Part shown: piece after piece, positions 1 to 64,000 of the stretch
Layout: each line of letters opens with the position of its first letter
How positions within the stretch are numbered: position 1 is the first letter of the stretch
Assembly (NCBI RefSeq): GCF_000378965.1
Contig: NZ_KB900536.1
Location: 65,001 to 129,000, forward strand
DNA length: 64,000 bases
Origin: Thioalkalivibrio thiocyanodenitrificans ARhD 1
GTDB taxonomy: Bacteria; Pseudomonadota; Gammaproteobacteria; Ectothiorhodospirales; Ectothiorhodospiraceae
Reading direction: 5' to 3'
Made by a program: the position numbers and the translations under genes
The notes under the pieces: model-generated
What the model was told of the DNA's origin: nothing
What the model saw: only the letters and a program-made list of their open reading frames with translations
Databases searched by the model: none

Positions 1-2624
1 ATGTCGATGTATGCCCGAGCCAGATCCAGCTTGGTGCTGACTTCATCGTCGTCGGCAAGCTGTTCGACAGGCTCATCGTCGGACACAAACGACGCGTCAC
101 CTTCCCCCGTGCCGTCTTCCAGGAAATCCATGTCGGAGAAGTCCTCCTCCATGATCTCGGTGGCATCGTCGTGCAGGCTTCCGGCAGTACGTCCGGAGAA
201 GTCCTCCATGACCGTGTCGTCCAGATCGCCCTCCGGCTCCACGGGAACGTCGAGTTCGGGCAGCTCCGCCACTCGCGTGTCGTCCTCGGACGGGTCCGAC
301 AGTGTCGGCGCCGGGGCGTCCTCTTCGCCCGTGTCCTCGGTCAGCGCGGCCCCTGCATCGTGCAGATCCACATCCAGGCGGTCGGCGTCCAGCTCGAGTT
401 CGCCCAGGTCGAACTCGAGTTCGTCGTCCCCCGCCTCAGCCGGCCGGGTTCCGGGCGCCTGCGGCGCTCCCTCGGCCCGGGGTTCTTCGGCCTCCTCCAC
501 CAGGTCCTGCTCGGCAGCCTGCTCCAGGTCGTCCAGCGAGCCTTCCAGGTCCCCGAAGGCGGCATCCAGATCCTCTTCGTCGGCGCCATGACCGCCACCC
601 GTTCCCGCCATCGCCGCGGCACCGGTGAACAGGGGATTGTCCGGATTGAGATCCTTGCCCATGGACTGGACCCGGTCCCACAACTTGCTGGGTTGTCCCG
701 CCAGGACCTCTTGCATCTGTTGTGCATTGGCCTCGAAGGCTTCGGTATTGCGGGTGGCGAAATGGGTTTCCGCCAGCTTGAAGCGGTAATCCACCCGGTC
801 CGGGTGTTCCTCGATGGCCTGCTTCAGAAGATCCTCCGCCTGACTGTAAAGGCCATAGGCCAGGTAGACGTCCACCTCAGCGATGGTGTCGTCATTGATA
901 ATCTCCTCATGCTCCTCGGATACCGCGGCGGTGGATTTCGCCTCGGCATCGGCGGCCTCGAGTTCTTCTCCCACACGGGATTCGGGCGCTTCATCGGCGA
1001 CCGCGGCCCCGGGAGATTCCTCAATCTCCAGCCTCTCCGCATCGGACGCTTCGCTCCGGTCACCGGCCAGTATCCCTGCGGCGGCGCCGCCTGCCGCGGC
1101 ACCGGCGAGAGCGCCCGCGCCCATATCCATACCGGTGCCGGCTGGCGTGGCCAGGGCCAGAGACGAGTCTTCAGCCCCGGAACGCCTCATCCGGCGGACC
1201 ATGAGCCACGCCAGCGCCAGGACCAGCAGGGCCAGCAGGCCGACAATCATCAGGGCGTTGGGATGGCCCATCAGGTCATCAATCATGCTGGCGGGCCGGG
1301 CCGGTTCGGCAGGGGCCGGCGGGGTCGCCGCCCGGGGTTCCGCCGCGGGCTCATCGACCACCGGCGCGGCGGGCTCCTCCGGCACGGGTTCGGCCGCCAT
1401 GGGCTCCGCCTCGCCGTCGACCGTGGCGGGGACTTCGTCCGCAACGTCTGCCTCCGCGGGCTCCTGCGGTGCGGCCGGATCACGACCTTCGCCGCTGTCG
1501 AGGCGGGCCTGCAGTTCAGCCATCTGCTCGTTGGTCAGTTCCAGAAACCGCTCGCTACGTTCCAACAGCGCCTCAAGCTCGGCCACCCGGGAGCGCAGTT
1601 CCTCCGCCTCGCGGGTACGCGCCTCCGCTGTTTCCCGGGCAAGGTCCAGTTCCTGTTGCAGTTCAGCGACGGGGCCGCCCCCTTCCCGGGCAGCCAGTAT
1701 TTCCAGGCGGGCGTCATCAGCCTCGGCGGGATCATCCGGTTGTGCGTCGGCGACCGCAGGCTCCGCCGGTGCGGGCGGTGCGGGCACCTGAGGCCGGGTC
1801 TCTTCGGCCACGCGCGCACGGTACTCCTGCCACAGGCTGTTCTGGCGAGCCACCTCGCGGCTGGCCTCGGCCCGGTCCAGCCGATCGATCTCGGCCCTGT
1901 CCGGCACACGCAGCACGAAACCGCTGAGCAGGTTGTTGATATTGCCGTCGGCAAAGGCCTCGGGATTGGCGCGAAGCAGCGCCAGCATCATCTGCTCCAT
2001 GCTGACATCCGCGTCAGGACGCAGATTCCGGGCGACATTCCAGAGGGTGTCGCCACTCTGGACGGTGTATGACCCGGGCACCTCACGGCGCGGCGCCTCG
2101 GCACGGGGCGCCGGATCGGGACGGGGTTCGGCCGGGCGCGCCTCGGGCGCGGGTGCACGGGCGGGTTCCTCCCGTGCGTCGAACATCACCGGGGGATCCA
2201 GCAGGAGGGTGTATTCGCGGACCAGCCGGCCGGCCGGCCAGGAGGCCTCGATGAGGAAGTTGACGAAGGGTTCGCGGACCGGATCACGGGTGGTCACCCG
2301 GATCACGTGACGCCCGTCGGGCAAGGTTTCGGGCCGGAAGCTCAACCGGGTGACCAGGCCCGAGCGCTCGATGCCCAGGCGCCGGTACAGGGCCTCCGGC
2401 GCCAGGCGGACCTGCAGGTCCTCCATTTCGCCGCTTCGCACCGAGACCAGTTCGATCTCCGCATCCAGCGGCTGGTTCAGCGCCGAACGAACCTCAATGT
2501 CGCCGAGCCCCAGCGCCTGCGAGAGGCCTGGAACGAGAAATAGCCCCAGGAGGGCCATGCCCATCACCAGTCTGCGCACAGATCTTCCCCTTAGCCTTGT
2601 GGTGTTCGATGGGCGTTCCCTCAT
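1..2624 (-). CDS. fimV: FimV, type IV pilus/polar hub protein (3' end cut by window edge)
   Basis: FimV is a peptidoglycan-binding inner-membrane protein needed for type IV pilus assembly and polar organisation in Pseudomonas. About 874 codons are visible and the frame is still open at base 1. In order it shows a hydrophobic export signal, the FimV N-terminal domain (about residues 40-145), a LysM domain beginning YTVQSGDTLW near residue 185, a heptad-rich stretch near 310-370, an acidic/Pro/Ala linker, one membrane helix near 455-475, a TPR-like unit (YLAYGLYSQAEDLLKQAI, about 585) and a long acidic tail. It ends in TKLDLARAYID, the start of the conserved FimV C-terminal domain. I chose the ATG at 2624 because GGAGG lies 8 nt upstream. 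A GTG at 2579 would give a tidier signal peptide and cannot be excluded. asd lies directly upstream, an order known from pseudomonads. Confidence 0.93.
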   Translation of the reverse strand, partial: MRERPSNTTRLRGRSVRRLVMGMALLGLFLVPGLSQALGLGDIEVRSALNQPLDAEIELVSVRSGEMEDLQVRLAPEALYRRLGIERSGLVTRLSFRPETLPDGRHVIRVTTRDPVREPFVNFLIEASWPAGRLVREYTLLLDPPVMFDAREEPARAPAPEARPAEPRPDPAPRAEAPRREVPGSYTVQSGDTLWNVARNLRPDADVSMEQMMLALLRANPEAFADGNINNLLSGFVLRVPDRAEIDRLDRAEASREVARQNSLWQEYRARVAEETRPQVPAPPAPAEPAVADAQPDDPAEADDARLEILAAREGGGPVAELQQELDLARETAEARTREAEELRSRVAELEALLERSERFLELTNEQMAELQARLDSGEGRDPAAPQEPAEADVADEVPATVDGEAEPMAAEPVPEEPAAPVVDEPAAEPRAATPPAPAEPARPASMIDDLMGHPNALMIVGLLALLVLALAWLMVRRMRRSGAEDSSLALATPAGTGMDMGAGALAGAAAGGAAAGILAGDRSEASDAERLEIEESPGAAVADEAPESRVGEELEAADAEAKSTAAVSEEHEEIINDDTIAEVDVYLAYGLYSQAEDLLKQAIEEHPDRVDYRFKLAETHFATRNTEAFEANAQQMQEVLAGQPSKLWDRVQSMGKDLNPDNPLFTGAAAMAGTGGGHGADEEDLDAAFGDLEGSLDDLEQAAEQDLVEEAEEPRAEGAPQAPGTRPAEAGDDELEFDLGELELDADRLDVDLHDAGAALTEDTGEEDAPAPTLSDPSEDDTRVAELPELDVPVEPEGDLDDTVMEDFSGRTAGSLHDDATEIMEEDFSDMDFLEDGTGEGDASFVSDDEPVEQLADDDEVSTKLDLARAYID

Positions 2625-2692
2625 CCGGGAAGCCTCCCCCCTGATCCCTGGCGACGCACGCCATGGCCATCGGCATTGTCATGTCGAATCTA

Positions 2693-2719
2693 ATTATATG
2701 GCGTAACTATAGGCTACAA
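2693..2719 (-). promoter_or_regulatory. possible sigma70 promoter for fimV
   Basis: A TATAAT hexamer on the minus strand (2698 to 2693) sits in the only AT-rich patch between asd and fimV, about 70 nt before the fimV start. A TTGTAG lies 15 nt upstream of it and overlaps the asd stop codon. That spacing is shorter than the optimal 17, so the -35 assignment is weak. The -10 alone is convincing. Confidence 0.3.
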
Positions 2720-3736
2720 ATAGTCTTTTATCAAAATTTCTGCGATCTGGATACTATTGAGTGCCGCGCCCTTGCGGACGTTGTCCGCCACCACCCACAG
2801 ATCGATCCCCCGAGGATGGGAAATATCCTCCCGGATTCGGCCTACATAAACTGCGTCATGGTTCGCACCTTCGGTCACCGCGGTGGGGTACCCGCCGTCC
2901 TTGCGCTCGTCCATGACCACCACGCCCGGGGCCCTGGACAGCAGGTCCCGGACCTGCTCGGCGCTGATCTTCTCCCGGGTTTCGATATGCACGGCTTCGG
3001 AATGCCCATAGAAGACCGGAACCCGCACGGCGGTGGGATTCACCTGGATGCTGTCGTCTTCCATGATCTTGCGGGTCTCCCAGACCATCTTCATTTCTTC
3101 CTTGGTGTAACCGTTCTCCAGGAACACATCGATATGCGGCAGCACGTTGAAGGCGATCTGCTTGGGATAGACATGCATGTCCACGGGCTTGCCGTTAAGC
3201 AGATTCGCCGTCTGACCGGCCAGTTCCTCGATGGCCTCCTTGCCGGTGCCGGAGACCGCCTGGTAAGTGGCAACGTTGATGCGCTCGATGCCCGCGACGT
3301 CCTGGATCGGCTTGAGCGCCACAAGCATCTGGATGGTGGAACAGTTGGGGTTGGCGATGATCCCCCGGTTGGTGTAACGGGCCACTGCGTGCGGATTTAC
3401 CTCCGGCACCACCAGGGGGATATCGTCGTCGTAGCGGAACTGGGAGGTGTTGTCGATCACCACGCAACCGGCGGCGGCGGCCTTGGGGGCGTACTCCCTG
3501 GACACCGACGCGCCCGGCGAGAACAGGCCGATCTGCACCCTGGAGAAGTCGAACTTCGCCAGGTCCTGCACGACCAGGTGGCGGTCCCCGAACTTCACCC
3601 GGGAGCCGGCGGACCGCTCGCTGGCCACGGCGTAGACCTCGCCCAGGGGAAGATCCCGCTCGGCAAGGATGGAAAGCATGGTTTCACCCACGGCGCCCGT
3701 AGCGCCCACTACCGCAACATCGAATGTCTGGCTCAT
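2714..3736 (-). CDS. asd: aspartate-semialdehyde dehydrogenase
   Basis: Converts aspartyl-4-phosphate to aspartate semialdehyde with NADPH, the branch point to lysine/diaminopimelate, threonine and methionine. The protein is 340 residues. It opens with the Rossmann motif VGATGAVGETML (residues 10-21), carries the nucleophile Cys132 in ANPNCSTIQM, and has the later HSEAVHIETR segment typical of the family. The frame is open upstream to 3805, but the ATG at 3736 matches the usual start (MSQTFDVAVVGATG) and has a GAGAG ribosome-binding site. It lies between leuB and fimV on the same strand, the standard leuB-asd-fimV order of pseudomonads and relatives. Confidence 0.97.
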   Translation of the reverse strand: MSQTFDVAVVGATGAVGETMLSILAERDLPLGEVYAVASERSAGSRVKFGDRHLVVQDLAKFDFSRVQIGLFSPGASVSREYAPKAAAAGCVVIDNTSQFRYDDDIPLVVPEVNPHAVARYTNRGIIANPNCSTIQMLVALKPIQDVAGIERINVATYQAVSGTGKEAIEELAGQTANLLNGKPVDMHVYPKQIAFNVLPHIDVFLENGYTKEEMKMVWETRKIMEDDSIQVNPTAVRVPVFYGHSEAVHIETREKISAEQVRDLLSRAPGVVVMDERKDGGYPTAVTEGANHDAVYVGRIREDISHPRGIDLWVVADNVRKGAALNSIQIAEILIKDYL

Positions 3737-3784
3737 CTGGGTTCTCTCTTGAATCTGCTGTCGGCCATCCGGCCCATCGTGAAC

Positions 3785-3805
3785 AATCCTGCCCGTCCTG
3801 TCCAT
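3785..3805. repeat. 21-bp word repeat, inverted partner of 4934-4954
   Basis: The pyrimidine-rich words ATCCTGCCC and GTCCTGTCC lie just 3' of leuB. The reverse complement matches the segment at 4934-4954 at 18 of 21 positions, so leuB is bracketed by inverted copies about 1.13 kb apart. The words resemble those of the word-hairpin loci elsewhere in the window. Confidence 0.6.
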
Positions 3806-3816
3806 TGCGGCACGGC

Positions 3817-4896
3817 TCAGGGCTCCAGTGCCGCCACGACCGCGTCACCCATGGCAACGGTACCCACCTTCTCGCAATCCTCGGTCCAGATGTCCGGGGT
3901 GCGCAGGCCGCGGTCCAGGACCCGGCTCACCGCGACATCCACACGCTCGGCCAGGGCGCCCTCTTTGAGGGAGTAGCGCAGCATCATGCTGACCGACAGC
4001 AGGGTGGCCAGGGGGTTGGCTACGCCCTGCCCCGCGATGTCAGGCGCCGAGCCGTGGATGGGCTCGTACATGCCGCGGCCCTCCGAGTTCAGGGATGCCG
4101 ACGGCAACATGCCGATAGAGCCCGTGAGCATGGCGGCGGCGTCGGACAGGATATCGCCGAACATATTCTCGGTCACGATCACGTCGAACTGCTTCGGCGC
4201 CCGCACCAGCTGCATGGCGGCGTTGTCCACGTACATGTGAGACAACTCGACCTGAGGGAAGTCGGCGGCCACCCGGACCACGACCTCGCGCCAGAGCTGG
4301 GATACCTCCAGCACGTTGGCCTTGTCTACCGAGCAGAGCCGCTTGCCACGCTTCATGGCGATATCGAAGCCGCTGCGGGCGATGCGCTCGATTTCATGCT
4401 CGTTATAGACGATCGTGTTCACCCCCTCGCGCACACCATCATCGCGGATGCGGATACCCCGGGGCTCCCCGAAATACGCCCCGCCGGTCAGTTCACGCAG
4501 GATCATGATGTCCAGCCCCCCCACAATCTCGGGCTTGAGCGCCGAGGCGGAGGCCAGCTGCGGGTAGAGGATCGCCGGTCGAAGGTTGGCGAACAGATTG
4601 AGTTCCGCGCGCAGGCCCAGCAGCCCCCGCTCGGGGCGCAGTTCCCAGTCCAGGGTGTCGTACTGCGGCCCTCCCACGGCACCGAGCAGCACGGCGTCCG
4701 CCTCCCTGGCGAGTTCCAGGGTGTCATCGGGCAGGGGCACACCGGCGGCGTCATAGCCGGCGCCGCCCACGGGGGCCTCTTCCAGCTCCACGTCGAGACC
4801 GTGGTCCCGGCGCAGCGCGTTCAGCAGCTTGGTGGCCTCGGCCACGATCTCGGGGCCGATTCCGTCACCCGGCAGCACCAGGATCTTCTTGGTCAT
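3817..4896 (-). CDS. leuB: 3-isopropylmalate dehydrogenase
   Basis: Catalyses the third step of leucine synthesis, oxidative decarboxylation of 3-isopropylmalate with NAD+. The protein has 359 residues, normal for the family. It starts [21 protein letters not shown], has the substrate-binding arginine region, and carries the isocitrate/isopropylmalate dehydrogenase signature around [20 protein letters not shown] with the metal-binding aspartates. AAGGAAG lies 7 nt before the ATG. It follows leuD on the same strand with a 65-bp gap that contains one of the two word repeats flanking this gene. Confidence 0.98.
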
Positions 4897-4933
4897 GTTT
4901 GGCTTCCTTGGTTACTTTCTTGAGAAAAGGCGA

Positions 4934-4954
4934 ATGGACAGGATGAACAGGATT
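4934..4954. repeat. 21-bp word repeat, inverted partner of 3785-3805
   Basis: Two near-identical 9-nt purine-rich words (GGACAGGAT, GAACAGGAT) lie in the leuD-leuB gap. Together with 3785-3805 they form an 18/21 inverted pair around leuB. Confidence 0.6.
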
Positions 4955-4961
4955 CCTCGAA

Positions 4962-5600
4962 TCACCGAAACAGCCACGGCGCCTCGGCGCGGCGGCGCTG
5001 TTCGTAGGCGCGGATCTCGTCGGCGTGCTGCAGGGTGAGGCCGATGTCGTCCAGGCCGTTGAGCAGGCAGTGCTTGTGGAACTCGCCCACCTCGAAATCG
5101 AACGCCTCGCCGGACGGGGTCGTGACCGTCTGCGCGGCCAGGTCCACCTTGAGGCGGTAACCGGGCGTGGCGGACACCTCTTCGAACAGGCGGTCCACAA
5201 CGACTTCGTCCAGGACGATCGGGAGCAGGCCGTTCTTGAAGCTGTTGCCGAAAAAGATGTCGGCAAAGCTCGGCGCGATGACCACCCGGATGCCGAAGTC
5301 GGTGAGCGCCCACACTGCGTGCTCCCGGGACGAGCCGCAGCCGAAGTTTTTGCGCGCCAGCAGGATCTCCGCACCCCGGTAGCGGGGGTCGTTGAGCACG
5401 AAGTCCGGGTTCGGCTTGCGCCCGGAATGGTCCATGCCGGGCTCGCCCGGCTCCAGGTAACGCCAGTCGTCGAACAGGTTCGGCCCGAAGCCGGTGCGCT
5501 TGACCGACTTCAGGTACTGCTTCGGGATGATGGCATCGGTGTCCACATTGGAGCGGTCCAGTGGCAACACGACACCATCGACCGTGGTCAGGGGTTTCAT
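4962..5600 (-). CDS. leuD: 3-isopropylmalate dehydratase small subunit
   Basis: Small subunit of the isopropylmalate isomerase that works with LeuC in leucine synthesis. The protein is 212 residues, the usual size, and begins [20 protein letters not shown]. It contains the family core [17 protein letters not shown] and [20 protein letters not shown]. The ATG at 5600 follows a GGAGAG ribosome-binding site. The frame extends upstream to 5741 but that extension has no family similarity. It is separated from leuC by a small lipoprotein gene. Confidence 0.97.
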
Positions 5601-5764
5601 GAGATCATCTCTCCTGCTTGTCTGTACGCTGACCCGGATCTGCCTGCATCCGAAGTCCGCACGTTCAGGCCCGTGGCCTTCACGGCCCCGCGGACCGTCA
5701 GCCCATCTGCAATCTTCAGGCGCACGGAGCGTGTCCGTCACGCCTGAGGTCTCACCTCTCCCGC

Positions 5765-5884
5765 TCAGTAGCCGGAAGGCGCTTCGCGAGCCGGTTCGCC
5801 ACCCTCACCCTGGCCCCTCATGTTCTCGCAACCACTCAGGCCAAGGAGCATCAATACAGCCAGTACCACAATCAGCATGCGCAT
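5765..5884 (-). CDS. small entericidin-like lipoprotein
   Basis: A 39-residue product. It has a hydrophobic signal ([15 protein letters not shown]) ending in a lipobox, LSGC, with the lipid-acceptor cysteine at residue 19. A short Gly/Glu-rich tail ([20 protein letters not shown]) follows. An ideal AAGGAGG lies 9 nt before the ATG, which is the main reason to believe so short a gene. Size and layout match entericidin-type lipoproteins, envelope peptides of uncertain function. It sits between leuC and leuD on the same strand, so it is probably cotranscribed with the leucine genes. The name is by resemblance only. Confidence 0.75.
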
Positions 5885-5916
5885 GATGTCGGTCCTCCTT
5901 ACTGACGAGACAACGA

Positions 5917-7335
5917 TCAGCCGCCGGACGGGGTCACGGTGCGTACATCCGCGAAATGACCGCTCACCGCCGCCACGGCTGCCATGGCAGGGCTCACCAG
6001 GTGGGTGCGCCCGCCCTGGCCCTGCCGCCCTTCAAAATTCCGGTTGGAGGTGGAGGCACACCGCTCCCCCGGCTCCAGCCGGTCGGCGTTCATCGCCAGG
6101 CACATGGAGCAACCCGGCTCGCGCCACTCGAAACCCGCCTCCAGGAAGACCTTGTCCAGCCCCTCCTCCTCGGCCTGCCGCTTCACCAGCCCGGAGCCGG
6201 GTACCACCATGGCGAGCTTCACATTCTCCGCCACGCGGCGCCCGCGCACCACGGCGGCGGCCGCGCGCAGATCCTCGATGCGCGAGTTGGTGCACGAACC
6301 GATGAACACCTTGTCGATATAGATCTGCTCGATGGGTGTATTGGGCTCGAGCCCCATGTACTCCAGGGCCCGCTTCATGCCGGACGCCTTCACCGGGTCC
6401 GTGGCCTCGGCCGGATCCGGCACCCGGCCGGTCACCGGCGCCACCATCTCGGGCGAGGTGCCCCAACTCACCTGGGGGGCGATGGACGCGGTGTCGATGC
6501 GCACCACCCTGTCAAAGCGGGCGTCGGCGTCACTGTGCAGTTCGCGCCACGCGGCCACGGCCTTGTCCCACAATTCGCCGCTGGGTGCGTAGATCCGACC
6601 CTTGACGTACTCGATGGTGGTGTCGTCCACCGCCACCATGCCCGCCCGGGCGCCGGCCTCGATGGCCATGTTGCACACGGTCATGCGGCCCTCCATGGAC
6701 AGCGTCCGGATGGCCTCGCCGCCGAATTCGATGGCGTAGCCGGTGCCACCGGCGGTGCCGATCTCGCCGATGACGGCCAGCACGATGTCCTTGGCGGTCA
6801 CGCCCGGGCCCGCCTTGCCGTCCACCGACACCAGCATGTTCTTCATCTTCTTCTGCAGCAGGCACTGGGTGGCCAGTACATGCTCCACCTCGGAGGTGCC
6901 GATGCCGAAAGCAAGCGCGCCGAAGGCCCCGTGGGTGGAGGTGTGGGAATCACCGCACACCACGGTCATGCCCGGCAGCGTCGCGCCCTGTTCCGGGCCG
7001 ATCACGTGCACGATGCCCTGGCGCACGTCGTTCATGGGGAAGAAGGTGATGCCGAACTCGTGCACGTTGGCGTCCAGGGTCTCCACCTGGATACGGGACA
7101 CCGGGTCGCTGATACCCTGATCCCGATGGGTGGTGGGCACATTGTGATCCGGCACCGCCAGTACGGTATCCGTGCGCCAGGGCTTGCGCCCGGCAAGGCG
7201 CAGGCCCTCGAAGGCCTGGGGCGAGGTCACCTCGTGGACCAGGTGACGGTCGATATAGAGCAGCGCCGTGCCGTCCGCCTCGGACCGCACCACGTGGGCA
7301 TCCCACAGCTTGTCATAGAGGGTCTTGCCGGTCAT
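5917..7335 (-). CDS. leuC: 3-isopropylmalate dehydratase large subunit
   Basis: Large, [4Fe-4S]-carrying subunit of isopropylmalate isomerase (aconitase superfamily), which interconverts 2- and 3-isopropylmalate with LeuD. The protein is 472 residues. Cluster cysteines are visible in [13 protein letters not shown] and in [13 protein letters not shown]. Other family blocks are [15 protein letters not shown] and [13 protein letters not shown] chose the ATG at 7335 because of GGGAG about 8 nt upstream and because [14 protein letters not shown] is the normal N-terminus; a GTG three codons earlier is possible. It is transcribed divergently from a LysR gene. Confidence 0.98.
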
Positions 7336-7417
7336 TCGAGGCACTCCCGCTTACGGTGATGGAAGCAGTCTAGGGCGGCCTATCAGATAACTCAAATTCA
7401 TGTTTTTTATGTGCTAG

Positions 7418-7432
7418 ATTCCATAATGGAAT
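7418..7432. promoter_or_regulatory. 15-bp palindrome in the leuC/lysR divergent promoter region
   Basis: ATTCCATAATGGAAT is a perfect dyad (7-bp arms around a central A) in the AT-rich gap between leuC and the divergent LysR gene. LysR proteins bind imperfect dyads with a T-N11-A core, so this is a reasonable operator candidate. It lies 16 nt before the LysR start and 83 nt before leuC. Confidence 0.5.
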
Positions 7433-7447
7433 TCATAAACCGGGCGC

Positions 7448-8308
7448 ATGATGGATCTGGACCACCTGCACACCTTCCTGGCCGTGGCCGAAAGCCGCTC
7501 CTTCTCCCTGGCGGCGGAGCGCCTGCACCTGACGCAGCCAGCCGTCAGCAAGCGCGTCGCCGCCCTGGAGGACACGCTTGGCCAGCGCCTGTTCGACCGC
7601 ATCGGGCGACGTGTCAACCTCACCGAGGCGGGCCGGGTCCTGCTGCCCCAGGCGCGCCACATCCTGGCCGGGTTGGACGAGGCGCGCCGCAGCCTGGACA
7701 ACCTGAGCGGCCAGGTGGCTGGCCCGCTCTGGCTGGCCACCTCCCATCACGTGGGCCTGCACCGGTTGCCACCGGTGCTAAAGGCCTTCACCCGCACCTA
7801 TCCGGCGGTGGATCTGGACATCCGCTTCATGGAATCGGAGGAGGCCTGTCACGCGGTGGCCCACGGTGATGTGGACCTGGCAGTGGTGACCCTGCCGGAA
7901 GCGCAACACCCGCAGTTGCGCACACGGACCGTCTGGGAGGACCCGTTGCTGCCTGTGGCGGCCCGGGACCATCCCCTGACGTCGGAAGGCGCCTGCTGCC
8001 TGAGCGATCATGACGCGGTCCTGCCGCCGCCGGGCACATTCACACGGGAGATCATCGACACCGCATTGCGCACGCACGGCATCGTACCCCGGCGCATCGT
8101 GGAAACCACCTATCTGGAAACCATCCGGATGCTGGTCTCGATCGGCATGGGCTGGAGCCTGCTGCCGGAAACACTTCTGGACGATTCATTGCGCGTCCTG
8201 CCCGTCACGGGCCTTAGGCCGGCGCGCCATCTCGGCACCGTGGTACACCGGGAGCGCACCCACTCCAATGCCGCCCGGACCATGCTGGAGCTGCTGGCCC
8301 TGTCGTGA
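7448..8308 (+). CDS. LysR-family transcriptional regulator, probable leu regulator
   Basis: A 286-residue LysR-type regulator. The N-terminal winged helix-turn-helix (about residues 3-62) contains SFSLAAERLHLTQPAVSKRV and the downstream QRLFDRIGRRVNLTEAGRVLL. The rest is the periplasmic-binding-protein-like effector domain (about 90-286). It is divergent from leuC with a 112-bp shared regulatory gap that holds a perfect palindrome. From that I infer that it controls the leucine genes, perhaps with a pathway intermediate as co-inducer. Two adjacent ATGs (7448, 7451) are possible and neither has a strong ribosome-binding site. Confidence 0.9.
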   Translation: MMDLDHLHTFLAVAESRSFSLAAERLHLTQPAVSKRVAALEDTLGQRLFDRIGRRVNLTEAGRVLLPQARHILAGLDEARRSLDNLSGQVAGPLWLATSHHVGLHRLPPVLKAFTRTYPAVDLDIRFMESEEACHAVAHGDVDLAVVTLPEAQHPQLRTRTVWEDPLLPVAARDHPLTSEGACCLSDHDAVLPPPGTFTREIIDTALRTHGIVPRRIVETTYLETIRMLVSIGMGWSLLPETLLDDSLRVLPVTGLRPARHLGTVVHRERTHSNAARTMLELLALS

Positions 8309-8347
8309 TGGCGCATGATGAACGCCGGTGTCCCGGCAGCCATCCGG

Positions 8348-9391
8348 TCAGTCCATGAGATTGACTTCGATGCCCTGGTCGCGCAGCTCGTAGGCACGCG
8401 CATCGAGATAGCGCTGCAACTCCGGCTGTTCCCTGTACGCGCCGCTGAGCACGTAATGCATCACTCCCTGCACGTGGAATGTGCGGAAATAGCCCTCGGT
8501 GCGGATCACCTCGCCGTCCTCCGGGTGGATGAACACCATGGTTGGCGTAAAGATCACGTTCATGTCGCGGGCCCATTCCCGGGCTTCCATGGTCTCGCCC
8601 CAGGGGGTGGTCAGCGTATCCCGGGACCAGATATCCACGTGGGCGATGTCGAACTGCTGCAGCAGTTCCTCGCTGTCCTCACGCACCAGGATGTCCGTGT
8701 GCAGCTCGTCGCAGGCCGAGCATTGCTGCTGCTCGAAGAACACCAGCAACGGACGGTCGCTGCCGTTGATGACCTCGGAGAGGTCGAAGGGCGGCGTCAT
8801 CCATTCATCGCGCACGTGCAGCTTGCCCGAGGCCGGTTCCTCGCCGACCTTGGCAAGATATTCCGGGAAGGTCATGTCGTTCTCCCTGCGCTCCCCGATG
8901 TAGTCCAGCGCCACCCGGAAGCGATGGGGCGGGAAGTAGCCGTTGATGCGCGCCACCACCTCGCCGGATTCGTCGAACATGAGCAGCGTGGGCGTGTACT
9001 GCACCCGCACGCTGCGGGCGAAATCCGCCTCGGTGACCTCCTCGCCATCCAGGTTGGTCACTTCCCGGGCGCCCCACATGTTGATGGACACGACATCGAA
9101 GTACTTGCGGGTCTTGTCCACGATATCCTGCTGCGCGAAGTTGTCGCGAATCAGGCGCTCGCAGTACGGGCAACCGTCCTGATAGAAATAGATCATCAGC
9201 CGGCGGCCCTCTGCCGCCGCGTCGTCGATGTCCTCGCGGATATCCAGGAAGGTCTCCCTGAACCACTCCGGCGGTTCCACCCATCCCGGATTCACGAAGC
9301 CGGGCTCAAGTCGCTCCGTGCTGGACTGTGCGGGCGCCCACGCAAGCAACAGGAACAATGTGACCCATACGGGGTGAATCAGATATCGCAT
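8348..9391 (-). CDS. exported protein with two thioredoxin-like domains
   Basis: A 347-residue protein with a cleavable signal (MRYLIHPVWVTLFLLLAWAPAQS). Domain 1 has the redox motif C74-P-Y-C77 (YQDGCPYCERL) and a cis-proline loop YTPTLL near residue 133. Domain 2 repeats the fold with C224-S-A-C227 (QQCSACDEL) and FTPTMVF near 281-287. This resembles the thioredoxin-fold proteins of SoxW or DUF255 type found in sulfur oxidisers, so a periplasmic disulfide-handling role is likely. The tandem arrangement with two different CXXC motifs is less common. GAGGAGGG precedes the start. It is convergent with the LysR gene across only 39 bp. Confidence 0.82.
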   Translation of the reverse strand: MRYLIHPVWVTLFLLLAWAPAQSSTERLEPGFVNPGWVEPPEWFRETFLDIREDIDDAAAEGRRLMIYFYQDGCPYCERLIRDNFAQQDIVDKTRKYFDVVSINMWGAREVTNLDGEEVTEADFARSVRVQYTPTLLMFDESGEVVARINGYFPPHRFRVALDYIGERRENDMTFPEYLAKVGEEPASGKLHVRDEWMTPPFDLSEVINGSDRPLLVFFEQQQCSACDELHTDILVREDSEELLQQFDIAHVDIWSRDTLTTPWGETMEAREWARDMNVIFTPTMVFIHPEDGEVIRTEGYFRTFHVQGVMHYVLSGAYREQPELQRYLDARAYELRDQGIEVNLMD

Positions 9392-9738
9392 GGCACGTGC
9401 CCTCCTCGGGAACGGGGGCCGATCGCACGATCAGGGGCGGGAGACACCGCTTTCGATCTGCCAGACAACCATACAGAACTACGGCGCCGGGCCTCCAGGG
9501 TGCTGACACCCCGCTGGAGAAACGAGGCGGCCCCGGGAATCCGGGACCACGATGGCCTCATCCTGTTTATTTAGCAGTCAGCCGGGCCGGTTGCAAACCC
9601 GGCAATCATGAAGGGATTTCGCGTCCGACCGACGCACCGGCGCGATCACGGAGATGCACATCATCACGTTGCGCACGATGAACAGTCATCTCGACACGAT
9701 GGCGCTGCGCCATTCCCGCCACGCGTCACTAATCCCGC
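9392..9738. other. non-coding gap, nothing firm
   Basis: This 347-bp gap between the nucleoside transporter and the thioredoxin-like gene (both minus strand) has no credible frame on either strand. A GCCGGG/CCCGGC stem at 9581-9603 lies downstream of the transporter but has no T-run, so it is at best a weak terminator. The remainder presumably holds the promoter of the thioredoxin-like gene. Confidence 0.4.
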
Positions 9739-10992
9739 TCACGCGAAGCCGAGCAGGCCGACGACCGCCCCGGTCATCAGCGTGGCGAGGGTGCCGGCAA
9801 CGATGGAACGCAGGCCGAGGGCCACGATCTCGCTGCGGCGCTCCGGCACCAGGGCCCCGAGACCGCCGATCAGGATCCCCAGGCTGCCGAGATTGGCAAA
9901 ACCGCCGAGGGCGTAGATCAGAATGACCTCACTGCGCGTGGAGAGGGCATCCTCGCCGAGTTCGGCCAGCTGCAGGAAGGCAACCATCTCGTTGAGGATG
10001 GTCTTCACGCCGAGCAACGACCCGGCCACATGGGCCTCCGCCCAGGGAATGCCCATCAGCCACGCCAGCGGCGCGAATCCCCATCCGAGCATGCGTTCCA
10101 GACTGAGCGCCTCACCGGCCACCGCAGGCAGCGCGGCCAGCATGGCGTTCACCAGCGCGACCAGAGCGATGACCACCACCAGAAGCGCGACGATCTGGAA
10201 CAGCAGTTCCAGCCCGCGCAGTGCGCCGCGCGTGATCGCGTCCATGGCGCTGGTGACCGGCTCGGGTTCGGGCATCAGTTCACCCGCGGTGGAAGGCGCC
10301 GTCGGCGGAATCATCACGGTGGCAATCAGCAGGGCCGCCGGCAGGCTGATCAGGGAGGCCACGATCAGATGGCCCAGGGCATCGTCCAGCACCGTGCCGA
10401 TGATGCTGGCGTAAAGAACCAGCATGGTGCCGGCCAGGGTTGCCATGCCCACGGACATCAGCGCGAACAGCTCGCTGCGGTTCATCTCTTTCAGATAGGG
10501 GCGGATCACCAGGGGCGATTCCACCATGCTCAGGAGCACGTTGGCCGCGGTGCCCACCCCGAGCGCCCCGCCGATACCGAAGGCGCGCTGCAGCACCAGG
10601 GAAGCGCCGCGAATCAGCACCGGCAGAACGCGCCAGTAGAACAGCAGCGCCGAGAGGGCGCTCAGCACCAGGATGAGCGGCAGGGCCTGAAACGCCAGCA
10701 CGAAGCTCGAGCCCGCCCCGTCGGGGCGGAAGGGCGGTTCGCCGCCGCCGATGTAACCAAAGACGAAGGCGGTCCCCGCCCGGGTGGCGTCGGTCAGCGC
10801 GATCACTGCCGTATTGGCCCAGAGGAACAGATGGCGGGCCGCGGGCACGCCCAGCAGCAGGGCGGCGATGCCGAGCTGCAGCGCCAGACCGGCGAGCACC
10901 TCGCGCCATGGAAAACGCCGCTTGTGCTCGCTGAGCAGCCAGGCGATGCCGACGAACACGCCGAGCCCCAGCATGGCCTGCAAGGCGATCAC
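9739..10992 (-). CDS. CNT-family (NupC-like) nucleoside transporter
   Basis: A 417-residue polytopic membrane protein of the concentrative nucleoside transporter family, which couples nucleoside uptake to a proton or sodium gradient. The family layout is clear: an N-terminal helix pair, the pore block around GGALGVGTAANVLLSMVESPLVIRPYL, the NRSELFALMSVGMATLAGTML block, and the C-terminal ALGGFANLGSLGILIGGLGALVPER. The start is GTG at 10992 with AGGGGGAT six nt upstream. The substrate cannot be read from the sequence. The Nramp-like gene upstream is on the same strand. Confidence 0.9.
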   Translation of the reverse strand: MIALQAMLGLGVFVGIAWLLSEHKRRFPWREVLAGLALQLGIAALLLGVPAARHLFLWANTAVIALTDATRAGTAFVFGYIGGGEPPFRPDGAGSSFVLAFQALPLILVLSALSALLFYWRVLPVLIRGASLVLQRAFGIGGALGVGTAANVLLSMVESPLVIRPYLKEMNRSELFALMSVGMATLAGTMLVLYASIIGTVLDDALGHLIVASLISLPAALLIATVMIPPTAPSTAGELMPEPEPVTSAMDAITRGALRGLELLFQIVALLVVVIALVALVNAMLAALPAVAGEALSLERMLGWGFAPLAWLMGIPWAEAHVAGSLLGVKTILNEMVAFLQLAELGEDALSTRSEVILIYALGGFANLGSLGILIGGLGALVPERRSEIVALGLRSIVAGTLATLMTGAVVGLLGFA

Positions 10993-11127
10993 AATGATCC
11001 CCCTGGCGCACCGGGCACATGACGTAACGCCTTCCGCGTACGGACCTGCTGCGCTCCCTGCGATCCGCGGACTCGATGCGTCACGCGCGCCTCATGACCC
11101 GGAACCCCTGCGGCCCCCATCGCCCGA

Positions 11128-12429
11128 TCACGCCCAGAGTCGCCAGGCGGCCCAGACCAGGGAAAAGCCCAGCAGAAGGATGAACCCGACCCAGGCGAGC
11201 GCCCTCAGACCGGGCCCCGGACGCGCCTCGGCCGGCATATCCGGGGAAGTCACCACCCGGAAGGTAATCCAGGCGAGGATGGGGGCGGAGAGAAACGACA
11301 GGATGGTGGCGACATCCACGAAGCGGGTGAACTGCGCGCCGGCAAACCAGATCAGCAGCAGCGCGCCGGACGCGATCACCAGCAGACCGATCCGGTAGCC
11401 CCACCAGTCCACATCACGCCGGCCCTTGCGCGATGGATCGACCTGCCGGGGCTCGTCACCGTGATCCTGCAGCATGCCCAGCAGAGCGGCGAGCACACGC
11501 GGATAGGCATCGGTGACGGCCAGGGTGGTGGAGAACATTGTGGTCAGGGCGGCGACGGCGATAAGGGACCGGCTCCACTCCCCCAGTGATTGTGCATACA
11601 TGTCGACCAGTTGCGCCGAGAAGGCGGCTGCCCCGGTCGCGAAGCTGGCCCCCGCGCTGTACATCAGCAAGGCGCCGAGCAGAATGAAGAAGACCGCAAT
11701 CACCGTGGCCCCGGCATAGCCCAGACGGAAATCGAAGACGGCATCGCGCACGCTGGGCGCGTGACCGGTGCTGCGCGCACGCTCCTGGGTCCAGATGGAG
11801 TGCCACGCGGCCACGTCCAGCGGAATGGGCATCCAGCCGAGCAGTGCCAGCACGAAGCCAAGCCCGGCCAGCGACCACAGGCGTGACCACTCCGCGACGC
11901 CCGAGATCGCACCCCAGTCAGGCGCCTCCCGGAAAGCGAGCATCACCGCGACGAAGGTGGACACACTGAGTGCCGCCATGATGATCTTCATGCCCAGGTC
12001 CAGGCCCTTGTAGGCCCCGATCATGAGAAAAACGATACAGGCGGTCAGCACCATCGCCGAGATCAGCGTAACCGACATGTCCACATCGAACACCAGCGCA
12101 AACAGCCCGGCGGTGGTCAGCGTGACGACAGCCTGAATCGGAAACACCGTGCCCACGGTGACCAGGACATACAGCCACAGCGCCCACCGTCCGAGGCGGC
12201 GATACCCGACCAGAAGATTGTGGCCCGTGGCCGCCGCATAGCGCGGACCGAACTCCAGGAAGGGATACTTGATCAGGCAGGCCAGCAGCACCACTGGGAT
12301 CAGCAGCAGCCCGTACTCGGCGCCGCTGCGGGTTGCCTGCACCAGGTGAGAAACACCAACCGCAGCCCCTGCCATCAAAAGGCCCGGACCAATTGCGGCA
12401 CGCAGCGCGGCCTTGGAGGAAGAACGCAT
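11128..12429 (-). CDS. Nramp-related transporter lacking the canonical metal motifs
   Basis: A 433-residue membrane protein with about eleven helices of the Nramp fold. The family opening IGPGLLMAG is present. However, the metal-binding DPGN of helix 1 is replaced by AVGVSHLVQAT, and the helix 6 MPH motif reads MPIPLD. This places it in the divergent Nramp-related branch rather than among the manganese/iron carriers, so its substrate is unknown. The ATG at 12429 follows a TGGAG ribosome-binding site. It sits between the nucleoside transporter and the RHS/lipoprotein pair, all on the minus strand. Confidence 0.82.
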   Translation of the reverse strand: MRSSSKAALRAAIGPGLLMAGAAVGVSHLVQATRSGAEYGLLLIPVVLLACLIKYPFLEFGPRYAAATGHNLLVGYRRLGRWALWLYVLVTVGTVFPIQAVVTLTTAGLFALVFDVDMSVTLISAMVLTACIVFLMIGAYKGLDLGMKIIMAALSVSTFVAVMLAFREAPDWGAISGVAEWSRLWSLAGLGFVLALLGWMPIPLDVAAWHSIWTQERARSTGHAPSVRDAVFDFRLGYAGATVIAVFFILLGALLMYSAGASFATGAAAFSAQLVDMYAQSLGEWSRSLIAVAALTTMFSTTLAVTDAYPRVLAALLGMLQDHGDEPRQVDPSRKGRRDVDWWGYRIGLLVIASGALLLIWFAGAQFTRFVDVATILSFLSAPILAWITFRVVTSPDMPAEARPGPGLRALAWVGFILLLGFSLVWAAWRLWA

Positions 12430-12773
12430 TCTTGGCTCCAGAAGATCAGCGAATTTGAGAAGGCGAAGACAGACCGCGCCGGATCAGGGCCGAATTATAG
12501 GGAAATTCGAAGTAAAGACCACCCCGGCCGGTGGCCATGACAGCGTCGTCAGGCAGAAGCGAGGAGCAGGCCAGTCCGATCCCGGGACAGAGTCCCAGGA
12601 AAAACGACTTGACGACGGTCCCCTTGCCCCATAGACCAGAGAGCGTCCGGACGATGTTTGCCCGATCAAGCGGAATCGAACGCGGAGGAGGCGGCGGGCT
12701 GATCAGATGCCGGAGGCCCCGTGTGTCGGGTAATTACCAAACTTGTACACACACTTGTACAACCAGAGGCTTC
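12430..12773. other. non-coding gap upstream of the Nramp-like gene
   Basis: This 344-bp gap has no convincing gene. It becomes AT-rich from about 12730 toward the lipoprotein gene. Two copies of CTTGTACA (about 12744-12763) lie 3' of that gene; one extends to the palindrome TTGTACAA. No stem with a T-run was seen, so the RHS/lipoprotein transcript has no obvious intrinsic terminator here. Confidence 0.35.
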
Positions 12774-13265
12774 TCAGGGACAAGAGATTCCTAGACGGCC
12801 CTCAATAATACTGATGTCGCTGTAGGACTCAAACAGGATCAACACATGCTGTACCCTGTTGTCAGGCTCAATAAGCCTGGATGGCTCTCGGAGAACAGAG
12901 TAATAGCTTAGAGAGATCGTTATGAGTCGATCATCCTTCGCCCAATGACTAACATGACGATGCACCATGCGACCATCTCCAGAGGCTAGATCCGGGAAGG
13001 TATCCCACCCTCGTTTCTCTACTGTGCATCTCAACCAGCCACGTTTCTTCAACTCCTTCCACTGAGACTCACCAATCGCAAGGTCCGGATATTCGAGAAT
13101 AAGCCAGTAAGTAACTTGCAAACGGTCACCACCGTCGAATTGATATTCCTCTATATTCTCTGCTCCTTTGACGATCAAAAGTTCTCTCTCGGCAGGCATT
13201 GCGTGTGTACAAGCACATGAAACGATGATCAATGCGATACCAACTATGCCCGAAAAACGATACAT
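12774..13265 (-). CDS. lipoprotein overlapping the RHS gene end, candidate immunity protein
   Basis: A 163-residue product of no recognised family. It has a lipoprotein signal (MYRFSGIVGIALIIVSCAC) with the likely acceptor at Cys17, then a mixed polar domain rich in Trp, Tyr and Arg. The ATG overlaps the RHS stop codon in a TGATG junction; an in-frame GTG one codon earlier is also possible. The coding sequence is visibly richer in A and T than the surrounding genes. In polymorphic-toxin loci the gene directly after an RHS toxin tip usually encodes its immunity protein, so that is the leading guess, but no immunity family is recognised. Lipid anchoring would suit protection against an envelope-acting toxin. 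Confidence 0.7.
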   Translation of the reverse strand: MYRFSGIVGIALIIVSCACTHAMPAERELLIVKGAENIEEYQFDGGDRLQVTYWLILEYPDLAIGESQWKELKKRGWLRCTVEKRGWDTFPDLASGDGRMVHRHVSHWAKDDRLITISLSYYSVLREPSRLIEPDNRVQHVLILFESYSDISIIEGRLGISCP

Positions 13266-16200
13266 CACTGATCGCAGCCCCCATCATTACATTCCATCTC
13301 TGGACCAGGCTTTCTGTAACAAAGGCAAGCATTTCCTGCTTCGATATCGCCTGCCGCAGGACCCCTTACAGTTGGATCAAAATATAGTTGCCCTGTTGTA
13401 GAAGGCAAAGACTCCTTGATCCCGCTCCACGCTACTGGGTAATCGCAGTCCCGGCATAGCCAATAGCAAGTGCATAAGCGCAGCACACGAGGAAGCTGGG
13501 GATTAAATCCTACATACTGCCACCAACCGTTGCAGTTTGGCCGCAGGCCATTTGAGTCATACCAACGTAATGGATTTCCCAAAGCATAAACATAACCATT
13601 CAAGCCACCCGCAAGCCCAATCGGATCACTCTGCACATACCGCCCGATGGCCGGGTCATAGTCCCTGAAGTAGTTGTAATGCAGCCCCGTCTCCCCATCA
13701 AAATACTGCCCCGGAAACCGCAACGGATTTCCGATCTCCTCCACTTTCAGGATCACCGTCCCGAACGGGCTCTGCACCGCGTCCCATACGACGCGCTGTT
13801 CGATATCCGTCATCCGCCTTGGCGTGCCCAGGTGATCGGTGTGGTAGAAGTACACCTCGCCCCCATGCAGCATGGCAAACGGCACGCCCTGCAGGTAGAT
13901 GTACTCGCGCACCACCCGGCCATCCTGTCCGTATTCGCCGATGAGCTGTCCGTTGACGTCATGGATGAAGTAGCGGTGCTGCTCGACGAGGGTGCCGGCC
14001 TCTGAATCCAGCCCGGCCAACAGCTCGCGCCAGTAGGCCACCTGCTCTTCATGGTGGCGGGCTTCCTCCCGGGCGGCCTCGGCCAGCGCCCGCTGGTCAT
14101 CTGCCTCGGTCATAAGCGCGTCGGCCTGCTGTTCGGCGGCTTCGGCTCGTGCCAGGGCCTCCTCGGCACTCGCATCAAGGCGGTCGGATTCGGCGCGGGC
14201 CTGGGCGGCCTGCGCCCGCAGCCGGGCCGCGGCCTGTTCGTTGAGCTGATCGGCACGCGCCTCCAGCGAATCGGCCAAGCGGGCCCGGGTGGAGGCCCGA
14301 TGGGCGAGACGCCCGGCCTCGCGACGTGCCGCAGCCACCTCAGCGAGCAGCGTCTCTGCCTGATCCTCGGCTTGCACGGCGGCAAGCTCATACGCTCGGG
14401 CGAGAGCCTCCAGGCGCTCGAGCTCGGCCTCGTGGTGAGTCAACTTCCGCTCGGCCTGCGCCCGCTCGTCATCCGGGTCCGCGCCGCCCGGCAGGGTCTT
14501 GCGGGTGCGCTGACCCAGGGCGTTGTGGGTGTATCGGGCCACCTCACCGCCCGATCGATGCACCCGCGCGAGGCGGTTGGCTTGGTTGTAGCTGTACTGG
14601 AACCTCCCGTCATCCAGCGTGTTGCCGTTGGCGTCGTATGCGTACTGGCGCGGGGCCGGGCCGCCGCTCAGGCTGAGAAGGCGGTTGCTGTCGGCAGCAT
14701 AGGCGTAATGCTCCTCGCCTTCATCGCTTTCGCGCAGAAGCCGGTTGCCCACCGCGTCGTACGCGTAGTCCCGGTACCCGTAACGCCCCACGGCGGAGAC
14801 GAGACGATCCAAAACATCATAGTCGAAGGCCTGGGAGCGCGTGGCGTCAAGCAGATCGGTCAGTGCAGTAATGTTACCCACGGCGTCATAGGCCGGATCC
14901 AGATCCTGGACCGGCAGAGCGCGCGCGGCCTGGAGACGCTGATCCATGTCATGGTCATGCTCGACCCGGATGCCGTTGCCAAGCCGCAGGGCCGTCACCG
15001 CGCCGGTGGCGCTATAGGTGAGACCCTCACCAAGGACGAATGTGCCGAGGTCGGTTTCCAACGTCAGACGGGACACCCGCCCGCCGGCGTCGTGGGTGAA
15101 TCGCAGGGTGGCTCCGCCCGGATAGTGGACCGCGCCAAGGCGGCCATGAAGATCGTAGTCATAGCGGGTCTCGAAACGCAGGCCGTCGTATTCGCGCACC
15201 TCGGCGATCACATCGCCGTGGGCATTGTAGGTGTAAGCGGTCCGCCCGGATGCGTCCTCGATCACGCTAAGGCGGCCGATTCCGTACGCACCTTGGTCGT
15301 AGATGAACCGGATGTCCTCAGCGGGATCGGGGTAGCGGATCGCGGTCAGCCGGTTGAGGGCGTCGTGGCTGAACGTACGGGTGACGCCCCGTGCATCCGT
15401 CTCGGTGAGGCGATTGCCGGCCCCATCATAGGTGAAGGTCCGGGTGCCGCCATCGGGGCTGACCTCTTCCAGCAGATCACCGAACGCGTTGTAAGCATAA
15501 GTGGTAGTGACGCCGCGAGAATCCACCAGCCGGGTCATGCGATCGGCACTGTCGTAGCCAAGCACCGTGCGCCCGCCGGCGGGGTCCACCGTTTCTATCA
15601 GGCGATTGAGGGCATCATGGGCATGGCGGGTCTCGCGCTGCAACGGATCAATGCTTGCCACGAGATTGTTCCCAAGATCATAGGAGAACGCGGTGACCTG
15701 ATCGAGAGCGCCCAGCGACTGGCGCAGCCGGTTCAGGGAATCGAATGTCTGGCGGCGCAATGCCACCAGGTTTCCCTCGGGATCGAGGAGCTCCTCGCTG
15801 AGGCGGTTGCCCGCTGCATCGAGGGTATAGCGGTGGTGATTGCCGAGGCTGTCGGTGACGCCGACAATTCGATGGGCCGCGTCGTAGTGATGCTCCAGGT
15901 AAGTCCCGTCCGGGTAGGTGATGCGCCGCAGGTTGCCTGACGCGTCGTAGCTGAACCAGGTGGTGCGCGTGCCTTCGGTGCGGCGGATCAGACGCTGTCG
16001 CACGTCGTACTCAAGCACGGTGGTGACGCCGTTGGGGTCGATGATGCGCCGCGGATTACCGTGGGCGTCGTGGTCCTGGTAGTAATGGATATGACCCAGG
16101 GCATTCTGCACACTGCTCAGGTTCCCGGCGGGATCATAGGTACGCAGCGTGGTGACCGCACCACCGGGACCGGGCTCGCCGGTTCCGAGGAGCAGACCGT

Positions 16201-18106
16201 CCGCCGTGTAGGTCCAGGTCCATTCCCGGGATTCCCCGGTGTCCAGATCGGTCTCGCGGCGGGATACCAGACGCCCCATGGGGTCGTAGGCGTAGTCGGT
16301 GGCAAGCGCCCCGCGGATCCGGCCTGCGGGCAGGGGCAGATCGGAATGCCATCGGATGGTCGTGAGTCGCTCCTCCGCACGACCGGCAGCCTCGCGCCGT
16401 TCACTGATCCGGCCGCGATGATCCCGGGTGTACTCGGTACGAACCCCGTCCCAGCCGGTCTGCGCGACGAGGCGCCCCCGGGCGTCGTACTCGAAGTGAC
16501 GTACCTCGCCGAAAGCGCAGTCCGGACAGGTACGGGTGATGCTTCCGATGCGCCACTGTCCGTTGACGAGCGTCCGCTCGTATCGCAGCTCGGTGCCCGA
16601 GGCATCCCTGACCCATCGCGGGCCCGTTCGTCGTGTCGAATAGGTCAGTTCGGTTCGCCCCACCCCGTCGGCGCCTTCGCTCAACACGACACGCCCGGCG
16701 CCGTCGTATTGATACGAGGCGCTGCGTACGCCGCCGCCATCCACCACGCCGGTCAACAGGCCACGTCCCCGGGCGCCCAGGATCAGGTCGGGTTCATCAT
16801 AAAGATACCGGGTGGTGATCTCGTCCGGGTACTGAACCGATATGAGGTTGCCGGCATCATCGTACTCATAGCGGTAGTGCTGGCCCGCGGGGTCCACCAT
16901 GGCACGAATCAGCGGCCCCCCTTCGTACAGGAAACGCAGGCTGCGGCCGAAAGGATCGCGCACCTCTTCGAGCCGACCGGAAGCGTCGTAGTCCAGGGTG
17001 TGGATGATGCCCGATGAGGCGAGAACCAGGAATCGCAGCCGCCCCTCGCCATCGTAGTACTCCCGCTCTCCGCCGGAGGTGTCGTGGCGCCATGCACTGA
17101 CCAGTTCCGGGTGCGTGACGTGGCGCAGACGCACCTCATCACCCCGGCCGTGCAGTTGGCGGCCGTCGTGATCGAACTGCAGCACCTCGCCGCGAGGGGT
17201 CTGAAGCACCGCCATCACCCGGGGACTGTCCGGCATCAACCACAGCCGACGGTCGTAGTTGAACCGCCACAAGCGCCCGAAACCCCGGGGCGCCTCAAGT
17301 TCCCGTCCGATGGGCAGGAAGAAACCGAAGCTTCGGTAGTGACGATCCACGCGCAATGCCCCGGGACCACTGCCTGCGTAATCCTGCTGATCCAGGAGCT
17401 TCGAGCCGCTGGTGACCAGGACCGGATTGCCCACCTGGGCAGGCACATCCGAATCACAGGGTTCCGGGAGCCGGTAGCACTCCACCTCGCCGTCCACGCT
17501 GCGCTGGCGATATCCCGCGGGGCAGGACACCGGGCGCTGCATGCGGGCGATGATACGCTCGCTCCAGGGCCGGCTGCAGGTCTCACTGTGGCGGTCATAA
17601 CCGATCCCCGAGATCTCGAAGCGGCCGAGATTGTACACGTTCACGCCGTTGACGTACTCGGGCTCTCCAGACCAGCAGAAAGACGATTCCAGGTGTTCCC
17701 CCGGCGACAACCAGTCGCTCCAGGTCAGATGCGTCGAGCCGCAATCTCCGTGACCGTTTGCAAGACGCGCAAACTCCTCGGCCCTGGGTTCGAGTTCCGC
17801 CTCATCCCGGATGGGTCTGGTCTGATCCCTGCACGTCGGACCCGGCGAGATGCCTGTAACCCATGTGCCGTCGTAGAACACCCGGCAGGCCAGGGCAATG
17901 CGTGTCATGTAAGGGGGATATTCATCGCAAAGATCGTATCCCCGCGCCCCGATGACGGGTGCCGAGCACAACGCCGTGCCACCGTTTTCGATGCAGGGTT
18001 CCGAACTGGGGGGGAATGCGAAGGCCGGCCCGGAGAGGACCGACACTGTCAACACGAGGAAGAGAAGAAACGCAGCGCCGCGCGAAACACCGTCCAGTGG
18101 CTTCAT
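13265..18106 (-). CDS. exported RHS/YD-repeat protein, polymorphic-toxin-like
   Basis: A 1613-residue protein with a Sec signal (MKPLDGVSRGAAFLLFLVLTV...AFA). A DUF6531-type entry domain (NPVLVTSGSKLLDQQDYAGS, about residue 230) leads into dozens of YD repeats (RYDYDLHGRLGAVHYP and similar). It ends with the RHS core signature DPIGLAGGLNGYVYALGNPL. After DSNGL comes a tip of about 90 residues with nine cysteines (LCTCYWLCRDC, ACLCYRK), matching no toxin fold I know. An Ala/Glu-rich coiled coil of about 160 residues (roughly 1211-1373, bases 13985-14475) interrupts the repeats just before HRYFIHDVNGQLIGEYG. GGGAGG precedes the ATG at 18106; the open frame to 18136 is not needed. The 3' end of the gene is AT-richer, typical of swapped toxin tips. 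Confidence 0.88.
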   Translation of the reverse strand: MKPLDGVSRGAAFLLFLVLTVSVLSGPAFAFPPSSEPCIENGGTALCSAPVIGARGYDLCDEYPPYMTRIALACRVFYDGTWVTGISPGPTCRDQTRPIRDEAELEPRAEEFARLANGHGDCGSTHLTWSDWLSPGEHLESSFCWSGEPEYVNGVNVYNLGRFEISGIGYDRHSETCSRPWSERIIARMQRPVSCPAGYRQRSVDGEVECYRLPEPCDSDVPAQVGNPVLVTSGSKLLDQQDYAGSGPGALRVDRHYRSFGFFLPIGRELEAPRGFGRLWRFNYDRRLWLMPDSPRVMAVLQTPRGEVLQFDHDGRQLHGRGDEVRLRHVTHPELVSAWRHDTSGGEREYYDGEGRLRFLVLASSGIIHTLDYDASGRLEEVRDPFGRSLRFLYEGGPLIRAMVDPAGQHYRYEYDDAGNLISVQYPDEITTRYLYDEPDLILGARGRGLLTGVVDGGGVRSASYQYDGAGRVVLSEGADGVGRTELTYSTRRTGPRWVRDASGTELRYERTLVNGQWRIGSITRTCPDCAFGEVRHFEYDARGRLVAQTGWDGVRTEYTRDHRGRISERREAAGRAEERLTTIRWHSDLPLPAGRIRGALATDYAYDPMGRLVSRRETDLDTGESREWTWTYTADGLLLGTGEPGPGGAVTTLRTYDPAGNLSSVQNALGHIHYYQDHDAHGNPRRIIDPNGVTTVLEYDVRQRLIRRTEGTRTTWFSYDASGNLRRITYPDGTYLEHHYDAAHRIVGVTDSLGNHHRYTLDAAGNRLSEELLDPEGNLVALRRQTFDSLNRLRQSLGALDQVTAFSYDLGNNLVASIDPLQRETRHAHDALNRLIETVDPAGGRTVLGYDSADRMTRLVDSRGVTTTYAYNAFGDLLEEVSPDGGTRTFTYDGAGNRLTETDARGVTRTFSHDALNRLTAIRYPDPAEDIRFIYDQGAYGIGRLSVIEDASGRTAYTYNAHGDVIAEVREYDGLRFETRYDYDLHGRLGAVHYPGGATLRFTHDAGGRVSRLTLETDLGTFVLGEGLTYSATGAVTALRLGNGIRVEHDHDMDQRLQAARALPVQDLDPAYDAVGNITALTDLLDATRSQAFDYDVLDRLVSAVGRYGYRDYAYDAVGNRLLRESDEGEEHYAYAADSNRLLSLSGGPAPRQYAYDANGNTLDDGRFQYSYNQANRLARVHRSGGEVARYTHNALGQRTRKTLPGGADPDDERAQAERKLTHHEAELERLEALARAYELAAVQAEDQAETLLAEVAAARREAGRLAHRASTRARLADSLEARADQLNEQAAARLRAQAAQARAESDRLDASAEEALARAEAAEQQADALMTEADDQRALAEAAREEARHHEEQVAYWRELLAGLDSEAGTLVEQHRYFIHDVNGQLIGEYGQDGRVVREYIYLQGVPFAMLHGGEVYFYHTDHLGTPRRMTDIEQRVVWDAVQSPFGTVILKVEEIGNPLRFPGQYFDGETGLHYNYFRDYDPAIGRYVQSDPIGLAGGLNGYVYALGNPLRWYDSNGLRPNCNGWWQYVGFNPQLPRVLRLCTCYWLCRDCDYPVAWSGIKESLPSTTGQLYFDPTVRGPAAGDIEAGNACLCYRKPGPEMECNDGGCDQ
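13985..14475 (-). other. coiled-coil insert within the RHS protein
   Basis: About 160 codons encode an uninterrupted Ala/Glu/Arg/Gln heptad pattern (RAQAERKLTHHEAELERLEA..., ARLRAQAAQARAESDRLDAS...) with no YD repeat. They lie between GQRTRKTLPGG and the resumption of the RHS core at HRYFIHDVNG. It stays in frame and has the same high GC as the rest of the gene. Confidence 0.8.
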
Positions 18107-18248
18107 GAGGTCCTCCCTGACCTGTCGGGCTACCACCCTGCCGTGGGCGGCATGAAAACAGCACTGACTGCTTCACGACAATATAGGCCGGGGAACGCGA
18201 TGCATGCAACCTCTGCCCAACCGGCGCCCGCATCGGTGCGGGTATCGA

Positions 18249-19415
18249 TCAGCGGTCCACTGCAACGCCTCCCCGGGCGGCCCGCATGCCGAACCAGGCG
18301 GCTGCCAGGCCCGCCGTGGCCAGACCGGAGGCCATGAAATAGACCCAGGCCGGGCCGACACCGCCCCACACGTATCCGCTGGCGAGGCTGCCCATCGCCC
18401 CGCCGAGCCCGAAGCTCAGGGACGAATACAGGGCCTGCCCGCGGCCCTGCAGACGGCCCGGGAAGTACTCGTGGATCAGGGAGATGGCGGCGGCATGATA
18501 GAGCCCGTAGCTGGCCGCGTGCATGACCTGTGTGAGCAGCATGACCGGAAGGACCTGCGGCAGGCTCGCCAGCAGCCACCAGCGCACCGCGGTCACCCCG
18601 ATCGCCACCAGCAGCAGGCGCCATGCGCCGAAGTACGGCAGCCAGCGGTGCATCATCACGAAGACCGCCACTTCCGCCAGCACGCCCAGTGCCCAGAGCT
18701 GGCCTGCCATGGTGCGGGAGTAGCCGTTGTCCTCCAGGTAGATGGTGAAGAACGCGTAGTAGGGGCCGTGGCTGGCCTGCATCATGAAGCAGGCCACCAG
18801 CAGGGCCAGCACCTCGGGGCGGCGAAGCGTGGCCAACAGGGACGATGAAGCATCGCGGGCGTGGGTGACCAGGGGGTCGTCGGAGACGGTCAGGGTGCTC
18901 GCCCAGAGCGCGCCCAGCATGACCAGCACGATCCATGGCAGGATTCCCACGTCGACCCGCTCGAACAGCGGCCCCAGCAATGCCACCGAGGCGATGAAGC
19001 CGATGGAACCCCACAGCCGGATATGGGCATAACGATGTGTCCGTCCGCCCAGGCGGTTCATGGTGAGCGCCTCGAACTGGGGCAGCGCCGCGTTCCAGAA
19101 GAAGCTGAACAGGGCCATGACGGCCGCGATCCACCAGTAGCCCGTGTAAAGCGTGACCCCGGAGAACGTCACCAGGGCCAGCAGCGCCGCGAGCCGGATG
19201 ATGCGCGTGCGCTGTCCGGTCCGGTCCGCCAGCCACCCCCACACGTTGGGCGCGATGATCTTGGTGGCCATGATGATGGCCATGAGTTCACCGATCTGCC
19301 CCGGCGTGAAGCCCTCACCCCGCAGGTACAGACCCCAGTACGGCACGAACGCGCCGATGCTCGCGAAGTAGAAGAAATAGAAACCGGAGAGTTTCCAGTA
19401 GGGAGTGGTGGACAT
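18249..19415 (-). CDS. MFS transporter, HcaT/LacY-like
   Basis: A 388-residue twelve-helix major facilitator protein. The N-terminus (SGFYFFYFASIGAFVPYWGLYL) and the A-loop WGWLADRTGQRTRI match the MFS_1-like group that includes the phenylpropionate permease HcaT and nucleoside/sugar symporters. The substrate cannot be assigned. It lies downstream of aroC on the same strand, but the 135-bp gap with purine-rich repeated words suggests separate transcription. The RHS gene follows 142 bp downstream. Confidence 0.87.
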   Translation of the reverse strand: MSTTPYWKLSGFYFFYFASIGAFVPYWGLYLRGEGFTPGQIGELMAIIMATKIIAPNVWGWLADRTGQRTRIIRLAALLALVTFSGVTLYTGYWWIAAVMALFSFFWNAALPQFEALTMNRLGGRTHRYAHIRLWGSIGFIASVALLGPLFERVDVGILPWIVLVMLGALWASTLTVSDDPLVTHARDASSSLLATLRRPEVLALLVACFMMQASHGPYYAFFTIYLEDNGYSRTMAGQLWALGVLAEVAVFVMMHRWLPYFGAWRLLLVAIGVTAVRWWLLASLPQVLPVMLLTQVMHAASYGLYHAAAISLIHEYFPGRLQGRGQALYSSLSFGLGGAMGSLASGYVWGGVGPAWVYFMASGLATAGLAAAWFGMRAARGGVAVDR

Positions 19416-19435
19416 TCTTGTATCTTTGAAAAGCG

Positions 19436-19550
19436 AACCGCCAGGGACGCGAAGGTATGCGCGAAGGTGAAGGGCGAGAGGTGTGAAGGGGGAGACGCGG
19501 AACGGGATCAGTGCGGCGCCGTATCCATTCTGCCCTTAACGCCTCGCTCC
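19436..19550. repeat. weak member of the word-hairpin class
   Basis: Purine-rich repeated words (GACGCGAAGG, GCGCGAAGG, GAAGGGCGAGAGG) fill the first part of the aroC-MFS gap. Pyrimidine-rich partners (CCCTTAACGCCTCGCTCC, ACGTCTCACC) lie before the aroC stop. Pairing is only partial, so this is a degenerate case of the hairpins seen elsewhere in the window. Confidence 0.4.
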
Positions 19551-20663
19551 TTACGTCTCACCGCCCGCGGGGTGCGCCGGAACATCCGGCATCTCCGTAC
19601 TCACATCTCCGCACTGGGCCCGGTGGCGCAGCGCGTGGTCCATGAGCACCGTGGCCAGCGCGGCCTCGGCGATGGGGGTGGCGCGGATGCCCACGCAGGG
19701 ATCGTGACGGCCGGTGGTCACCACTTCCGCCGGTTCACCCCTGATGTCCACCGTGCGCCCCGGCAGGCGGATGCTGGACGTGGGCTTCAGGGCGATGGAT
19801 ACGCGGATGTCCTGGCCGCTGGAGATGCCGCCCAGGGTGCCGCCCGCATGATTGGACAGGAACCCTTCCGGGGTGATCTCGTCCCGGTGCTCGGTGCCCT
19901 TCTGCGCGACGCTGGCGAATCCGTCACCGATCTCCACGCCCTTGACCGCGTTGATGGCCATCATGGCGTGGGCGATGTCCGCGTCCAGTCGATTGAAGAT
20001 CGGTTCGCCCCAGCCGGGCGGGACGCCGGTGGCCACCACGTTGATGCGGGCTCCCACGGAGTTGCCCTCCTTGCGCAGTGCGTCCATGTAGGCCTCCAAC
20101 TCCGCCACCTTGTCCGCGTCCGGACAGAAGAAGGCATTGGTCTCCACCGCGTCCCAGTCCAGGCGCTCGATGACGATGGGGCCAAGCTGTGCCAGATAAC
20201 CGCGGATCTCCACGCCGTAGCGCTCGCGCAGATACTTTTTGGCGATGGCGCCAGCGGCCACGCGCATGGCGGTCTCGCGCGCCGAACTGCGCCCGCCGCC
20301 GCGATAGTCCCGCAGGCCGTACTTTTTGAAGTAGGTGTAGTCCGCGTGCCCGGGGCGGAACCGGTCGGCGATCTTGCCGTAATCCTTGGAGCGCTGATCC
20401 ACGTTGTCGATGATCAGCGCGATGGGCGTACCGGTGGTCACCCCTTCAAACACCCCGGAGAGGATGCGCACCTGGTCGGTTTCCCGGCGCTGGGTGGTGT
20501 GGCGCGACTTCCCCGGGCGTCGGCGTTCAAGATCGGGCTGCAGATCCGCCTCGCACAGGGCCATTCCCGGGGGGCAGCCGTCGACGATACAGCCGATGGC
20601 GGGGCCGTGGCTCTCGCCGAAGCTGGTGACGGTGAACAGCTTGCCTGTGGTATTGCCGGACAT
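19551..20663 (-). CDS. aroC: chorismate synthase
   Basis: The last enzyme of the shikimate pathway, converting EPSP to chorismate using reduced FMN. The protein is 370 residues from the ATG at 20663 ([20 protein letters not shown]), which aligns with the E. coli start. Signatures visible are [43 protein letters not shown], and the C-terminal [18 protein letters not shown]. An in-frame upstream extension to 20753 is open but lacks family similarity. No clear ribosome-binding site precedes 20663. Confidence 0.97.
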
Positions 20664-20772
20664 GGCGCGCATTGTAGCAGGTCCCGCCGTGGCTGGGCGC
20701 GGCAGGTATGCGCTTCCGGACGACCCGGCCGCCGGTTCCCCCGGGCCCGCCAAGCCGGTAGCCTGTCATGCC

Positions 20773-21609
20773 ATGAGAACCGCGACCGCCCTGCTCATCC
20801 TGTGCCTCCTGCCCATACTCGCCGCCGCGGGTGAAGACCTGCCCATCTTCGATGCGCACCTGCACTACAACGGCCCGGATTCCGACGGTGCCGCGGCGGC
20901 GTTCACGCCCGAGGAGATCATCGCCAGGCTGGACCGAAACCACGTGCGCAGGGCGGTGTTCTCAAGCCGCCCCAACGAGGCCACCCAACGCCTGTACGAG
21001 GCGGCCCCTGACCGCATCATTCCCTACCTCATGCCCTATCGCAGCCGGGACGACCGGTATACCTACCACTCGGACCCGGACCTGATCCCCTGGATCGAGG
21101 ACCTGCTGCAATGGGGCCACTGGCGGGGCATCGGCGAGTTTCACCTGTTCTCGGAACACGCCGACAGCCCGGTGATCCGCGACATGGCGCGCCTGGCCGA
21201 GTCCCGGGGGCTGATCCTGCTGCTGCACGGGGACCACGGCGTGGTGGAGCGCCTGTTCGACCATGCGCCGGGGGTGACCATCCACTGGGCCCATGCCGGC
21301 ACCGTGCCCGTGCCATTCTTCCTGGGCCTGTACCTGGATCGCTATGACAATCTCTACGTGGACCTGTCCATGCGCAACGAGCGCATTGCACCCGATGGCC
21401 GGCTCGACCCGGAATGGGCGGCCCTGTTCGCACGCCACCCGGACCGGTTCATGGTGGGGATGGATACCTTCAGCGTGAACCGCTGGCGCCGGTTCGACGC
21501 ACTGGTGGACGAAACCAGGGCCTGGCTTCGGCAGCTTCCCCCCGAGCTGGCGGAGGCCCTGGCGTGGCGCAATGCCCAGCGGCTGCTGATGACGGACACG
21601 GGGCCCTGA
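20773..21609 (+). CDS. exported amidohydrolase-family protein
   Basis: A 278-residue protein with a signal peptide (MRTATALLILCLLPILAAA) followed by a TIM-barrel hydrolase of the Amidohydro_2 group. Metal-ligand motifs are visible: DAHLHY (about residues 27-32), LLLHGDHG, IHWAHAGT and the late aspartate in MVGMDTF. The substrate is unknown. The open frame extends upstream into aroC, but the ATG at 20773 is the one that gives an export signal. It reads divergently from aroC (109-bp gap) and precedes the TlpA-fusion gene by 91 bp, so the two exported proteins may share a transcript. Confidence 0.8.
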   Translation: MRTATALLILCLLPILAAAGEDLPIFDAHLHYNGPDSDGAAAAFTPEEIIARLDRNHVRRAVFSSRPNEATQRLYEAAPDRIIPYLMPYRSRDDRYTYHSDPDLIPWIEDLLQWGHWRGIGEFHLFSEHADSPVIRDMARLAESRGLILLLHGDHGVVERLFDHAPGVTIHWAHAGTVPVPFFLGLYLDRYDNLYVDLSMRNERIAPDGRLDPEWAALFARHPDRFMVGMDTFSVNRWRRFDALVDETRAWLRQLPPELAEALAWRNAQRLLMTDTGP

Positions 21610-21700
21610 ATCACGCCGCGGGAATTTTGCGCCGTTTTGGGCGTCATACCCTGCTGGTGCCTGCCGACGGCCTCCAACCCTCCACACGACACGACCGGAC

Positions 21701-22960
21701 ATGAAGAAAACGGGACTGACCCTGCTCGCCTGCCTGTGGCTGGCCGCTCCCCTGGGCGCCGCCGAGCATCCGCTCACCATGGACGACGGCACCGACGTGC
21801 CCGTTCACCGCTACGAGGCCGGCGGCGATCGCCTGCTCATCTGGCTGCCCTCGGAACACGGTGTGCTGCCCGGACATCACCAGCAGGCCCGATACCTGGC
21901 CGAACAGGACGTGGAGGTCTGGCTGCCGGATCCGTTCTCGGCCTGGTTCCTGCCCAATACGCCCAGCAGCCTTGACGCCATTCCCGAGGACCTGGTCGGT
22001 CGCCTCATCGACACCGCCCGCGCCGACACGGACAAGCAGCTGTATGTATTCGGCAACGACCGGGCGGCGCCCTGGGTGCTCGCCAGCCTTCGGGAATGGC
22101 AGCTGCAGGGGCCGGCGCGCGAGGGCCTGGGCGGGGTGATCCTCATGAGCCCCTATCTGCACATCGGCATCCCCGAGGATGACCGACCGCCGGAGTTCCA
22201 GCCCATCGCCCGGGCCACCAACCTGCCTGTCTACCTCATCCAGCCCCTGCTCTCCCCGCAGTACCCGCTGCTCAAGCCTGTGGCGGACCAACTGGGCGAA
22301 GGCGGCAGCCACGTCTACGTGCGCACCCTGCCCCGGCTTCGGGACCGGTTCTTCTTCCGTGGCAACACCCTGGAGGCGGAGGAGGCCTTCAAGCCGCAGC
22401 TCGCCGGGGAACTGGTCGCCGCCATGCGCATGCTGGACGGCCTGGAATCCCGGCGCACCGCCGCGGCACTCGCGGGGGAGGCACGCACCGCCACGCCCAC
22501 CCGGCAGGAGCGGCGCCTGGAGCCTTACCGGGGCAACCCAGAGGCCCCACCGCTGGTCCTGCCGGATCTGGGGGGCGAAATACGCAACCTGGACGAGTTC
22601 CGCGGCGAGGTGGTGCTCATCAACTTCTGGGCCAGCTGGTGCCCGCCCTGTGTGCATGAGATGCCCTCCATGCAGCGCCTGGAAGACAGCCTGGAGGGAC
22701 GGCCCTTCCGCATCCTGGCGGTGAACCTCGGTGAGGACGAGGAGACAGTGCATGCGTTCCTGGAGCGCATCAACGTGGACTTCACCATTCTCATGGATCC
22801 TGCCGGCCGGGCGCTGCGCGACTGGAACGTGCTGGCCTATCCCACCAGTTACGTGATCGGCCGCGGCGGCGAAATCCGCTACGCCCTGTTCGGGGCCATC
22901 GAGTGGATGGACCCGGAAGTGATCGCGGTGTTCGAGAGACTCATGCAGGAACGGGATTGA
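21701..22960 (+). CDS. exported fusion: alpha/beta-hydrolase-like domain + TlpA thioredoxin domain
   Basis: A 419-residue protein with a signal peptide (MKKTGLTLLACLWLAAPLGA). Residues about 22-250 look like an alpha/beta-hydrolase-type domain (RLLIWLPSEHG, QLYVFGNDRAAPWVLASL, GGVILMSPYL), but the usual GXSXG elbow reads FGNDRA, so it is probably inactive or uses another mechanism. A basic linker follows. Residues about 280-419 are a TlpA/ResA-type thioredoxin with C314-P-P-C317 (FWASWCPPC), the PSMQRL helix and the cis-proline YPTSYVIG. TlpA domains reduce periplasmic cysteines, often in cytochrome c or oxidase maturation. I do not know another protein with this domain pairing. Confidence 0.82.
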   Translation: MKKTGLTLLACLWLAAPLGAAEHPLTMDDGTDVPVHRYEAGGDRLLIWLPSEHGVLPGHHQQARYLAEQDVEVWLPDPFSAWFLPNTPSSLDAIPEDLVGRLIDTARADTDKQLYVFGNDRAAPWVLASLREWQLQGPAREGLGGVILMSPYLHIGIPEDDRPPEFQPIARATNLPVYLIQPLLSPQYPLLKPVADQLGEGGSHVYVRTLPRLRDRFFFRGNTLEAEEAFKPQLAGELVAAMRMLDGLESRRTAAALAGEARTATPTRQERRLEPYRGNPEAPPLVLPDLGGEIRNLDEFRGEVVLINFWASWCPPCVHEMPSMQRLEDSLEGRPFRILAVNLGEDEETVHAFLERINVDFTILMDPAGRALRDWNVLAYPTSYVIGRGGEIRYALFGAIEWMDPEVIAVFERLMQERD

Positions 22961-23120
22961 GGATCAGGCGCCGGACTGCACTGGATGCGGGAAACATCTC
23001 CATGGCGCGGACCTTCGCGTCCATTGCGATTCGCGCTCGTGAATGCCGGCTCGGCATTCATTTGTGGACGCCCACCCGCTAACATGTGCCGACACCCCCT
23101 CACTGCGCGGGATCGCCGCC

Positions 23121-23582
23121 ATGCCCCTGTTCATGGAATCCGGGCCCACCGACATCTCCCAGGTGATTCAGCTCGCGGTGGCTCCGGTATTCCTGCTGGC
23201 GGGCATCGGCGCTTTCATCAACGCCTTCGCCAGCCGGCTGGCCCGGGTGGTGGACCGGAGCCGCCACCTGGAATCCGGAATACAGACCCTGGGCGACCAC
23301 GCTACCCGCGCCGCCGCCTACCGTGAACTGGACACGCTTCGCAAACGCGCGCGTCTCGCGTACACGGGCATCGCGCTGGCCACCCTGTCGGGCCTGCTGG
23401 TATGCCTGCTCATCGTGTTCGCCTTCCTGGATCACTTCCTGGCCCTGGACATGCCCGAGATCGTGGGCGCCCTGTTCGTCGGCGCCATGCTCTCACTGAT
23501 CGGCGCACTGATCGCCTTCCTGCGGGAGGTGTTTCTGGCGGTACGCAACCTGGCGCTGCTGCGGGGGAAGAAGGAGGAGTAA
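23121..23582 (+). CDS. DUF2721 membrane protein
   Basis: A 153-residue protein. The N-terminal helix (ISQVIQLAVAPVFLLAGIGAFINAFASRL) and the conserved RVVDRSRHLE match DUF2721 proteins, whose function is unknown. Two more helices follow near residues 80-105 and 112-135. It has a basic/acidic tail (LLRGKKEE). The frame is open upstream to 23043, but the ATG at 23121 gives the usual family length. It ends 8 bp before a heptamer hairpin and is convergent with hemN. Confidence 0.82.
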   Translation: MPLFMESGPTDISQVIQLAVAPVFLLAGIGAFINAFASRLARVVDRSRHLESGIQTLGDHATRAAAYRELDTLRKRARLAYTGIALATLSGLLVCLLIVFAFLDHFLALDMPEIVGALFVGAMLSLIGALIAFLREVFLAVRNLALLRGKKEE

Positions 23583-23590
23583 GGGGGGCA

Positions 23591-23737
23591 ATTCAAAGTT
23601 CAAAGTTCAAGGTTCAAAGTTCAACGGGTCAGCACCGTAATATCCTTTGAACTTTGAACTTTGAACTTTGAACTTTGAACTTTGAACCTTGAACCTTGAA
23701 CCTTGAACCTTGAACCTTGAACTTCGAATTTCGATCT
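23591..23737. repeat. heptamer word hairpin (GTTCAAA/TTTGAAC), convergent junction
   Basis: The left arm (23591-23625) has five tandem heptamers of the TTCAAAG/TTCAAGG type. The right arm (23647-23737) has six TTTGAAC, five CTTGAAC and two decayed units. About 20 nt of unique sequence separate them. Any left-arm register can pair with the right arm, so the transcript in either direction folds into a long A/U-rich stem. It fills the gap between DUF2721 (+) and hemN (-), consistent with a bidirectional transcript end. Confidence 0.85.
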
Positions 23738-23747
23738 CCGTGTTTCC

Positions 23748-25148
23748 TCAAATGACCTTCGAGTGCCGCACCACCGCCGCCTCGCGGATGTAGCGGTCGA
23801 ACACCATGCAGATGTTGCGGATCAGGAGGCGGCCCCTGGGTGTTACCGTGATGCCGTCCGCGTCCACGTTCAGGAGGCCATCGGCCTGCATGGGCTGAAG
23901 CGCCTTCAGTTCTCCGGCAAAGTAATCGGCGAACACCACGCTGTGCCGTGCCTCCACGGCGGCGAAGTCCAGGCGGAAATGGCAGATGAGCGCGGTGATC
24001 ACATCGCGGCGCAACCGGTCGTCCGCATCCAGGCGCACGCCCCGGAATACCGCCAGTTCACCCGCATCGATGCGTCCGTAGTAACTGTCCAGATCGTGGC
24101 GGTTCTGCGCGTAGCAGTCCTGCACCATGCCGATGCTGGTCACGCCCAGCCCGATCACGTCGCAATCCGCGTGGGTGGAGTAGCCCTGGAAATTGCGATA
24201 CAGCGTGCCCTCGCGCTGGGCCATGGCCAATTCATCGTCGGGGCGGGCAAAGTGATCCATGCCGATGTACAGGTAACCGGCCTCGATGAGCTGGGCAATG
24301 GTCTGCTGGAGGATGGCGAGGCGCTCCGCCGGCTCGGGCAGGTCCTGCTCGTTGATGCGACGCTGGGGCTTGAAGCGCTCCGGCAGATGCGCATAGTTGA
24401 ACACGGATATCCGGTCGGGCGCGGCCTCGATGATGCGCTCCACGGTCGCGGCGAAGCTGGCCCGGGTCTGCAGCGGCAGACCGTAGATCAGGTCCACGTT
24501 GATGGACCGGAACCCCACCTGCCGGGCCTCCTGCAGCACCGCAAGGGTCTGCGCGGCCGGCTGGATACGATTCACCGCCTGCTGCACCCGCGGATCGAAG
24601 TCCTGCACACCCAGGCTCAGGCGATTGAACCCGAGGCGCCGCAACAGGGACAGCGTGTCGTTCCCCACCTCCCGGGGATCGATCTCGATGCCGTATTCCC
24701 CCGCATCCTCCTGCAACCCGCCGAAATGCGTGGCGATTCCGGTCATCAGCTCCGCCATCTCGTCGTGGGCGATGAACGTGGGCGTACCACCGCCCAGGTG
24801 CAGCTGGTCCACGGGGCGGTCGGCATTGAACAGCGACGCCTGCATCTCCATCTCGCGCAGCAGCCGGTCCAGGTAGGGCCGTGCCCGGCTGCGGTCCTTG
24901 GTGACGATCTTGTTGCAGGCGCAGTAGTAGCAGACCGTGTCGCAGAACGGGATGTGCACGTACAGGGACAGGGGTCGTCCCGAGACGTTGCTTGCCAGCG
25001 CCTGCGCCCGGTAATCGTCGGCCGCAAAGCCCTCATGGAACTGCACCGCCGTGGGGTAGGAGGTATAGCGGGGCCCCGCCATGTCGTAGCGGCGGATCAG
25101 GTCGGCATCGAATTCCACGTTCTGGGGGATGGGGGTCGTGGTGGTCAT
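23748..25148 (-). CDS. hemN: oxygen-independent coproporphyrinogen III dehydrogenase
   Basis: A radical-SAM enzyme of anaerobic heme synthesis that converts coproporphyrinogen III to protoporphyrinogen IX in the cytoplasm. The protein is 466 residues, the true HemN length. The cluster motif is C69-x3-C73-x2-C76 in HIPFCDTVCYYCACNK. GGGTPTF and the GMDHFARPDDEL segment are diagnostic of HemN rather than the shorter HemW. An Anr/Fnr-like half site lies 66 bp upstream, fitting oxygen control as in Pseudomonas. Confidence 0.97.
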   Translation of the reverse strand: MTTTTPIPQNVEFDADLIRRYDMAGPRYTSYPTAVQFHEGFAADDYRAQALASNVSGRPLSLYVHIPFCDTVCYYCACNKIVTKDRSRARPYLDRLLREMEMQASLFNADRPVDQLHLGGGTPTFIAHDEMAELMTGIATHFGGLQEDAGEYGIEIDPREVGNDTLSLLRRLGFNRLSLGVQDFDPRVQQAVNRIQPAAQTLAVLQEARQVGFRSINVDLIYGLPLQTRASFAATVERIIEAAPDRISVFNYAHLPERFKPQRRINEQDLPEPAERLAILQQTIAQLIEAGYLYIGMDHFARPDDELAMAQREGTLYRNFQGYSTHADCDVIGLGVTSIGMVQDCYAQNRHDLDSYYGRIDAGELAVFRGVRLDADDRLRRDVITALICHFRLDFAAVEARHSVVFADYFAGELKALQPMQADGLLNVDADGITVTPRGRLLIRNICMVFDRYIREAAVVRHSKVI

Positions 25149-25213
25149 GGCAGAATCGGTAACACCCGCTGATGAATATGCTTGAACTCTAGTCCGCCCC
25201 GGAAGGGGCAGGG

Positions 25214-25227
25214 ATGACCGAGATCAA
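25214..25227 (-). promoter_or_regulatory. possible Fnr/Anr box upstream of hemN
   Basis: On the minus strand this reads TTGATctcgGTCAT. The first half matches the Fnr/Anr consensus TTGAT-N4-ATCAA perfectly and the second half at three of five bases. Its distance to the hemN start and the known Anr control of hemN in pseudomonads make it plausible. Confidence 0.35.
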
Positions 25228-25326
25228 TACTAGGGATTAAAGGGGACGCTGTGAAGGATGCAACAAGTCTACCCCCGGAACCCCGCGCATGGCGAAGGAC
25301 CCGGGTGGAGTGTTTTCATTCAACCT

Positions 25327-26241
25327 TCATCCTTCCGCCTTCATCCTTTCAAAAAGCTCCTCGGCACCCACCACAAACACCCCCTCCCCGCCATGCTCGA
25401 ACTCGAGCCAGGTGAAAGGGGCATCGGGAAACCGCGCCATGAGGGCCGCCTGGCTGTTGCCCACCTCCACCACCAGGATGCCGCCGGGCGCCAGGTGTGA
25501 CGGGGCATCCCGCAGGATACGCAGGGTGGCCTCGAGCCCGTCCTCCCCGGAGGCCAGGCCCAGGGAAGGCTCATGACGAAACTCCGCCGCCAGCGCGGCC
25601 ATATCGCCGGCGTCCACATAGGGCGGATTGCTGACGATCAGGTCGTAGCGTTCCGGCCCGATCCTGTCGAACAGGTCGGAGCGCAGGGCACGGACCCGGT
25701 CCTCCATTCCGTGGCGACGGATGTTCTCCCGGGCGACGGCCAGGGCAGCCGGGGAAATATCACTCAGATCCACCCGGGCCTCGGGAAAGGCATGGGCGCA
25801 GGCAATACCGATACAGCCGCTGCCGGTGCACAGATCCAGCACCCGGCCCACGCGCACCGGATCGATCCAGGGCGAAAACCCCTGCCCGATCAGTTCAGCG
25901 ATGGGGGAACGGGGCACCAGCACCCGCTCGTCCACGTAGAACGAAAGCCCCGCGAACCAGGCCTCCCGGGTCAGGTAGGCGGCCGGCTTGCGGGTATTGA
26001 CCCGTTGCACCAGCAGGTCGGTCACCCGGGCACGCTCCTCCCGGGACAGGCGGGCATCCAGGTATGCGGGGGGCAAATCATGGTCCAGGTGCAGCGCGTG
26101 CAGCACCAGCCAGGCCGCCTCATCCAGGGCGTTGTCCGTGCCGTGGGCATACGTGAGGCCTGCCTCGTTGAAGCGGCTGGCACCCCAGCGGATGAAATCG
26201 CGAATGGTTTCCAGGCCCTGGGGCAAGGGGGATGGCTGCAT
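25327..26241 (-). CDS. prmB: ribosomal protein L3 glutamine methyltransferase
   Basis: Methylates a glutamine of ribosomal protein L3 using S-adenosylmethionine. The protein is 304 residues. An N-terminal helical domain (about 1-100) precedes the methyltransferase fold with [14 protein letters not shown] near residue 137 and the catalytic NPPY in [24 protein letters not shown] is typical of PrmB as opposed to PrmC. It starts only about 40 bp from the divergent SCO1-type gene. Confidence 0.92.
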
Positions 26242-26282
26242 GGTCTGTGCCGTCGACGTGAAAGATGTGGAATAATACGCCG

Positions 26283-26948
26283 ATGGCCCGGATGCTTCAC
26301 AATCGAACCCTGCAGATCCTGCTGTTGTTGCTCGCCGGCGCCGTGGCCATGGCCATCGGCATCGGCGCGGGCATGTCGCAGCGCGACGCCGGCGGGGCCG
26401 GGCCCCTGTCGCTGGACGGCGGCACCTGGCTCCCGGAACCGCGCGTACTGCCGGACTTCGAACTCATCGACATGCAGGGCGAGCCGTTCACCCGCGCGTC
26501 CCTGGAAGACCGGTGGAGCTTCCTGTTCTTCGGCTATACCTACTGTCCCGATATCTGCCCGCTCACCATGGCCCTGCTGGGCAGCGCCGTGGAGGAGATC
26601 CAGCGCGTGGAGCCGCGGGCCGGCAGTCCCAACGTCGTGTTCGTCTCCGTGGATCCGGAACGTGATACACCCGAGGCGATCAAGGAATACGTGGGCTACT
26701 TCAATGCCGACTTCATGGGCGTCACCGCGCCCATGGAACGGCTGACCCCGTTCACCCGCGCCTTGGGGATTCTGCATCGCAAGGCCGAGGACCCCCGGGA
26801 TCCGGACAACTACCTGGTGGACCATTCCGCGTCGATTCTGCTGATCAACCCGCAGGGGCAGCTCCAGGCGGTGCTCAGCGCACCCCACCAGGTGGACACC
26901 CTGGCCTCGGATTTCCTGCTGATCCGCAAGCGTTTCGAACGGGGCTGA
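26283..26948 (+). CDS. SCO1/SenC copper chaperone
   Basis: A 221-residue membrane-anchored thioredoxin-fold protein that delivers copper to cytochrome oxidase or handles its thiols. It has one N-terminal helix ([22 protein letters not shown]). The copper-site cysteines are C88-x3-C92 in [13 protein letters not shown], and the partner histidine is H181 in [20 protein letters not shown] is also conserved. I chose the ATG at 26283; another at 26265 would leave only 23 bp to the divergent prmB. It ends one base before psd, so the two are probably cotranscribed. Confidence 0.92.
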
Positions 26949-26949
26949 G

Positions 26950-27822
26950 ATGCCGGGCGCCACACCGCCCCGGTGGCTTGACCTGCTCAAGTCCCTGCCG
27001 CTCTATGCCCTGCCCCATCACACCGTGTCCCGTGCCGTGCATGCCATGGCGCGCATGGAAACACGGCTCAAGGACCCCCTGGTGCGCTGGTTCATCCGCC
27101 GTTACGGCGTGGACATGGGAGAGGCGGCCGAACCCCGGCCCGAGGCCTATGCCAGCTTCAACGCCTTCTTCACCCGCGCCCTGCGGCCCGATGCACGGCC
27201 GCTGGATGCCGATCCCGGCGCCCTGCCGAGCCCCGCGGACAGCACTGTCAGTGCCCTGGGGCGCATCACCCACGGCCGCATCATCCAGGCCAAGGGCCAC
27301 GACTACAGTGTCGAGACCCTGCTGGGCGGTGACGGGCGGCGGGCCGCCCCGTTCCGGGACGGGCACTTCATCACCCTGTATCTCTCGCCCCGGGACTATC
27401 ACCGGGTGCACATGCCCGCCGCCGGGCTGTTGCGCGAGACCGTTTACATCCCCGGGCGCCTGTTCTCCGTGGCCCCCCACACGGTGCGTACCATCCCGAA
27501 CCTGTTCGCCCGCAACGAGCGCGTGGCCTGCCTGTTTGACACGGACCGCGGCCCGCTCGCCTCGATCATGGTGGGCGCCATCAACGTGGGCAGCATCGAA
27601 CTGGTCTGGACCGGCGAGGTCACCCCGCCCCGCGGCGATCTGACGGTCACGGACTACGGGGATCGCGCGTTACGGCTCGAGCGCGGCGCCGAGATGGGCC
27701 GTTTCAACCTGGGCTCCACGGTGATCCTGCTGCTGCCCGACATTCCCTTTGCTTGGCGTGAGGATCTGGCACCGGGGGTGAGGGTGAAGGTGGGGGAAAG
27801 GCTTGGGAAGTTTGAAGGGTGA
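26950..27822 (+). CDS. psd: phosphatidylserine decarboxylase proenzyme
   Basis: Makes phosphatidylethanolamine from phosphatidylserine at the inner membrane. The protein is 290 residues. It has the self-cleavage motif LGST (FNLGSTVILLLP) that generates the pyruvoyl group, and the conserved blocks FNAFFTRALRPDARP, SPADSTVS and LSPRDYHRVHMP. It follows the SCO gene with a 1-bp gap. Its stop codon lies inside the left arm of a 33-bp perfect hairpin shared with the convergent epmA end. Confidence 0.96.
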   Translation: MPGATPPRWLDLLKSLPLYALPHHTVSRAVHAMARMETRLKDPLVRWFIRRYGVDMGEAAEPRPEAYASFNAFFTRALRPDARPLDADPGALPSPADSTVSALGRITHGRIIQAKGHDYSVETLLGGDGRRAAPFRDGHFITLYLSPRDYHRVHMPAAGLLRETVYIPGRLFSVAPHTVRTIPNLFARNERVACLFDTDRGPLASIMVGAINVGSIELVWTGEVTPPRGDLTVTDYGDRALRLERGAEMGRFNLGSTVILLLPDIPFAWREDLAPGVRVKVGERLGKFEG

Positions 27823-27890
27823 AGGATGAATCAAGGGGTCAGAGTTGTTGAAGCGAACTTCAACAACTCTGACCCCTTGATTCATCCTTC
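27821..27890. terminator. 33-bp perfect hairpin between psd and epmA, probable bidirectional terminator
   Basis: The arms 27821-27853 and 27858-27890 are exact reverse complements, closed by a CGAA loop. The left arm overlaps the psd stop codon and the right arm ends 2 bp before the epmA stop. The cores GGGGTCAGAG and CTCTGACCCC are flanked by the purine/pyrimidine words seen in the other hairpins. There is no T-run. Confidence 0.85.
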
Positions 27891-27892
27891 CG

Positions 27893-28849
27893 CTACGCCC
27901 GCTCCCACGGAAACGCCAGCACCTCCCGGATGTGCGTACGTCCGGTCAGGCACATGAGCAGCCGGTCCACGCCGAGCGCCACGCCGGAACAGTCGGGCAG
28001 GCCCGATTCCAGGGCCGCCAGAAGCCGGACGTCCACGGGCATGGGCACCAGACCCCGGGCCTTGCGTGAGGCGAGATCCTGCTCGAAACGCCGGGCCTGT
28101 TCCCGAGCGTCAACGAGCTCGTGAAATCCGTTGGCCAGTTCCAGGCTCCCCCAGTACAGTTCGAAACGCTCGGCCACGGTCGGATCGCGGGGGCGCAGCC
28201 TGGCCAGGGCCGCCTGAGAAGCCGGGTAGTCGTGCACAAAGGTGAGCCGTCCGGCCGGAAAGGCGGGTGCCACCACCTCGCTCATGAGCAGATCGAGCCA
28301 ACCGTCGCGGTCCAGGACCCCGGTGAGATCGATGTCATGATCCGCCGCACAATCGGCGAGTTCCTCCTCATCGGCGCACATCGGGTCAAGGCCCGCATGG
28401 CGGCGAAAGGCCTCCGCATAGCTCAGGCGCATGCCGGCGCCGGGGTCGGTGGCGCCGGCCAGTGTGCGCACCAGGGACTCCACCTCGTCCATGAGCCGGC
28501 GGGCATCGAAACCCGTGCGATACCATTCCAGCAGGGTGAATTCCGGGTTGTGATAACGGCCCGCCTCGCCGGCGCGAAACACCCGGGCGATCTGGTAGAT
28601 ATCGCCGCTGCCCGCCGCCAGCAGGCGCTTCATGGGAAACTCCGGAGAGGTGTGCAGGAACCGCGGGGGGGTGAACGTGCTGACCCCGAGGCTTTCCAGC
28701 GCCGGATCCGTGGCGCCGGCGGGGGACAGCATGGGCGTCTCCACCTCGAGCACATGCCGGGCCGCGAAGAAGGCCCGGACCCCGGCCAGCATGTCGGCCC
28801 GGGCGCGCAGCACGGCAGACGATGCGGTGGGACGCCAGCTCCCGGGCAC
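27893..28849 (-). CDS. epmA: EF-P lysine ligase EpmA
   Basis: A class II lysyl-tRNA-synthetase-like enzyme that attaches beta-lysine to the conserved lysine of EF-P. The protein is 318 residues, lacking the anticodon-binding domain of LysS, as expected. Motifs are EVETPMLSPAGATDP, motif 2 around YQIARVFRAGEAGRYHNPEFTLLEWYR, and motif 3 GVALGVDRLLM. I chose GTG at 28849, 11 nt after the efp stop, because the following PGSWRPTASSAVLRARADML aligns with the E. coli N-terminus. It is cotranscribed with its substrate gene efp. Confidence 0.95.
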   Translation of the reverse strand: MPGSWRPTASSAVLRARADMLAGVRAFFAARHVLEVETPMLSPAGATDPALESLGVSTFTPPRFLHTSPEFPMKRLLAAGSGDIYQIARVFRAGEAGRYHNPEFTLLEWYRTGFDARRLMDEVESLVRTLAGATDPGAGMRLSYAEAFRRHAGLDPMCADEEELADCAADHDIDLTGVLDRDGWLDLLMSEVVAPAFPAGRLTFVHDYPASQAALARLRPRDPTVAERFELYWGSLELANGFHELVDAREQARRFEQDLASRKARGLVPMPVDVRLLAALESGLPDCSGVALGVDRLLMCLTGRTHIREVLAFPWERA

Positions 28850-28860
28850 GAGGGGCCGGG

Positions 28861-29421
28861 TCAGACCCGGGAAACGTATTCGCCGGTGCGGGTATCCACG
28901 CGGATCGTCTCCCCCTCCTCCACGAACAGGGGTACCTTGACCACCGCGCCCGTCTCCAGGGTGGCGGGCTTGGTGCCGCCCTGCGCGGTGTCTCCGCGCA
29001 CGCCCGGATCGCATTGGGTGATGGTCAGTTCCACGAAGTTGGGCGGACTGACCGCCAGGGGCACACCGTTCCAGAGTGTCACCGTGCACATGTCCTGTTC
29101 CTTGAGCCACTTGATGGCATCGGCCACGGCGGGCTCCCCGGCGGCGTGCTGCTCGAAGGTATCTGGTACCATGAAATGCCAGAATTCACCGTCGGTGTAG
29201 AGGTACTGCATCTCCGTGTCCACCACGTCGGCGCTCTCGACGGATTCCCCCGATTTGAAGGTCTTGTCCAGCACGCGGCCGGTCTTGAGGTTGCGGACCT
29301 TGACCCGGTTGAAGGCCTGGCCCTTGCCAGGCTTGACGAACTCGTTCTCGACAATGACATAGGGGTCACCGTCCATGAGAATCTTCAGGCCGCTCTTGAA
29401 TTCGCTGGTGTTGTACGCCAT
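28861..29421 (-). CDS. efp: elongation factor P
   Basis: EF-P relieves ribosome stalling at polyproline stretches. The protein is 186 residues in three beta domains. The N-terminal domain carries the modifiable lysine in the loop VKPGKGQAF (about residue 34), and the C-terminus ends in the conserved [12 protein letters not shown]. The ATG at 29421 ([15 protein letters not shown]) fits the family start. efp-epmA on one strand and epmB divergent form a compact beta-lysylation module. Confidence 0.97.
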
Positions 29422-29515
29422 TTGACTGCTTCTCTTTGGTCTGAACAGGGAAACCGTGCGGGATCGTTGGACCCGGACCCGGATACGTATGAAACTTGAA
29501 AGCCGAAGGCGGCAC

Positions 29516-30580
29516 ATGATAACCCGATCGCCGGAATCACGACAGGCGGCGCCGTGGCAGCGGCTGCAGTCCGCGGCCATCACCGACCCGGCGGTGCTCA
29601 TCGGGCGCCTGGGCCTGGACCCCGGCCTGCTGCCCGCCGCCCGCCGTGCCGCCCGCCAGTTCGGCCTCCGCGTCCCCGAAGGCTACGTGGCACGCATGCG
29701 CCCGGGCGATCCGGATGATCCCCTGCTGCGCCAGGTACTGCCCCTGGATGCAGAGTGCCGGGACGCCCCGGGCTTCACGGACGACCCGGTAGGTGACCAC
29801 GAGGCCATGAAGGTGCCCGGACTGCTGCACAAGTATGCCGGCCGTGTACTGCTGGTCACCACGGGGGCCTGCGCCGTGCACTGCCGGTACTGTTTCCGGC
29901 GTCATTTCCCCTATGCGGATGCCAACCCCGCCCGGGCGCAATGGCGCCCTGCCCTCGAGTACGTCGCCGCGCACTCCGATATCTCGGAGGTGATCCTGAG
30001 CGGCGGTGATCCTCTGTCACTGAGTGATGAGCGACTGGCCGACCTGGTCCGGGCGCTTGCCGATATCCCCCATGTGCGGCGGCTCAGGGTGCACAGCCGC
30101 ACGCCGGTGGTACTGCCCGAGCGGGTCGACGATCCGCTCCTGGCCTGGCTTCGTCCGGGGCGCCTCGCCACCGCCATGGTAATCCACGCCAACCATGCCC
30201 GGGAGATCCACGGCCCGGTCAGGGCTGCGCTCGCGCGGCTGCGCAACGCGGGTGTGCAACTGCTCAACCAGTCGGTACTGCTGCGCGGTGTGAACGACCG
30301 GGTGGAAGATCTCGTGGACCTGAGCGGGGTGTTGTTCGAGGCCGGTGTGCTCCCCTACTACCTGCACCAGCTGGACCCCGTGCGGGGCGCCGCCCATTTT
30401 CGGGTGTCCGACGAGCGTGCCGCGAGGATTCACCGGAAACTTTCGGCCATGACGCCGGGCTATCTGGTGCCGCGCCTGGTGCGTGAAGTCCCCGGGGCCG
30501 ACAGCAAGACGCCGGTGACTGGAAATGGCGCCGCCGGTCGCATAACGTCACTGAACATCCGAAGAGCTGATGTAGAATAG
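29516..30580 (+). CDS. epmB: EF-P (R)-beta-lysylation protein EpmB
   Basis: A radical-SAM, PLP-dependent lysine 2,3-aminomutase that supplies (R)-beta-lysine for EF-P modification by EpmA. The protein is 354 residues from the ATG at 29516. The cluster motif is C119-x3-C123-x2-C126 in [36 protein letters not shown] and [13 protein letters not shown] are aminomutase hallmarks. An ATG at 29489 is an alternative start. It is divergent from efp with about 95 bp between them. Confidence 0.95.
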
Positions 30581-30652
30581 TGAACTGGATCACACTTTTC
30601 CCGATGATCCACCGTTCCGCCCGCACGGGGGCAAACCAGAGAGACCCAGGGG

Positions 30653-32431
30653 ATGTGGTTCAGACTGCCAGGCCGCAAGACCTCGCGTCAGGAAGGCTTT
30701 CCAACCCGGCCTCGCCAGCTCAGGCGTTGGCTGGATGAACTGCCCGTGGGCAGCATGGGTGACACCACCCGGCAGTTCTTCGAAGGACTGAAGTGCCTGA
30801 ACGACACCCGCCTGCCTCCGGCCCGCCGGCTCGAACTGCTGGAACTGATGCGTCCCATGGCCACCACCATCCTGAGCCATCTGGGCGAGCACTTCATCAA
30901 TCGTACCCTGCCACTCCCGGAGAGAAGCCAGCGTATCGCCGAACTCAATCACGCGGTGCTTGCGGAGCTCTCGGCCGCCTACGGCCGTGTGGTAAGCGAG
31001 TGGCCGGGGGCCGGCAGGAGACGCGACAAGGATGTGGCGTTGGCCGTCTATCGGGCGCTGTGTTACCGGGAAGAGGGCATCCTGAACAGCTGGCGCATCT
31101 ATGAAACGCCGCCGCCGGGCACGTGGCAGGCAATCTACCGCCTGTACCGGGCCGCGGAAGCCCGCAGTCTCCAGGAGAGGCCCGTGACCGATGATACGCT
31201 CCGGGGCGAATGCCATGGACACGCCGGTCAGTGTTTCAAACGCATCTGCCTCCTGGCCCTGACCCATCCCCTGAGCCTGCGTCAGGGAGAAACCGACCGG
31301 GTGGCCAATCTGTTGGAGACGGCGGCCGATCTCGCGGTCATCTCCAGGGAACCCTTTCCGGACAGCAACCAAAACGTGTACCTGATCGACCTGGAAGGCG
31401 ATGAGGCACCCGCCGTACACAAGGTGGACAAGGCCCCATGGGGTCCGGCCATCCGATGCATCAACCTCGCTCCGCTGATCCGCGATACCCGGGCGAGGCT
31501 CCAGGCAATCGGCGGAGCCGACGACCGGGACATGAACGCGGACCTGCTCCGTCGCGTGCTTGCTGCGTGGACACGCCCGACCGGGCGGCGCTTCAGCCGG
31601 GCGCCGCAGGATGGCGAGATCAACGTGGCGATCGGACTGGCCGGCATCTACGCCACCATTGCCGAAGAGTCGCAGGCACACCTGACAACCGGGCAGGCGA
31701 CATCCGGAGTCGATCGGCTCACATTGCAGTGCATCAGCAACGACTTGCAGGTGCACGGCGGCACCGAAGCCTCGTTCGTGTCCGACACCGATGCCGTGGG
31801 AGATGCGCATGCCTGGGACATGGTGGCCAAGGGTAACGTGATTACTGAGGGCTACAAGGGTAATCCCCCGACGACCCCCATCATGGTCGTCGGACTGGGC
31901 GACGGTGAACCGGACCACGAAACCTGGCAGCTGGTCAATGCCAGCGCAGGCGGATTCTGCCTGGGCTGGCGTCGTCAACAGACCTGCCGCGCCCGGGTGG
32001 GCGAACTCATTGCCCTGAGGGAGAAGGAAGGCAGCCATTACCAATGGCGCGTCGGCGTGATCCGTTGGATGCTCAACAGGCGGGATCACGGCCTGGAGAT
32101 CGGTGTCCGTGTGCTGGCCCCCAGGACGCTGCTGGTACTGATAGAACCATCGTGTCTGGGACACGCTGTGGATGACCCCATCGAGGCGCTGCTGCTGCCG
32201 TCCATCATGACCATTCAGCAACCCGCCACGCTGCTGGGGCCACCCGGCAGATTCCGTCCGGGAGACGAGGTGCTGGTCACCCTCGCCGGACGAACCACAC
32301 GCGTAAGACTGACCGGAGTCGGCGAGCACACAAGCCAGTTTGTGCAATATACGTACACGCCACTGGACCGGGCCGAACCAGGGGATGACACCGACGAATC
32401 CGGGTTTGAGAGTGTGTGGTCCCTGATTTGA
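30653..32431 (+). CDS. PilZ-like domain protein of unknown function, upstream of fimX
   Basis: A 592-residue soluble protein, mostly alpha-helical in its first 400 residues and without a signal or membrane helix. The C-terminal part (about residues 420-580) contains WQLVNASAGGFCL near 425-437, resembling the second PilZ motif ([D/N]xSxxG), followed by a beta-rich segment with GELIALREKEG. The first PilZ motif (RxxxR) is not evident, so c-di-GMP binding is doubtful. It has AGGGG before the ATG. Placed between the EF-P module and the FimX-like gene, it may belong to c-di-GMP or pilus control. That is inference from context. Confidence 0.6.
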   Translation: MWFRLPGRKTSRQEGFPTRPRQLRRWLDELPVGSMGDTTRQFFEGLKCLNDTRLPPARRLELLELMRPMATTILSHLGEHFINRTLPLPERSQRIAELNHAVLAELSAAYGRVVSEWPGAGRRRDKDVALAVYRALCYREEGILNSWRIYETPPPGTWQAIYRLYRAAEARSLQERPVTDDTLRGECHGHAGQCFKRICLLALTHPLSLRQGETDRVANLLETAADLAVISREPFPDSNQNVYLIDLEGDEAPAVHKVDKAPWGPAIRCINLAPLIRDTRARLQAIGGADDRDMNADLLRRVLAAWTRPTGRRFSRAPQDGEINVAIGLAGIYATIAEESQAHLTTGQATSGVDRLTLQCISNDLQVHGGTEASFVSDTDAVGDAHAWDMVAKGNVITEGYKGNPPTTPIMVVGLGDGEPDHETWQLVNASAGGFCLGWRRQQTCRARVGELIALREKEGSHYQWRVGVIRWMLNRRDHGLEIGVRVLAPRTLLVLIEPSCLGHAVDDPIEALLLPSIMTIQQPATLLGPPGRFRPGDEVLVTLAGRTTRVRLTGVGEHTSQFVQYTYTPLDRAEPGDDTDESGFESVWSLI

Positions 32432-32667
32432 AACCCGGGCTCCACGCGCACCCGTCCGGACACGCCAGGCCGCTCGAGGGTATCTCCGGCATCACACCCG
32501 CACTCCCTTGACAGATCGGCACTTCCGCAGGGCATGCTGTGCCATCACGGTGTCCCGCAAGCGCCCGTGGTCCACTGGTTGAGACATGGGCTGGCGCAGG
32601 TAGCGGCCCGTGCGGCACAATGGGCGGGCTCTGCCAAGTCATGTCATTCAGGGAGTAACGGCCAGCC

Positions 32668-34752
32668 ATGGACAACCTGCTGCGACTGCTCATCATCGAG
32701 CCGGATCTCAACGACGCTGAGATGATGATCAGCACGATCAAAACCACCGGGTTTGCGGTAAGGCCGGCGCGAGCGGAAGACGAAGAAGACCTGCTGGAAA
32801 AACTTCAGAAACACTCTCCTGACGTGATCCTGTGTACGCTGAGCCCGGAGTCAGGGCTGAGCCTGGAGGACGTGATCACAGGTATCAATCAGGTAGGCCG
32901 TCACGTGCCGGTCATCGCGATATCCGACGGCTCCGGCCACGATGTGGTGGATTGCCTGCAGTTGGGCGCCCACGACATGGTGCTCAAGGATCGGCTGGAC
33001 CACCTGAAACTCGTGGTCAAACGGGCGGCCGAGGCCCAGGGACAGTGGCGGCATCTCAAGTCCGCCGAGTCGTCCCTTCGCGAGGCGGAACGGCGCTGCA
33101 AGAACCTTTTGGACAGCTCCCGGGACGCCATAGCATACGTGCACGAAGGCATGCATATCTATGCTAACAAGTCCTATCTGGACCTGTTCGGTTACACGGA
33201 GGCCGAGGACCTGGAGGGGATGCCGGTCATGGACATGGTGGATCCCGCCGATCAGTCCACCTTGAAGGAGTTCCTGCGCAACTATGACCGCGACGGGGAC
33301 ACACCCGAGACCGCCAATTCCGTGGAGATTCGCGTGAACGGTCCCGGGAAAGAGCCCCTGGCCGTGGAGATGGAGTTCACACCCGCAAGTATCGACGGCG
33401 AACCCTGCACACAGATCCTCATACGCAGCCAGGCCAACACCAAGGATCTGGAGAAGCAGCTCAGTTACATGGCTCAGCGTGATCTGGTCACGGGCCTGTT
33501 CAACCGCCAGCATTTCATGGAACAGCTGGAATCGATCTTCGGCCAGACCACTCAGGGCAAGGATCCCGTCACCCTGGTGGATCTTCGGATCGACAACTTC
33601 CAGGAGATTCGCGAACTGGTGGGTGTGGCCGGCAGCGATCTGGTACTCAGCGACGTGGCCAAGATCCTGGAGAGCCGCGCCGGCGACGGCGACGTAGTGG
33701 CACGCTTCGACGGCGAGGGCTTTGCCATTCTGACGCCGCACCAGGATCTCAACGAAGCCAAGGCCCACGTGGAGGATATTCTGGCCGAGATAGCCGGGCA
33801 TATCTGCGAGGTGGACGGCCGTTCCATGACCTGCACTGCCTCGGCCGGCATCGTCCAGGTGGGCGAGAACGCCCCCGACCCCGACGAGTTGCTGTCCCGG
33901 GCCGCCAGGGCCTGCGACGAGGCCATTCGCGGCGACGGCAATCGGGTGGAGGTTTACCGGCCCCGCAAGGGTGAAATGACCCAGCGCCAGCAGGACGAGC
34001 TGTGGGTCACCCGTATCAGCGAAGCCGTGGCCGCCGAACGCCTGCGCCTGCTGTACCAACCCATTGTCAGTCTGCACGGCGATACCGGCGAACACTACGA
34101 AGTATTCATGCGCCTGCTGGACCAGGAGGGCACGGAGATCTCGCCGGCCGAATTTATGCCGAGCGCCGAGCGCACGGACATGGCCAAGGTCCTGGATCGA
34201 TGGGTGATCAGTCACGCCCTGCAGCAACTGGCGCAGCATCGCAAGAATGGTCACGAGACCAATCTTTTCGTCAAGCTCACCGCCGGATCGCTGCAGGAAC
34301 CCGGCATGCTGCCCTGGGTCGTCGAACGCCTCAAGGAGCATCGGGTTCCGGCGCAGTGCATCGTGTTCGAGATGAAGGAGTCCACGGTGGTCAACCATCT
34401 CAAGCAGGCCAAGGAGTTCGTCAAGGGCCTGAAGAACATGCACTGCCGTTTCGCCGTGGAAGACTTCGGTGTGGGCCTTCATCCGTTCCAACTGATGCAG
34501 CACATCCAGCCCGACTTCCTCAAGATCGACAGCAGCTTCATGACCAAGCTCAAGAACAGCGAGGAGAATCAGGAAAGTATCCGCAACATCACGGACAGCG
34601 CCCACGGGATCAACAAACTGGTGATTGCGCCCCATGTGGAGGACGCCACGGCGCTGTCCATCCTGTGGGGCATCGGGGTGAACTACATCCAGGGGAACTT
34701 CCTGCAGGCGCCCACCGACAGGATGGACTACGATTTCACCGCCATGAGCTGA
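32668..34752 (+). CDS. fimX: FimX-like protein: degenerate REC-PAS-GGDEF-EAL
   Basis: A 694-residue cytoplasmic protein with the FimX domain order. Residues 1-125 are a receiver-like domain with the phosphoacceptor position altered (DVILCTLSP). A PAS domain spans about 145-260 (LLDSSRDAIAYVHEGMHIYANKSYLDLFG). The GGDEF domain has DGEGF in place of GGDEF near residue 346. The EAL domain has EVF in place of EAL near residue 477. Such changes make FimX a c-di-GMP sensor rather than an enzyme; in Pseudomonas and Xanthomonas it controls type IV pilus assembly. fimV in the same window fits this. The aldolase gene follows after 9 bp. Confidence 0.85.
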   Translation: MDNLLRLLIIEPDLNDAEMMISTIKTTGFAVRPARAEDEEDLLEKLQKHSPDVILCTLSPESGLSLEDVITGINQVGRHVPVIAISDGSGHDVVDCLQLGAHDMVLKDRLDHLKLVVKRAAEAQGQWRHLKSAESSLREAERRCKNLLDSSRDAIAYVHEGMHIYANKSYLDLFGYTEAEDLEGMPVMDMVDPADQSTLKEFLRNYDRDGDTPETANSVEIRVNGPGKEPLAVEMEFTPASIDGEPCTQILIRSQANTKDLEKQLSYMAQRDLVTGLFNRQHFMEQLESIFGQTTQGKDPVTLVDLRIDNFQEIRELVGVAGSDLVLSDVAKILESRAGDGDVVARFDGEGFAILTPHQDLNEAKAHVEDILAEIAGHICEVDGRSMTCTASAGIVQVGENAPDPDELLSRAARACDEAIRGDGNRVEVYRPRKGEMTQRQQDELWVTRISEAVAAERLRLLYQPIVSLHGDTGEHYEVFMRLLDQEGTEISPAEFMPSAERTDMAKVLDRWVISHALQQLAQHRKNGHETNLFVKLTAGSLQEPGMLPWVVERLKEHRVPAQCIVFEMKESTVVNHLKQAKEFVKGLKNMHCRFAVEDFGVGLHPFQLMQHIQPDFLKIDSSFMTKLKNSEENQESIRNITDSAHGINKLVIAPHVEDATALSILWGIGVNYIQGNFLQAPTDRMDYDFTAMS

Positions 34753-34761
34753 CGAACCGCC

Positions 34762-35436
34762 TTGAGCGCCGCAACCAGACAGCAACGGGATGCTCTGGCC
34801 CGGGCGGCATCAGACCTCTACCGGGCGGGTCTCAATCAGGGCACCGAAGGCAACCTCAGTATGCGCACGGGCGAAGGCATGCTGATCACGCCTTCGGGGC
34901 TGCCGTGGGAAGAGATCGGGGCAGGACACATGGTCGGCGTGGACAGCCACGGCAACGCCCGTGGCGGGCGCCCGTCCAGCGAGTGGCCCCTGCACCGGGC
35001 GATCCTGGATGCGCGTTCGGAGATCGACGCCGTGGTCCACACCCACTCCAGCTTTGCCACGACGCTGGCCTGCCTGCGCCGTGGCCTTCCGCCGTTTCAT
35101 TACATGATCGCCATGGCCGGCGGACCCGACATTCGCTGCAGCCGCTACGCCACCTTCGGCACCACGGCGCTGGCCGAGGCGGCGGTGGAAGCGCTCGACG
35201 GCCGCCGCGCCTGCCTGCTGGCCAACCATGGCTTGGTGGCCCTGGGCGAGACCCTGGACCAGGCGGTCATGCTTGCGCTGACCGTGGAAAAGCTCTGCGA
35301 ACAGTACTGGCGGGCCTGCCAGCTGGGTGAGCCGGTGCTGCTCACGGAACAGGACATGGCGGAGGTCATGGAACGCATGGCGGACTACGGCCACGCGCCC
35401 CGGAGCAGGCCCCCCCGCGGCGATCCAGCCCCGTAG
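34762..35436 (+). CDS. class II aldolase/adducin family protein
   Basis: A 224-residue zinc aldolase of the L-fuculose-phosphate aldolase type. Visible elements are NQGTEGNLSMRTGEGMLITPSGLPW, the metal histidines in VVHTHSSFATTLA, and the late LLANHGLVALG. The substrate is not identifiable; members act on sugar phosphates or methylthioribulose phosphate. The start appears to be TTG at 34762, only 9 bp after the fimX stop, so it is likely translated from the same transcript despite the unrelated function. Confidence 0.85.
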   Translation: MSAATRQQRDALARAASDLYRAGLNQGTEGNLSMRTGEGMLITPSGLPWEEIGAGHMVGVDSHGNARGGRPSSEWPLHRAILDARSEIDAVVHTHSSFATTLACLRRGLPPFHYMIAMAGGPDIRCSRYATFGTTALAEAAVEALDGRRACLLANHGLVALGETLDQAVMLALTVEKLCEQYWRACQLGEPVLLTEQDMAEVMERMADYGHAPRSRPPRGDPAP

Positions 35437-35717
35437 CCCGAAAAGGACGGGGTGTCATCCCGGGATCGCGCCGCCCGGAATCCCACGTGACTGATCCCGG
35501 ATCCGCGACACTGACCCGTTCCCCACTCGTACCTCGCCTGCCGAGAAGAAACATACAAGCCCGGGCCTCCGGGCGACGTCTCCCGCGCGGCTCACCTTTT
35601 CGCCCGGGGGACCGGGCCCCTACCGGGGTGATTAGCGCCGATCTTCGCGCCCTCGACCGGAGACACCCATCAATCCCAAGAAATGCTCAATTCCACTCGA
35701 AACGTCGAAGAACCTCC
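35437..35717. other. convergent gap without a word hairpin
   Basis: These 281 bp lie between the aldolase (+) and the DsrL-like gene (-). I see no gene. Short GC-rich stems such as CGCCCGGGGGACCGGGCC near 35600 are present but none has a T-run. Unlike most convergent gaps here, it carries no repeated-word hairpin. Confidence 0.4.
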
Positions 35718-37646
35718 CTACTCGCCCATACCCATGCGGATGTAGCCGGTGGGGCAGACATCGGCGCAGATGTGGCAGCCGATGCAGCGGTCGTAGTCGG
35801 TGTAGACGTAGCGCCCCATGGTGGCCTCCTTCTTGGGCGTGCGCTTCACGGCGGTCTGCGGGCAGAAGATCACGCAGTTGTCGCACTCGAAGCACATGCC
35901 GCAGCTCATGCAGCGATCCGCCTCGGCCTGGGCCTCCTCCTCGCCCAGGCCCCGGAAACGTTCCTCGAAATGACCCAGCACCTCTTCGGCCGACACGCCC
36001 GTCTCCCGCCGAAGGTGGCGCGGGGTGTGCTGGAAGTGCCCGAGAAACAGCTCATCGGAAGGAATGACCTCGTTGCGGGAACGGTCCTCGTAGTTGTGCA
36101 CGGCGTAGCGTGACTCGTGGGTACCCCACTCGGGGTCGTGGCTGTACGCTTCCGGTTCCAGGTGCACCTCGCGCAGCTTCTCCAGCAGGCTGAAGTGATG
36201 CACGTCCACCTTGGGCCGTGGGCCCGGATCCGCACGCCGCATATACTGGTCCACCGTTTCGGCGGCGATGCGCGCATGACCGATGGCGGTGGTGAGCAGA
36301 TGCGGACGCAGCATGTCGCCGATGGCGAACAGGCCGGGACGTCCGGGTACCTGGTAGTGCCGGTCTGCGTCCACCAGCCCGCGACCGTTGTCCAGCCCGT
36401 CCATGCCGGTGAAATCCACGCCCTGGCCGATGGCGGCCACCACCAGATCGCACTCGATATCGAACTCGGTGCCCTCCTTGACCCTGGACTGATTGCCCTC
36501 CCATTCCACTTCCACCACGCGCAACGCCCGCGCGCGGCCGTCTTCGCCCAGCAACACCTCCACCGGCGCCAGACTGCCGCGGATCTGTACACCTTCGTGC
36601 ATGGCCGCCTCCACCTCGTGGCGGGCCGCCGGCATGCGATCCACGGGGCGGCGGTAGACCAGCAGTACCTCGGAACCCTCGTGGCGCGCAACATCCGCCA
36701 CGTCCTGGGCGGTCTGGTTGAGGATCACCCACTCCGGCCGGTCCTGCTCGCGCACGTTGTCGATGTGCCCGAGGCGGCGCGCGACGGAGACCACGTCCAT
36801 GGCGGTGTCACCGCCGCCGATCACCACCACCCGGCGCGCGGCATAGCGCAGGCGGCCCTGGTTAAAGGCCTCCAGAAAGGCGATGCCGCTCACGCAATTG
36901 GGCGCCTCTCCACCGGGCACCGGCAGCGGCTTGCCCGACTGGGCCCCGATGGCGAGCACCACGGCGTCGTAGTCACGCTGCAGGTCCTCCAGGGAGATGT
37001 CACGCCCGATGCGCACACCGAGGCGCGTCTCCACGCCGAGATCGACAATGCGCTTGATCTCGCAGTCCAGCACGTCGCGCGGCGTGCGGTATCCCGGGAC
37101 CCCATAGCGCATCATGCCCCCCAGATGTTCGTGCTCGTCGAACAACGTGCAGGCATGGCCCATGCGCCGCAACTGGTAGGCGCAGGCAAGCCCGCCCGGT
37201 CCGCCGCCGACGATGGCGACGTGCTTGCCGGTGGGACTGCCGGCCTCGGCCAGCCGCAGGTCGTGGGTCCTGGCGTAATCTCCGATGAACTGCTCCACGG
37301 AGTTGATGCCCACGCGGTCTTCCACCTGGTTGCGGTTGCAGCCGTCCTCGCAGGGGGCAGGGCACACGCGCCCCATCACCGAAGGGAAGGGGTTGGAATC
37401 GGTGGCGCGCTGGAAGGCGTACGCCTGCCAGTCCAGGCCTTCCGGCGGGCGCTCGATGCCTCGCACGATATCCAGCCACCCGCGCACGTCGTGCCCGGAA
37501 GGACAGCTGCCCTGGCAAGGCGGCGTGCGGTGGACGTACACCGGACACTTGTGGCTCGCATCGGCCTCGAAGATGGCGTCCTTGAACGTGCGGTAATTGT
37601 CCTCGCCGTCCCGGTAACGGCGGAAGGTCAGGGTCTGGTCGTTCAT
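35718..37646 (-). CDS. DsrL/GltD-like NAD(P)H oxidoreductase with C-terminal ferredoxin domain
   Basis: A 642-residue flavoprotein. The N-terminal cysteine clusters (PPCQGSCPSGHDVRGW, GRVCPAPCEDGCNR) are the glutamate-synthase-small-subunit type. Next come the FAD fold (IVGGGPGGLACAYQL, about residue 144) and the NAD(P)H fold (VVIGGGDTAMDVVSVARRLG, about 274). The C-terminus has two [4Fe-4S] motifs: CMSCGMCFECDNCVIFCP and CIGCHICADVCP. This layout is that of DsrL, which passes electrons between the DsrAB sulfite reductase system and NAD(P) in sulfur bacteria. No dsr gene is nearby, so it may be a paralogue with another partner. Plain GltD proteins lack the C-terminal ferredoxin. Confidence 0.8.
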   Translation of the reverse strand: MNDQTLTFRRYRDGEDNYRTFKDAIFEADASHKCPVYVHRTPPCQGSCPSGHDVRGWLDIVRGIERPPEGLDWQAYAFQRATDSNPFPSVMGRVCPAPCEDGCNRNQVEDRVGINSVEQFIGDYARTHDLRLAEAGSPTGKHVAIVGGGPGGLACAYQLRRMGHACTLFDEHEHLGGMMRYGVPGYRTPRDVLDCEIKRIVDLGVETRLGVRIGRDISLEDLQRDYDAVVLAIGAQSGKPLPVPGGEAPNCVSGIAFLEAFNQGRLRYAARRVVVIGGGDTAMDVVSVARRLGHIDNVREQDRPEWVILNQTAQDVADVARHEGSEVLLVYRRPVDRMPAARHEVEAAMHEGVQIRGSLAPVEVLLGEDGRARALRVVEVEWEGNQSRVKEGTEFDIECDLVVAAIGQGVDFTGMDGLDNGRGLVDADRHYQVPGRPGLFAIGDMLRPHLLTTAIGHARIAAETVDQYMRRADPGPRPKVDVHHFSLLEKLREVHLEPEAYSHDPEWGTHESRYAVHNYEDRSRNEVIPSDELFLGHFQHTPRHLRRETGVSAEEVLGHFEERFRGLGEEEAQAEADRCMSCGMCFECDNCVIFCPQTAVKRTPKKEATMGRYVYTDYDRCIGCHICADVCPTGYIRMGMGE

Positions 37647-37887
37647 TGTCTTCCCCCAGGGTGATGACCCGATAAGTATAGTGGAGAATAAGCGGCCTTC
37701 TCCCCTCGATTCAACGGGTCATGGGCCGGCACCCGGGCCGCCGTCGCGCCGATCCGGCCGGATACCGCGCCCCGGCCGGCATCCTCCGCCACGCGGATCG
37801 GGCCCACGCTCCGTGACCGCAAGTCTGCGCGCCTGCCCGCCGAAACCGCCGCTGCGCTAAGATAGGCTCTGCCTTGCAGGACCGATC

Positions 37888-37912
37888 CGGTGCCATCCGG
37901 CGGATGGCACCG
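37888..37912. promoter_or_regulatory. 25-bp palindrome upstream of the glycosyltransferase gene
   Basis: Two perfect 12-bp arms (CGGTGCCATCCG and its complement) are separated by one G, 23 bp before the GTG start at 37936. The absence of a loop argues for a dimeric protein's operator or a cruciform rather than an RNA terminator. The gap from 37647 also contains the start region of the divergent DsrL-like gene. Confidence 0.5.
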
Positions 37913-37935
37913 TTCATCAGCGACCAGGATATCCG

Positions 37936-38967
37936 GTGTCCGTCCAGGTTTCCGTCATCATCCCCGTATACAACACGGGCGCGTTCCTCCGGGAGTGCCT
38001 CGAATCGGTACTGGGGCAGACCCTGGCGCAGATCGAGGTCATCGTCATCAACGACGGCTCCACCGATGACTGCGCGGCCATCCTGGACGAATACGCCCGG
38101 GCCGACCCACGGGTCACCGTGGTACACAACGCACGGAACCGGGGCGTCTCGGCCGCGAGAAACCGCGGGATCGACCTCGCCACCGGGGCCTATATCGGCT
38201 TCGTGGATTCCGATGATGTCGTTGCACCGGAGATGTATCAGGTGCTGCTGACAACGGCCCTCGACCAGGGTGCCGATATGGTCAAGTGCGAGTACCGCAT
38301 GAAACGGGGCCGGAGGCGCTCTGCAGGCTCCGCCTTGCCGACGGGGCGGGTCCGGATTCTGCCGGGTGGCGTCCAGGCGGTGCAGGCGTATCTGAACAAC
38401 GGGATCGACACCATCTGCTGCGACGGCCTGTACGCCCGCGAATTGTTCGATGGAATCCGCTTTGTCGAGGGACGAAGGCACGAGGACACCCAGATCATCC
38501 CCCGGCTGCTGCTCCGGGCGGAGACAGTCGCCCTGGTGTCCGGCACCTTCTACTTCGTGACGCGACAGCCGGGCAGTTTCATGTCCTCGTTCACGGAATC
38601 CAGATTCGATGAGATCTGGGCCCGCCGGGAACTGCACCGGATCCTCTCGGGCACGGAGGCGTATCACCGTCTCCGGCATCGGATCGACGAGCAGATCGCA
38701 TCCAGCATTATCCGCACCCTGTCGGCCGCCTATGAAAGCCGCACGTTTCCGAACCTGACCACCATGTGCCGCACGCTGGAGCGTTATATCACGCGGGATG
38801 AAATCCGGGCGCTGGCCAAGAACCGTCGCATCCGGTTCACACACAGGATACTGCTCCATGGATTCCTGGCCACACCCGCGACGGTGATTCTCTATGGCCC
38901 CTTGCTTCGAATCTGGAGGCGTGCCCGCAAACGGTTGCCCGCGCGTCCCGCGGCAAAGGGCCGGTGA
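37936..38967 (+). CDS. family 2 glycosyltransferase
   Basis: A 343-residue GT-A glycosyltransferase. The nucleotide-sugar site is visible in VSVIIPVYNTGAFLRECLESVLGQTL, VIVINDGSTDDC and the DXD motif FVDSDDV (about residues 94-100). There is no N-terminal membrane helix; a C-terminal hydrophobic/basic segment (FLATPATVILYGPLLRIWRRARKR) may associate with the membrane. It starts at GTG with AGGA upstream. It is convergent with the dioxygenase operon, which contains another family 2 enzyme, so both may modify the same surface glycan. No acceptor can be named. Confidence 0.85.
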   Translation: MSVQVSVIIPVYNTGAFLRECLESVLGQTLAQIEVIVINDGSTDDCAAILDEYARADPRVTVVHNARNRGVSAARNRGIDLATGAYIGFVDSDDVVAPEMYQVLLTTALDQGADMVKCEYRMKRGRRRSAGSALPTGRVRILPGGVQAVQAYLNNGIDTICCDGLYARELFDGIRFVEGRRHEDTQIIPRLLLRAETVALVSGTFYFVTRQPGSFMSSFTESRFDEIWARRELHRILSGTEAYHRLRHRIDEQIASSIIRTLSAAYESRTFPNLTTMCRTLERYITRDEIRALAKNRRIRFTHRILLHGFLATPATVILYGPLLRIWRRARKRLPARPAAKGR

Positions 38968-39038
38968 CGGGGGCATTCCGGGCTGGAGTCCGTTATTTCC
39001 TGCTGCAATAGCGCGTGACCGGCATGCCGTGATCGACT

Positions 39039-39974
39039 TCAGTTCACGCGTGGTTCTTCCAATCCATCGCCACGCCGGGGCCAAAGGACGATGCGCCGGA
39101 GCCGGCGCACCCTGGCGTGTACACCGGGCTCCCGGCGGTGCAGCAAGGTCCGATTGTCGAACATGACCACGTCACCCGGCTGCCATTCATGGTGCAATAC
39201 AGGCGCCGCCTCGACGATCATTCTCTCGAGTTCCACCAATGCACGCGGCCCGATGCTATCGGCCATCCCCTGAATGGTCCAGGCATGGTCGCCCAGACGG
39301 ATGAAACGATCGCCGGACCCGGGATCGACCTGAACCACCGGGACGGCAATGCCGGGCCATGGCGGAATCGGAGGCAGACGTACCTGCATGCCCCGGCGGG
39401 TGAACTGCATCGCCAGTCGCACATGCTGCGTCAGTGCCCGCACGCGCCGTGCCAGCACCCGCGCCCATCCGGGCTGCCTCGACATCGGGGCACCATGCCG
39501 GACCCACCGGGACATCTCGACATGATGCACGGCCTTCCACCCGTCGATCCGGGTTCGCGTCCCCTCATCGAGCGCCGCATATGCCCCACGCATGTCGGCG
39601 AACTGGGTCTCGGCACAGCCACGCTCGACCGCCTCGGCCGCGAGCATCGTCACGGGCGGGTCCACGTCGGCCCACGACAGATCCGCGTGCCACTGTTCGT
39701 TGAAGAACACCCGTCGAGGAGCGGCAGCGTCACCGCCCGCGTCCGTCTCGTATCGCACCTCCGGTCTGCGCGGCACTGCCCGGGATCGCTCCGCCAGGAG
39801 CGGCCCGAAAAATGCGGCGACCCGGAGCTGCTCGCTCGGGTTGATCGTCTGCCCGCGCATCACGACCACACCGTGTAGAGCAATCGCCGTCACGATGGCG
39901 TCAACATCCGGACCGGGCCCGGAGAGCGCGGCAAGATCGATGCCGTGCAATTCGACTCCGAACGGATCCCTCAA
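39039..39974 (-). CDS. TauD/TfdA-like Fe(II)/2-oxoglutarate dioxygenase
   Basis: A 311-residue jelly-roll dioxygenase. The iron triad is H96-x-D98 (FNEQWHADLSW) and distal H279 (FDNRTLLHRREP); basic residues for 2-oxoglutarate follow (RVRRLRRIVLW). HGVVVMRGQ is the usual TauD opening. The apparent start is TTG at 39974, overlapping the stop of the upstream phosphatase-superfamily gene; the reading frame continues upstream, so the true start is uncertain. It is the last gene of a tightly overlapping three-gene operon. Its substrate is unknown and could be a modified sugar, lipid or amino acid. Confidence 0.82.
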   Translation of the reverse strand: MRDPFGVELHGIDLAALSGPGPDVDAIVTAIALHGVVVMRGQTINPSEQLRVAAFFGPLLAERSRAVPRRPEVRYETDAGGDAAAPRRVFFNEQWHADLSWADVDPPVTMLAAEAVERGCAETQFADMRGAYAALDEGTRTRIDGWKAVHHVEMSRWVRHGAPMSRQPGWARVLARRVRALTQHVRLAMQFTRRGMQVRLPPIPPWPGIAVPVVQVDPGSGDRFIRLGDHAWTIQGMADSIGPRALVELERMIVEAAPVLHHEWQPGDVVMFDNRTLLHRREPGVHARVRRLRRIVLWPRRGDGLEEPRVN

Positions 39975-41560
39975 CGTCGCGACCCCGGCCGGATCGGTGT
40001 GCCGGCCAAACCCCCGGGGATGCGCTCCCCGAGCAACTCGAAGATCGTCGGCACGATATCAAAAGCACTGCGGCGCTCCCGGTCCCTGGCCAGACCCGGC
40101 CAGTCGATGTAGGCGAAACCCCGCTCGCCGGTGTGCCCTCCTGTGCGCCGGAACGGATACGGCCCGATGCGCCCGCCGACCGGGTGTTCGAATCCCAGCG
40201 GCGTCCCGCGCCACTCGATGTAGATATCCGCCTCCGAGGGGCCGCGCTCCAGGGGTGCGGATTCGGGATACCAGATCTCGTCCACGACCGGTTCGCCCGT
40301 GTGCAGGCAGCGCGTGTCATGCAAGGCGGCGACAAGTTCATCACGGGCCGCGTCGAACCTTGCAACGGGCACCACCCCCCGTTTTTCCCGCCCGGCCAGG
40401 TTGATTCGGATCTGCCCGTCGTAGAACGACGGGAAGGCGAAGGCAGGCATGCGAGGCCAGTACGGCTGATAGCGCGCCGAAGGCATCCAGTCAACGGTGC
40501 CGGACCCGCCGTTCCCGTATCCCGTCCATCGGGACAGCCTCAACCGTCTCCAGGCGCGCGACAGGCGGCGGCGCAAGGCCTGGTAAGCCGGAGAGGGCAC
40601 GAGTCCCTGCATCACCTTGAACCAGTCCTCATGCGGTTCCATGAGGGGCACGCCGCCGGGCAACGTCTGTCGCCACGCCGGGGGGCCTGCATGGGAACGC
40701 CCGAAGGCCAGCCTGAACATCAATTCCGGGAGCAGAACCATCGAGGGGATATCAGCCTGGTTGGTACCCATGCCATGCATGGCGAACACGACGATCCCGG
40801 CATCGGGCGCTACTTCCCGCAACGTCCCGCACATGGCATCGATCTCGCGATAGATCCCGCGCAGCGCCTCCCCGGCGGGATGCGCCGACGGTATGCCGTG
40901 GAGCGGGTGTGCGGGGTCGACACCGTGCCAGAACTGCTCGATGGCGGAATGCGCTTCGCTGACCGTCACCAGCGCCACGTCCCAGTCGGTCAGACGTTCA
41001 CCCAGCAGCCAGGCGGCCACCCTCGACCGCTGGCGCACGCCTTCGATCAGGTCGGCCCCCGCCTCCGCAGTCCTGTCGGCGGAGGGCCAGGTGAACCCGT
41101 AGATCCAGCGCCGGGCGACATACCGCCCGAAGCGCGCCAGGATCTCTCCGTCCAGCCCGGCGGGACTCGCCTGTGCGGACACCCCCGGATCATGCGCGCC
41201 CCAGTTCGTCACGCCCCGCGCGCCGCTGCGTGCCAGATCAAAATAGGGGGCATCAAAGACCACCATGCGGTCTGCGAGGTCGGCAAACACCGGTTGGGCG
41301 CTGGTGACGGCCTGCCGGACCGTATAGCGTTCGGGATCGAATGTCAGGGCAGACCAGCGGCCGCCATCTCCCGGGCCCCGCCCGCTGGCCACCTGTTCCC
41401 AGGCGAGTCCCGTCGCCTTCGCGCGCCCGTGGTCGAGATCGAACACCGACGCGGTCTCCGCCAGCCGGGCCATATGCGGCATGTCGCCGGACGCCATCAT
41501 TGCTTCCGCGAGCGAGATCTCGAAACCATCCAGGCCGAGAACGATCAGGCGGCGACTCAC
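39971..41560 (-). CDS. alkaline-phosphatase-superfamily phosphodiesterase-like protein
   Basis: A 529-residue protein of the type I phosphodiesterase/nucleotide pyrophosphatase group. The metal-site aspartate lies in LIVLGLDGFE, the TGLAWEQVASGRGP segment sits where the nucleophile threonine occurs, and HGMG (VVFAMHGMGTN) and a late HTGERGF provide histidines. No signal peptide is present, so it may act on nucleotide-linked or lipid-linked sugars in the cytoplasm. It starts at GTG, overlapping the upstream glycosyltransferase stop in a GTGA junction, and overlaps the dioxygenase at its own end, showing translational coupling. Confidence 0.78.
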   Translation of the reverse strand: MSRRLIVLGLDGFEISLAEAMMASGDMPHMARLAETASVFDLDHGRAKATGLAWEQVASGRGPGDGGRWSALTFDPERYTVRQAVTSAQPVFADLADRMVVFDAPYFDLARSGARGVTNWGAHDPGVSAQASPAGLDGEILARFGRYVARRWIYGFTWPSADRTAEAGADLIEGVRQRSRVAAWLLGERLTDWDVALVTVSEAHSAIEQFWHGVDPAHPLHGIPSAHPAGEALRGIYREIDAMCGTLREVAPDAGIVVFAMHGMGTNQADIPSMVLLPELMFRLAFGRSHAGPPAWRQTLPGGVPLMEPHEDWFKVMQGLVPSPAYQALRRRLSRAWRRLRLSRWTGYGNGGSGTVDWMPSARYQPYWPRMPAFAFPSFYDGQIRINLAGREKRGVVPVARFDAARDELVAALHDTRCLHTGEPVVDEIWYPESAPLERGPSEADIYIEWRGTPLGFEHPVGGRIGPYPFRRTGGHTGERGFAYIDWPGLARDRERRSAFDIVPTIFELLGERIPGGLAGTPIRPGSRR

Positions 41561-42588
41561 GGACGGCCTCCCTTTTCCGGTGTTGAGGACACGTCTGCAG
41601 CGGAAGCCGCACGCGGTGACACCTCAGGCGCCCTATCGTTATTCATGCGTCCCATGACGCAGCCGGCCTCGAAGGCGGCCCGTCTGAGCGCGCGCACCCA
41701 GAACGCCGGACGCGCCGCCAGCGTTCCGACCATCAACGCACCGGCAAAGAACATCATGCGGATCAGCCCCAGAACCACAGGGAAGGTCTGGCTGCCGCCT
41801 GCCGCACGCACCGCACAGCCCACCCGATACCCGTGGCCCGCGTAATGACGGACCAGGTGCCGGCGCGTGCGGCGCTCGCCGGAAATGACGTGCTGCACAC
41901 GGGCATCGGCGATCCATTGCCCCCGGCCGCCTGCCGCCAGGATGCGGTTCAGCAGCGCCGTCTCCTCTCCTCCGATCAGGAGGAACCCCGGACGGCGCCC
42001 GAGACCGGGATCGTACGCAAAGCGGCGCTGCCAGTCCGAACGCACGGCATAATTGGCACCGTAGGGCAGATAGCGGACATGGACCGGCGCGTCACATGGA
42101 ACATGCCGGACAGCGAACACATCGGTGAAAAGGCGCCAAGTCTGATGGAACCACGGCGGTATCTCGCCTTCGAACAACGGCTCGATCGGCCCGCCGAAGA
42201 ATGCCGCACCAGGGTGCGCAGCCAGTGCCCGCGCATACGCCTCGAACCACGACCGGCCAACGACCACGTCATCGTCGATCCACGCGATCACGCGGCCACT
42301 GCACGCACCGATCGCGGCATTACGGGCATGGGAGATGCCAGGACAGGGTTCGTCCAGAAACCGGACAGGCAACTGCCGCGCATGCCGCCTCACGACGGCC
42401 TCGGACCTGTCGGTGCATGCATTCAGGACCACCAGGATCTCGTAGGACAGGCCCGGCGGCTTGTCGGCTCCGCCCAGCGAAGCAAGCGCACGGTCCAGCA
42501 ACCCTGCGCGATTGCGTGTCACGATCGCGACGGTCAGATCGCAGGAACTTCCGATCCCGCCGCCCCCGTACCCCTGCCCCACCGGCAT
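41557..42588 (-). CDS. family 2 glycosyltransferase (first gene of the operon)
   Basis: A 343-residue GT-A enzyme: LTVAIVTRNRAGLLDRALASL, then the metal-binding IDDDVVVG (about residues 108-115) and GPIEPLFEG typical of cell-wall glycosyltransferases. A C-terminal hydrophobic pair (VVLGLIRMMFFAGALMVGTLAA) suggests membrane association. It heads the operon with the phosphatase-superfamily and dioxygenase genes. The ribosome-binding site is weak. The donor and acceptor sugars are unknown. Confidence 0.85.
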   Translation of the reverse strand: MPVGQGYGGGGIGSSCDLTVAIVTRNRAGLLDRALASLGGADKPPGLSYEILVVLNACTDRSEAVVRRHARQLPVRFLDEPCPGISHARNAAIGACSGRVIAWIDDDVVVGRSWFEAYARALAAHPGAAFFGGPIEPLFEGEIPPWFHQTWRLFTDVFAVRHVPCDAPVHVRYLPYGANYAVRSDWQRRFAYDPGLGRRPGFLLIGGEETALLNRILAAGGRGQWIADARVQHVISGERRTRRHLVRHYAGHGYRVGCAVRAAGGSQTFPVVLGLIRMMFFAGALMVGTLAARPAFWVRALRRAAFEAGCVMGRMNNDRAPEVSPRAASAADVSSTPEKGGRP

Positions 42589-42721
42589 CAGGACACACTG
42601 CCCGCTGCGGCAGGTTCAGGAGACCGCCGGCACATGGCAGCCGGCACAGCGTTGGCACCGTCACTGCCAGCCGCCTGTCGTGGTCGGATCATGACTTACC
42701 CCCGCCTTTCACATGGATCCG

Positions 42722-42753
42722 CCCGGCAGCCCGGCAGCCCGGCAGCCCGGCGG
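42722..42753. repeat. 8-bp tandem repeat (CCCGGCAG x3 plus one variant)
   Basis: Three exact CCCGGCAG units and one CCCGGCGG lie in the gap between the glycosyltransferase operon start and the peptidase end. It is short enough to be a slippage product, and no function is apparent. Confidence 0.7.
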
Positions 42754-42881
42754 GCATGCAGGAAGCATAAGCGCCCTGCGCCCTCATGTTCAACGGACAA
42801 CACGCGATCGCCCGCGCCTGCCAGCCGGATGGCGGGGCCCTCCTCGCTGTGATGGATCAGATGGGGATCGGCGTGAGGGTA

Positions 42882-45800
42882 CTACCCGTCGGCATCGAGG
42901 CGTTCCAGAAGATCCTCCACGGCGCGATCGAGTTGCCGGTCCCTGCCGGCCACTTCGTCCTCGGGTGTCTGTGTCACCAGGACATCGGGCACGGCGCCAT
43001 GGTGTTCCATGTCCGTGCCATCGGGGAGGTACCAGCCGCGGAAGGGACGGCGGACCGTGGCGCCGTCGATCAGGGTATGGCTGCCGGCGGAGATGCCCCC
43101 GCCGTATGTTCGCTGGCCCACGAGCGTACCGCGACCGAGCGTGCGGAACGCGTGTGCCAGTATCTCGGCATTGGAATAGCTCTTCTCGTTGGCCAGCATG
43201 TTGATCGGCAGGGTGTAGCGCGGGGCGTCCAGCCTTCCCTGGGGGTAATGACCGGTCCGGGACGGATCGGCGCCTGCCGGGACCGTATAGGCGTGATCGG
43301 GCGCCATGATGGATGTCAGGATTCGGTCCGTCGTGCTCCCGCCGCCGTTGTTGCGGACATCGATAATGAGACCGTCCTTGCCCTCGGCAGCCGCGTAAAG
43401 GTCACCCTGGAACCCTTCCAGGGAGGTCTGGTTCATCGCCTGAATATGGAGATACCCGAGCCTGCCGCCGGACAACTCCCGCACCCTGTCCCGGCTCTCC
43501 TCGAGAAACGCATCGTAATTGAGCCGGGCAAGTTCGGTGAAATCCACAGGGGTGATCAGCGTCTGGTACTCGTGCCGGCCCTCTCCCACGGGACGTTCCA
43601 GGGTGACGACGAGTTCCTGACCCACACGGCCTCGAAGCGCCCTGGCCAGGGGGTCATGGGCATCGAAGCCCCGCAGGTCGATCCGGGTGATGATGTCCCC
43701 CGGCCAGAGCCGCAGGGGGCCGCTGGCGGTGGGGCCACCCGGAACGATGTGCTCGATCCTGAACCCGGTCCGGCCGTCCTCCAGTGTAACGGGCTCGTAA
43801 CGGATGCCGAGCCGTCCTGAAGGCTCCCGCAGGGCCGACACCGGACCGGGGTTGGAGACACCCGTGTGTGATGCCGCCAGCTCGCCCATCAGACGGTTGG
43901 CGATATCGCTGAATTCACTGGCCGTGCGCGCGTGCCCGATCAGTGCTTCGTAATCCGCCACGACGGCTGGCCAGTCCAGACCCTTCATGTCAGGCCGGTA
44001 GAAGCTCTCTCCGACCACGCGTGCCGCCTCCCGGAACTTCTGCAGCGACTGCTCCCGCAGATCGATGCGGACGCGGTCCGAAATATCCAGGTGCTGATGC
44101 ACCGGATTGCCGGTCAGGTTCACCATGCCCACCCGCCCGTTGTTGAGGTAGATCAGCCGATCACCGGTGACGTTGAGATGCTGCACATCGACAGCCGGTC
44201 CAAGGCGCTGTCGGCCACTGCCATCCCAGTTCATGACCACGAGTCCCTCCCCCCGGGAGACGAACACGTAGCGGTCCCCGCCGGGCGTCATCTCGTTCGC
44301 GAACTGGTGGCCCGGATGGGCGGTCACACGCTTGACGCGGCGCCAGGCGCCATCGAGGTCCAGCTCCCGTTCGTCTGCCGCCGCTTCGGTCCGCTCCTCC
44401 GGCGCCTTCGCCGGAACAGGCTCCCGTGCCCCCGCCGCCCGTCGGGCGTCGCGGTAATAGGTCGTCCGTTCCCGGGCCGTGTAGGTTTCCGGTTCGGGGT
44501 CCAGATAGACCCGGTACAAATCGAAACTGTCCCCGGAGCGATTGGAGATAAAGCTCAGCTTGCGTCCATCCGCCGACCAGCGCGGATTCAGATCATTGCG
44601 TGGATGGCGCGTGAGGTTCACCGGCTCCCGCGATCCATCGGCGGGAACGATGAAAAGGTTCGCGCTGAAGTTGAGATCGTTCTGCGCGTAGGCGATGTAC
44701 CGACTGTCCGGTGACCACCGCCACTGGATGGTGCTGTCCCAGCCCTCCACCAGCGTGTGCTCGTCACCGCGATCCAAATCCATCACCACCAGATCCCCAC
44801 GGCCGCGGCGAAACGCGATGGACCGGCCGTCGGGAGACGGCATGACGCCGCGATCGTTGTACGCCGTCTGGACCACCGGCCACACGGTGAACTGTACTGC
44901 ATCATGCCAACGGGCGGGATCCATATACAGCGGAAGGTCCTCGGCGGCAGCCGACTCCAGTTCCGCTTCAGGGATGCTCTCCGGGAGTGTCGGGATTTCC
45001 TGTACGGACGCCGGAGGCGTCGCCGGTTCGTCGGGTTCCGGCTGAGCCAGCGGATCGACGGGTATGCCGGGGTCCACCGGGGCGAACGGATCGTCCGGAT
45101 CCTCGCTGCGGAGGTCCGGTTCCGATTCCGGAGGTGGATCCGGATCGGCCGGTTCCGGCATCCCGGCAGGTACGTCAGCGGCCGTTTCCGATGGCCTCGG
45201 CCGGTCGCCGGGCGGCTGCGGATTGTAGGCACTGCGGATCTCGCCGCGCGTCAGCGCGACGCGGGCTTCGTATATGGATTCGGTGCCATCGGAATCGTTG
45301 GTGAAGTACAGGCGCAGGCCGTCCGGCGACCAGGACAGGTCCCGGTGGCGGGCATGCGTATCCGGCGTCACCGCCCGGGTAACGCTGTGTTCGTCCGTGT
45401 GGCGTATGTAGACGCGTCCGTAGGCAATATAGGCCATCGTCTTGCCGTCCGGGCTCAATGCCGCCTCGGTCACATCCCGGCCGACCCGGTGCAACCGGTA
45501 GTTGTCGTGGCCATCATCACCCGCACGCACGTCGACGGGCCGGGGTTGCGGGTCGGGGATGGTGAGGTCCAGCGTGTAGAGGGTGTCCCAGACATGAAGC
45601 ACGGCGGTTGTCCCGTCCCGTGACACGTCGAAATGCTGCACGTCGCGGCCGTCGAAGTCCGTCAGGCGGACAAACCTGCGCCCCTCACCGTCCAGATCGA
45701 CGCGGTAGAGGTTGACGGTGTCCAGCTCGCGGTCCGACATGACAATCAGCGTATGCCCGTTGACCCATTGGGCGTTGCCATCGTCACCATCGCGGGTAGT

Positions 45801-46475
45801 CAGCGCCTCGAAGCGCCTCTCCTCGCGGTCGTAGATCCAGACGTTCATCGCATCCGGGCCGCGGTAATGCCGGCGGCTCCAGCCGTGGTAGTAACCGCCC
45901 CGGGTGAACGCGACAAAACGACCATCGGGGGACAGTCTCGGCGCCGAGCCGAATGCATCGTGCAGCCGGGCCGGCTCGCCGCCCTCGGGCGAGACCGCGT
46001 ACGGGCGTTCACTGCGATAGACATCGGCTTCCAGCAGGGCGGAGAACGTGATGACCGGCTGCCCGTGTTCATCCAGGCCATAGGCCGGGTTGCGGATGTG
46101 GCGGTCGCCGTGGGTGAGCTGGGTCAGACGCGTGGCGTCGCGGTGGATGCGCCAGAGGTTCAGGTAGCCGTCACGCATGGAGGTGAAGGTGATCCAGTCA
46201 CCGTCGGGGCTCCAGCCGGAGTAAAGGTCATCCAGCGGATGACGGGTGAGACGTGTCGCCTCCCCGCCCCCGGACGCCACGCGCCAAAGGCCACCCCGCC
46301 AGCTGAATACCAGTTCCGAGCCGTCAGGGCTGATCGACGGAAATCGCGGCAGGCCGACCCGTTCCGCTGCCGCCGTGGCAGACGCCAGCAGGATCACGAG
46401 CGATGCGCCAGCCAACGCGAGCATCGCGACCCGTCCACGCTTGTCTGACCGTTCGGTTTGCTCGGATATCATCAT
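42882..46475 (-). CDS. Tricorn-type S41 peptidase, exported
   Basis: A 1197-residue protein. The N-terminal signal (VAMLALAGASLVILLASATAAA) is followed by WD40/TolB-like beta-propeller repeats (FPSISPDGSELVFSWRG, LSPDGKTMAYIAYG, WSPDGLRLYFTND). A Pro/Asp/Glu-rich linker of about 90 residues (bases about 44950-45240) separates a second propeller. The C-terminal half has a C1-like region, a PDZ domain (FRIEHIVPGGPTASGPLRLWPGDII) and the S41 catalytic core with IIDVRNNGGGSTTD and the serine in NEKSYSNAEI. Tricorn proteases trim peptides; bacterial homologues are often periplasmic, as the signal implies. I chose the ATG pair at 46475 rather than the longer frame to 46553. Confidence 0.9.
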   Translation of the reverse strand: MMISEQTERSDKRGRVAMLALAGASLVILLASATAAAERVGLPRFPSISPDGSELVFSWRGGLWRVASGGGEATRLTRHPLDDLYSGWSPDGDWITFTSMRDGYLNLWRIHRDATRLTQLTHGDRHIRNPAYGLDEHGQPVITFSALLEADVYRSERPYAVSPEGGEPARLHDAFGSAPRLSPDGRFVAFTRGGYYHGWSRRHYRGPDAMNVWIYDREERRFEALTTRDGDDGNAQWVNGHTLIVMSDRELDTVNLYRVDLDGEGRRFVRLTDFDGRDVQHFDVSRDGTTAVLHVWDTLYTLDLTIPDPQPRPVDVRAGDDGHDNYRLHRVGRDVTEAALSPDGKTMAYIAYGRVYIRHTDEHSVTRAVTPDTHARHRDLSWSPDGLRLYFTNDSDGTESIYEARVALTRGEIRSAYNPQPPGDRPRPSETAADVPAGMPEPADPDPPPESEPDLRSEDPDDPFAPVDPGIPVDPLAQPEPDEPATPPASVQEIPTLPESIPEAELESAAAEDLPLYMDPARWHDAVQFTVWPVVQTAYNDRGVMPSPDGRSIAFRRGRGDLVVMDLDRGDEHTLVEGWDSTIQWRWSPDSRYIAYAQNDLNFSANLFIVPADGSREPVNLTRHPRNDLNPRWSADGRKLSFISNRSGDSFDLYRVYLDPEPETYTARERTTYYRDARRAAGAREPVPAKAPEERTEAAADERELDLDGAWRRVKRVTAHPGHQFANEMTPGGDRYVFVSRGEGLVVMNWDGSGRQRLGPAVDVQHLNVTGDRLIYLNNGRVGMVNLTGNPVHQHLDISDRVRIDLREQSLQKFREAARVVGESFYRPDMKGLDWPAVVADYEALIGHARTASEFSDIANRLMGELAASHTGVSNPGPVSALREPSGRLGIRYEPVTLEDGRTGFRIEHIVPGGPTASGPLRLWPGDIITRIDLRGFDAHDPLARALRGRVGQELVVTLERPVGEGRHEYQTLITPVDFTELARLNYDAFLEESRDRVRELSGGRLGYLHIQAMNQTSLEGFQGDLYAAAEGKDGLIIDVRNNGGGSTTDRILTSIMAPDHAYTVPAGADPSRTGHYPQGRLDAPRYTLPINMLANEKSYSNAEILAHAFRTLGRGTLVGQRTYGGGISAGSHTLIDGATVRRPFRGWYLPDGTDMEHHGAVPDVLVTQTPEDEVAGRDRQLDRAVEDLLERLDADG

Positions 46476-46557
46476 CCTCGCGCCCTTCAAGTCATACTCA
46501 CCACAGGGGCACGGTATCAAAACCTGCCCGGGCGAAAACAACGAAGGCGGCACAAAT

Positions 46558-46577
46558 CGGGAATCTCCGGATTCCCG
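46558..46577. repeat. 8-bp-arm palindrome upstream of the Tricorn-type gene
   Basis: CGGGAATC and GATTCCCG flank TCCG about 85 bp before the peptidase start. It could be an operator or a terminator remnant; there is no T-run. Confidence 0.35.
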
Positions 46578-46706
46578 GCGCCATTGGCGGAAAGGCGGGA
46601 TGACCGCGGGCTGCGGCGCCGCTACGCGGCAGCGTTCGGGCTACGCTTCGCTGCGCCCGTCGAACCCATCATCTCCATTCTCTCGGGTTCGAATCACGCC
46701 TTCATG

Positions 46707-46761
46707 CATATTCAAATGCAAGGGGCCCCGAAAAACCCGGGGCCCCTTGCATTTGAATATG
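46707..46761. terminator. 24-bp perfect hairpin abutting the tRNA-Ser 3' end
   Basis: The arms 46707-46730 and 46738-46761 are exact complements around a 7-nt loop (AAAAACC). The inner stem is GC-only (GGGGCCCC), the outer part AT-rich. The right arm includes the last two bases of the encoded CCA of the minus-strand tRNA-Ser, so the tRNA precursor must fold into this stem directly after its 3' end. It probably ends the tRNA transcript and sets the 3'-processing site. No U-run follows. Confidence 0.8.
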
Positions 46762-46849
46762 GCGGAGAGGGAGGGATTCGAACCCTCGAACGGGTTGCCC
46801 CGTTGCCGGTTTTCAAGACCGGTGCATTCAACCGCTCTGCCACCTCTCC
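46760..46849 (-). tRNA. tRNA-Ser (anticodon UGA), CCA encoded
   Basis: The minus strand gives a 90-nt class II tRNA. The acceptor stem GGAGAGG pairs with CCTCTCC, followed by discriminator G and an encoded CCA. The anticodon loop CTTGAAA has TGA at 46813-46815 on a five-pair CCGGT/ACCGG stem. A long variable arm (CAACGGGGCAACCCGTTC) and the T arm GGTTCGAATCC complete it. The long variable arm and anticodon identify serine UGA, which reads UCN codons. Confidence 0.97.
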
Positions 46850-46878
46850 AAACTTGGTGCCAATCCCTGGCCAGGTTT

Positions 46879-46903
46879 GTTGGGGTTCGTTCGTCACCCC
46901 AAC
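46879..46903. repeat. GTTGGGG...CCCCAAC interspersed repeat, copy 1
   Basis: A 25-bp element with GTTGGGG/CCCCAAC arms around TTCGTTCGTCA. It is near-identical to the element at 52642-52666 and, inverted, to 52589-52615. It lies between tRNA-Ser and the BI-1 gene. The class looks like a REP-type intergenic repeat. Confidence 0.7.
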
Positions 46904-47085
46904 CTACAGGGTCTCACGCCTGACGCATGACTCCTCACGCCTCACCCCGCAAAGGCGGCCATCTTACCCGCCCACGGCCAAAAGCCACAACAATCAGGCG
47001 GTTGCCAAGGGAACTTTGAACCGGTACCGGGAATCAGGTACCTTAGCGACACCCATGGAAAAGAACAGAACCCGGAGACCCATCC

Positions 47086-47754
47086 ATGCAGACTGAACGA
47101 CTGTCCACGGCACGTCCCCAAAGCATCAGGCTGGCCACCAACAAGGTCATCCGCAACACATACATGCTGTTGTCCATGACGCTGGCCTTCAGCGCGGTCA
47201 TGGCGTTCGTGGCCATGGCGACCGGGGCCCGGCCCATCAGTTGGATCGTCATGATCGCCGTGTTCATCGGCGGACCGTTCCTGATCCACGCCCTGCGCAA
47301 CAGCATCTGGAGCCTGCCCCTCACCTTTGTGTTCACGGGCTTCATGGGCTATGTACTCGGCCCCATCGTCACCCTGTACCTGGCCCAGCCCAACGGCTCC
47401 GAGATCGTCATGGGCGCGCTGTCCACCACGGCGGTGATGTTCGTGGGCCTCTCCGCCTATGCCCTGACCACCCGCAAGGACTTCAGCTTCCTGGGCGGCT
47501 TCGTGTTCGTGGGCTTCCTGGTGGTGCTGGCGGCCATCGTGGCCAACCTGTTCCTGGGGCTGCCTGCCCTCTCGCTGGCCATCTCGGCAGCGGCCGTGCT
47601 GGTGGTATCGGCGGCGATTCTGTTCGACACCAGCCGCATGGTGCACGACGGCGAGACCAATTACGTGATGATGACGGTATCCCTGTACGCCAACATCTAC
47701 GTGCTGTTCCTGCACCTGCTCAACCTGTTCCATGCCTTCACCGGCGAAGGCTGA
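47086..47754 (+). CDS. Bax inhibitor-1/YccA family membrane protein
   Basis: A 222-residue protein with seven predicted membrane helices and the short charged ends of the BI-1 family. The conserved last part is AAILFDTSRMVHDGETNYVMMTVSLYANIYVLFLHLLNL, including the DT/E residues tied to calcium leak in the family. E. coli YccA modulates FtsH; the role here is unknown. It is followed 26 bp later by a strong intrinsic terminator, so it is probably a single-gene transcript. Confidence 0.92.
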   Translation: MQTERLSTARPQSIRLATNKVIRNTYMLLSMTLAFSAVMAFVAMATGARPISWIVMIAVFIGGPFLIHALRNSIWSLPLTFVFTGFMGYVLGPIVTLYLAQPNGSEIVMGALSTTAVMFVGLSAYALTTRKDFSFLGGFVFVGFLVVLAAIVANLFLGLPALSLAISAAAVLVVSAAILFDTSRMVHDGETNYVMMTVSLYANIYVLFLHLLNLFHAFTGEG

Positions 47755-47780
47755 GGCCGAGGCCGCATGATAATCTAATG

Positions 47781-47807
47781 GGGCCCCGCCATGGCGGGGC
47801 CCTTTTT
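47781..47807 (+). terminator. intrinsic terminator of the BI-1 gene
   Basis: A 22-bp palindrome (GGGCCCCGCCA and its complement) is followed immediately by TTTTT. It is one of the few classical GC stem plus T-run terminators in the window, which makes the word hairpins elsewhere stand out. Confidence 0.92.
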
Positions 47808-47835
47808 CATTGCACTGGACGGAGGATGAGGGGCC

Positions 47836-48795
47836 ATGACCCAGCTAGGTGTGTTTCTGGATCTGGAGACCGTGGACCGCGACGATCTGGACCTTTCGAA
47901 ACTGCGCGCCGCCCTGCCCCACTGGACGTTCCATGCCTTCACGGACTCCCGTGATGTGGCGGCACGCCTTGAGGGGGCGCAGGTGGCCGTGACCAACAAG
48001 GTGGTGCTGGATGAGGCCGCACTGGCCGCGGCCCCGGAACTGCGCCTGATCTGCGTGGCCGCCACCGGCACCAACAACGTGGACCTGGAGGCGGCAAGGC
48101 GCCGGGACATCACGGTGTGCAACGTGCGCGATTACGCCACAGCGGCGGTGGCGCAGCACGTGTTTGCCCTGATCCTGAGCCTGACCACCAGACTGACCGC
48201 CTACCAGCGCGACGTGGCCGAGGGGCGCTGGCAGGCAAGCCGCCAGTTCTGCCTGCTGGACCATCCCATTCGCGAACTGGCAGGGCTCACCCTTGGCATC
48301 ATCGGCTACGGCGTGCTGGGCCAGGGTACGGCGCAGGCGGCCCGGGCCTTCGGCCTGCGGGTGGCGGTGGCAGAAAGCCTGGTTTCCCCGGGCGGCGATC
48401 CGGACCGGTGGCCGCTTGAACGCCTGCTGGCCGAGTCCGACATCATCAGCCTGCACTGCCCGCTCACGGAAAGGACCCACCACCTGATCGACGCCGGGGC
48501 GCTGGCCGCCATGAAGTCCGACGCGCTCCTGATCAATACGGCCCGGGGCGCCATCGTGGACAATGCGGCGCTTGCCGCGGCATTGCGCGAGGGGGAGATC
48601 GGCGGAGCGGGAATCGACGTGCTCGAGCAGGAACCGCCGCCCGCGGACCACCCCCTGCTCGCCCCGGACATCCCCAACCTGATCGTCACGCCCCACATCG
48701 CCTGGGCCGCCCGGGAGGCACGCCAGCGGGTGCTGGACCAGGTGGAGGAGAACATCCGCGCCTATCTTGCCGGCACGCCGCGCCACGTGGTCTGA
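47836..48795 (+). CDS. D-2-hydroxyacid dehydrogenase (glycerate/hydroxypyruvate type)
   Basis: A 319-residue NAD(P)-dependent dehydrogenase. It has the Rossmann motif GIIGYGVLGQGTAQAARAFG (about residues 154-173) and catalytic R (NTARGAIVD), E (VLEQEPP) and H (TPHIAWA). Best resemblance is to HprA-like glycerate dehydrogenases, which reduce hydroxypyruvate or glyoxylate; PdxB and SerA are less likely given the length and lack of extra domains. GAGGGG precedes the ATG. slyX follows 11 bp later, suggesting an operon. Confidence 0.9.
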   Translation: MTQLGVFLDLETVDRDDLDLSKLRAALPHWTFHAFTDSRDVAARLEGAQVAVTNKVVLDEAALAAAPELRLICVAATGTNNVDLEAARRRDITVCNVRDYATAAVAQHVFALILSLTTRLTAYQRDVAEGRWQASRQFCLLDHPIRELAGLTLGIIGYGVLGQGTAQAARAFGLRVAVAESLVSPGGDPDRWPLERLLAESDIISLHCPLTERTHHLIDAGALAAMKSDALLINTARGAIVDNAALAAALREGEIGGAGIDVLEQEPPPADHPLLAPDIPNLIVTPHIAWAAREARQRVLDQVEENIRAYLAGTPRHVV

Positions 48796-48806
48796 GATCT
48801 GAAAGC

Positions 48807-49028
48807 ATGCCCATGAGCGAGACACTGGAAGCACGCATCGTCGAAATGGAGATCCGTCTGGCCCACCAGGACGATACCCTGCAGACCCTGAACCGCCTGG
48901 TCATCGACCAGCAGCAGCAGATCGAGACACTGCGGCACCAGGTCGAGAATCTTCGCCTGCGCCTGATGGAAGTGGTGCAGGCGCCGGGAATTGATCCTTC
49001 CCTGGAGCCGCCACCGCCGCACTATTGA
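48807..49028 (+). CDS. slyX: SlyX family protein
   Basis: A 73-residue, almost wholly helical coiled-coil protein: ETLEARIVEMEIRLAHQDDTLQTLNRLVIDQQQQIETL. The proline-rich end SLEPPPPHY is characteristic of SlyX. Its function is unknown. A second ATG at 48813 (MSETLEARI) is equally good as the start. It lies between the hydroxyacid dehydrogenase and rsmJ. Confidence 0.93.
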   Translation: MPMSETLEARIVEMEIRLAHQDDTLQTLNRLVIDQQQQIETLRHQVENLRLRLMEVVQAPGIDPSLEPPPPHY

Positions 49029-49155
49029 GAAAGACCTCTACGCAGGGAACGAACATGGGACAGCTCTTGCAGGGTTCCAGGGGGCATGCGAACCGCAGGC
49101 CTTCAGGACTTGATCCGGCGAACCCTGCCCGTTGTCCCCGTAGCGGATCGGTTCC

Positions 49156-49929
49156 ATGACCTCATCCACACCGCGGGTCTGCGTGGCCTTCGACGGCGAG
49201 GCGTTCAGGGGCGATGCCGAGGCCCTGGCGGCCATACTGGGCCTGCCCCTGGCCACCGGACCGGACGATGCACCGCTGCATCTCACAGTCAGTGCGGCAG
49301 GCCTTTCCTTGTCGCTCACCGGCCCGGACACGCCGGGACCCGTCCGGGTGGATTTCATCTCCGGGCGCCTGGGTTACCGCCAGGCACGCATCAGCCCGCG
49401 GGGCGAATCACTGGCCCGGGCCGTGGGGCTGCGCGGGAATGAACGCCCGAGCGTGGTGGATGCCACTGCCGGACTCGGCCGGGACGCGTTCGTGCTGGCG
49501 TCCCTGGGCTGCCGGGTGACGCTGGTGGAACGCGAGCCAGTGATCGCCGCCCTACTGGAGGACGGCCTGGCGCGCGCGGCCGGGCAGCCGGGCCTTGCAG
49601 ATGCCGTGGCGCGCATGCATCTCGTGCAGGGCAACGCCCGGGATTATCTGTCGGCCCTGGACGAAACGGCACGCCCCGACGTGGTCTACATGGATCCCAT
49701 GTATCCGCACCGGGACAAGTCGGCCCTGGTGAAAAAGGAGATGCGCGTGTTCCGCGCCCTGGCGGGGGATGACGCGGATGCGCCGGAGATCCTCGCTGCG
49801 GCCCTGCGGGTAGCCCGGCGCCGGGTGGTGGTCAAACGCCCCGCCCGGGCCGAACCCCTGGGAGGACGCAGGCCCGGTCACCGGATACCGGGCAAGACCA
49901 CCCGTTTCGATGTCTACGTTAAGGGATGA
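49156..49929 (+). CDS. rsmJ: 16S rRNA (guanine-1516-N2)-methyltransferase
   Basis: Methylates G1516 of 16S rRNA. The protein is 257 residues. It has the SAM site VVDATAGLGRDAFVLASLG (about residues 99-117), the acidic residue in TLVERE, and the catalytic-loop YMDPMYPHRDKSALVKKEMR that defines the YhiQ/RsmJ family. It ends inside the beginning of a heptamer hairpin and is convergent with the Rieske-like gene. Confidence 0.94.
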   Translation: MTSSTPRVCVAFDGEAFRGDAEALAAILGLPLATGPDDAPLHLTVSAAGLSLSLTGPDTPGPVRVDFISGRLGYRQARISPRGESLARAVGLRGNERPSVVDATAGLGRDAFVLASLGCRVTLVEREPVIAALLEDGLARAAGQPGLADAVARMHLVQGNARDYLSALDETARPDVVYMDPMYPHRDKSALVKKEMRVFRALAGDDADAPEILAAALRVARRRVVVKRPARAEPLGGRRPGHRIPGKTTRFDVYVKG

Positions 49930-50123
49930 TTCGAAATTCTAGATTCGAAGTTCAAAGTTCAAAGTTCAAGGTTCAAAGTTCAAAGGGGGCTCGCGGGTCG
50001 GCACTGCGACATCGCGGACACCGCCTTTTCTTTGAACCTTGAACCTTGAACCTTGAACCTTGAACTTTGAACCTTGAACCTTGAACTTTGAACTTTGAAC
50101 CTTGAACTTTGAATCTAGAATCA
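49928..50123. repeat. largest heptamer word hairpin, rsmJ/Rieske-like convergent junction
   Basis: The left arm (about 49928-49985) has a unique outer part (ATTCTAGATTCGAAG) and then five GTTCAAA/G heptamers. The right arm has twelve heptamers (TTTGAAC and CTTGAAC mixed, 50031-50114) and then the complementary outer part (TCTAGAATC). About 45 nt separate them. Unique outer sequences pair as well as the heptamers, so this is a true hairpin and not merely a simple repeat. Confidence 0.88.
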
Positions 50124-50678
50124 TCCTCCCAGCACGATCCGGCTGCCGTCAACGCGATACGCCGGCACCTCGAGATTCCGACGGGCCGGCTGACCGTCGT
50201 GGACACGGCCGGCGAAGTCGTAGCGCGAACCCCGGCAACGGTCCACGAATCCACCGCCCCAGCCCTCCGCTGCGGCCTCCTCCGGGGTGACCAGATCCAG
50301 CGGACAGGACAGGTCCGTGCCCTGGGCGTAGGCGATGAAATAGCCGGGAGCCAGGGTGCGGCCGGGATTGCGGGCGTCACGGGGCTGAACGCTCCAGCGG
50401 GAGGCGGGGTCGTAGAGCCGCTGCTCATGGGCCGCATCGGCCGCGTCCATGGCCGGGCTGCGGCGCAGCACCATCAGTTCCCGGCCGCGCCATTCCACCC
50501 GGTGCAGACTACCGGGAGGCATATCTGCCAGATCGATATGCATGGGCAAGACCGAATCGCCTCCCGGATCACCGAAGAATCCGGACGCCATGGCATACAG
50601 CACAAACACGAGCAGGCCGCCGCCCATGAGCTTCAGGATCACGCGCAGGTAAAGCCGCCTCGAATCCGATGCACTCAT
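50121..50678 (-). CDS. membrane-anchored Rieske-like protein lacking all cluster ligands
   Basis: A 185-residue protein with one N-terminal helix (VILKLMGGGLLVFVLYAMASGFF) and a periplasmic domain. The C-terminal 75 residues follow a Rieske fold: GTDLSC (120-125) sits where box I CTHLGC is expected and DRCRGSRYDFAGRV (146-159) where box II CPCHGSxYD is expected. All four Fe-S ligands are changed (G120, D122, D146, R149) while both disulfide cysteines (C125, C148) remain. A [2Fe-2S] centre is therefore not expected. The ATG at 50678 follows GGAG. It may be a structural relative of the bc1 Rieske subunit with a non-redox role. Confidence 0.7.
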   Translation of the reverse strand: MSASDSRRLYLRVILKLMGGGLLVFVLYAMASGFFGDPGGDSVLPMHIDLADMPPGSLHRVEWRGRELMVLRRSPAMDAADAAHEQRLYDPASRWSVQPRDARNPGRTLAPGYFIAYAQGTDLSCPLDLVTPEEAAAEGWGGGFVDRCRGSRYDFAGRVHDGQPARRNLEVPAYRVDGSRIVLGG

Positions 50679-50776
50679 GACCTGATCTCCGCGGGACGTC
50701 CTCCCGCAACTGCCATCGGGGGGCCAAGGCACGTAGAATACGTCCATACGCGCAGCCACCTGACACGGAAGAGACC

Positions 50777-51097
50777 ATGAAACAACGCATCCCGCCCACC
50801 TACGTGGGGATCCACAACGATCTGTACGGCGGCATGACGCCCACCGGGGGCATCGTCAAGGATGCCTGGGTGTTCGGCCTTATCCCCGAAGAGGAAACCT
50901 GCGAGGGCTGGTCCGCAGCCGACATCCAGAACCTGTACGACAAGGTCAGTGAAGCCTGGCAACCCTACGGACATCTGGTAAGCACGCTCCCGCCGGAACT
51001 GCGCGAGCGCCATACCCGGATCCATGATGCCGCGGTCCGGCGTGCCCGGGAGGCCGGCTGGGTACCGGGGCAGGACATGGACAGCGACATGGAATGA
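50777..51097 (+). CDS. small protein of unknown function
   Basis: A 106-residue soluble protein: MKQRIPPTYVGIHNDLYGGM, then TGGIVKDAWVFGLIPEEETCEGW and a helical, charged C-terminus (LPPELRERHTRIHDAAVRRAREAGW) ending in acidic residues. No signal or membrane helix. I do not recognise the family, but the composition and codon usage look like a real gene, and it sits alone in a divergent position to the Rieske-like gene. It is convergent with yajQ through a 22-bp hairpin. Confidence 0.7.
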   Translation: MKQRIPPTYVGIHNDLYGGMTPTGGIVKDAWVFGLIPEEETCEGWSAADIQNLYDKVSEAWQPYGHLVSTLPPELRERHTRIHDAAVRRAREAGWVPGQDMDSDME

Positions 51098-51098
51098 G

Positions 51099-51177
51099 GG
51101 CGCCAGAGGCAAGATCCAAGAGGCAGGATAAAGACAACTACCACAAGCGTCATCACTTGCATCTTGTCTCTGGCGCC
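51099..51177. terminator. word hairpin between the 106-aa gene and yajQ
   Basis: The arms 51099-51120 (GGCGCCAGAGGCAAGATCC...) and 51156-51177 pair at 20 of 22 positions. The loop is about 35 nt and starts with the repeated word AGAGGCA. It fills the convergent gap entirely. Confidence 0.75.
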
Positions 51178-51180
51178 TTC

Positions 51181-51663
51181 CTAATCCCTGAAATTGTTGT
51201 ATTGCAGGGGCAGTCCGACGTCAGCCTCGCGTAGCATCGCGATCACCGCCTGCAGATCATCGCGCTTCTTGCCGGTGACGCGCACCTTGTCGCCCTGGAT
51301 GGCCGCCTGTACCTTGAGCTTGGCCTCCTTGATGAGCTTGACGATCCTGCGGGCGGTGTCGGTCTCGATGCCGGCAAGCACCTTGACCGTGCGACGGGCC
51401 TTGCCGCCGCCCTCCTCCAGCTTGCCCGGCTCCAGGCAACCCACATCGATGCCGCGTTTTGAAATCTTCTGCACCAGAATGTCCATGACCTGGTCGACCT
51501 GGAACTCGGCATCGCCGAACAGCGTCAGCTCCATCTCGTTAAGCTCGATGGCGGCGGCAGTGCCCTTGAAATCATAGCGGGTGTCGATTTCCCGGCGGGT
51601 CTGATCCACCGCATTGCGCAGTTCCTGCATGTCCACTTCGGACACCACGTCGAATGATGGCAT
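51181..51663 (-). CDS. yajQ: YajQ family nucleotide-binding protein
   Basis: A 160-residue protein of two RNP-like folds (MPSFDVVSEVDMQELRNAVDQTRREIDTRYDFKG). The family has been reported to bind nucleic acids or c-di-GMP (in Xanthomonas), so it may be another c-di-GMP effector here. DILVQKISKRGIDVGCLEPG and the end MLREADVGLPLQYNNFRD are diagnostic. The open frame upstream to 52146 is irrelevant. It is divergent from the DUF423 gene. Confidence 0.95.
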   Translation of the reverse strand: MPSFDVVSEVDMQELRNAVDQTRREIDTRYDFKGTAAAIELNEMELTLFGDAEFQVDQVMDILVQKISKRGIDVGCLEPGKLEEGGGKARRTVKVLAGIETDTARRIVKLIKEAKLKVQAAIQGDKVRVTGKKRDDLQAVIAMLREADVGLPLQYNNFRD

Positions 51664-51732
51664 GAGCTCTCTCCACTGGTTTATCGGAATGCGGCCATTA
51701 TAATCGGGGCCACACCGGATTCGGGACCCAAT

Positions 51733-52113
51733 ATGCAACGACTGTTCGTTTCCACCGGCGCCGGCCTCATGGCCTTGGCCGTGGCCCTGGGCGCATTCGG
51801 GGCCCACGGGCTGAGGGACGTGCTCGAGCCGGCCATGCTTGCCGCCTGGCATACGGGCGTGCAGTACCATGTCTACCATGCGCTGGGGCTGCTGGCCCTG
51901 GGCGCCCTGCATACCCGGCTGCACGCGGGCGGCGCGCGCCTGGCGGGCCTGCTGATGCTGGCCGGCGTCGTGCTCTTCTGCGGAAGCCTCTACCTGATGG
52001 CACTGACCGGCATCCGCGGGCTCGGCGCCATCACTCCGTTCGGCGGCGTCGCCTTCATCATCGCCTGGCTGATCTTCGCCTGGGGCGCCCTGAAGGGCCC
52101 CGCCCACCCCTGA
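51733..52113 (+). CDS. DUF423 (YgdD-like) membrane protein
   Basis: A 126-residue protein with four helices. The pattern GALMALAVALGAFGAHGLR, AWHTGVQYHVYHALGLLALG and SLYLMALTGIRGLGAITPFGG is that of DUF423 inner-membrane proteins of unknown function. It is followed 41 bp later by cyaY on the same strand. Confidence 0.92.
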   Translation: MQRLFVSTGAGLMALAVALGAFGAHGLRDVLEPAMLAAWHTGVQYHVYHALGLLALGALHTRLHAGGARLAGLLMLAGVVLFCGSLYLMALTGIRGLGAITPFGGVAFIIAWLIFAWGALKGPAHP

Positions 52114-52154
52114 CTCCGATTGCTTTCCTTCACATCCGAGAGGCAAATGCCCAC

Positions 52155-52478
52155 ATGGCCGACATCTCCTTTTCCCTGCACGCTGAACAGACCCTGGAAT
52201 CCCTGCTGGAGCGCATGAGCGAGTTCGACGCCCTGGCGGATCTGGACATGGACATCATCGACGGGGTGCTGACGCTCGAGTTCGAGGACGGCGGCAAGGT
52301 CATCATCAATCGCCAGGAAGCCGCCAACCAGATCTGGCTCGCCTCCCCCGAAGGACCCGCCCACTTCGGTTATGACGCCGGCCAGGACGCCTGGCTCAAC
52401 GACCGCACCGGCGAGAGCCTCACCGACACGCTGAACCGGGTGCTGAGCGCCGGTTGCGGCGAGCAGATCCGATTGTAA
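52155..52478 (+). CDS. cyaY: iron donor protein CyaY (frataxin)
   Basis: A 107-residue frataxin homologue that modulates iron delivery to the IscS cluster assembly machine. The acidic first helix (LESLLERMSEFDALADLDMDI) is followed by the beta sheet with TLEFEDGGKVIINRQEAANQIWLAS and HFGYDAGQDAWLNDRTGE. A real CyaY is usual in gammaproteobacteria. It ends 12 bp before a word hairpin. Confidence 0.95.
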   Translation: MADISFSLHAEQTLESLLERMSEFDALADLDMDIIDGVLTLEFEDGGKVIINRQEAANQIWLASPEGPAHFGYDAGQDAWLNDRTGESLTDTLNRVLSAGCGEQIRL

Positions 52479-52489
52479 TCAAGGTCAAA

Positions 52490-52570
52490 AGACTGACCGC
52501 GAAGGACGCGAAGTGGCTATGCGCCAAAGGCTTTCCAGGCGTCCTTCGTGAGACCTTTGCGGTCAGGCTC
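52490..52570. repeat. word hairpin 3' of cyaY
   Basis: The left arm (CTGACCGCGAAGGACGCGAAG) pairs with the right arm (CCTTCGTGAGACCTTTGCGGTCAG) in two blocks. CTGACCGCGAAGG matches the complement of 52554-52566 at 12 of 13 bases. Its words resemble those of the glcD-ygiQ hairpin. It lies in the cyaY/two-helix-protein convergent gap. Confidence 0.65.
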
Positions 52571-52588
52571 TTCGAACAGCATTTGCAT

Positions 52589-52666
52589 GTTGGGGTGAGC
52601 TCAGCGAACCCCAACGGGGGTGGCTTCCGACGCTCCGCACTGTTGGGGTTCGCTCCTCACCCCAAC
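52589..52666. repeat. inverted pair of GTTGGGG...CCCCAAC repeats, copies 2 and 3
   Basis: Copy 2 (52589-52615) and copy 3 (52642-52666) each have GTTGGGG/CCCCAAC arms. The core of one (TGAGCTCAGCGAA) is close to the reverse complement of the other (TTCGCTCCTCA), so they form an inverted pair, as bacterial REP doublets do. A third copy is at 46879-46903. Confidence 0.7.
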
Positions 52667-52770
52667 CGACAATTGATCAGGCATCTCCCTGGCATCAACA
52701 GCAGTATCTCTGCGCATTCCGCGTTCCGGCATTCACTTCACTTGCGTCTGTTCGCGGACTGAATCGCCTT

Positions 52771-53127
52771 TCAGCCCTGTTCTCCCCGCGGTGCGCGCAG
52801 GCGGCTTTCCACGGCCAGCAGGACCGCCTGGGGGCGTTCCGATTTCATGGCCTCATCCAGCAGGGTCCAGGTCTCGGCGAATCCCTCCCTGTCGCGCAGC
52901 TTCATGCGCGCGAGCCCGATGGACAGGCTGCGGAACTGGCGAAAGAAAAGGTAGCTGAACGTGGCGACGATCAGACCCGCCCAGGGCTGGCCCTGGAACC
53001 ACAGGTACACCGCCACGCCATAGCCGACAAAGGTCAGAACGAAGATGAGCGCGGCATAGTGGTGCACCGTGGACACCACCTGCTCAAGGCGCTCACGGTG
53101 CGTATCGATCTCTTCCTGGCTGAACAT
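52771..53127 (-). CDS. two-helix membrane protein of unknown function
   Basis: A 118-residue protein starting MFSQEEIDTHRERLEQVV. Two adjacent membrane helices (YAALIFVLTFVGYGVAVYLWF and GLIVATFSYLFFRQF) are followed by an amphipathic charged tail. I do not recognise the family. The ATG at 53127 is preferred over the frame extending to 53157, which would start inside the heptamer hairpin. No good ribosome-binding site is seen. selO lies upstream on the same strand. Confidence 0.65.
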   Translation of the reverse strand: MFSQEEIDTHRERLEQVVSTVHHYAALIFVLTFVGYGVAVYLWFQGQPWAGLIVATFSYLFFRQFRSLSIGLARMKLRDREGFAETWTLLDEAMKSERPQAVLLAVESRLRAPRGEQG

Positions 53128-53149
53128 GACGGGTCCGGAGGGTGACGAA

Positions 53150-53275
53150 AAGTTCAAGGTTCAAAGTTCAAAGTTCAAAGTTCAAAGGCGTGTCACCTGG
53201 TCTTCTCCTTGAACCTTGAACTTTGAACTTTGAACTTTGAACCTTGAACTTTGAACCTTGAACTTTGAACCTTGA
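53150..53275. repeat. heptamer word hairpin 3' of selO
   Basis: The left arm (53150-53187) has five GTTCAAA/G units. The right arm (53208-53275) has about ten TTTGAAC/CTTGAAC units in a mixed order different from the other two loci. It ends 8 bp before the selO stop. It lies between two minus-strand genes, so here it would act on selO readthrough only. Confidence 0.85.
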
Positions 53276-53282
53276 GCTGCCC

Positions 53283-54764
53283 TCACGACGAGCAACTCAC
53301 CTTGATCTCCGACGCCCATTCCGGGGGCAGATCCGCGTAGGCCTCCAGCTCCGGCTGCTCGTCGAAGGGCCGTTCCAGCATCCGCCGCAATCCATCCACC
53401 GCGCTGAAATCCCTGTCCTTCTCCGCCTGCGTGATAACCATCTGCGCCAGGTGATTGCGCAGGATGTACTTGGGATTCACTGAAAGCATGTGCGCCAGGC
53501 GATCTTCGTCAGGGCGGTCCTCCTGGTCCAGGCGGTCACAATAGTCACCCATCCAGGCATCGAAGGCCTCGGGCTCGCGAAAGCCCCAGCGGATGCCGCC
53601 GTACCAGCCCGGCTCGTGGAACCGGCCCACCGCACGGAAAAAGCGCGTGTAATCAATGCTGCTTTCGGCCATGAGCGCCAGCAGGCGGCTGACCAGTTCC
53701 CGATCGCCGTCACGGACTTCCAGGAATCCCAGCTTCTCGCCCATGCGTTCCTGCCAGGCCCTGTCAAACAGGACCTCGAAATCATCCAGCACCGCCGTGG
53801 CCCGTTCCCTGGCCGCCTCTTCGTTGGCGTCAATCAAGGGCAGCAGCGCCTGTGCCAGGCAGGCCAGATTCCACCAGGCGATCCCGGGCTGCTGGTCGAA
53901 GGCATAGCGTCCCTGAGGGTCGGAATGATTGCAGATGTGGCCGGGATCGTAGGCGTCCAGGAACCCGTAGGGACCATAGTCGATGGTCAATCCCAGGATG
54001 GACATGTTGTCGGTGTTCATCACGCCATGGGCAAAGCCCACCGCCTGCCAGCGGGCGATCAGCCCTGCGGTGCGCTCGACCACTGCCTCCAGCAGGGCCA
54101 GGTAAGGGTTGTCCCGTTCCGCAAGCTCCGGGTAGTGATGCGAGATGACGTAGTCGGCCAGTTCCTTCAGCCGCTGCTCCTGGCCCGAGTGGGCGAAGTA
54201 CTCGAAATTGCCGAAGCGCACATGGCTCCGCGCCATGCGCACCAGGATCGCCGCCGACTCCACCTCCTCGCGGTACACGGGCATGTCGCTGCCCAGGATC
54301 GTGAGCGCCCGGGTGGTGGGGATGCCGAGTCCGTGCATGGCCTCGCTGGCCAGGTACTCCCGGATGGTGGACCGCAGCACCGCCCGCCCGTCGGCACTCC
54401 GGGAAAAGCGCGTGGGGCCGCTGCCCTTGAGCTGCAGTTCCCATCGTCCGCCGTCCGGGGCCTCCACTTCGCCCAGTATCACGGCACGCCCGTCGCCCAG
54501 CCGGGGCACATAGACGCCGAACTGATGCCCCGCGTAGACCATGGAGACGGGCTCCATGCCCGGCAACGGCACCTGCCCGGTGAAGGCGTTGACGAACTCC
54601 GCCCGGTTCGCCTCCTCGGGATCCAGTCCGATCAGCTCGGCCGCCTTCTCGTTGAAGGCGACACGATAGGGTTGGGGAAACGGGGCCGGTGGCGGACGAT
54701 CATAGAAGTCATCCGGGAGACGGGCGTAGGAATTGATGAACCTGAGGAACTCTAATGTCGGCAT
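53283..54764 (-). CDS. selO: protein adenylyltransferase SelO
   Basis: A pseudokinase-fold AMPylase that transfers AMP to protein hydroxyls and protects against oxidative stress in E. coli. The protein is 493 residues. Family blocks are PVSMVYAGHQFGVYVPRLGDGRAVILGE, WELQLKGSGPTRFSRSADGRAVLRS and HGVMNTDNMSILGLTIDYGPYGFLD. The C-terminus VSCSS has the cysteine at the place of selenocysteine in eukaryotic homologues; it is encoded by TGC. It starts at ATG 54764. Confidence 0.95.
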   Translation of the reverse strand: MPTLEFLRFINSYARLPDDFYDRPPPAPFPQPYRVAFNEKAAELIGLDPEEANRAEFVNAFTGQVPLPGMEPVSMVYAGHQFGVYVPRLGDGRAVILGEVEAPDGGRWELQLKGSGPTRFSRSADGRAVLRSTIREYLASEAMHGLGIPTTRALTILGSDMPVYREEVESAAILVRMARSHVRFGNFEYFAHSGQEQRLKELADYVISHHYPELAERDNPYLALLEAVVERTAGLIARWQAVGFAHGVMNTDNMSILGLTIDYGPYGFLDAYDPGHICNHSDPQGRYAFDQQPGIAWWNLACLAQALLPLIDANEEAARERATAVLDDFEVLFDRAWQERMGEKLGFLEVRDGDRELVSRLLALMAESSIDYTRFFRAVGRFHEPGWYGGIRWGFREPEAFDAWMGDYCDRLDQEDRPDEDRLAHMLSVNPKYILRNHLAQMVITQAEKDRDFSAVDGLRRMLERPFDEQPELEAYADLPPEWASEIKVSCSS

Positions 54765-54832
54765 GGAGCGATGTTGCTGTTTTCAGCAATTTATATCAAG
54801 ACAGAGGCCGCGCGGGAAAGCGGAAAGAGGGT

Positions 54833-54875
54833 GGTTTTTTCCCAATTCCCAATTCACACTTCGCACTTTCGCTCC
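54833..54875. repeat. half word-element 5' of rlmK (direct repeat with 55939-55959)
   Basis: A pyrimidine-rich block with the words CCCAATT, CACACTT and CGCACTT. The 21 bases 54848-54868 recur exactly, in the same orientation, at 55939-55959, so rlmK is flanked by direct repeats about 1.09 kb apart. Confidence 0.75.
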
Positions 54876-54887
54876 CCGACGCCACCC

Positions 54888-64000: not shown

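Follow-up and report, generated by a model that had tools for sequence, protein, structure and literature searches.

A conserved paralogue of the Rieske protein PetA with all four cluster ligands replaced and both disulfide cysteines retained

The window analysed here is a 64,000-nucleotide stretch of the Thioalkalivibrio thiocyanodenitrificans ARhD 1 genome (contig NZ_KB900536.1, positions 65,001 to 129,000), and its reverse strand carries the coding sequence of a ligand-less paralogue of the cytochrome bc1 Rieske subunit PetA (Table 1). The ATG at 50678 was taken as the start and agrees with the starts of the orthologues. The gene is adjoined by a divergent open reading frame of 106 aa (window 50777-51097, plus strand), which had no Pfam match and is found beside the gene in much of the family. 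A cyaY gene (frataxin, iron-sulfur assembly) lies 1.5 kb off at window 52155-52478 on the plus strand, and is also nearby in three other families (f126, f127 and f151). Arrays of intergenic hairpins occur at window 23592-23728, 49930-50126 and 53153-53276, one of which reaches the stop codon of the ligand-less gene. The hairpin unit is a 7-mer, TTCAAAG or TTCAAGG, followed by its reverse complement; a 21-base probe of the hairpin had 271 matches genome-wide, and the reversed control had 0.

Table 1. Features of the ligand-less PetA paralogue in window coordinates
Feature	Position	Strand	Evidence
Coding sequence of the ligand-less PetA paralogue	50121..50678	-	Open reading frame; 185 aa plus stop
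N-terminal membrane-anchor helix, residues 3-35	50574..50672	-	Helix in the AlphaFold2 model; R8, R12 and K16 nearly invariant and on one face
Flexible linker between anchor and head, residues 36-44	50547..50573	-	pLDDT <50 at residues 36-41
Periplasmic head with predicted Rieske fold, residues 45-185	50124..50546	-	7yr9_A: Z 21.8, rmsd 1.7 A, 141 residues aligned
Box I GTDLSC, residues 120-125	50304..50321	-	Canonical CTHLGC; ligands C to G120 and H to D122; disulfide C125 retained
Box II DRCRGS, residues 146-151	50226..50243	-	Canonical CxCHGS; ligands C to D146 and H to R149; disulfide C148 retained

The best relatives of the encoded protein are bc1 Rieske proteins, and by sequence comparison the gene is a paralogue of petA. 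The top PDB sequence match was PetA of Thermochromatium tepidum (7yr9; E 5.9e-23). The NCBIfam model for PetA (TIGR01416) was matched with an E value of 6.6e-25 and 88.1 bits, slightly below its cut-off of 97.4, whereas a Pfam search with the protein matched no family. The TIGR01416 cut-off was passed by 5 of 10 relatives tested, so that some members would receive a PetA annotation from that model. A mis-read or frameshifted canonical petA was ruled out, as the canonical gene is intact elsewhere in the genome and the orthologues are concordant. The genome has a single cytochrome b gene, at C1:1547044, adjoining the canonical petA at 1547895; the ligand-less gene lies at C1:115124, outside petABC and not beside cytochrome b. 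Intact canonical PetA was also found in six checked carrier genomes outside the window's family. Since the only cytochrome b of this genome has its own intact petA, and the six outside genomes have petA as well, the paralogue is an extra protein and not the bc1 subunit.

The first-pass annotation had proposed that the four Fe-S ligands of a Rieske fold are replaced by G120, D122, D146 and R149 while the disulfide cysteines C125 and C148 are kept. When aligned with the canonical PetA of the same genome (CTHLGC / CGCHGS), these residues fell in exactly those four ligand and two disulfide columns, which bears out both the numbering and the assignment. The loss had further been described as exact and total rather than scattered, and this held across the family: in 61 distinct full-length members, Cys or His occurred at 0 of 244 ligand positions, and the disulfide cysteines were kept at 122 of 122, that is, both in every homologue aligned. 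Because this pattern of complete loss and cysteine retention is the same in all 61 relatives, that of the window protein is not a chance one. No intermediate with partial ligand loss was seen among these members, and as membership was defined by lack of the combined canonical boxes, a partial loss would have been captured.

The replacement residues are themselves regular, with Gly or Ser at position 120, Asp at 122, Asp at 146 (60/61, with E in the remaining one) and Arg at 149. Position 122 is D or E in 54/61 members, the same 54 in which 149 is Arg; the other 7 have neither, and mixed cases number 0. On the tree, however, each of the two positions changes 4 times, a number too small to test the covariation formally after phylogeny. 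The canonical His-His pair thus appears, from the alignment, to have been swapped for Asp-Arg together or not at all. In a Granulosicoccaceae subtype (loci L120, L124, L128 and L131), Gly and Asp stand in place of the Asp-Arg pair.

These residues bear on two other readings of the site. A different metal or cofactor could be bound through D122, D146 and their neighbours, in keeping with the acidic residue at 146 in all 61 members and at 122 in most. We regard this as very improbable, given that D122 is partnered with R149 and not with another acid or His, and that on loss of the pair both positions turn to other residues (G/D, G/G, T/G or A/A). Alternatively, the retained disulfide may be redox-active, making the protein a membrane-anchored periplasmic thiol oxidoreductase or thiol sensor; both cysteines are invariant even though the cluster that they usually shield is lost, and the charged residues D146, R147 and R149 adjoin C148. 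The cysteines are, however, on separate loops and form no CxxC motif, and the corresponding disulfide of cluster-bearing Rieske proteins is structural, which leaves this reading unlikely.

The family extends well beyond the genus. Among 58 genomes picked as relatives, nearly all of those from the family to which the window belongs had a close orthologue, and the second, weaker match in those genomes was the canonical PetA. At the level of the order, a copy other than a broken-frame fragment was found in 40 of 47 genomes, or 36 of 38 of good quality, and one draft genome (G001) had a broken copy. Scanning of named genomes yielded members in Thioalkalivibrio, Ectothiorhodospira, Granulosicoccaceae and unclassified Gammaproteobacteria. 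At least 12 carriers from seven families (f1, f20, f52, f126, f127, f145 and f151) were found among 369 sampled genomes of the class, a count that is a lower bound as part of the candidates was scored. A search of the 369 genomes with the box II DNA pattern gave 12 matches, including just one further true member outside the window's own family; the rest were chance matches or own-family members. Of the top-scoring loci in a sample of the whole phylum, 29 others were read and each proved canonical, and no relative was found in the viral contigs searched.

A tree built without both boxes and the N-terminus placed the paralogues on one side of a branch with support of 98/100, and the paralogue clade was recovered at 100/100 when all columns were used. 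Neighbourhoods were compared using named window proteins. The shared gene order is yajQ, the ligand-less gene, rsmJ, slyX and a 2-hydroxyacid dehydrogenase gene. All or some of this order is present in the window's family and in f126, f127 and f151; Granulosicoccaceae and f145 have a rearranged version in which rsmJ stands between yajQ and the ligand-less gene. Loci in genomes G055 and G225 and on two other contigs (L105 and L113) are without the yajQ/rsmJ/slyX neighbourhood. The sequence data fit a single ancestral duplication followed by vertical inheritance, with which the common neighbourhood agrees. The neighbours yajQ, rsmJ and slyX gave no hint as to function.

Comparison of 16 close pairs gave dN/dS values of 0.05-0.33 (Nei-Gojobori, own script), and coding-sequence divergence places the family under purifying selection. 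Twelve scaffold residues that are near-invariant in canonical PetA (G56, R73, D90, P99, R107, C125, C148, D154, G157, R158, V159 and N168) are kept in 61/61 members, whereas the four ligands are kept in 0/61, P127 in 0/61 and the Pro-loop P166 in 1/61. A duplicate decaying towards a pseudogene might be suspected from the loss of the ligands and from the broken copy in the draft genome. This reading is refuted by dN/dS values far from the relaxed value of ~1, and by frames that are intact across families, invariant residues and a single origin.

The structure of the window protein was predicted with AlphaFold2 using the family's own alignment, from which canonical sequences were left out. The model (pLDDT 92.2) has one N-terminal helix, a low-confidence linker and a Rieske head that superposes closely on 7yr9 (Table 1). 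The second member modelled was the divergent L124, with Gly and Asp for Asp-Arg, and the same fold was predicted (pLDDT 91.6; Z 22.6 against 7yr9). The models therefore share with PetA a Rieske fold and a single transmembrane helix at the N-terminus. The two outcomes named beforehand as refuting the first-pass annotation, a model unlike Rieske domains and homologues with non-conserved cysteines, were thus not observed. The earlier proposals of a membrane tether formed by a single helix and of a fold reused without its cofactor are accordingly upheld, the latter at the level of sequence and model. PetA of T. tepidum (TtPetA) in a zinc form without [2Fe-2S] retains the conformation of the site (PMC10492824), making a stable cluster-free head plausible.

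The N-terminal anchor differs from that of PetA as well. R8, R12 and K16 are conserved in 58-60 of 61 members, R12 and K16 being specific to the ligand-less family, and anchor hydrophobicity is 2.45 compared with 1.89 in canonical proteins. A loose twin-arginine motif was found in 9/62 ligand-less members versus 62/64 canonical ones. The window protein has SRRLYLR near its N-terminus and, taken alone, may use Tat; the loss of Tat is thus claimed for the family, from the lack of conservation of the motif. Cofactor-loaded Rieske proteins are exported by Tat, since folding around the cluster happens in the cytoplasm. Loss of the twin-arginine motif is therefore consistent with loss of the cluster: with no cluster to load before export, the Tat pathway would become dispensable, the protein may enter the membrane unfolded, in the manner of a Sec/YidC signal-anchor protein, and the disulfide would be formed in the periplasm.

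Within the head, the C125-C148 disulfide and a salt bridge between D122 and R149, close to D146, would join the two loops that [2Fe-2S] normally cross-links. The tip carries on average 5.0 R/K and 4.6 D/E residues in ligand-less members versus 1.6 and 0.2 in canonical ones, and its apolar fraction is 0.37 versus 0.57. The tip of PetA enters the apolar Qo bowl of cytochrome b, and a charged tip favours protein binding and disfavours this canonical docking at the Qo site. The former cluster tip may thus now be a protein-binding surface and no longer an electron-transfer tip. On the strength of the alignments and models, we consider it probable that the conserved paralogue is a cofactor-free Rieske scaffold used for binding. 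Electron transfer from quinol to cytochrome c1 is not expected without the cluster.

The partner of such a scaffold is less certain. The likeliest single role, proposed tentatively, is to serve the respiratory chain (bc1 or its supercomplex) without redox activity, as an accessory protein or as a partner in assembly or stability, although the charged tip weakens a bc1 role in so far as it opposes Qo docking. An envelope protein in which the same cofactor-free scaffold has gained a new binding role, with a partner unrelated to bc1, has a serious claim that falls somewhat short of even. The gene lies apart from petABC and, in several families, close to yajQ, rsmJ and slyX, the tip has exchanged its apolar character for charge, and the anchor residues R12 and K16 are family-specific; that the checked carriers all also have bc1 PetA speaks only weakly against an unrelated partner, since most of the class does. 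The paralogue could also act as a dominant-negative bc1 subunit that replaces PetA in some complexes and turns the Q-cycle off. Its anchor-linker-head layout is that of PetA, and PetA of the Pseudomonas aeruginosa bc1-cbb3 supercomplex is among the best full-length structure matches, but the residues of the tip that would dock on cytochrome b are heavily altered, with the Pro loop lost and the tip charged, and we judge this reading quite unlikely. Returning to the cofactor-free scaffold, it is hypothesized, with due reserve, that an old duplication may have made, from a high-potential Rieske electron carrier, an adaptor that is inserted by Sec and holds no cofactor, where a disulfide together with a salt bridge would replace [2Fe-2S] structurally, and which would regulate or assemble respiratory or other envelope complexes as a stably inherited 'pseudo-Rieske' family.

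In T. thiocyanodenitrificans and many of its relatives, an electron carrier has thus apparently become a protein that does another job without a cofactor. The family offers a natural experiment on the contribution of the cluster to the fold, in that one duplication within one fold has lost all ligands and left the disulfide and scaffold residues untouched, with a covarying replacement pair. It also makes a switch from Tat to Sec export upon cofactor loss a testable prediction. With regard to annotation, the members above the curated PetA cut-off (half of those tested) would be labelled [2Fe-2S] proteins.

A search of the open-access literature for a 'pseudo-Rieske' or cluster-free Rieske paralogue found nothing fitting, nor did it yield a conserved family of duplicated PetA proteins that lack the ligands and coexist with a working PetA. 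NirD and NasG, the small subunits of nitrite reductase, are soluble and cytosolic. They are likewise Rieske-type with some members that lack cluster ligands. NirD/NasG is described as mediating electron transfer in nitrate and nitrite reduction, and in NirD of B. bataviensis one Cys and one His ligand are substituted (PMC3475470). PetA itself (TIGR01416; TtPetA 7yr9, P. aeruginosa PetA 8smr) is alike in fold, single N-terminal helix, linker and length, and the ligand-less family shares its disulfide Cys pair and its C-terminal YDxAGRV and NL motifs. Unlike PetA, the family lacks the four cluster ligands (CxH, CxxH), the Pro loop PAP, the apolar tip and a conserved twin-arginine signal, and its gene lies outside petABC. 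The closest precedent is PetA of Acidocella, in which three or four ligands are missing and the disulfide cysteines are kept (Degli Esposti 2023, PMC10715153). This ligand and cysteine pattern matches that of the ligand-less family, so that the chemistry of the loss has a precedent. In Acidocella, bc1 has degenerated as a complex, and the role suggested there is a structural one, namely to stabilise Complex I (PMC10715153). The Acidocella protein is, however, an operonic bc1 subunit, whereas the ligand-less protein is an extra paralogue that accompanies an intact PetA and is conserved, with defined replacement residues, in several families.
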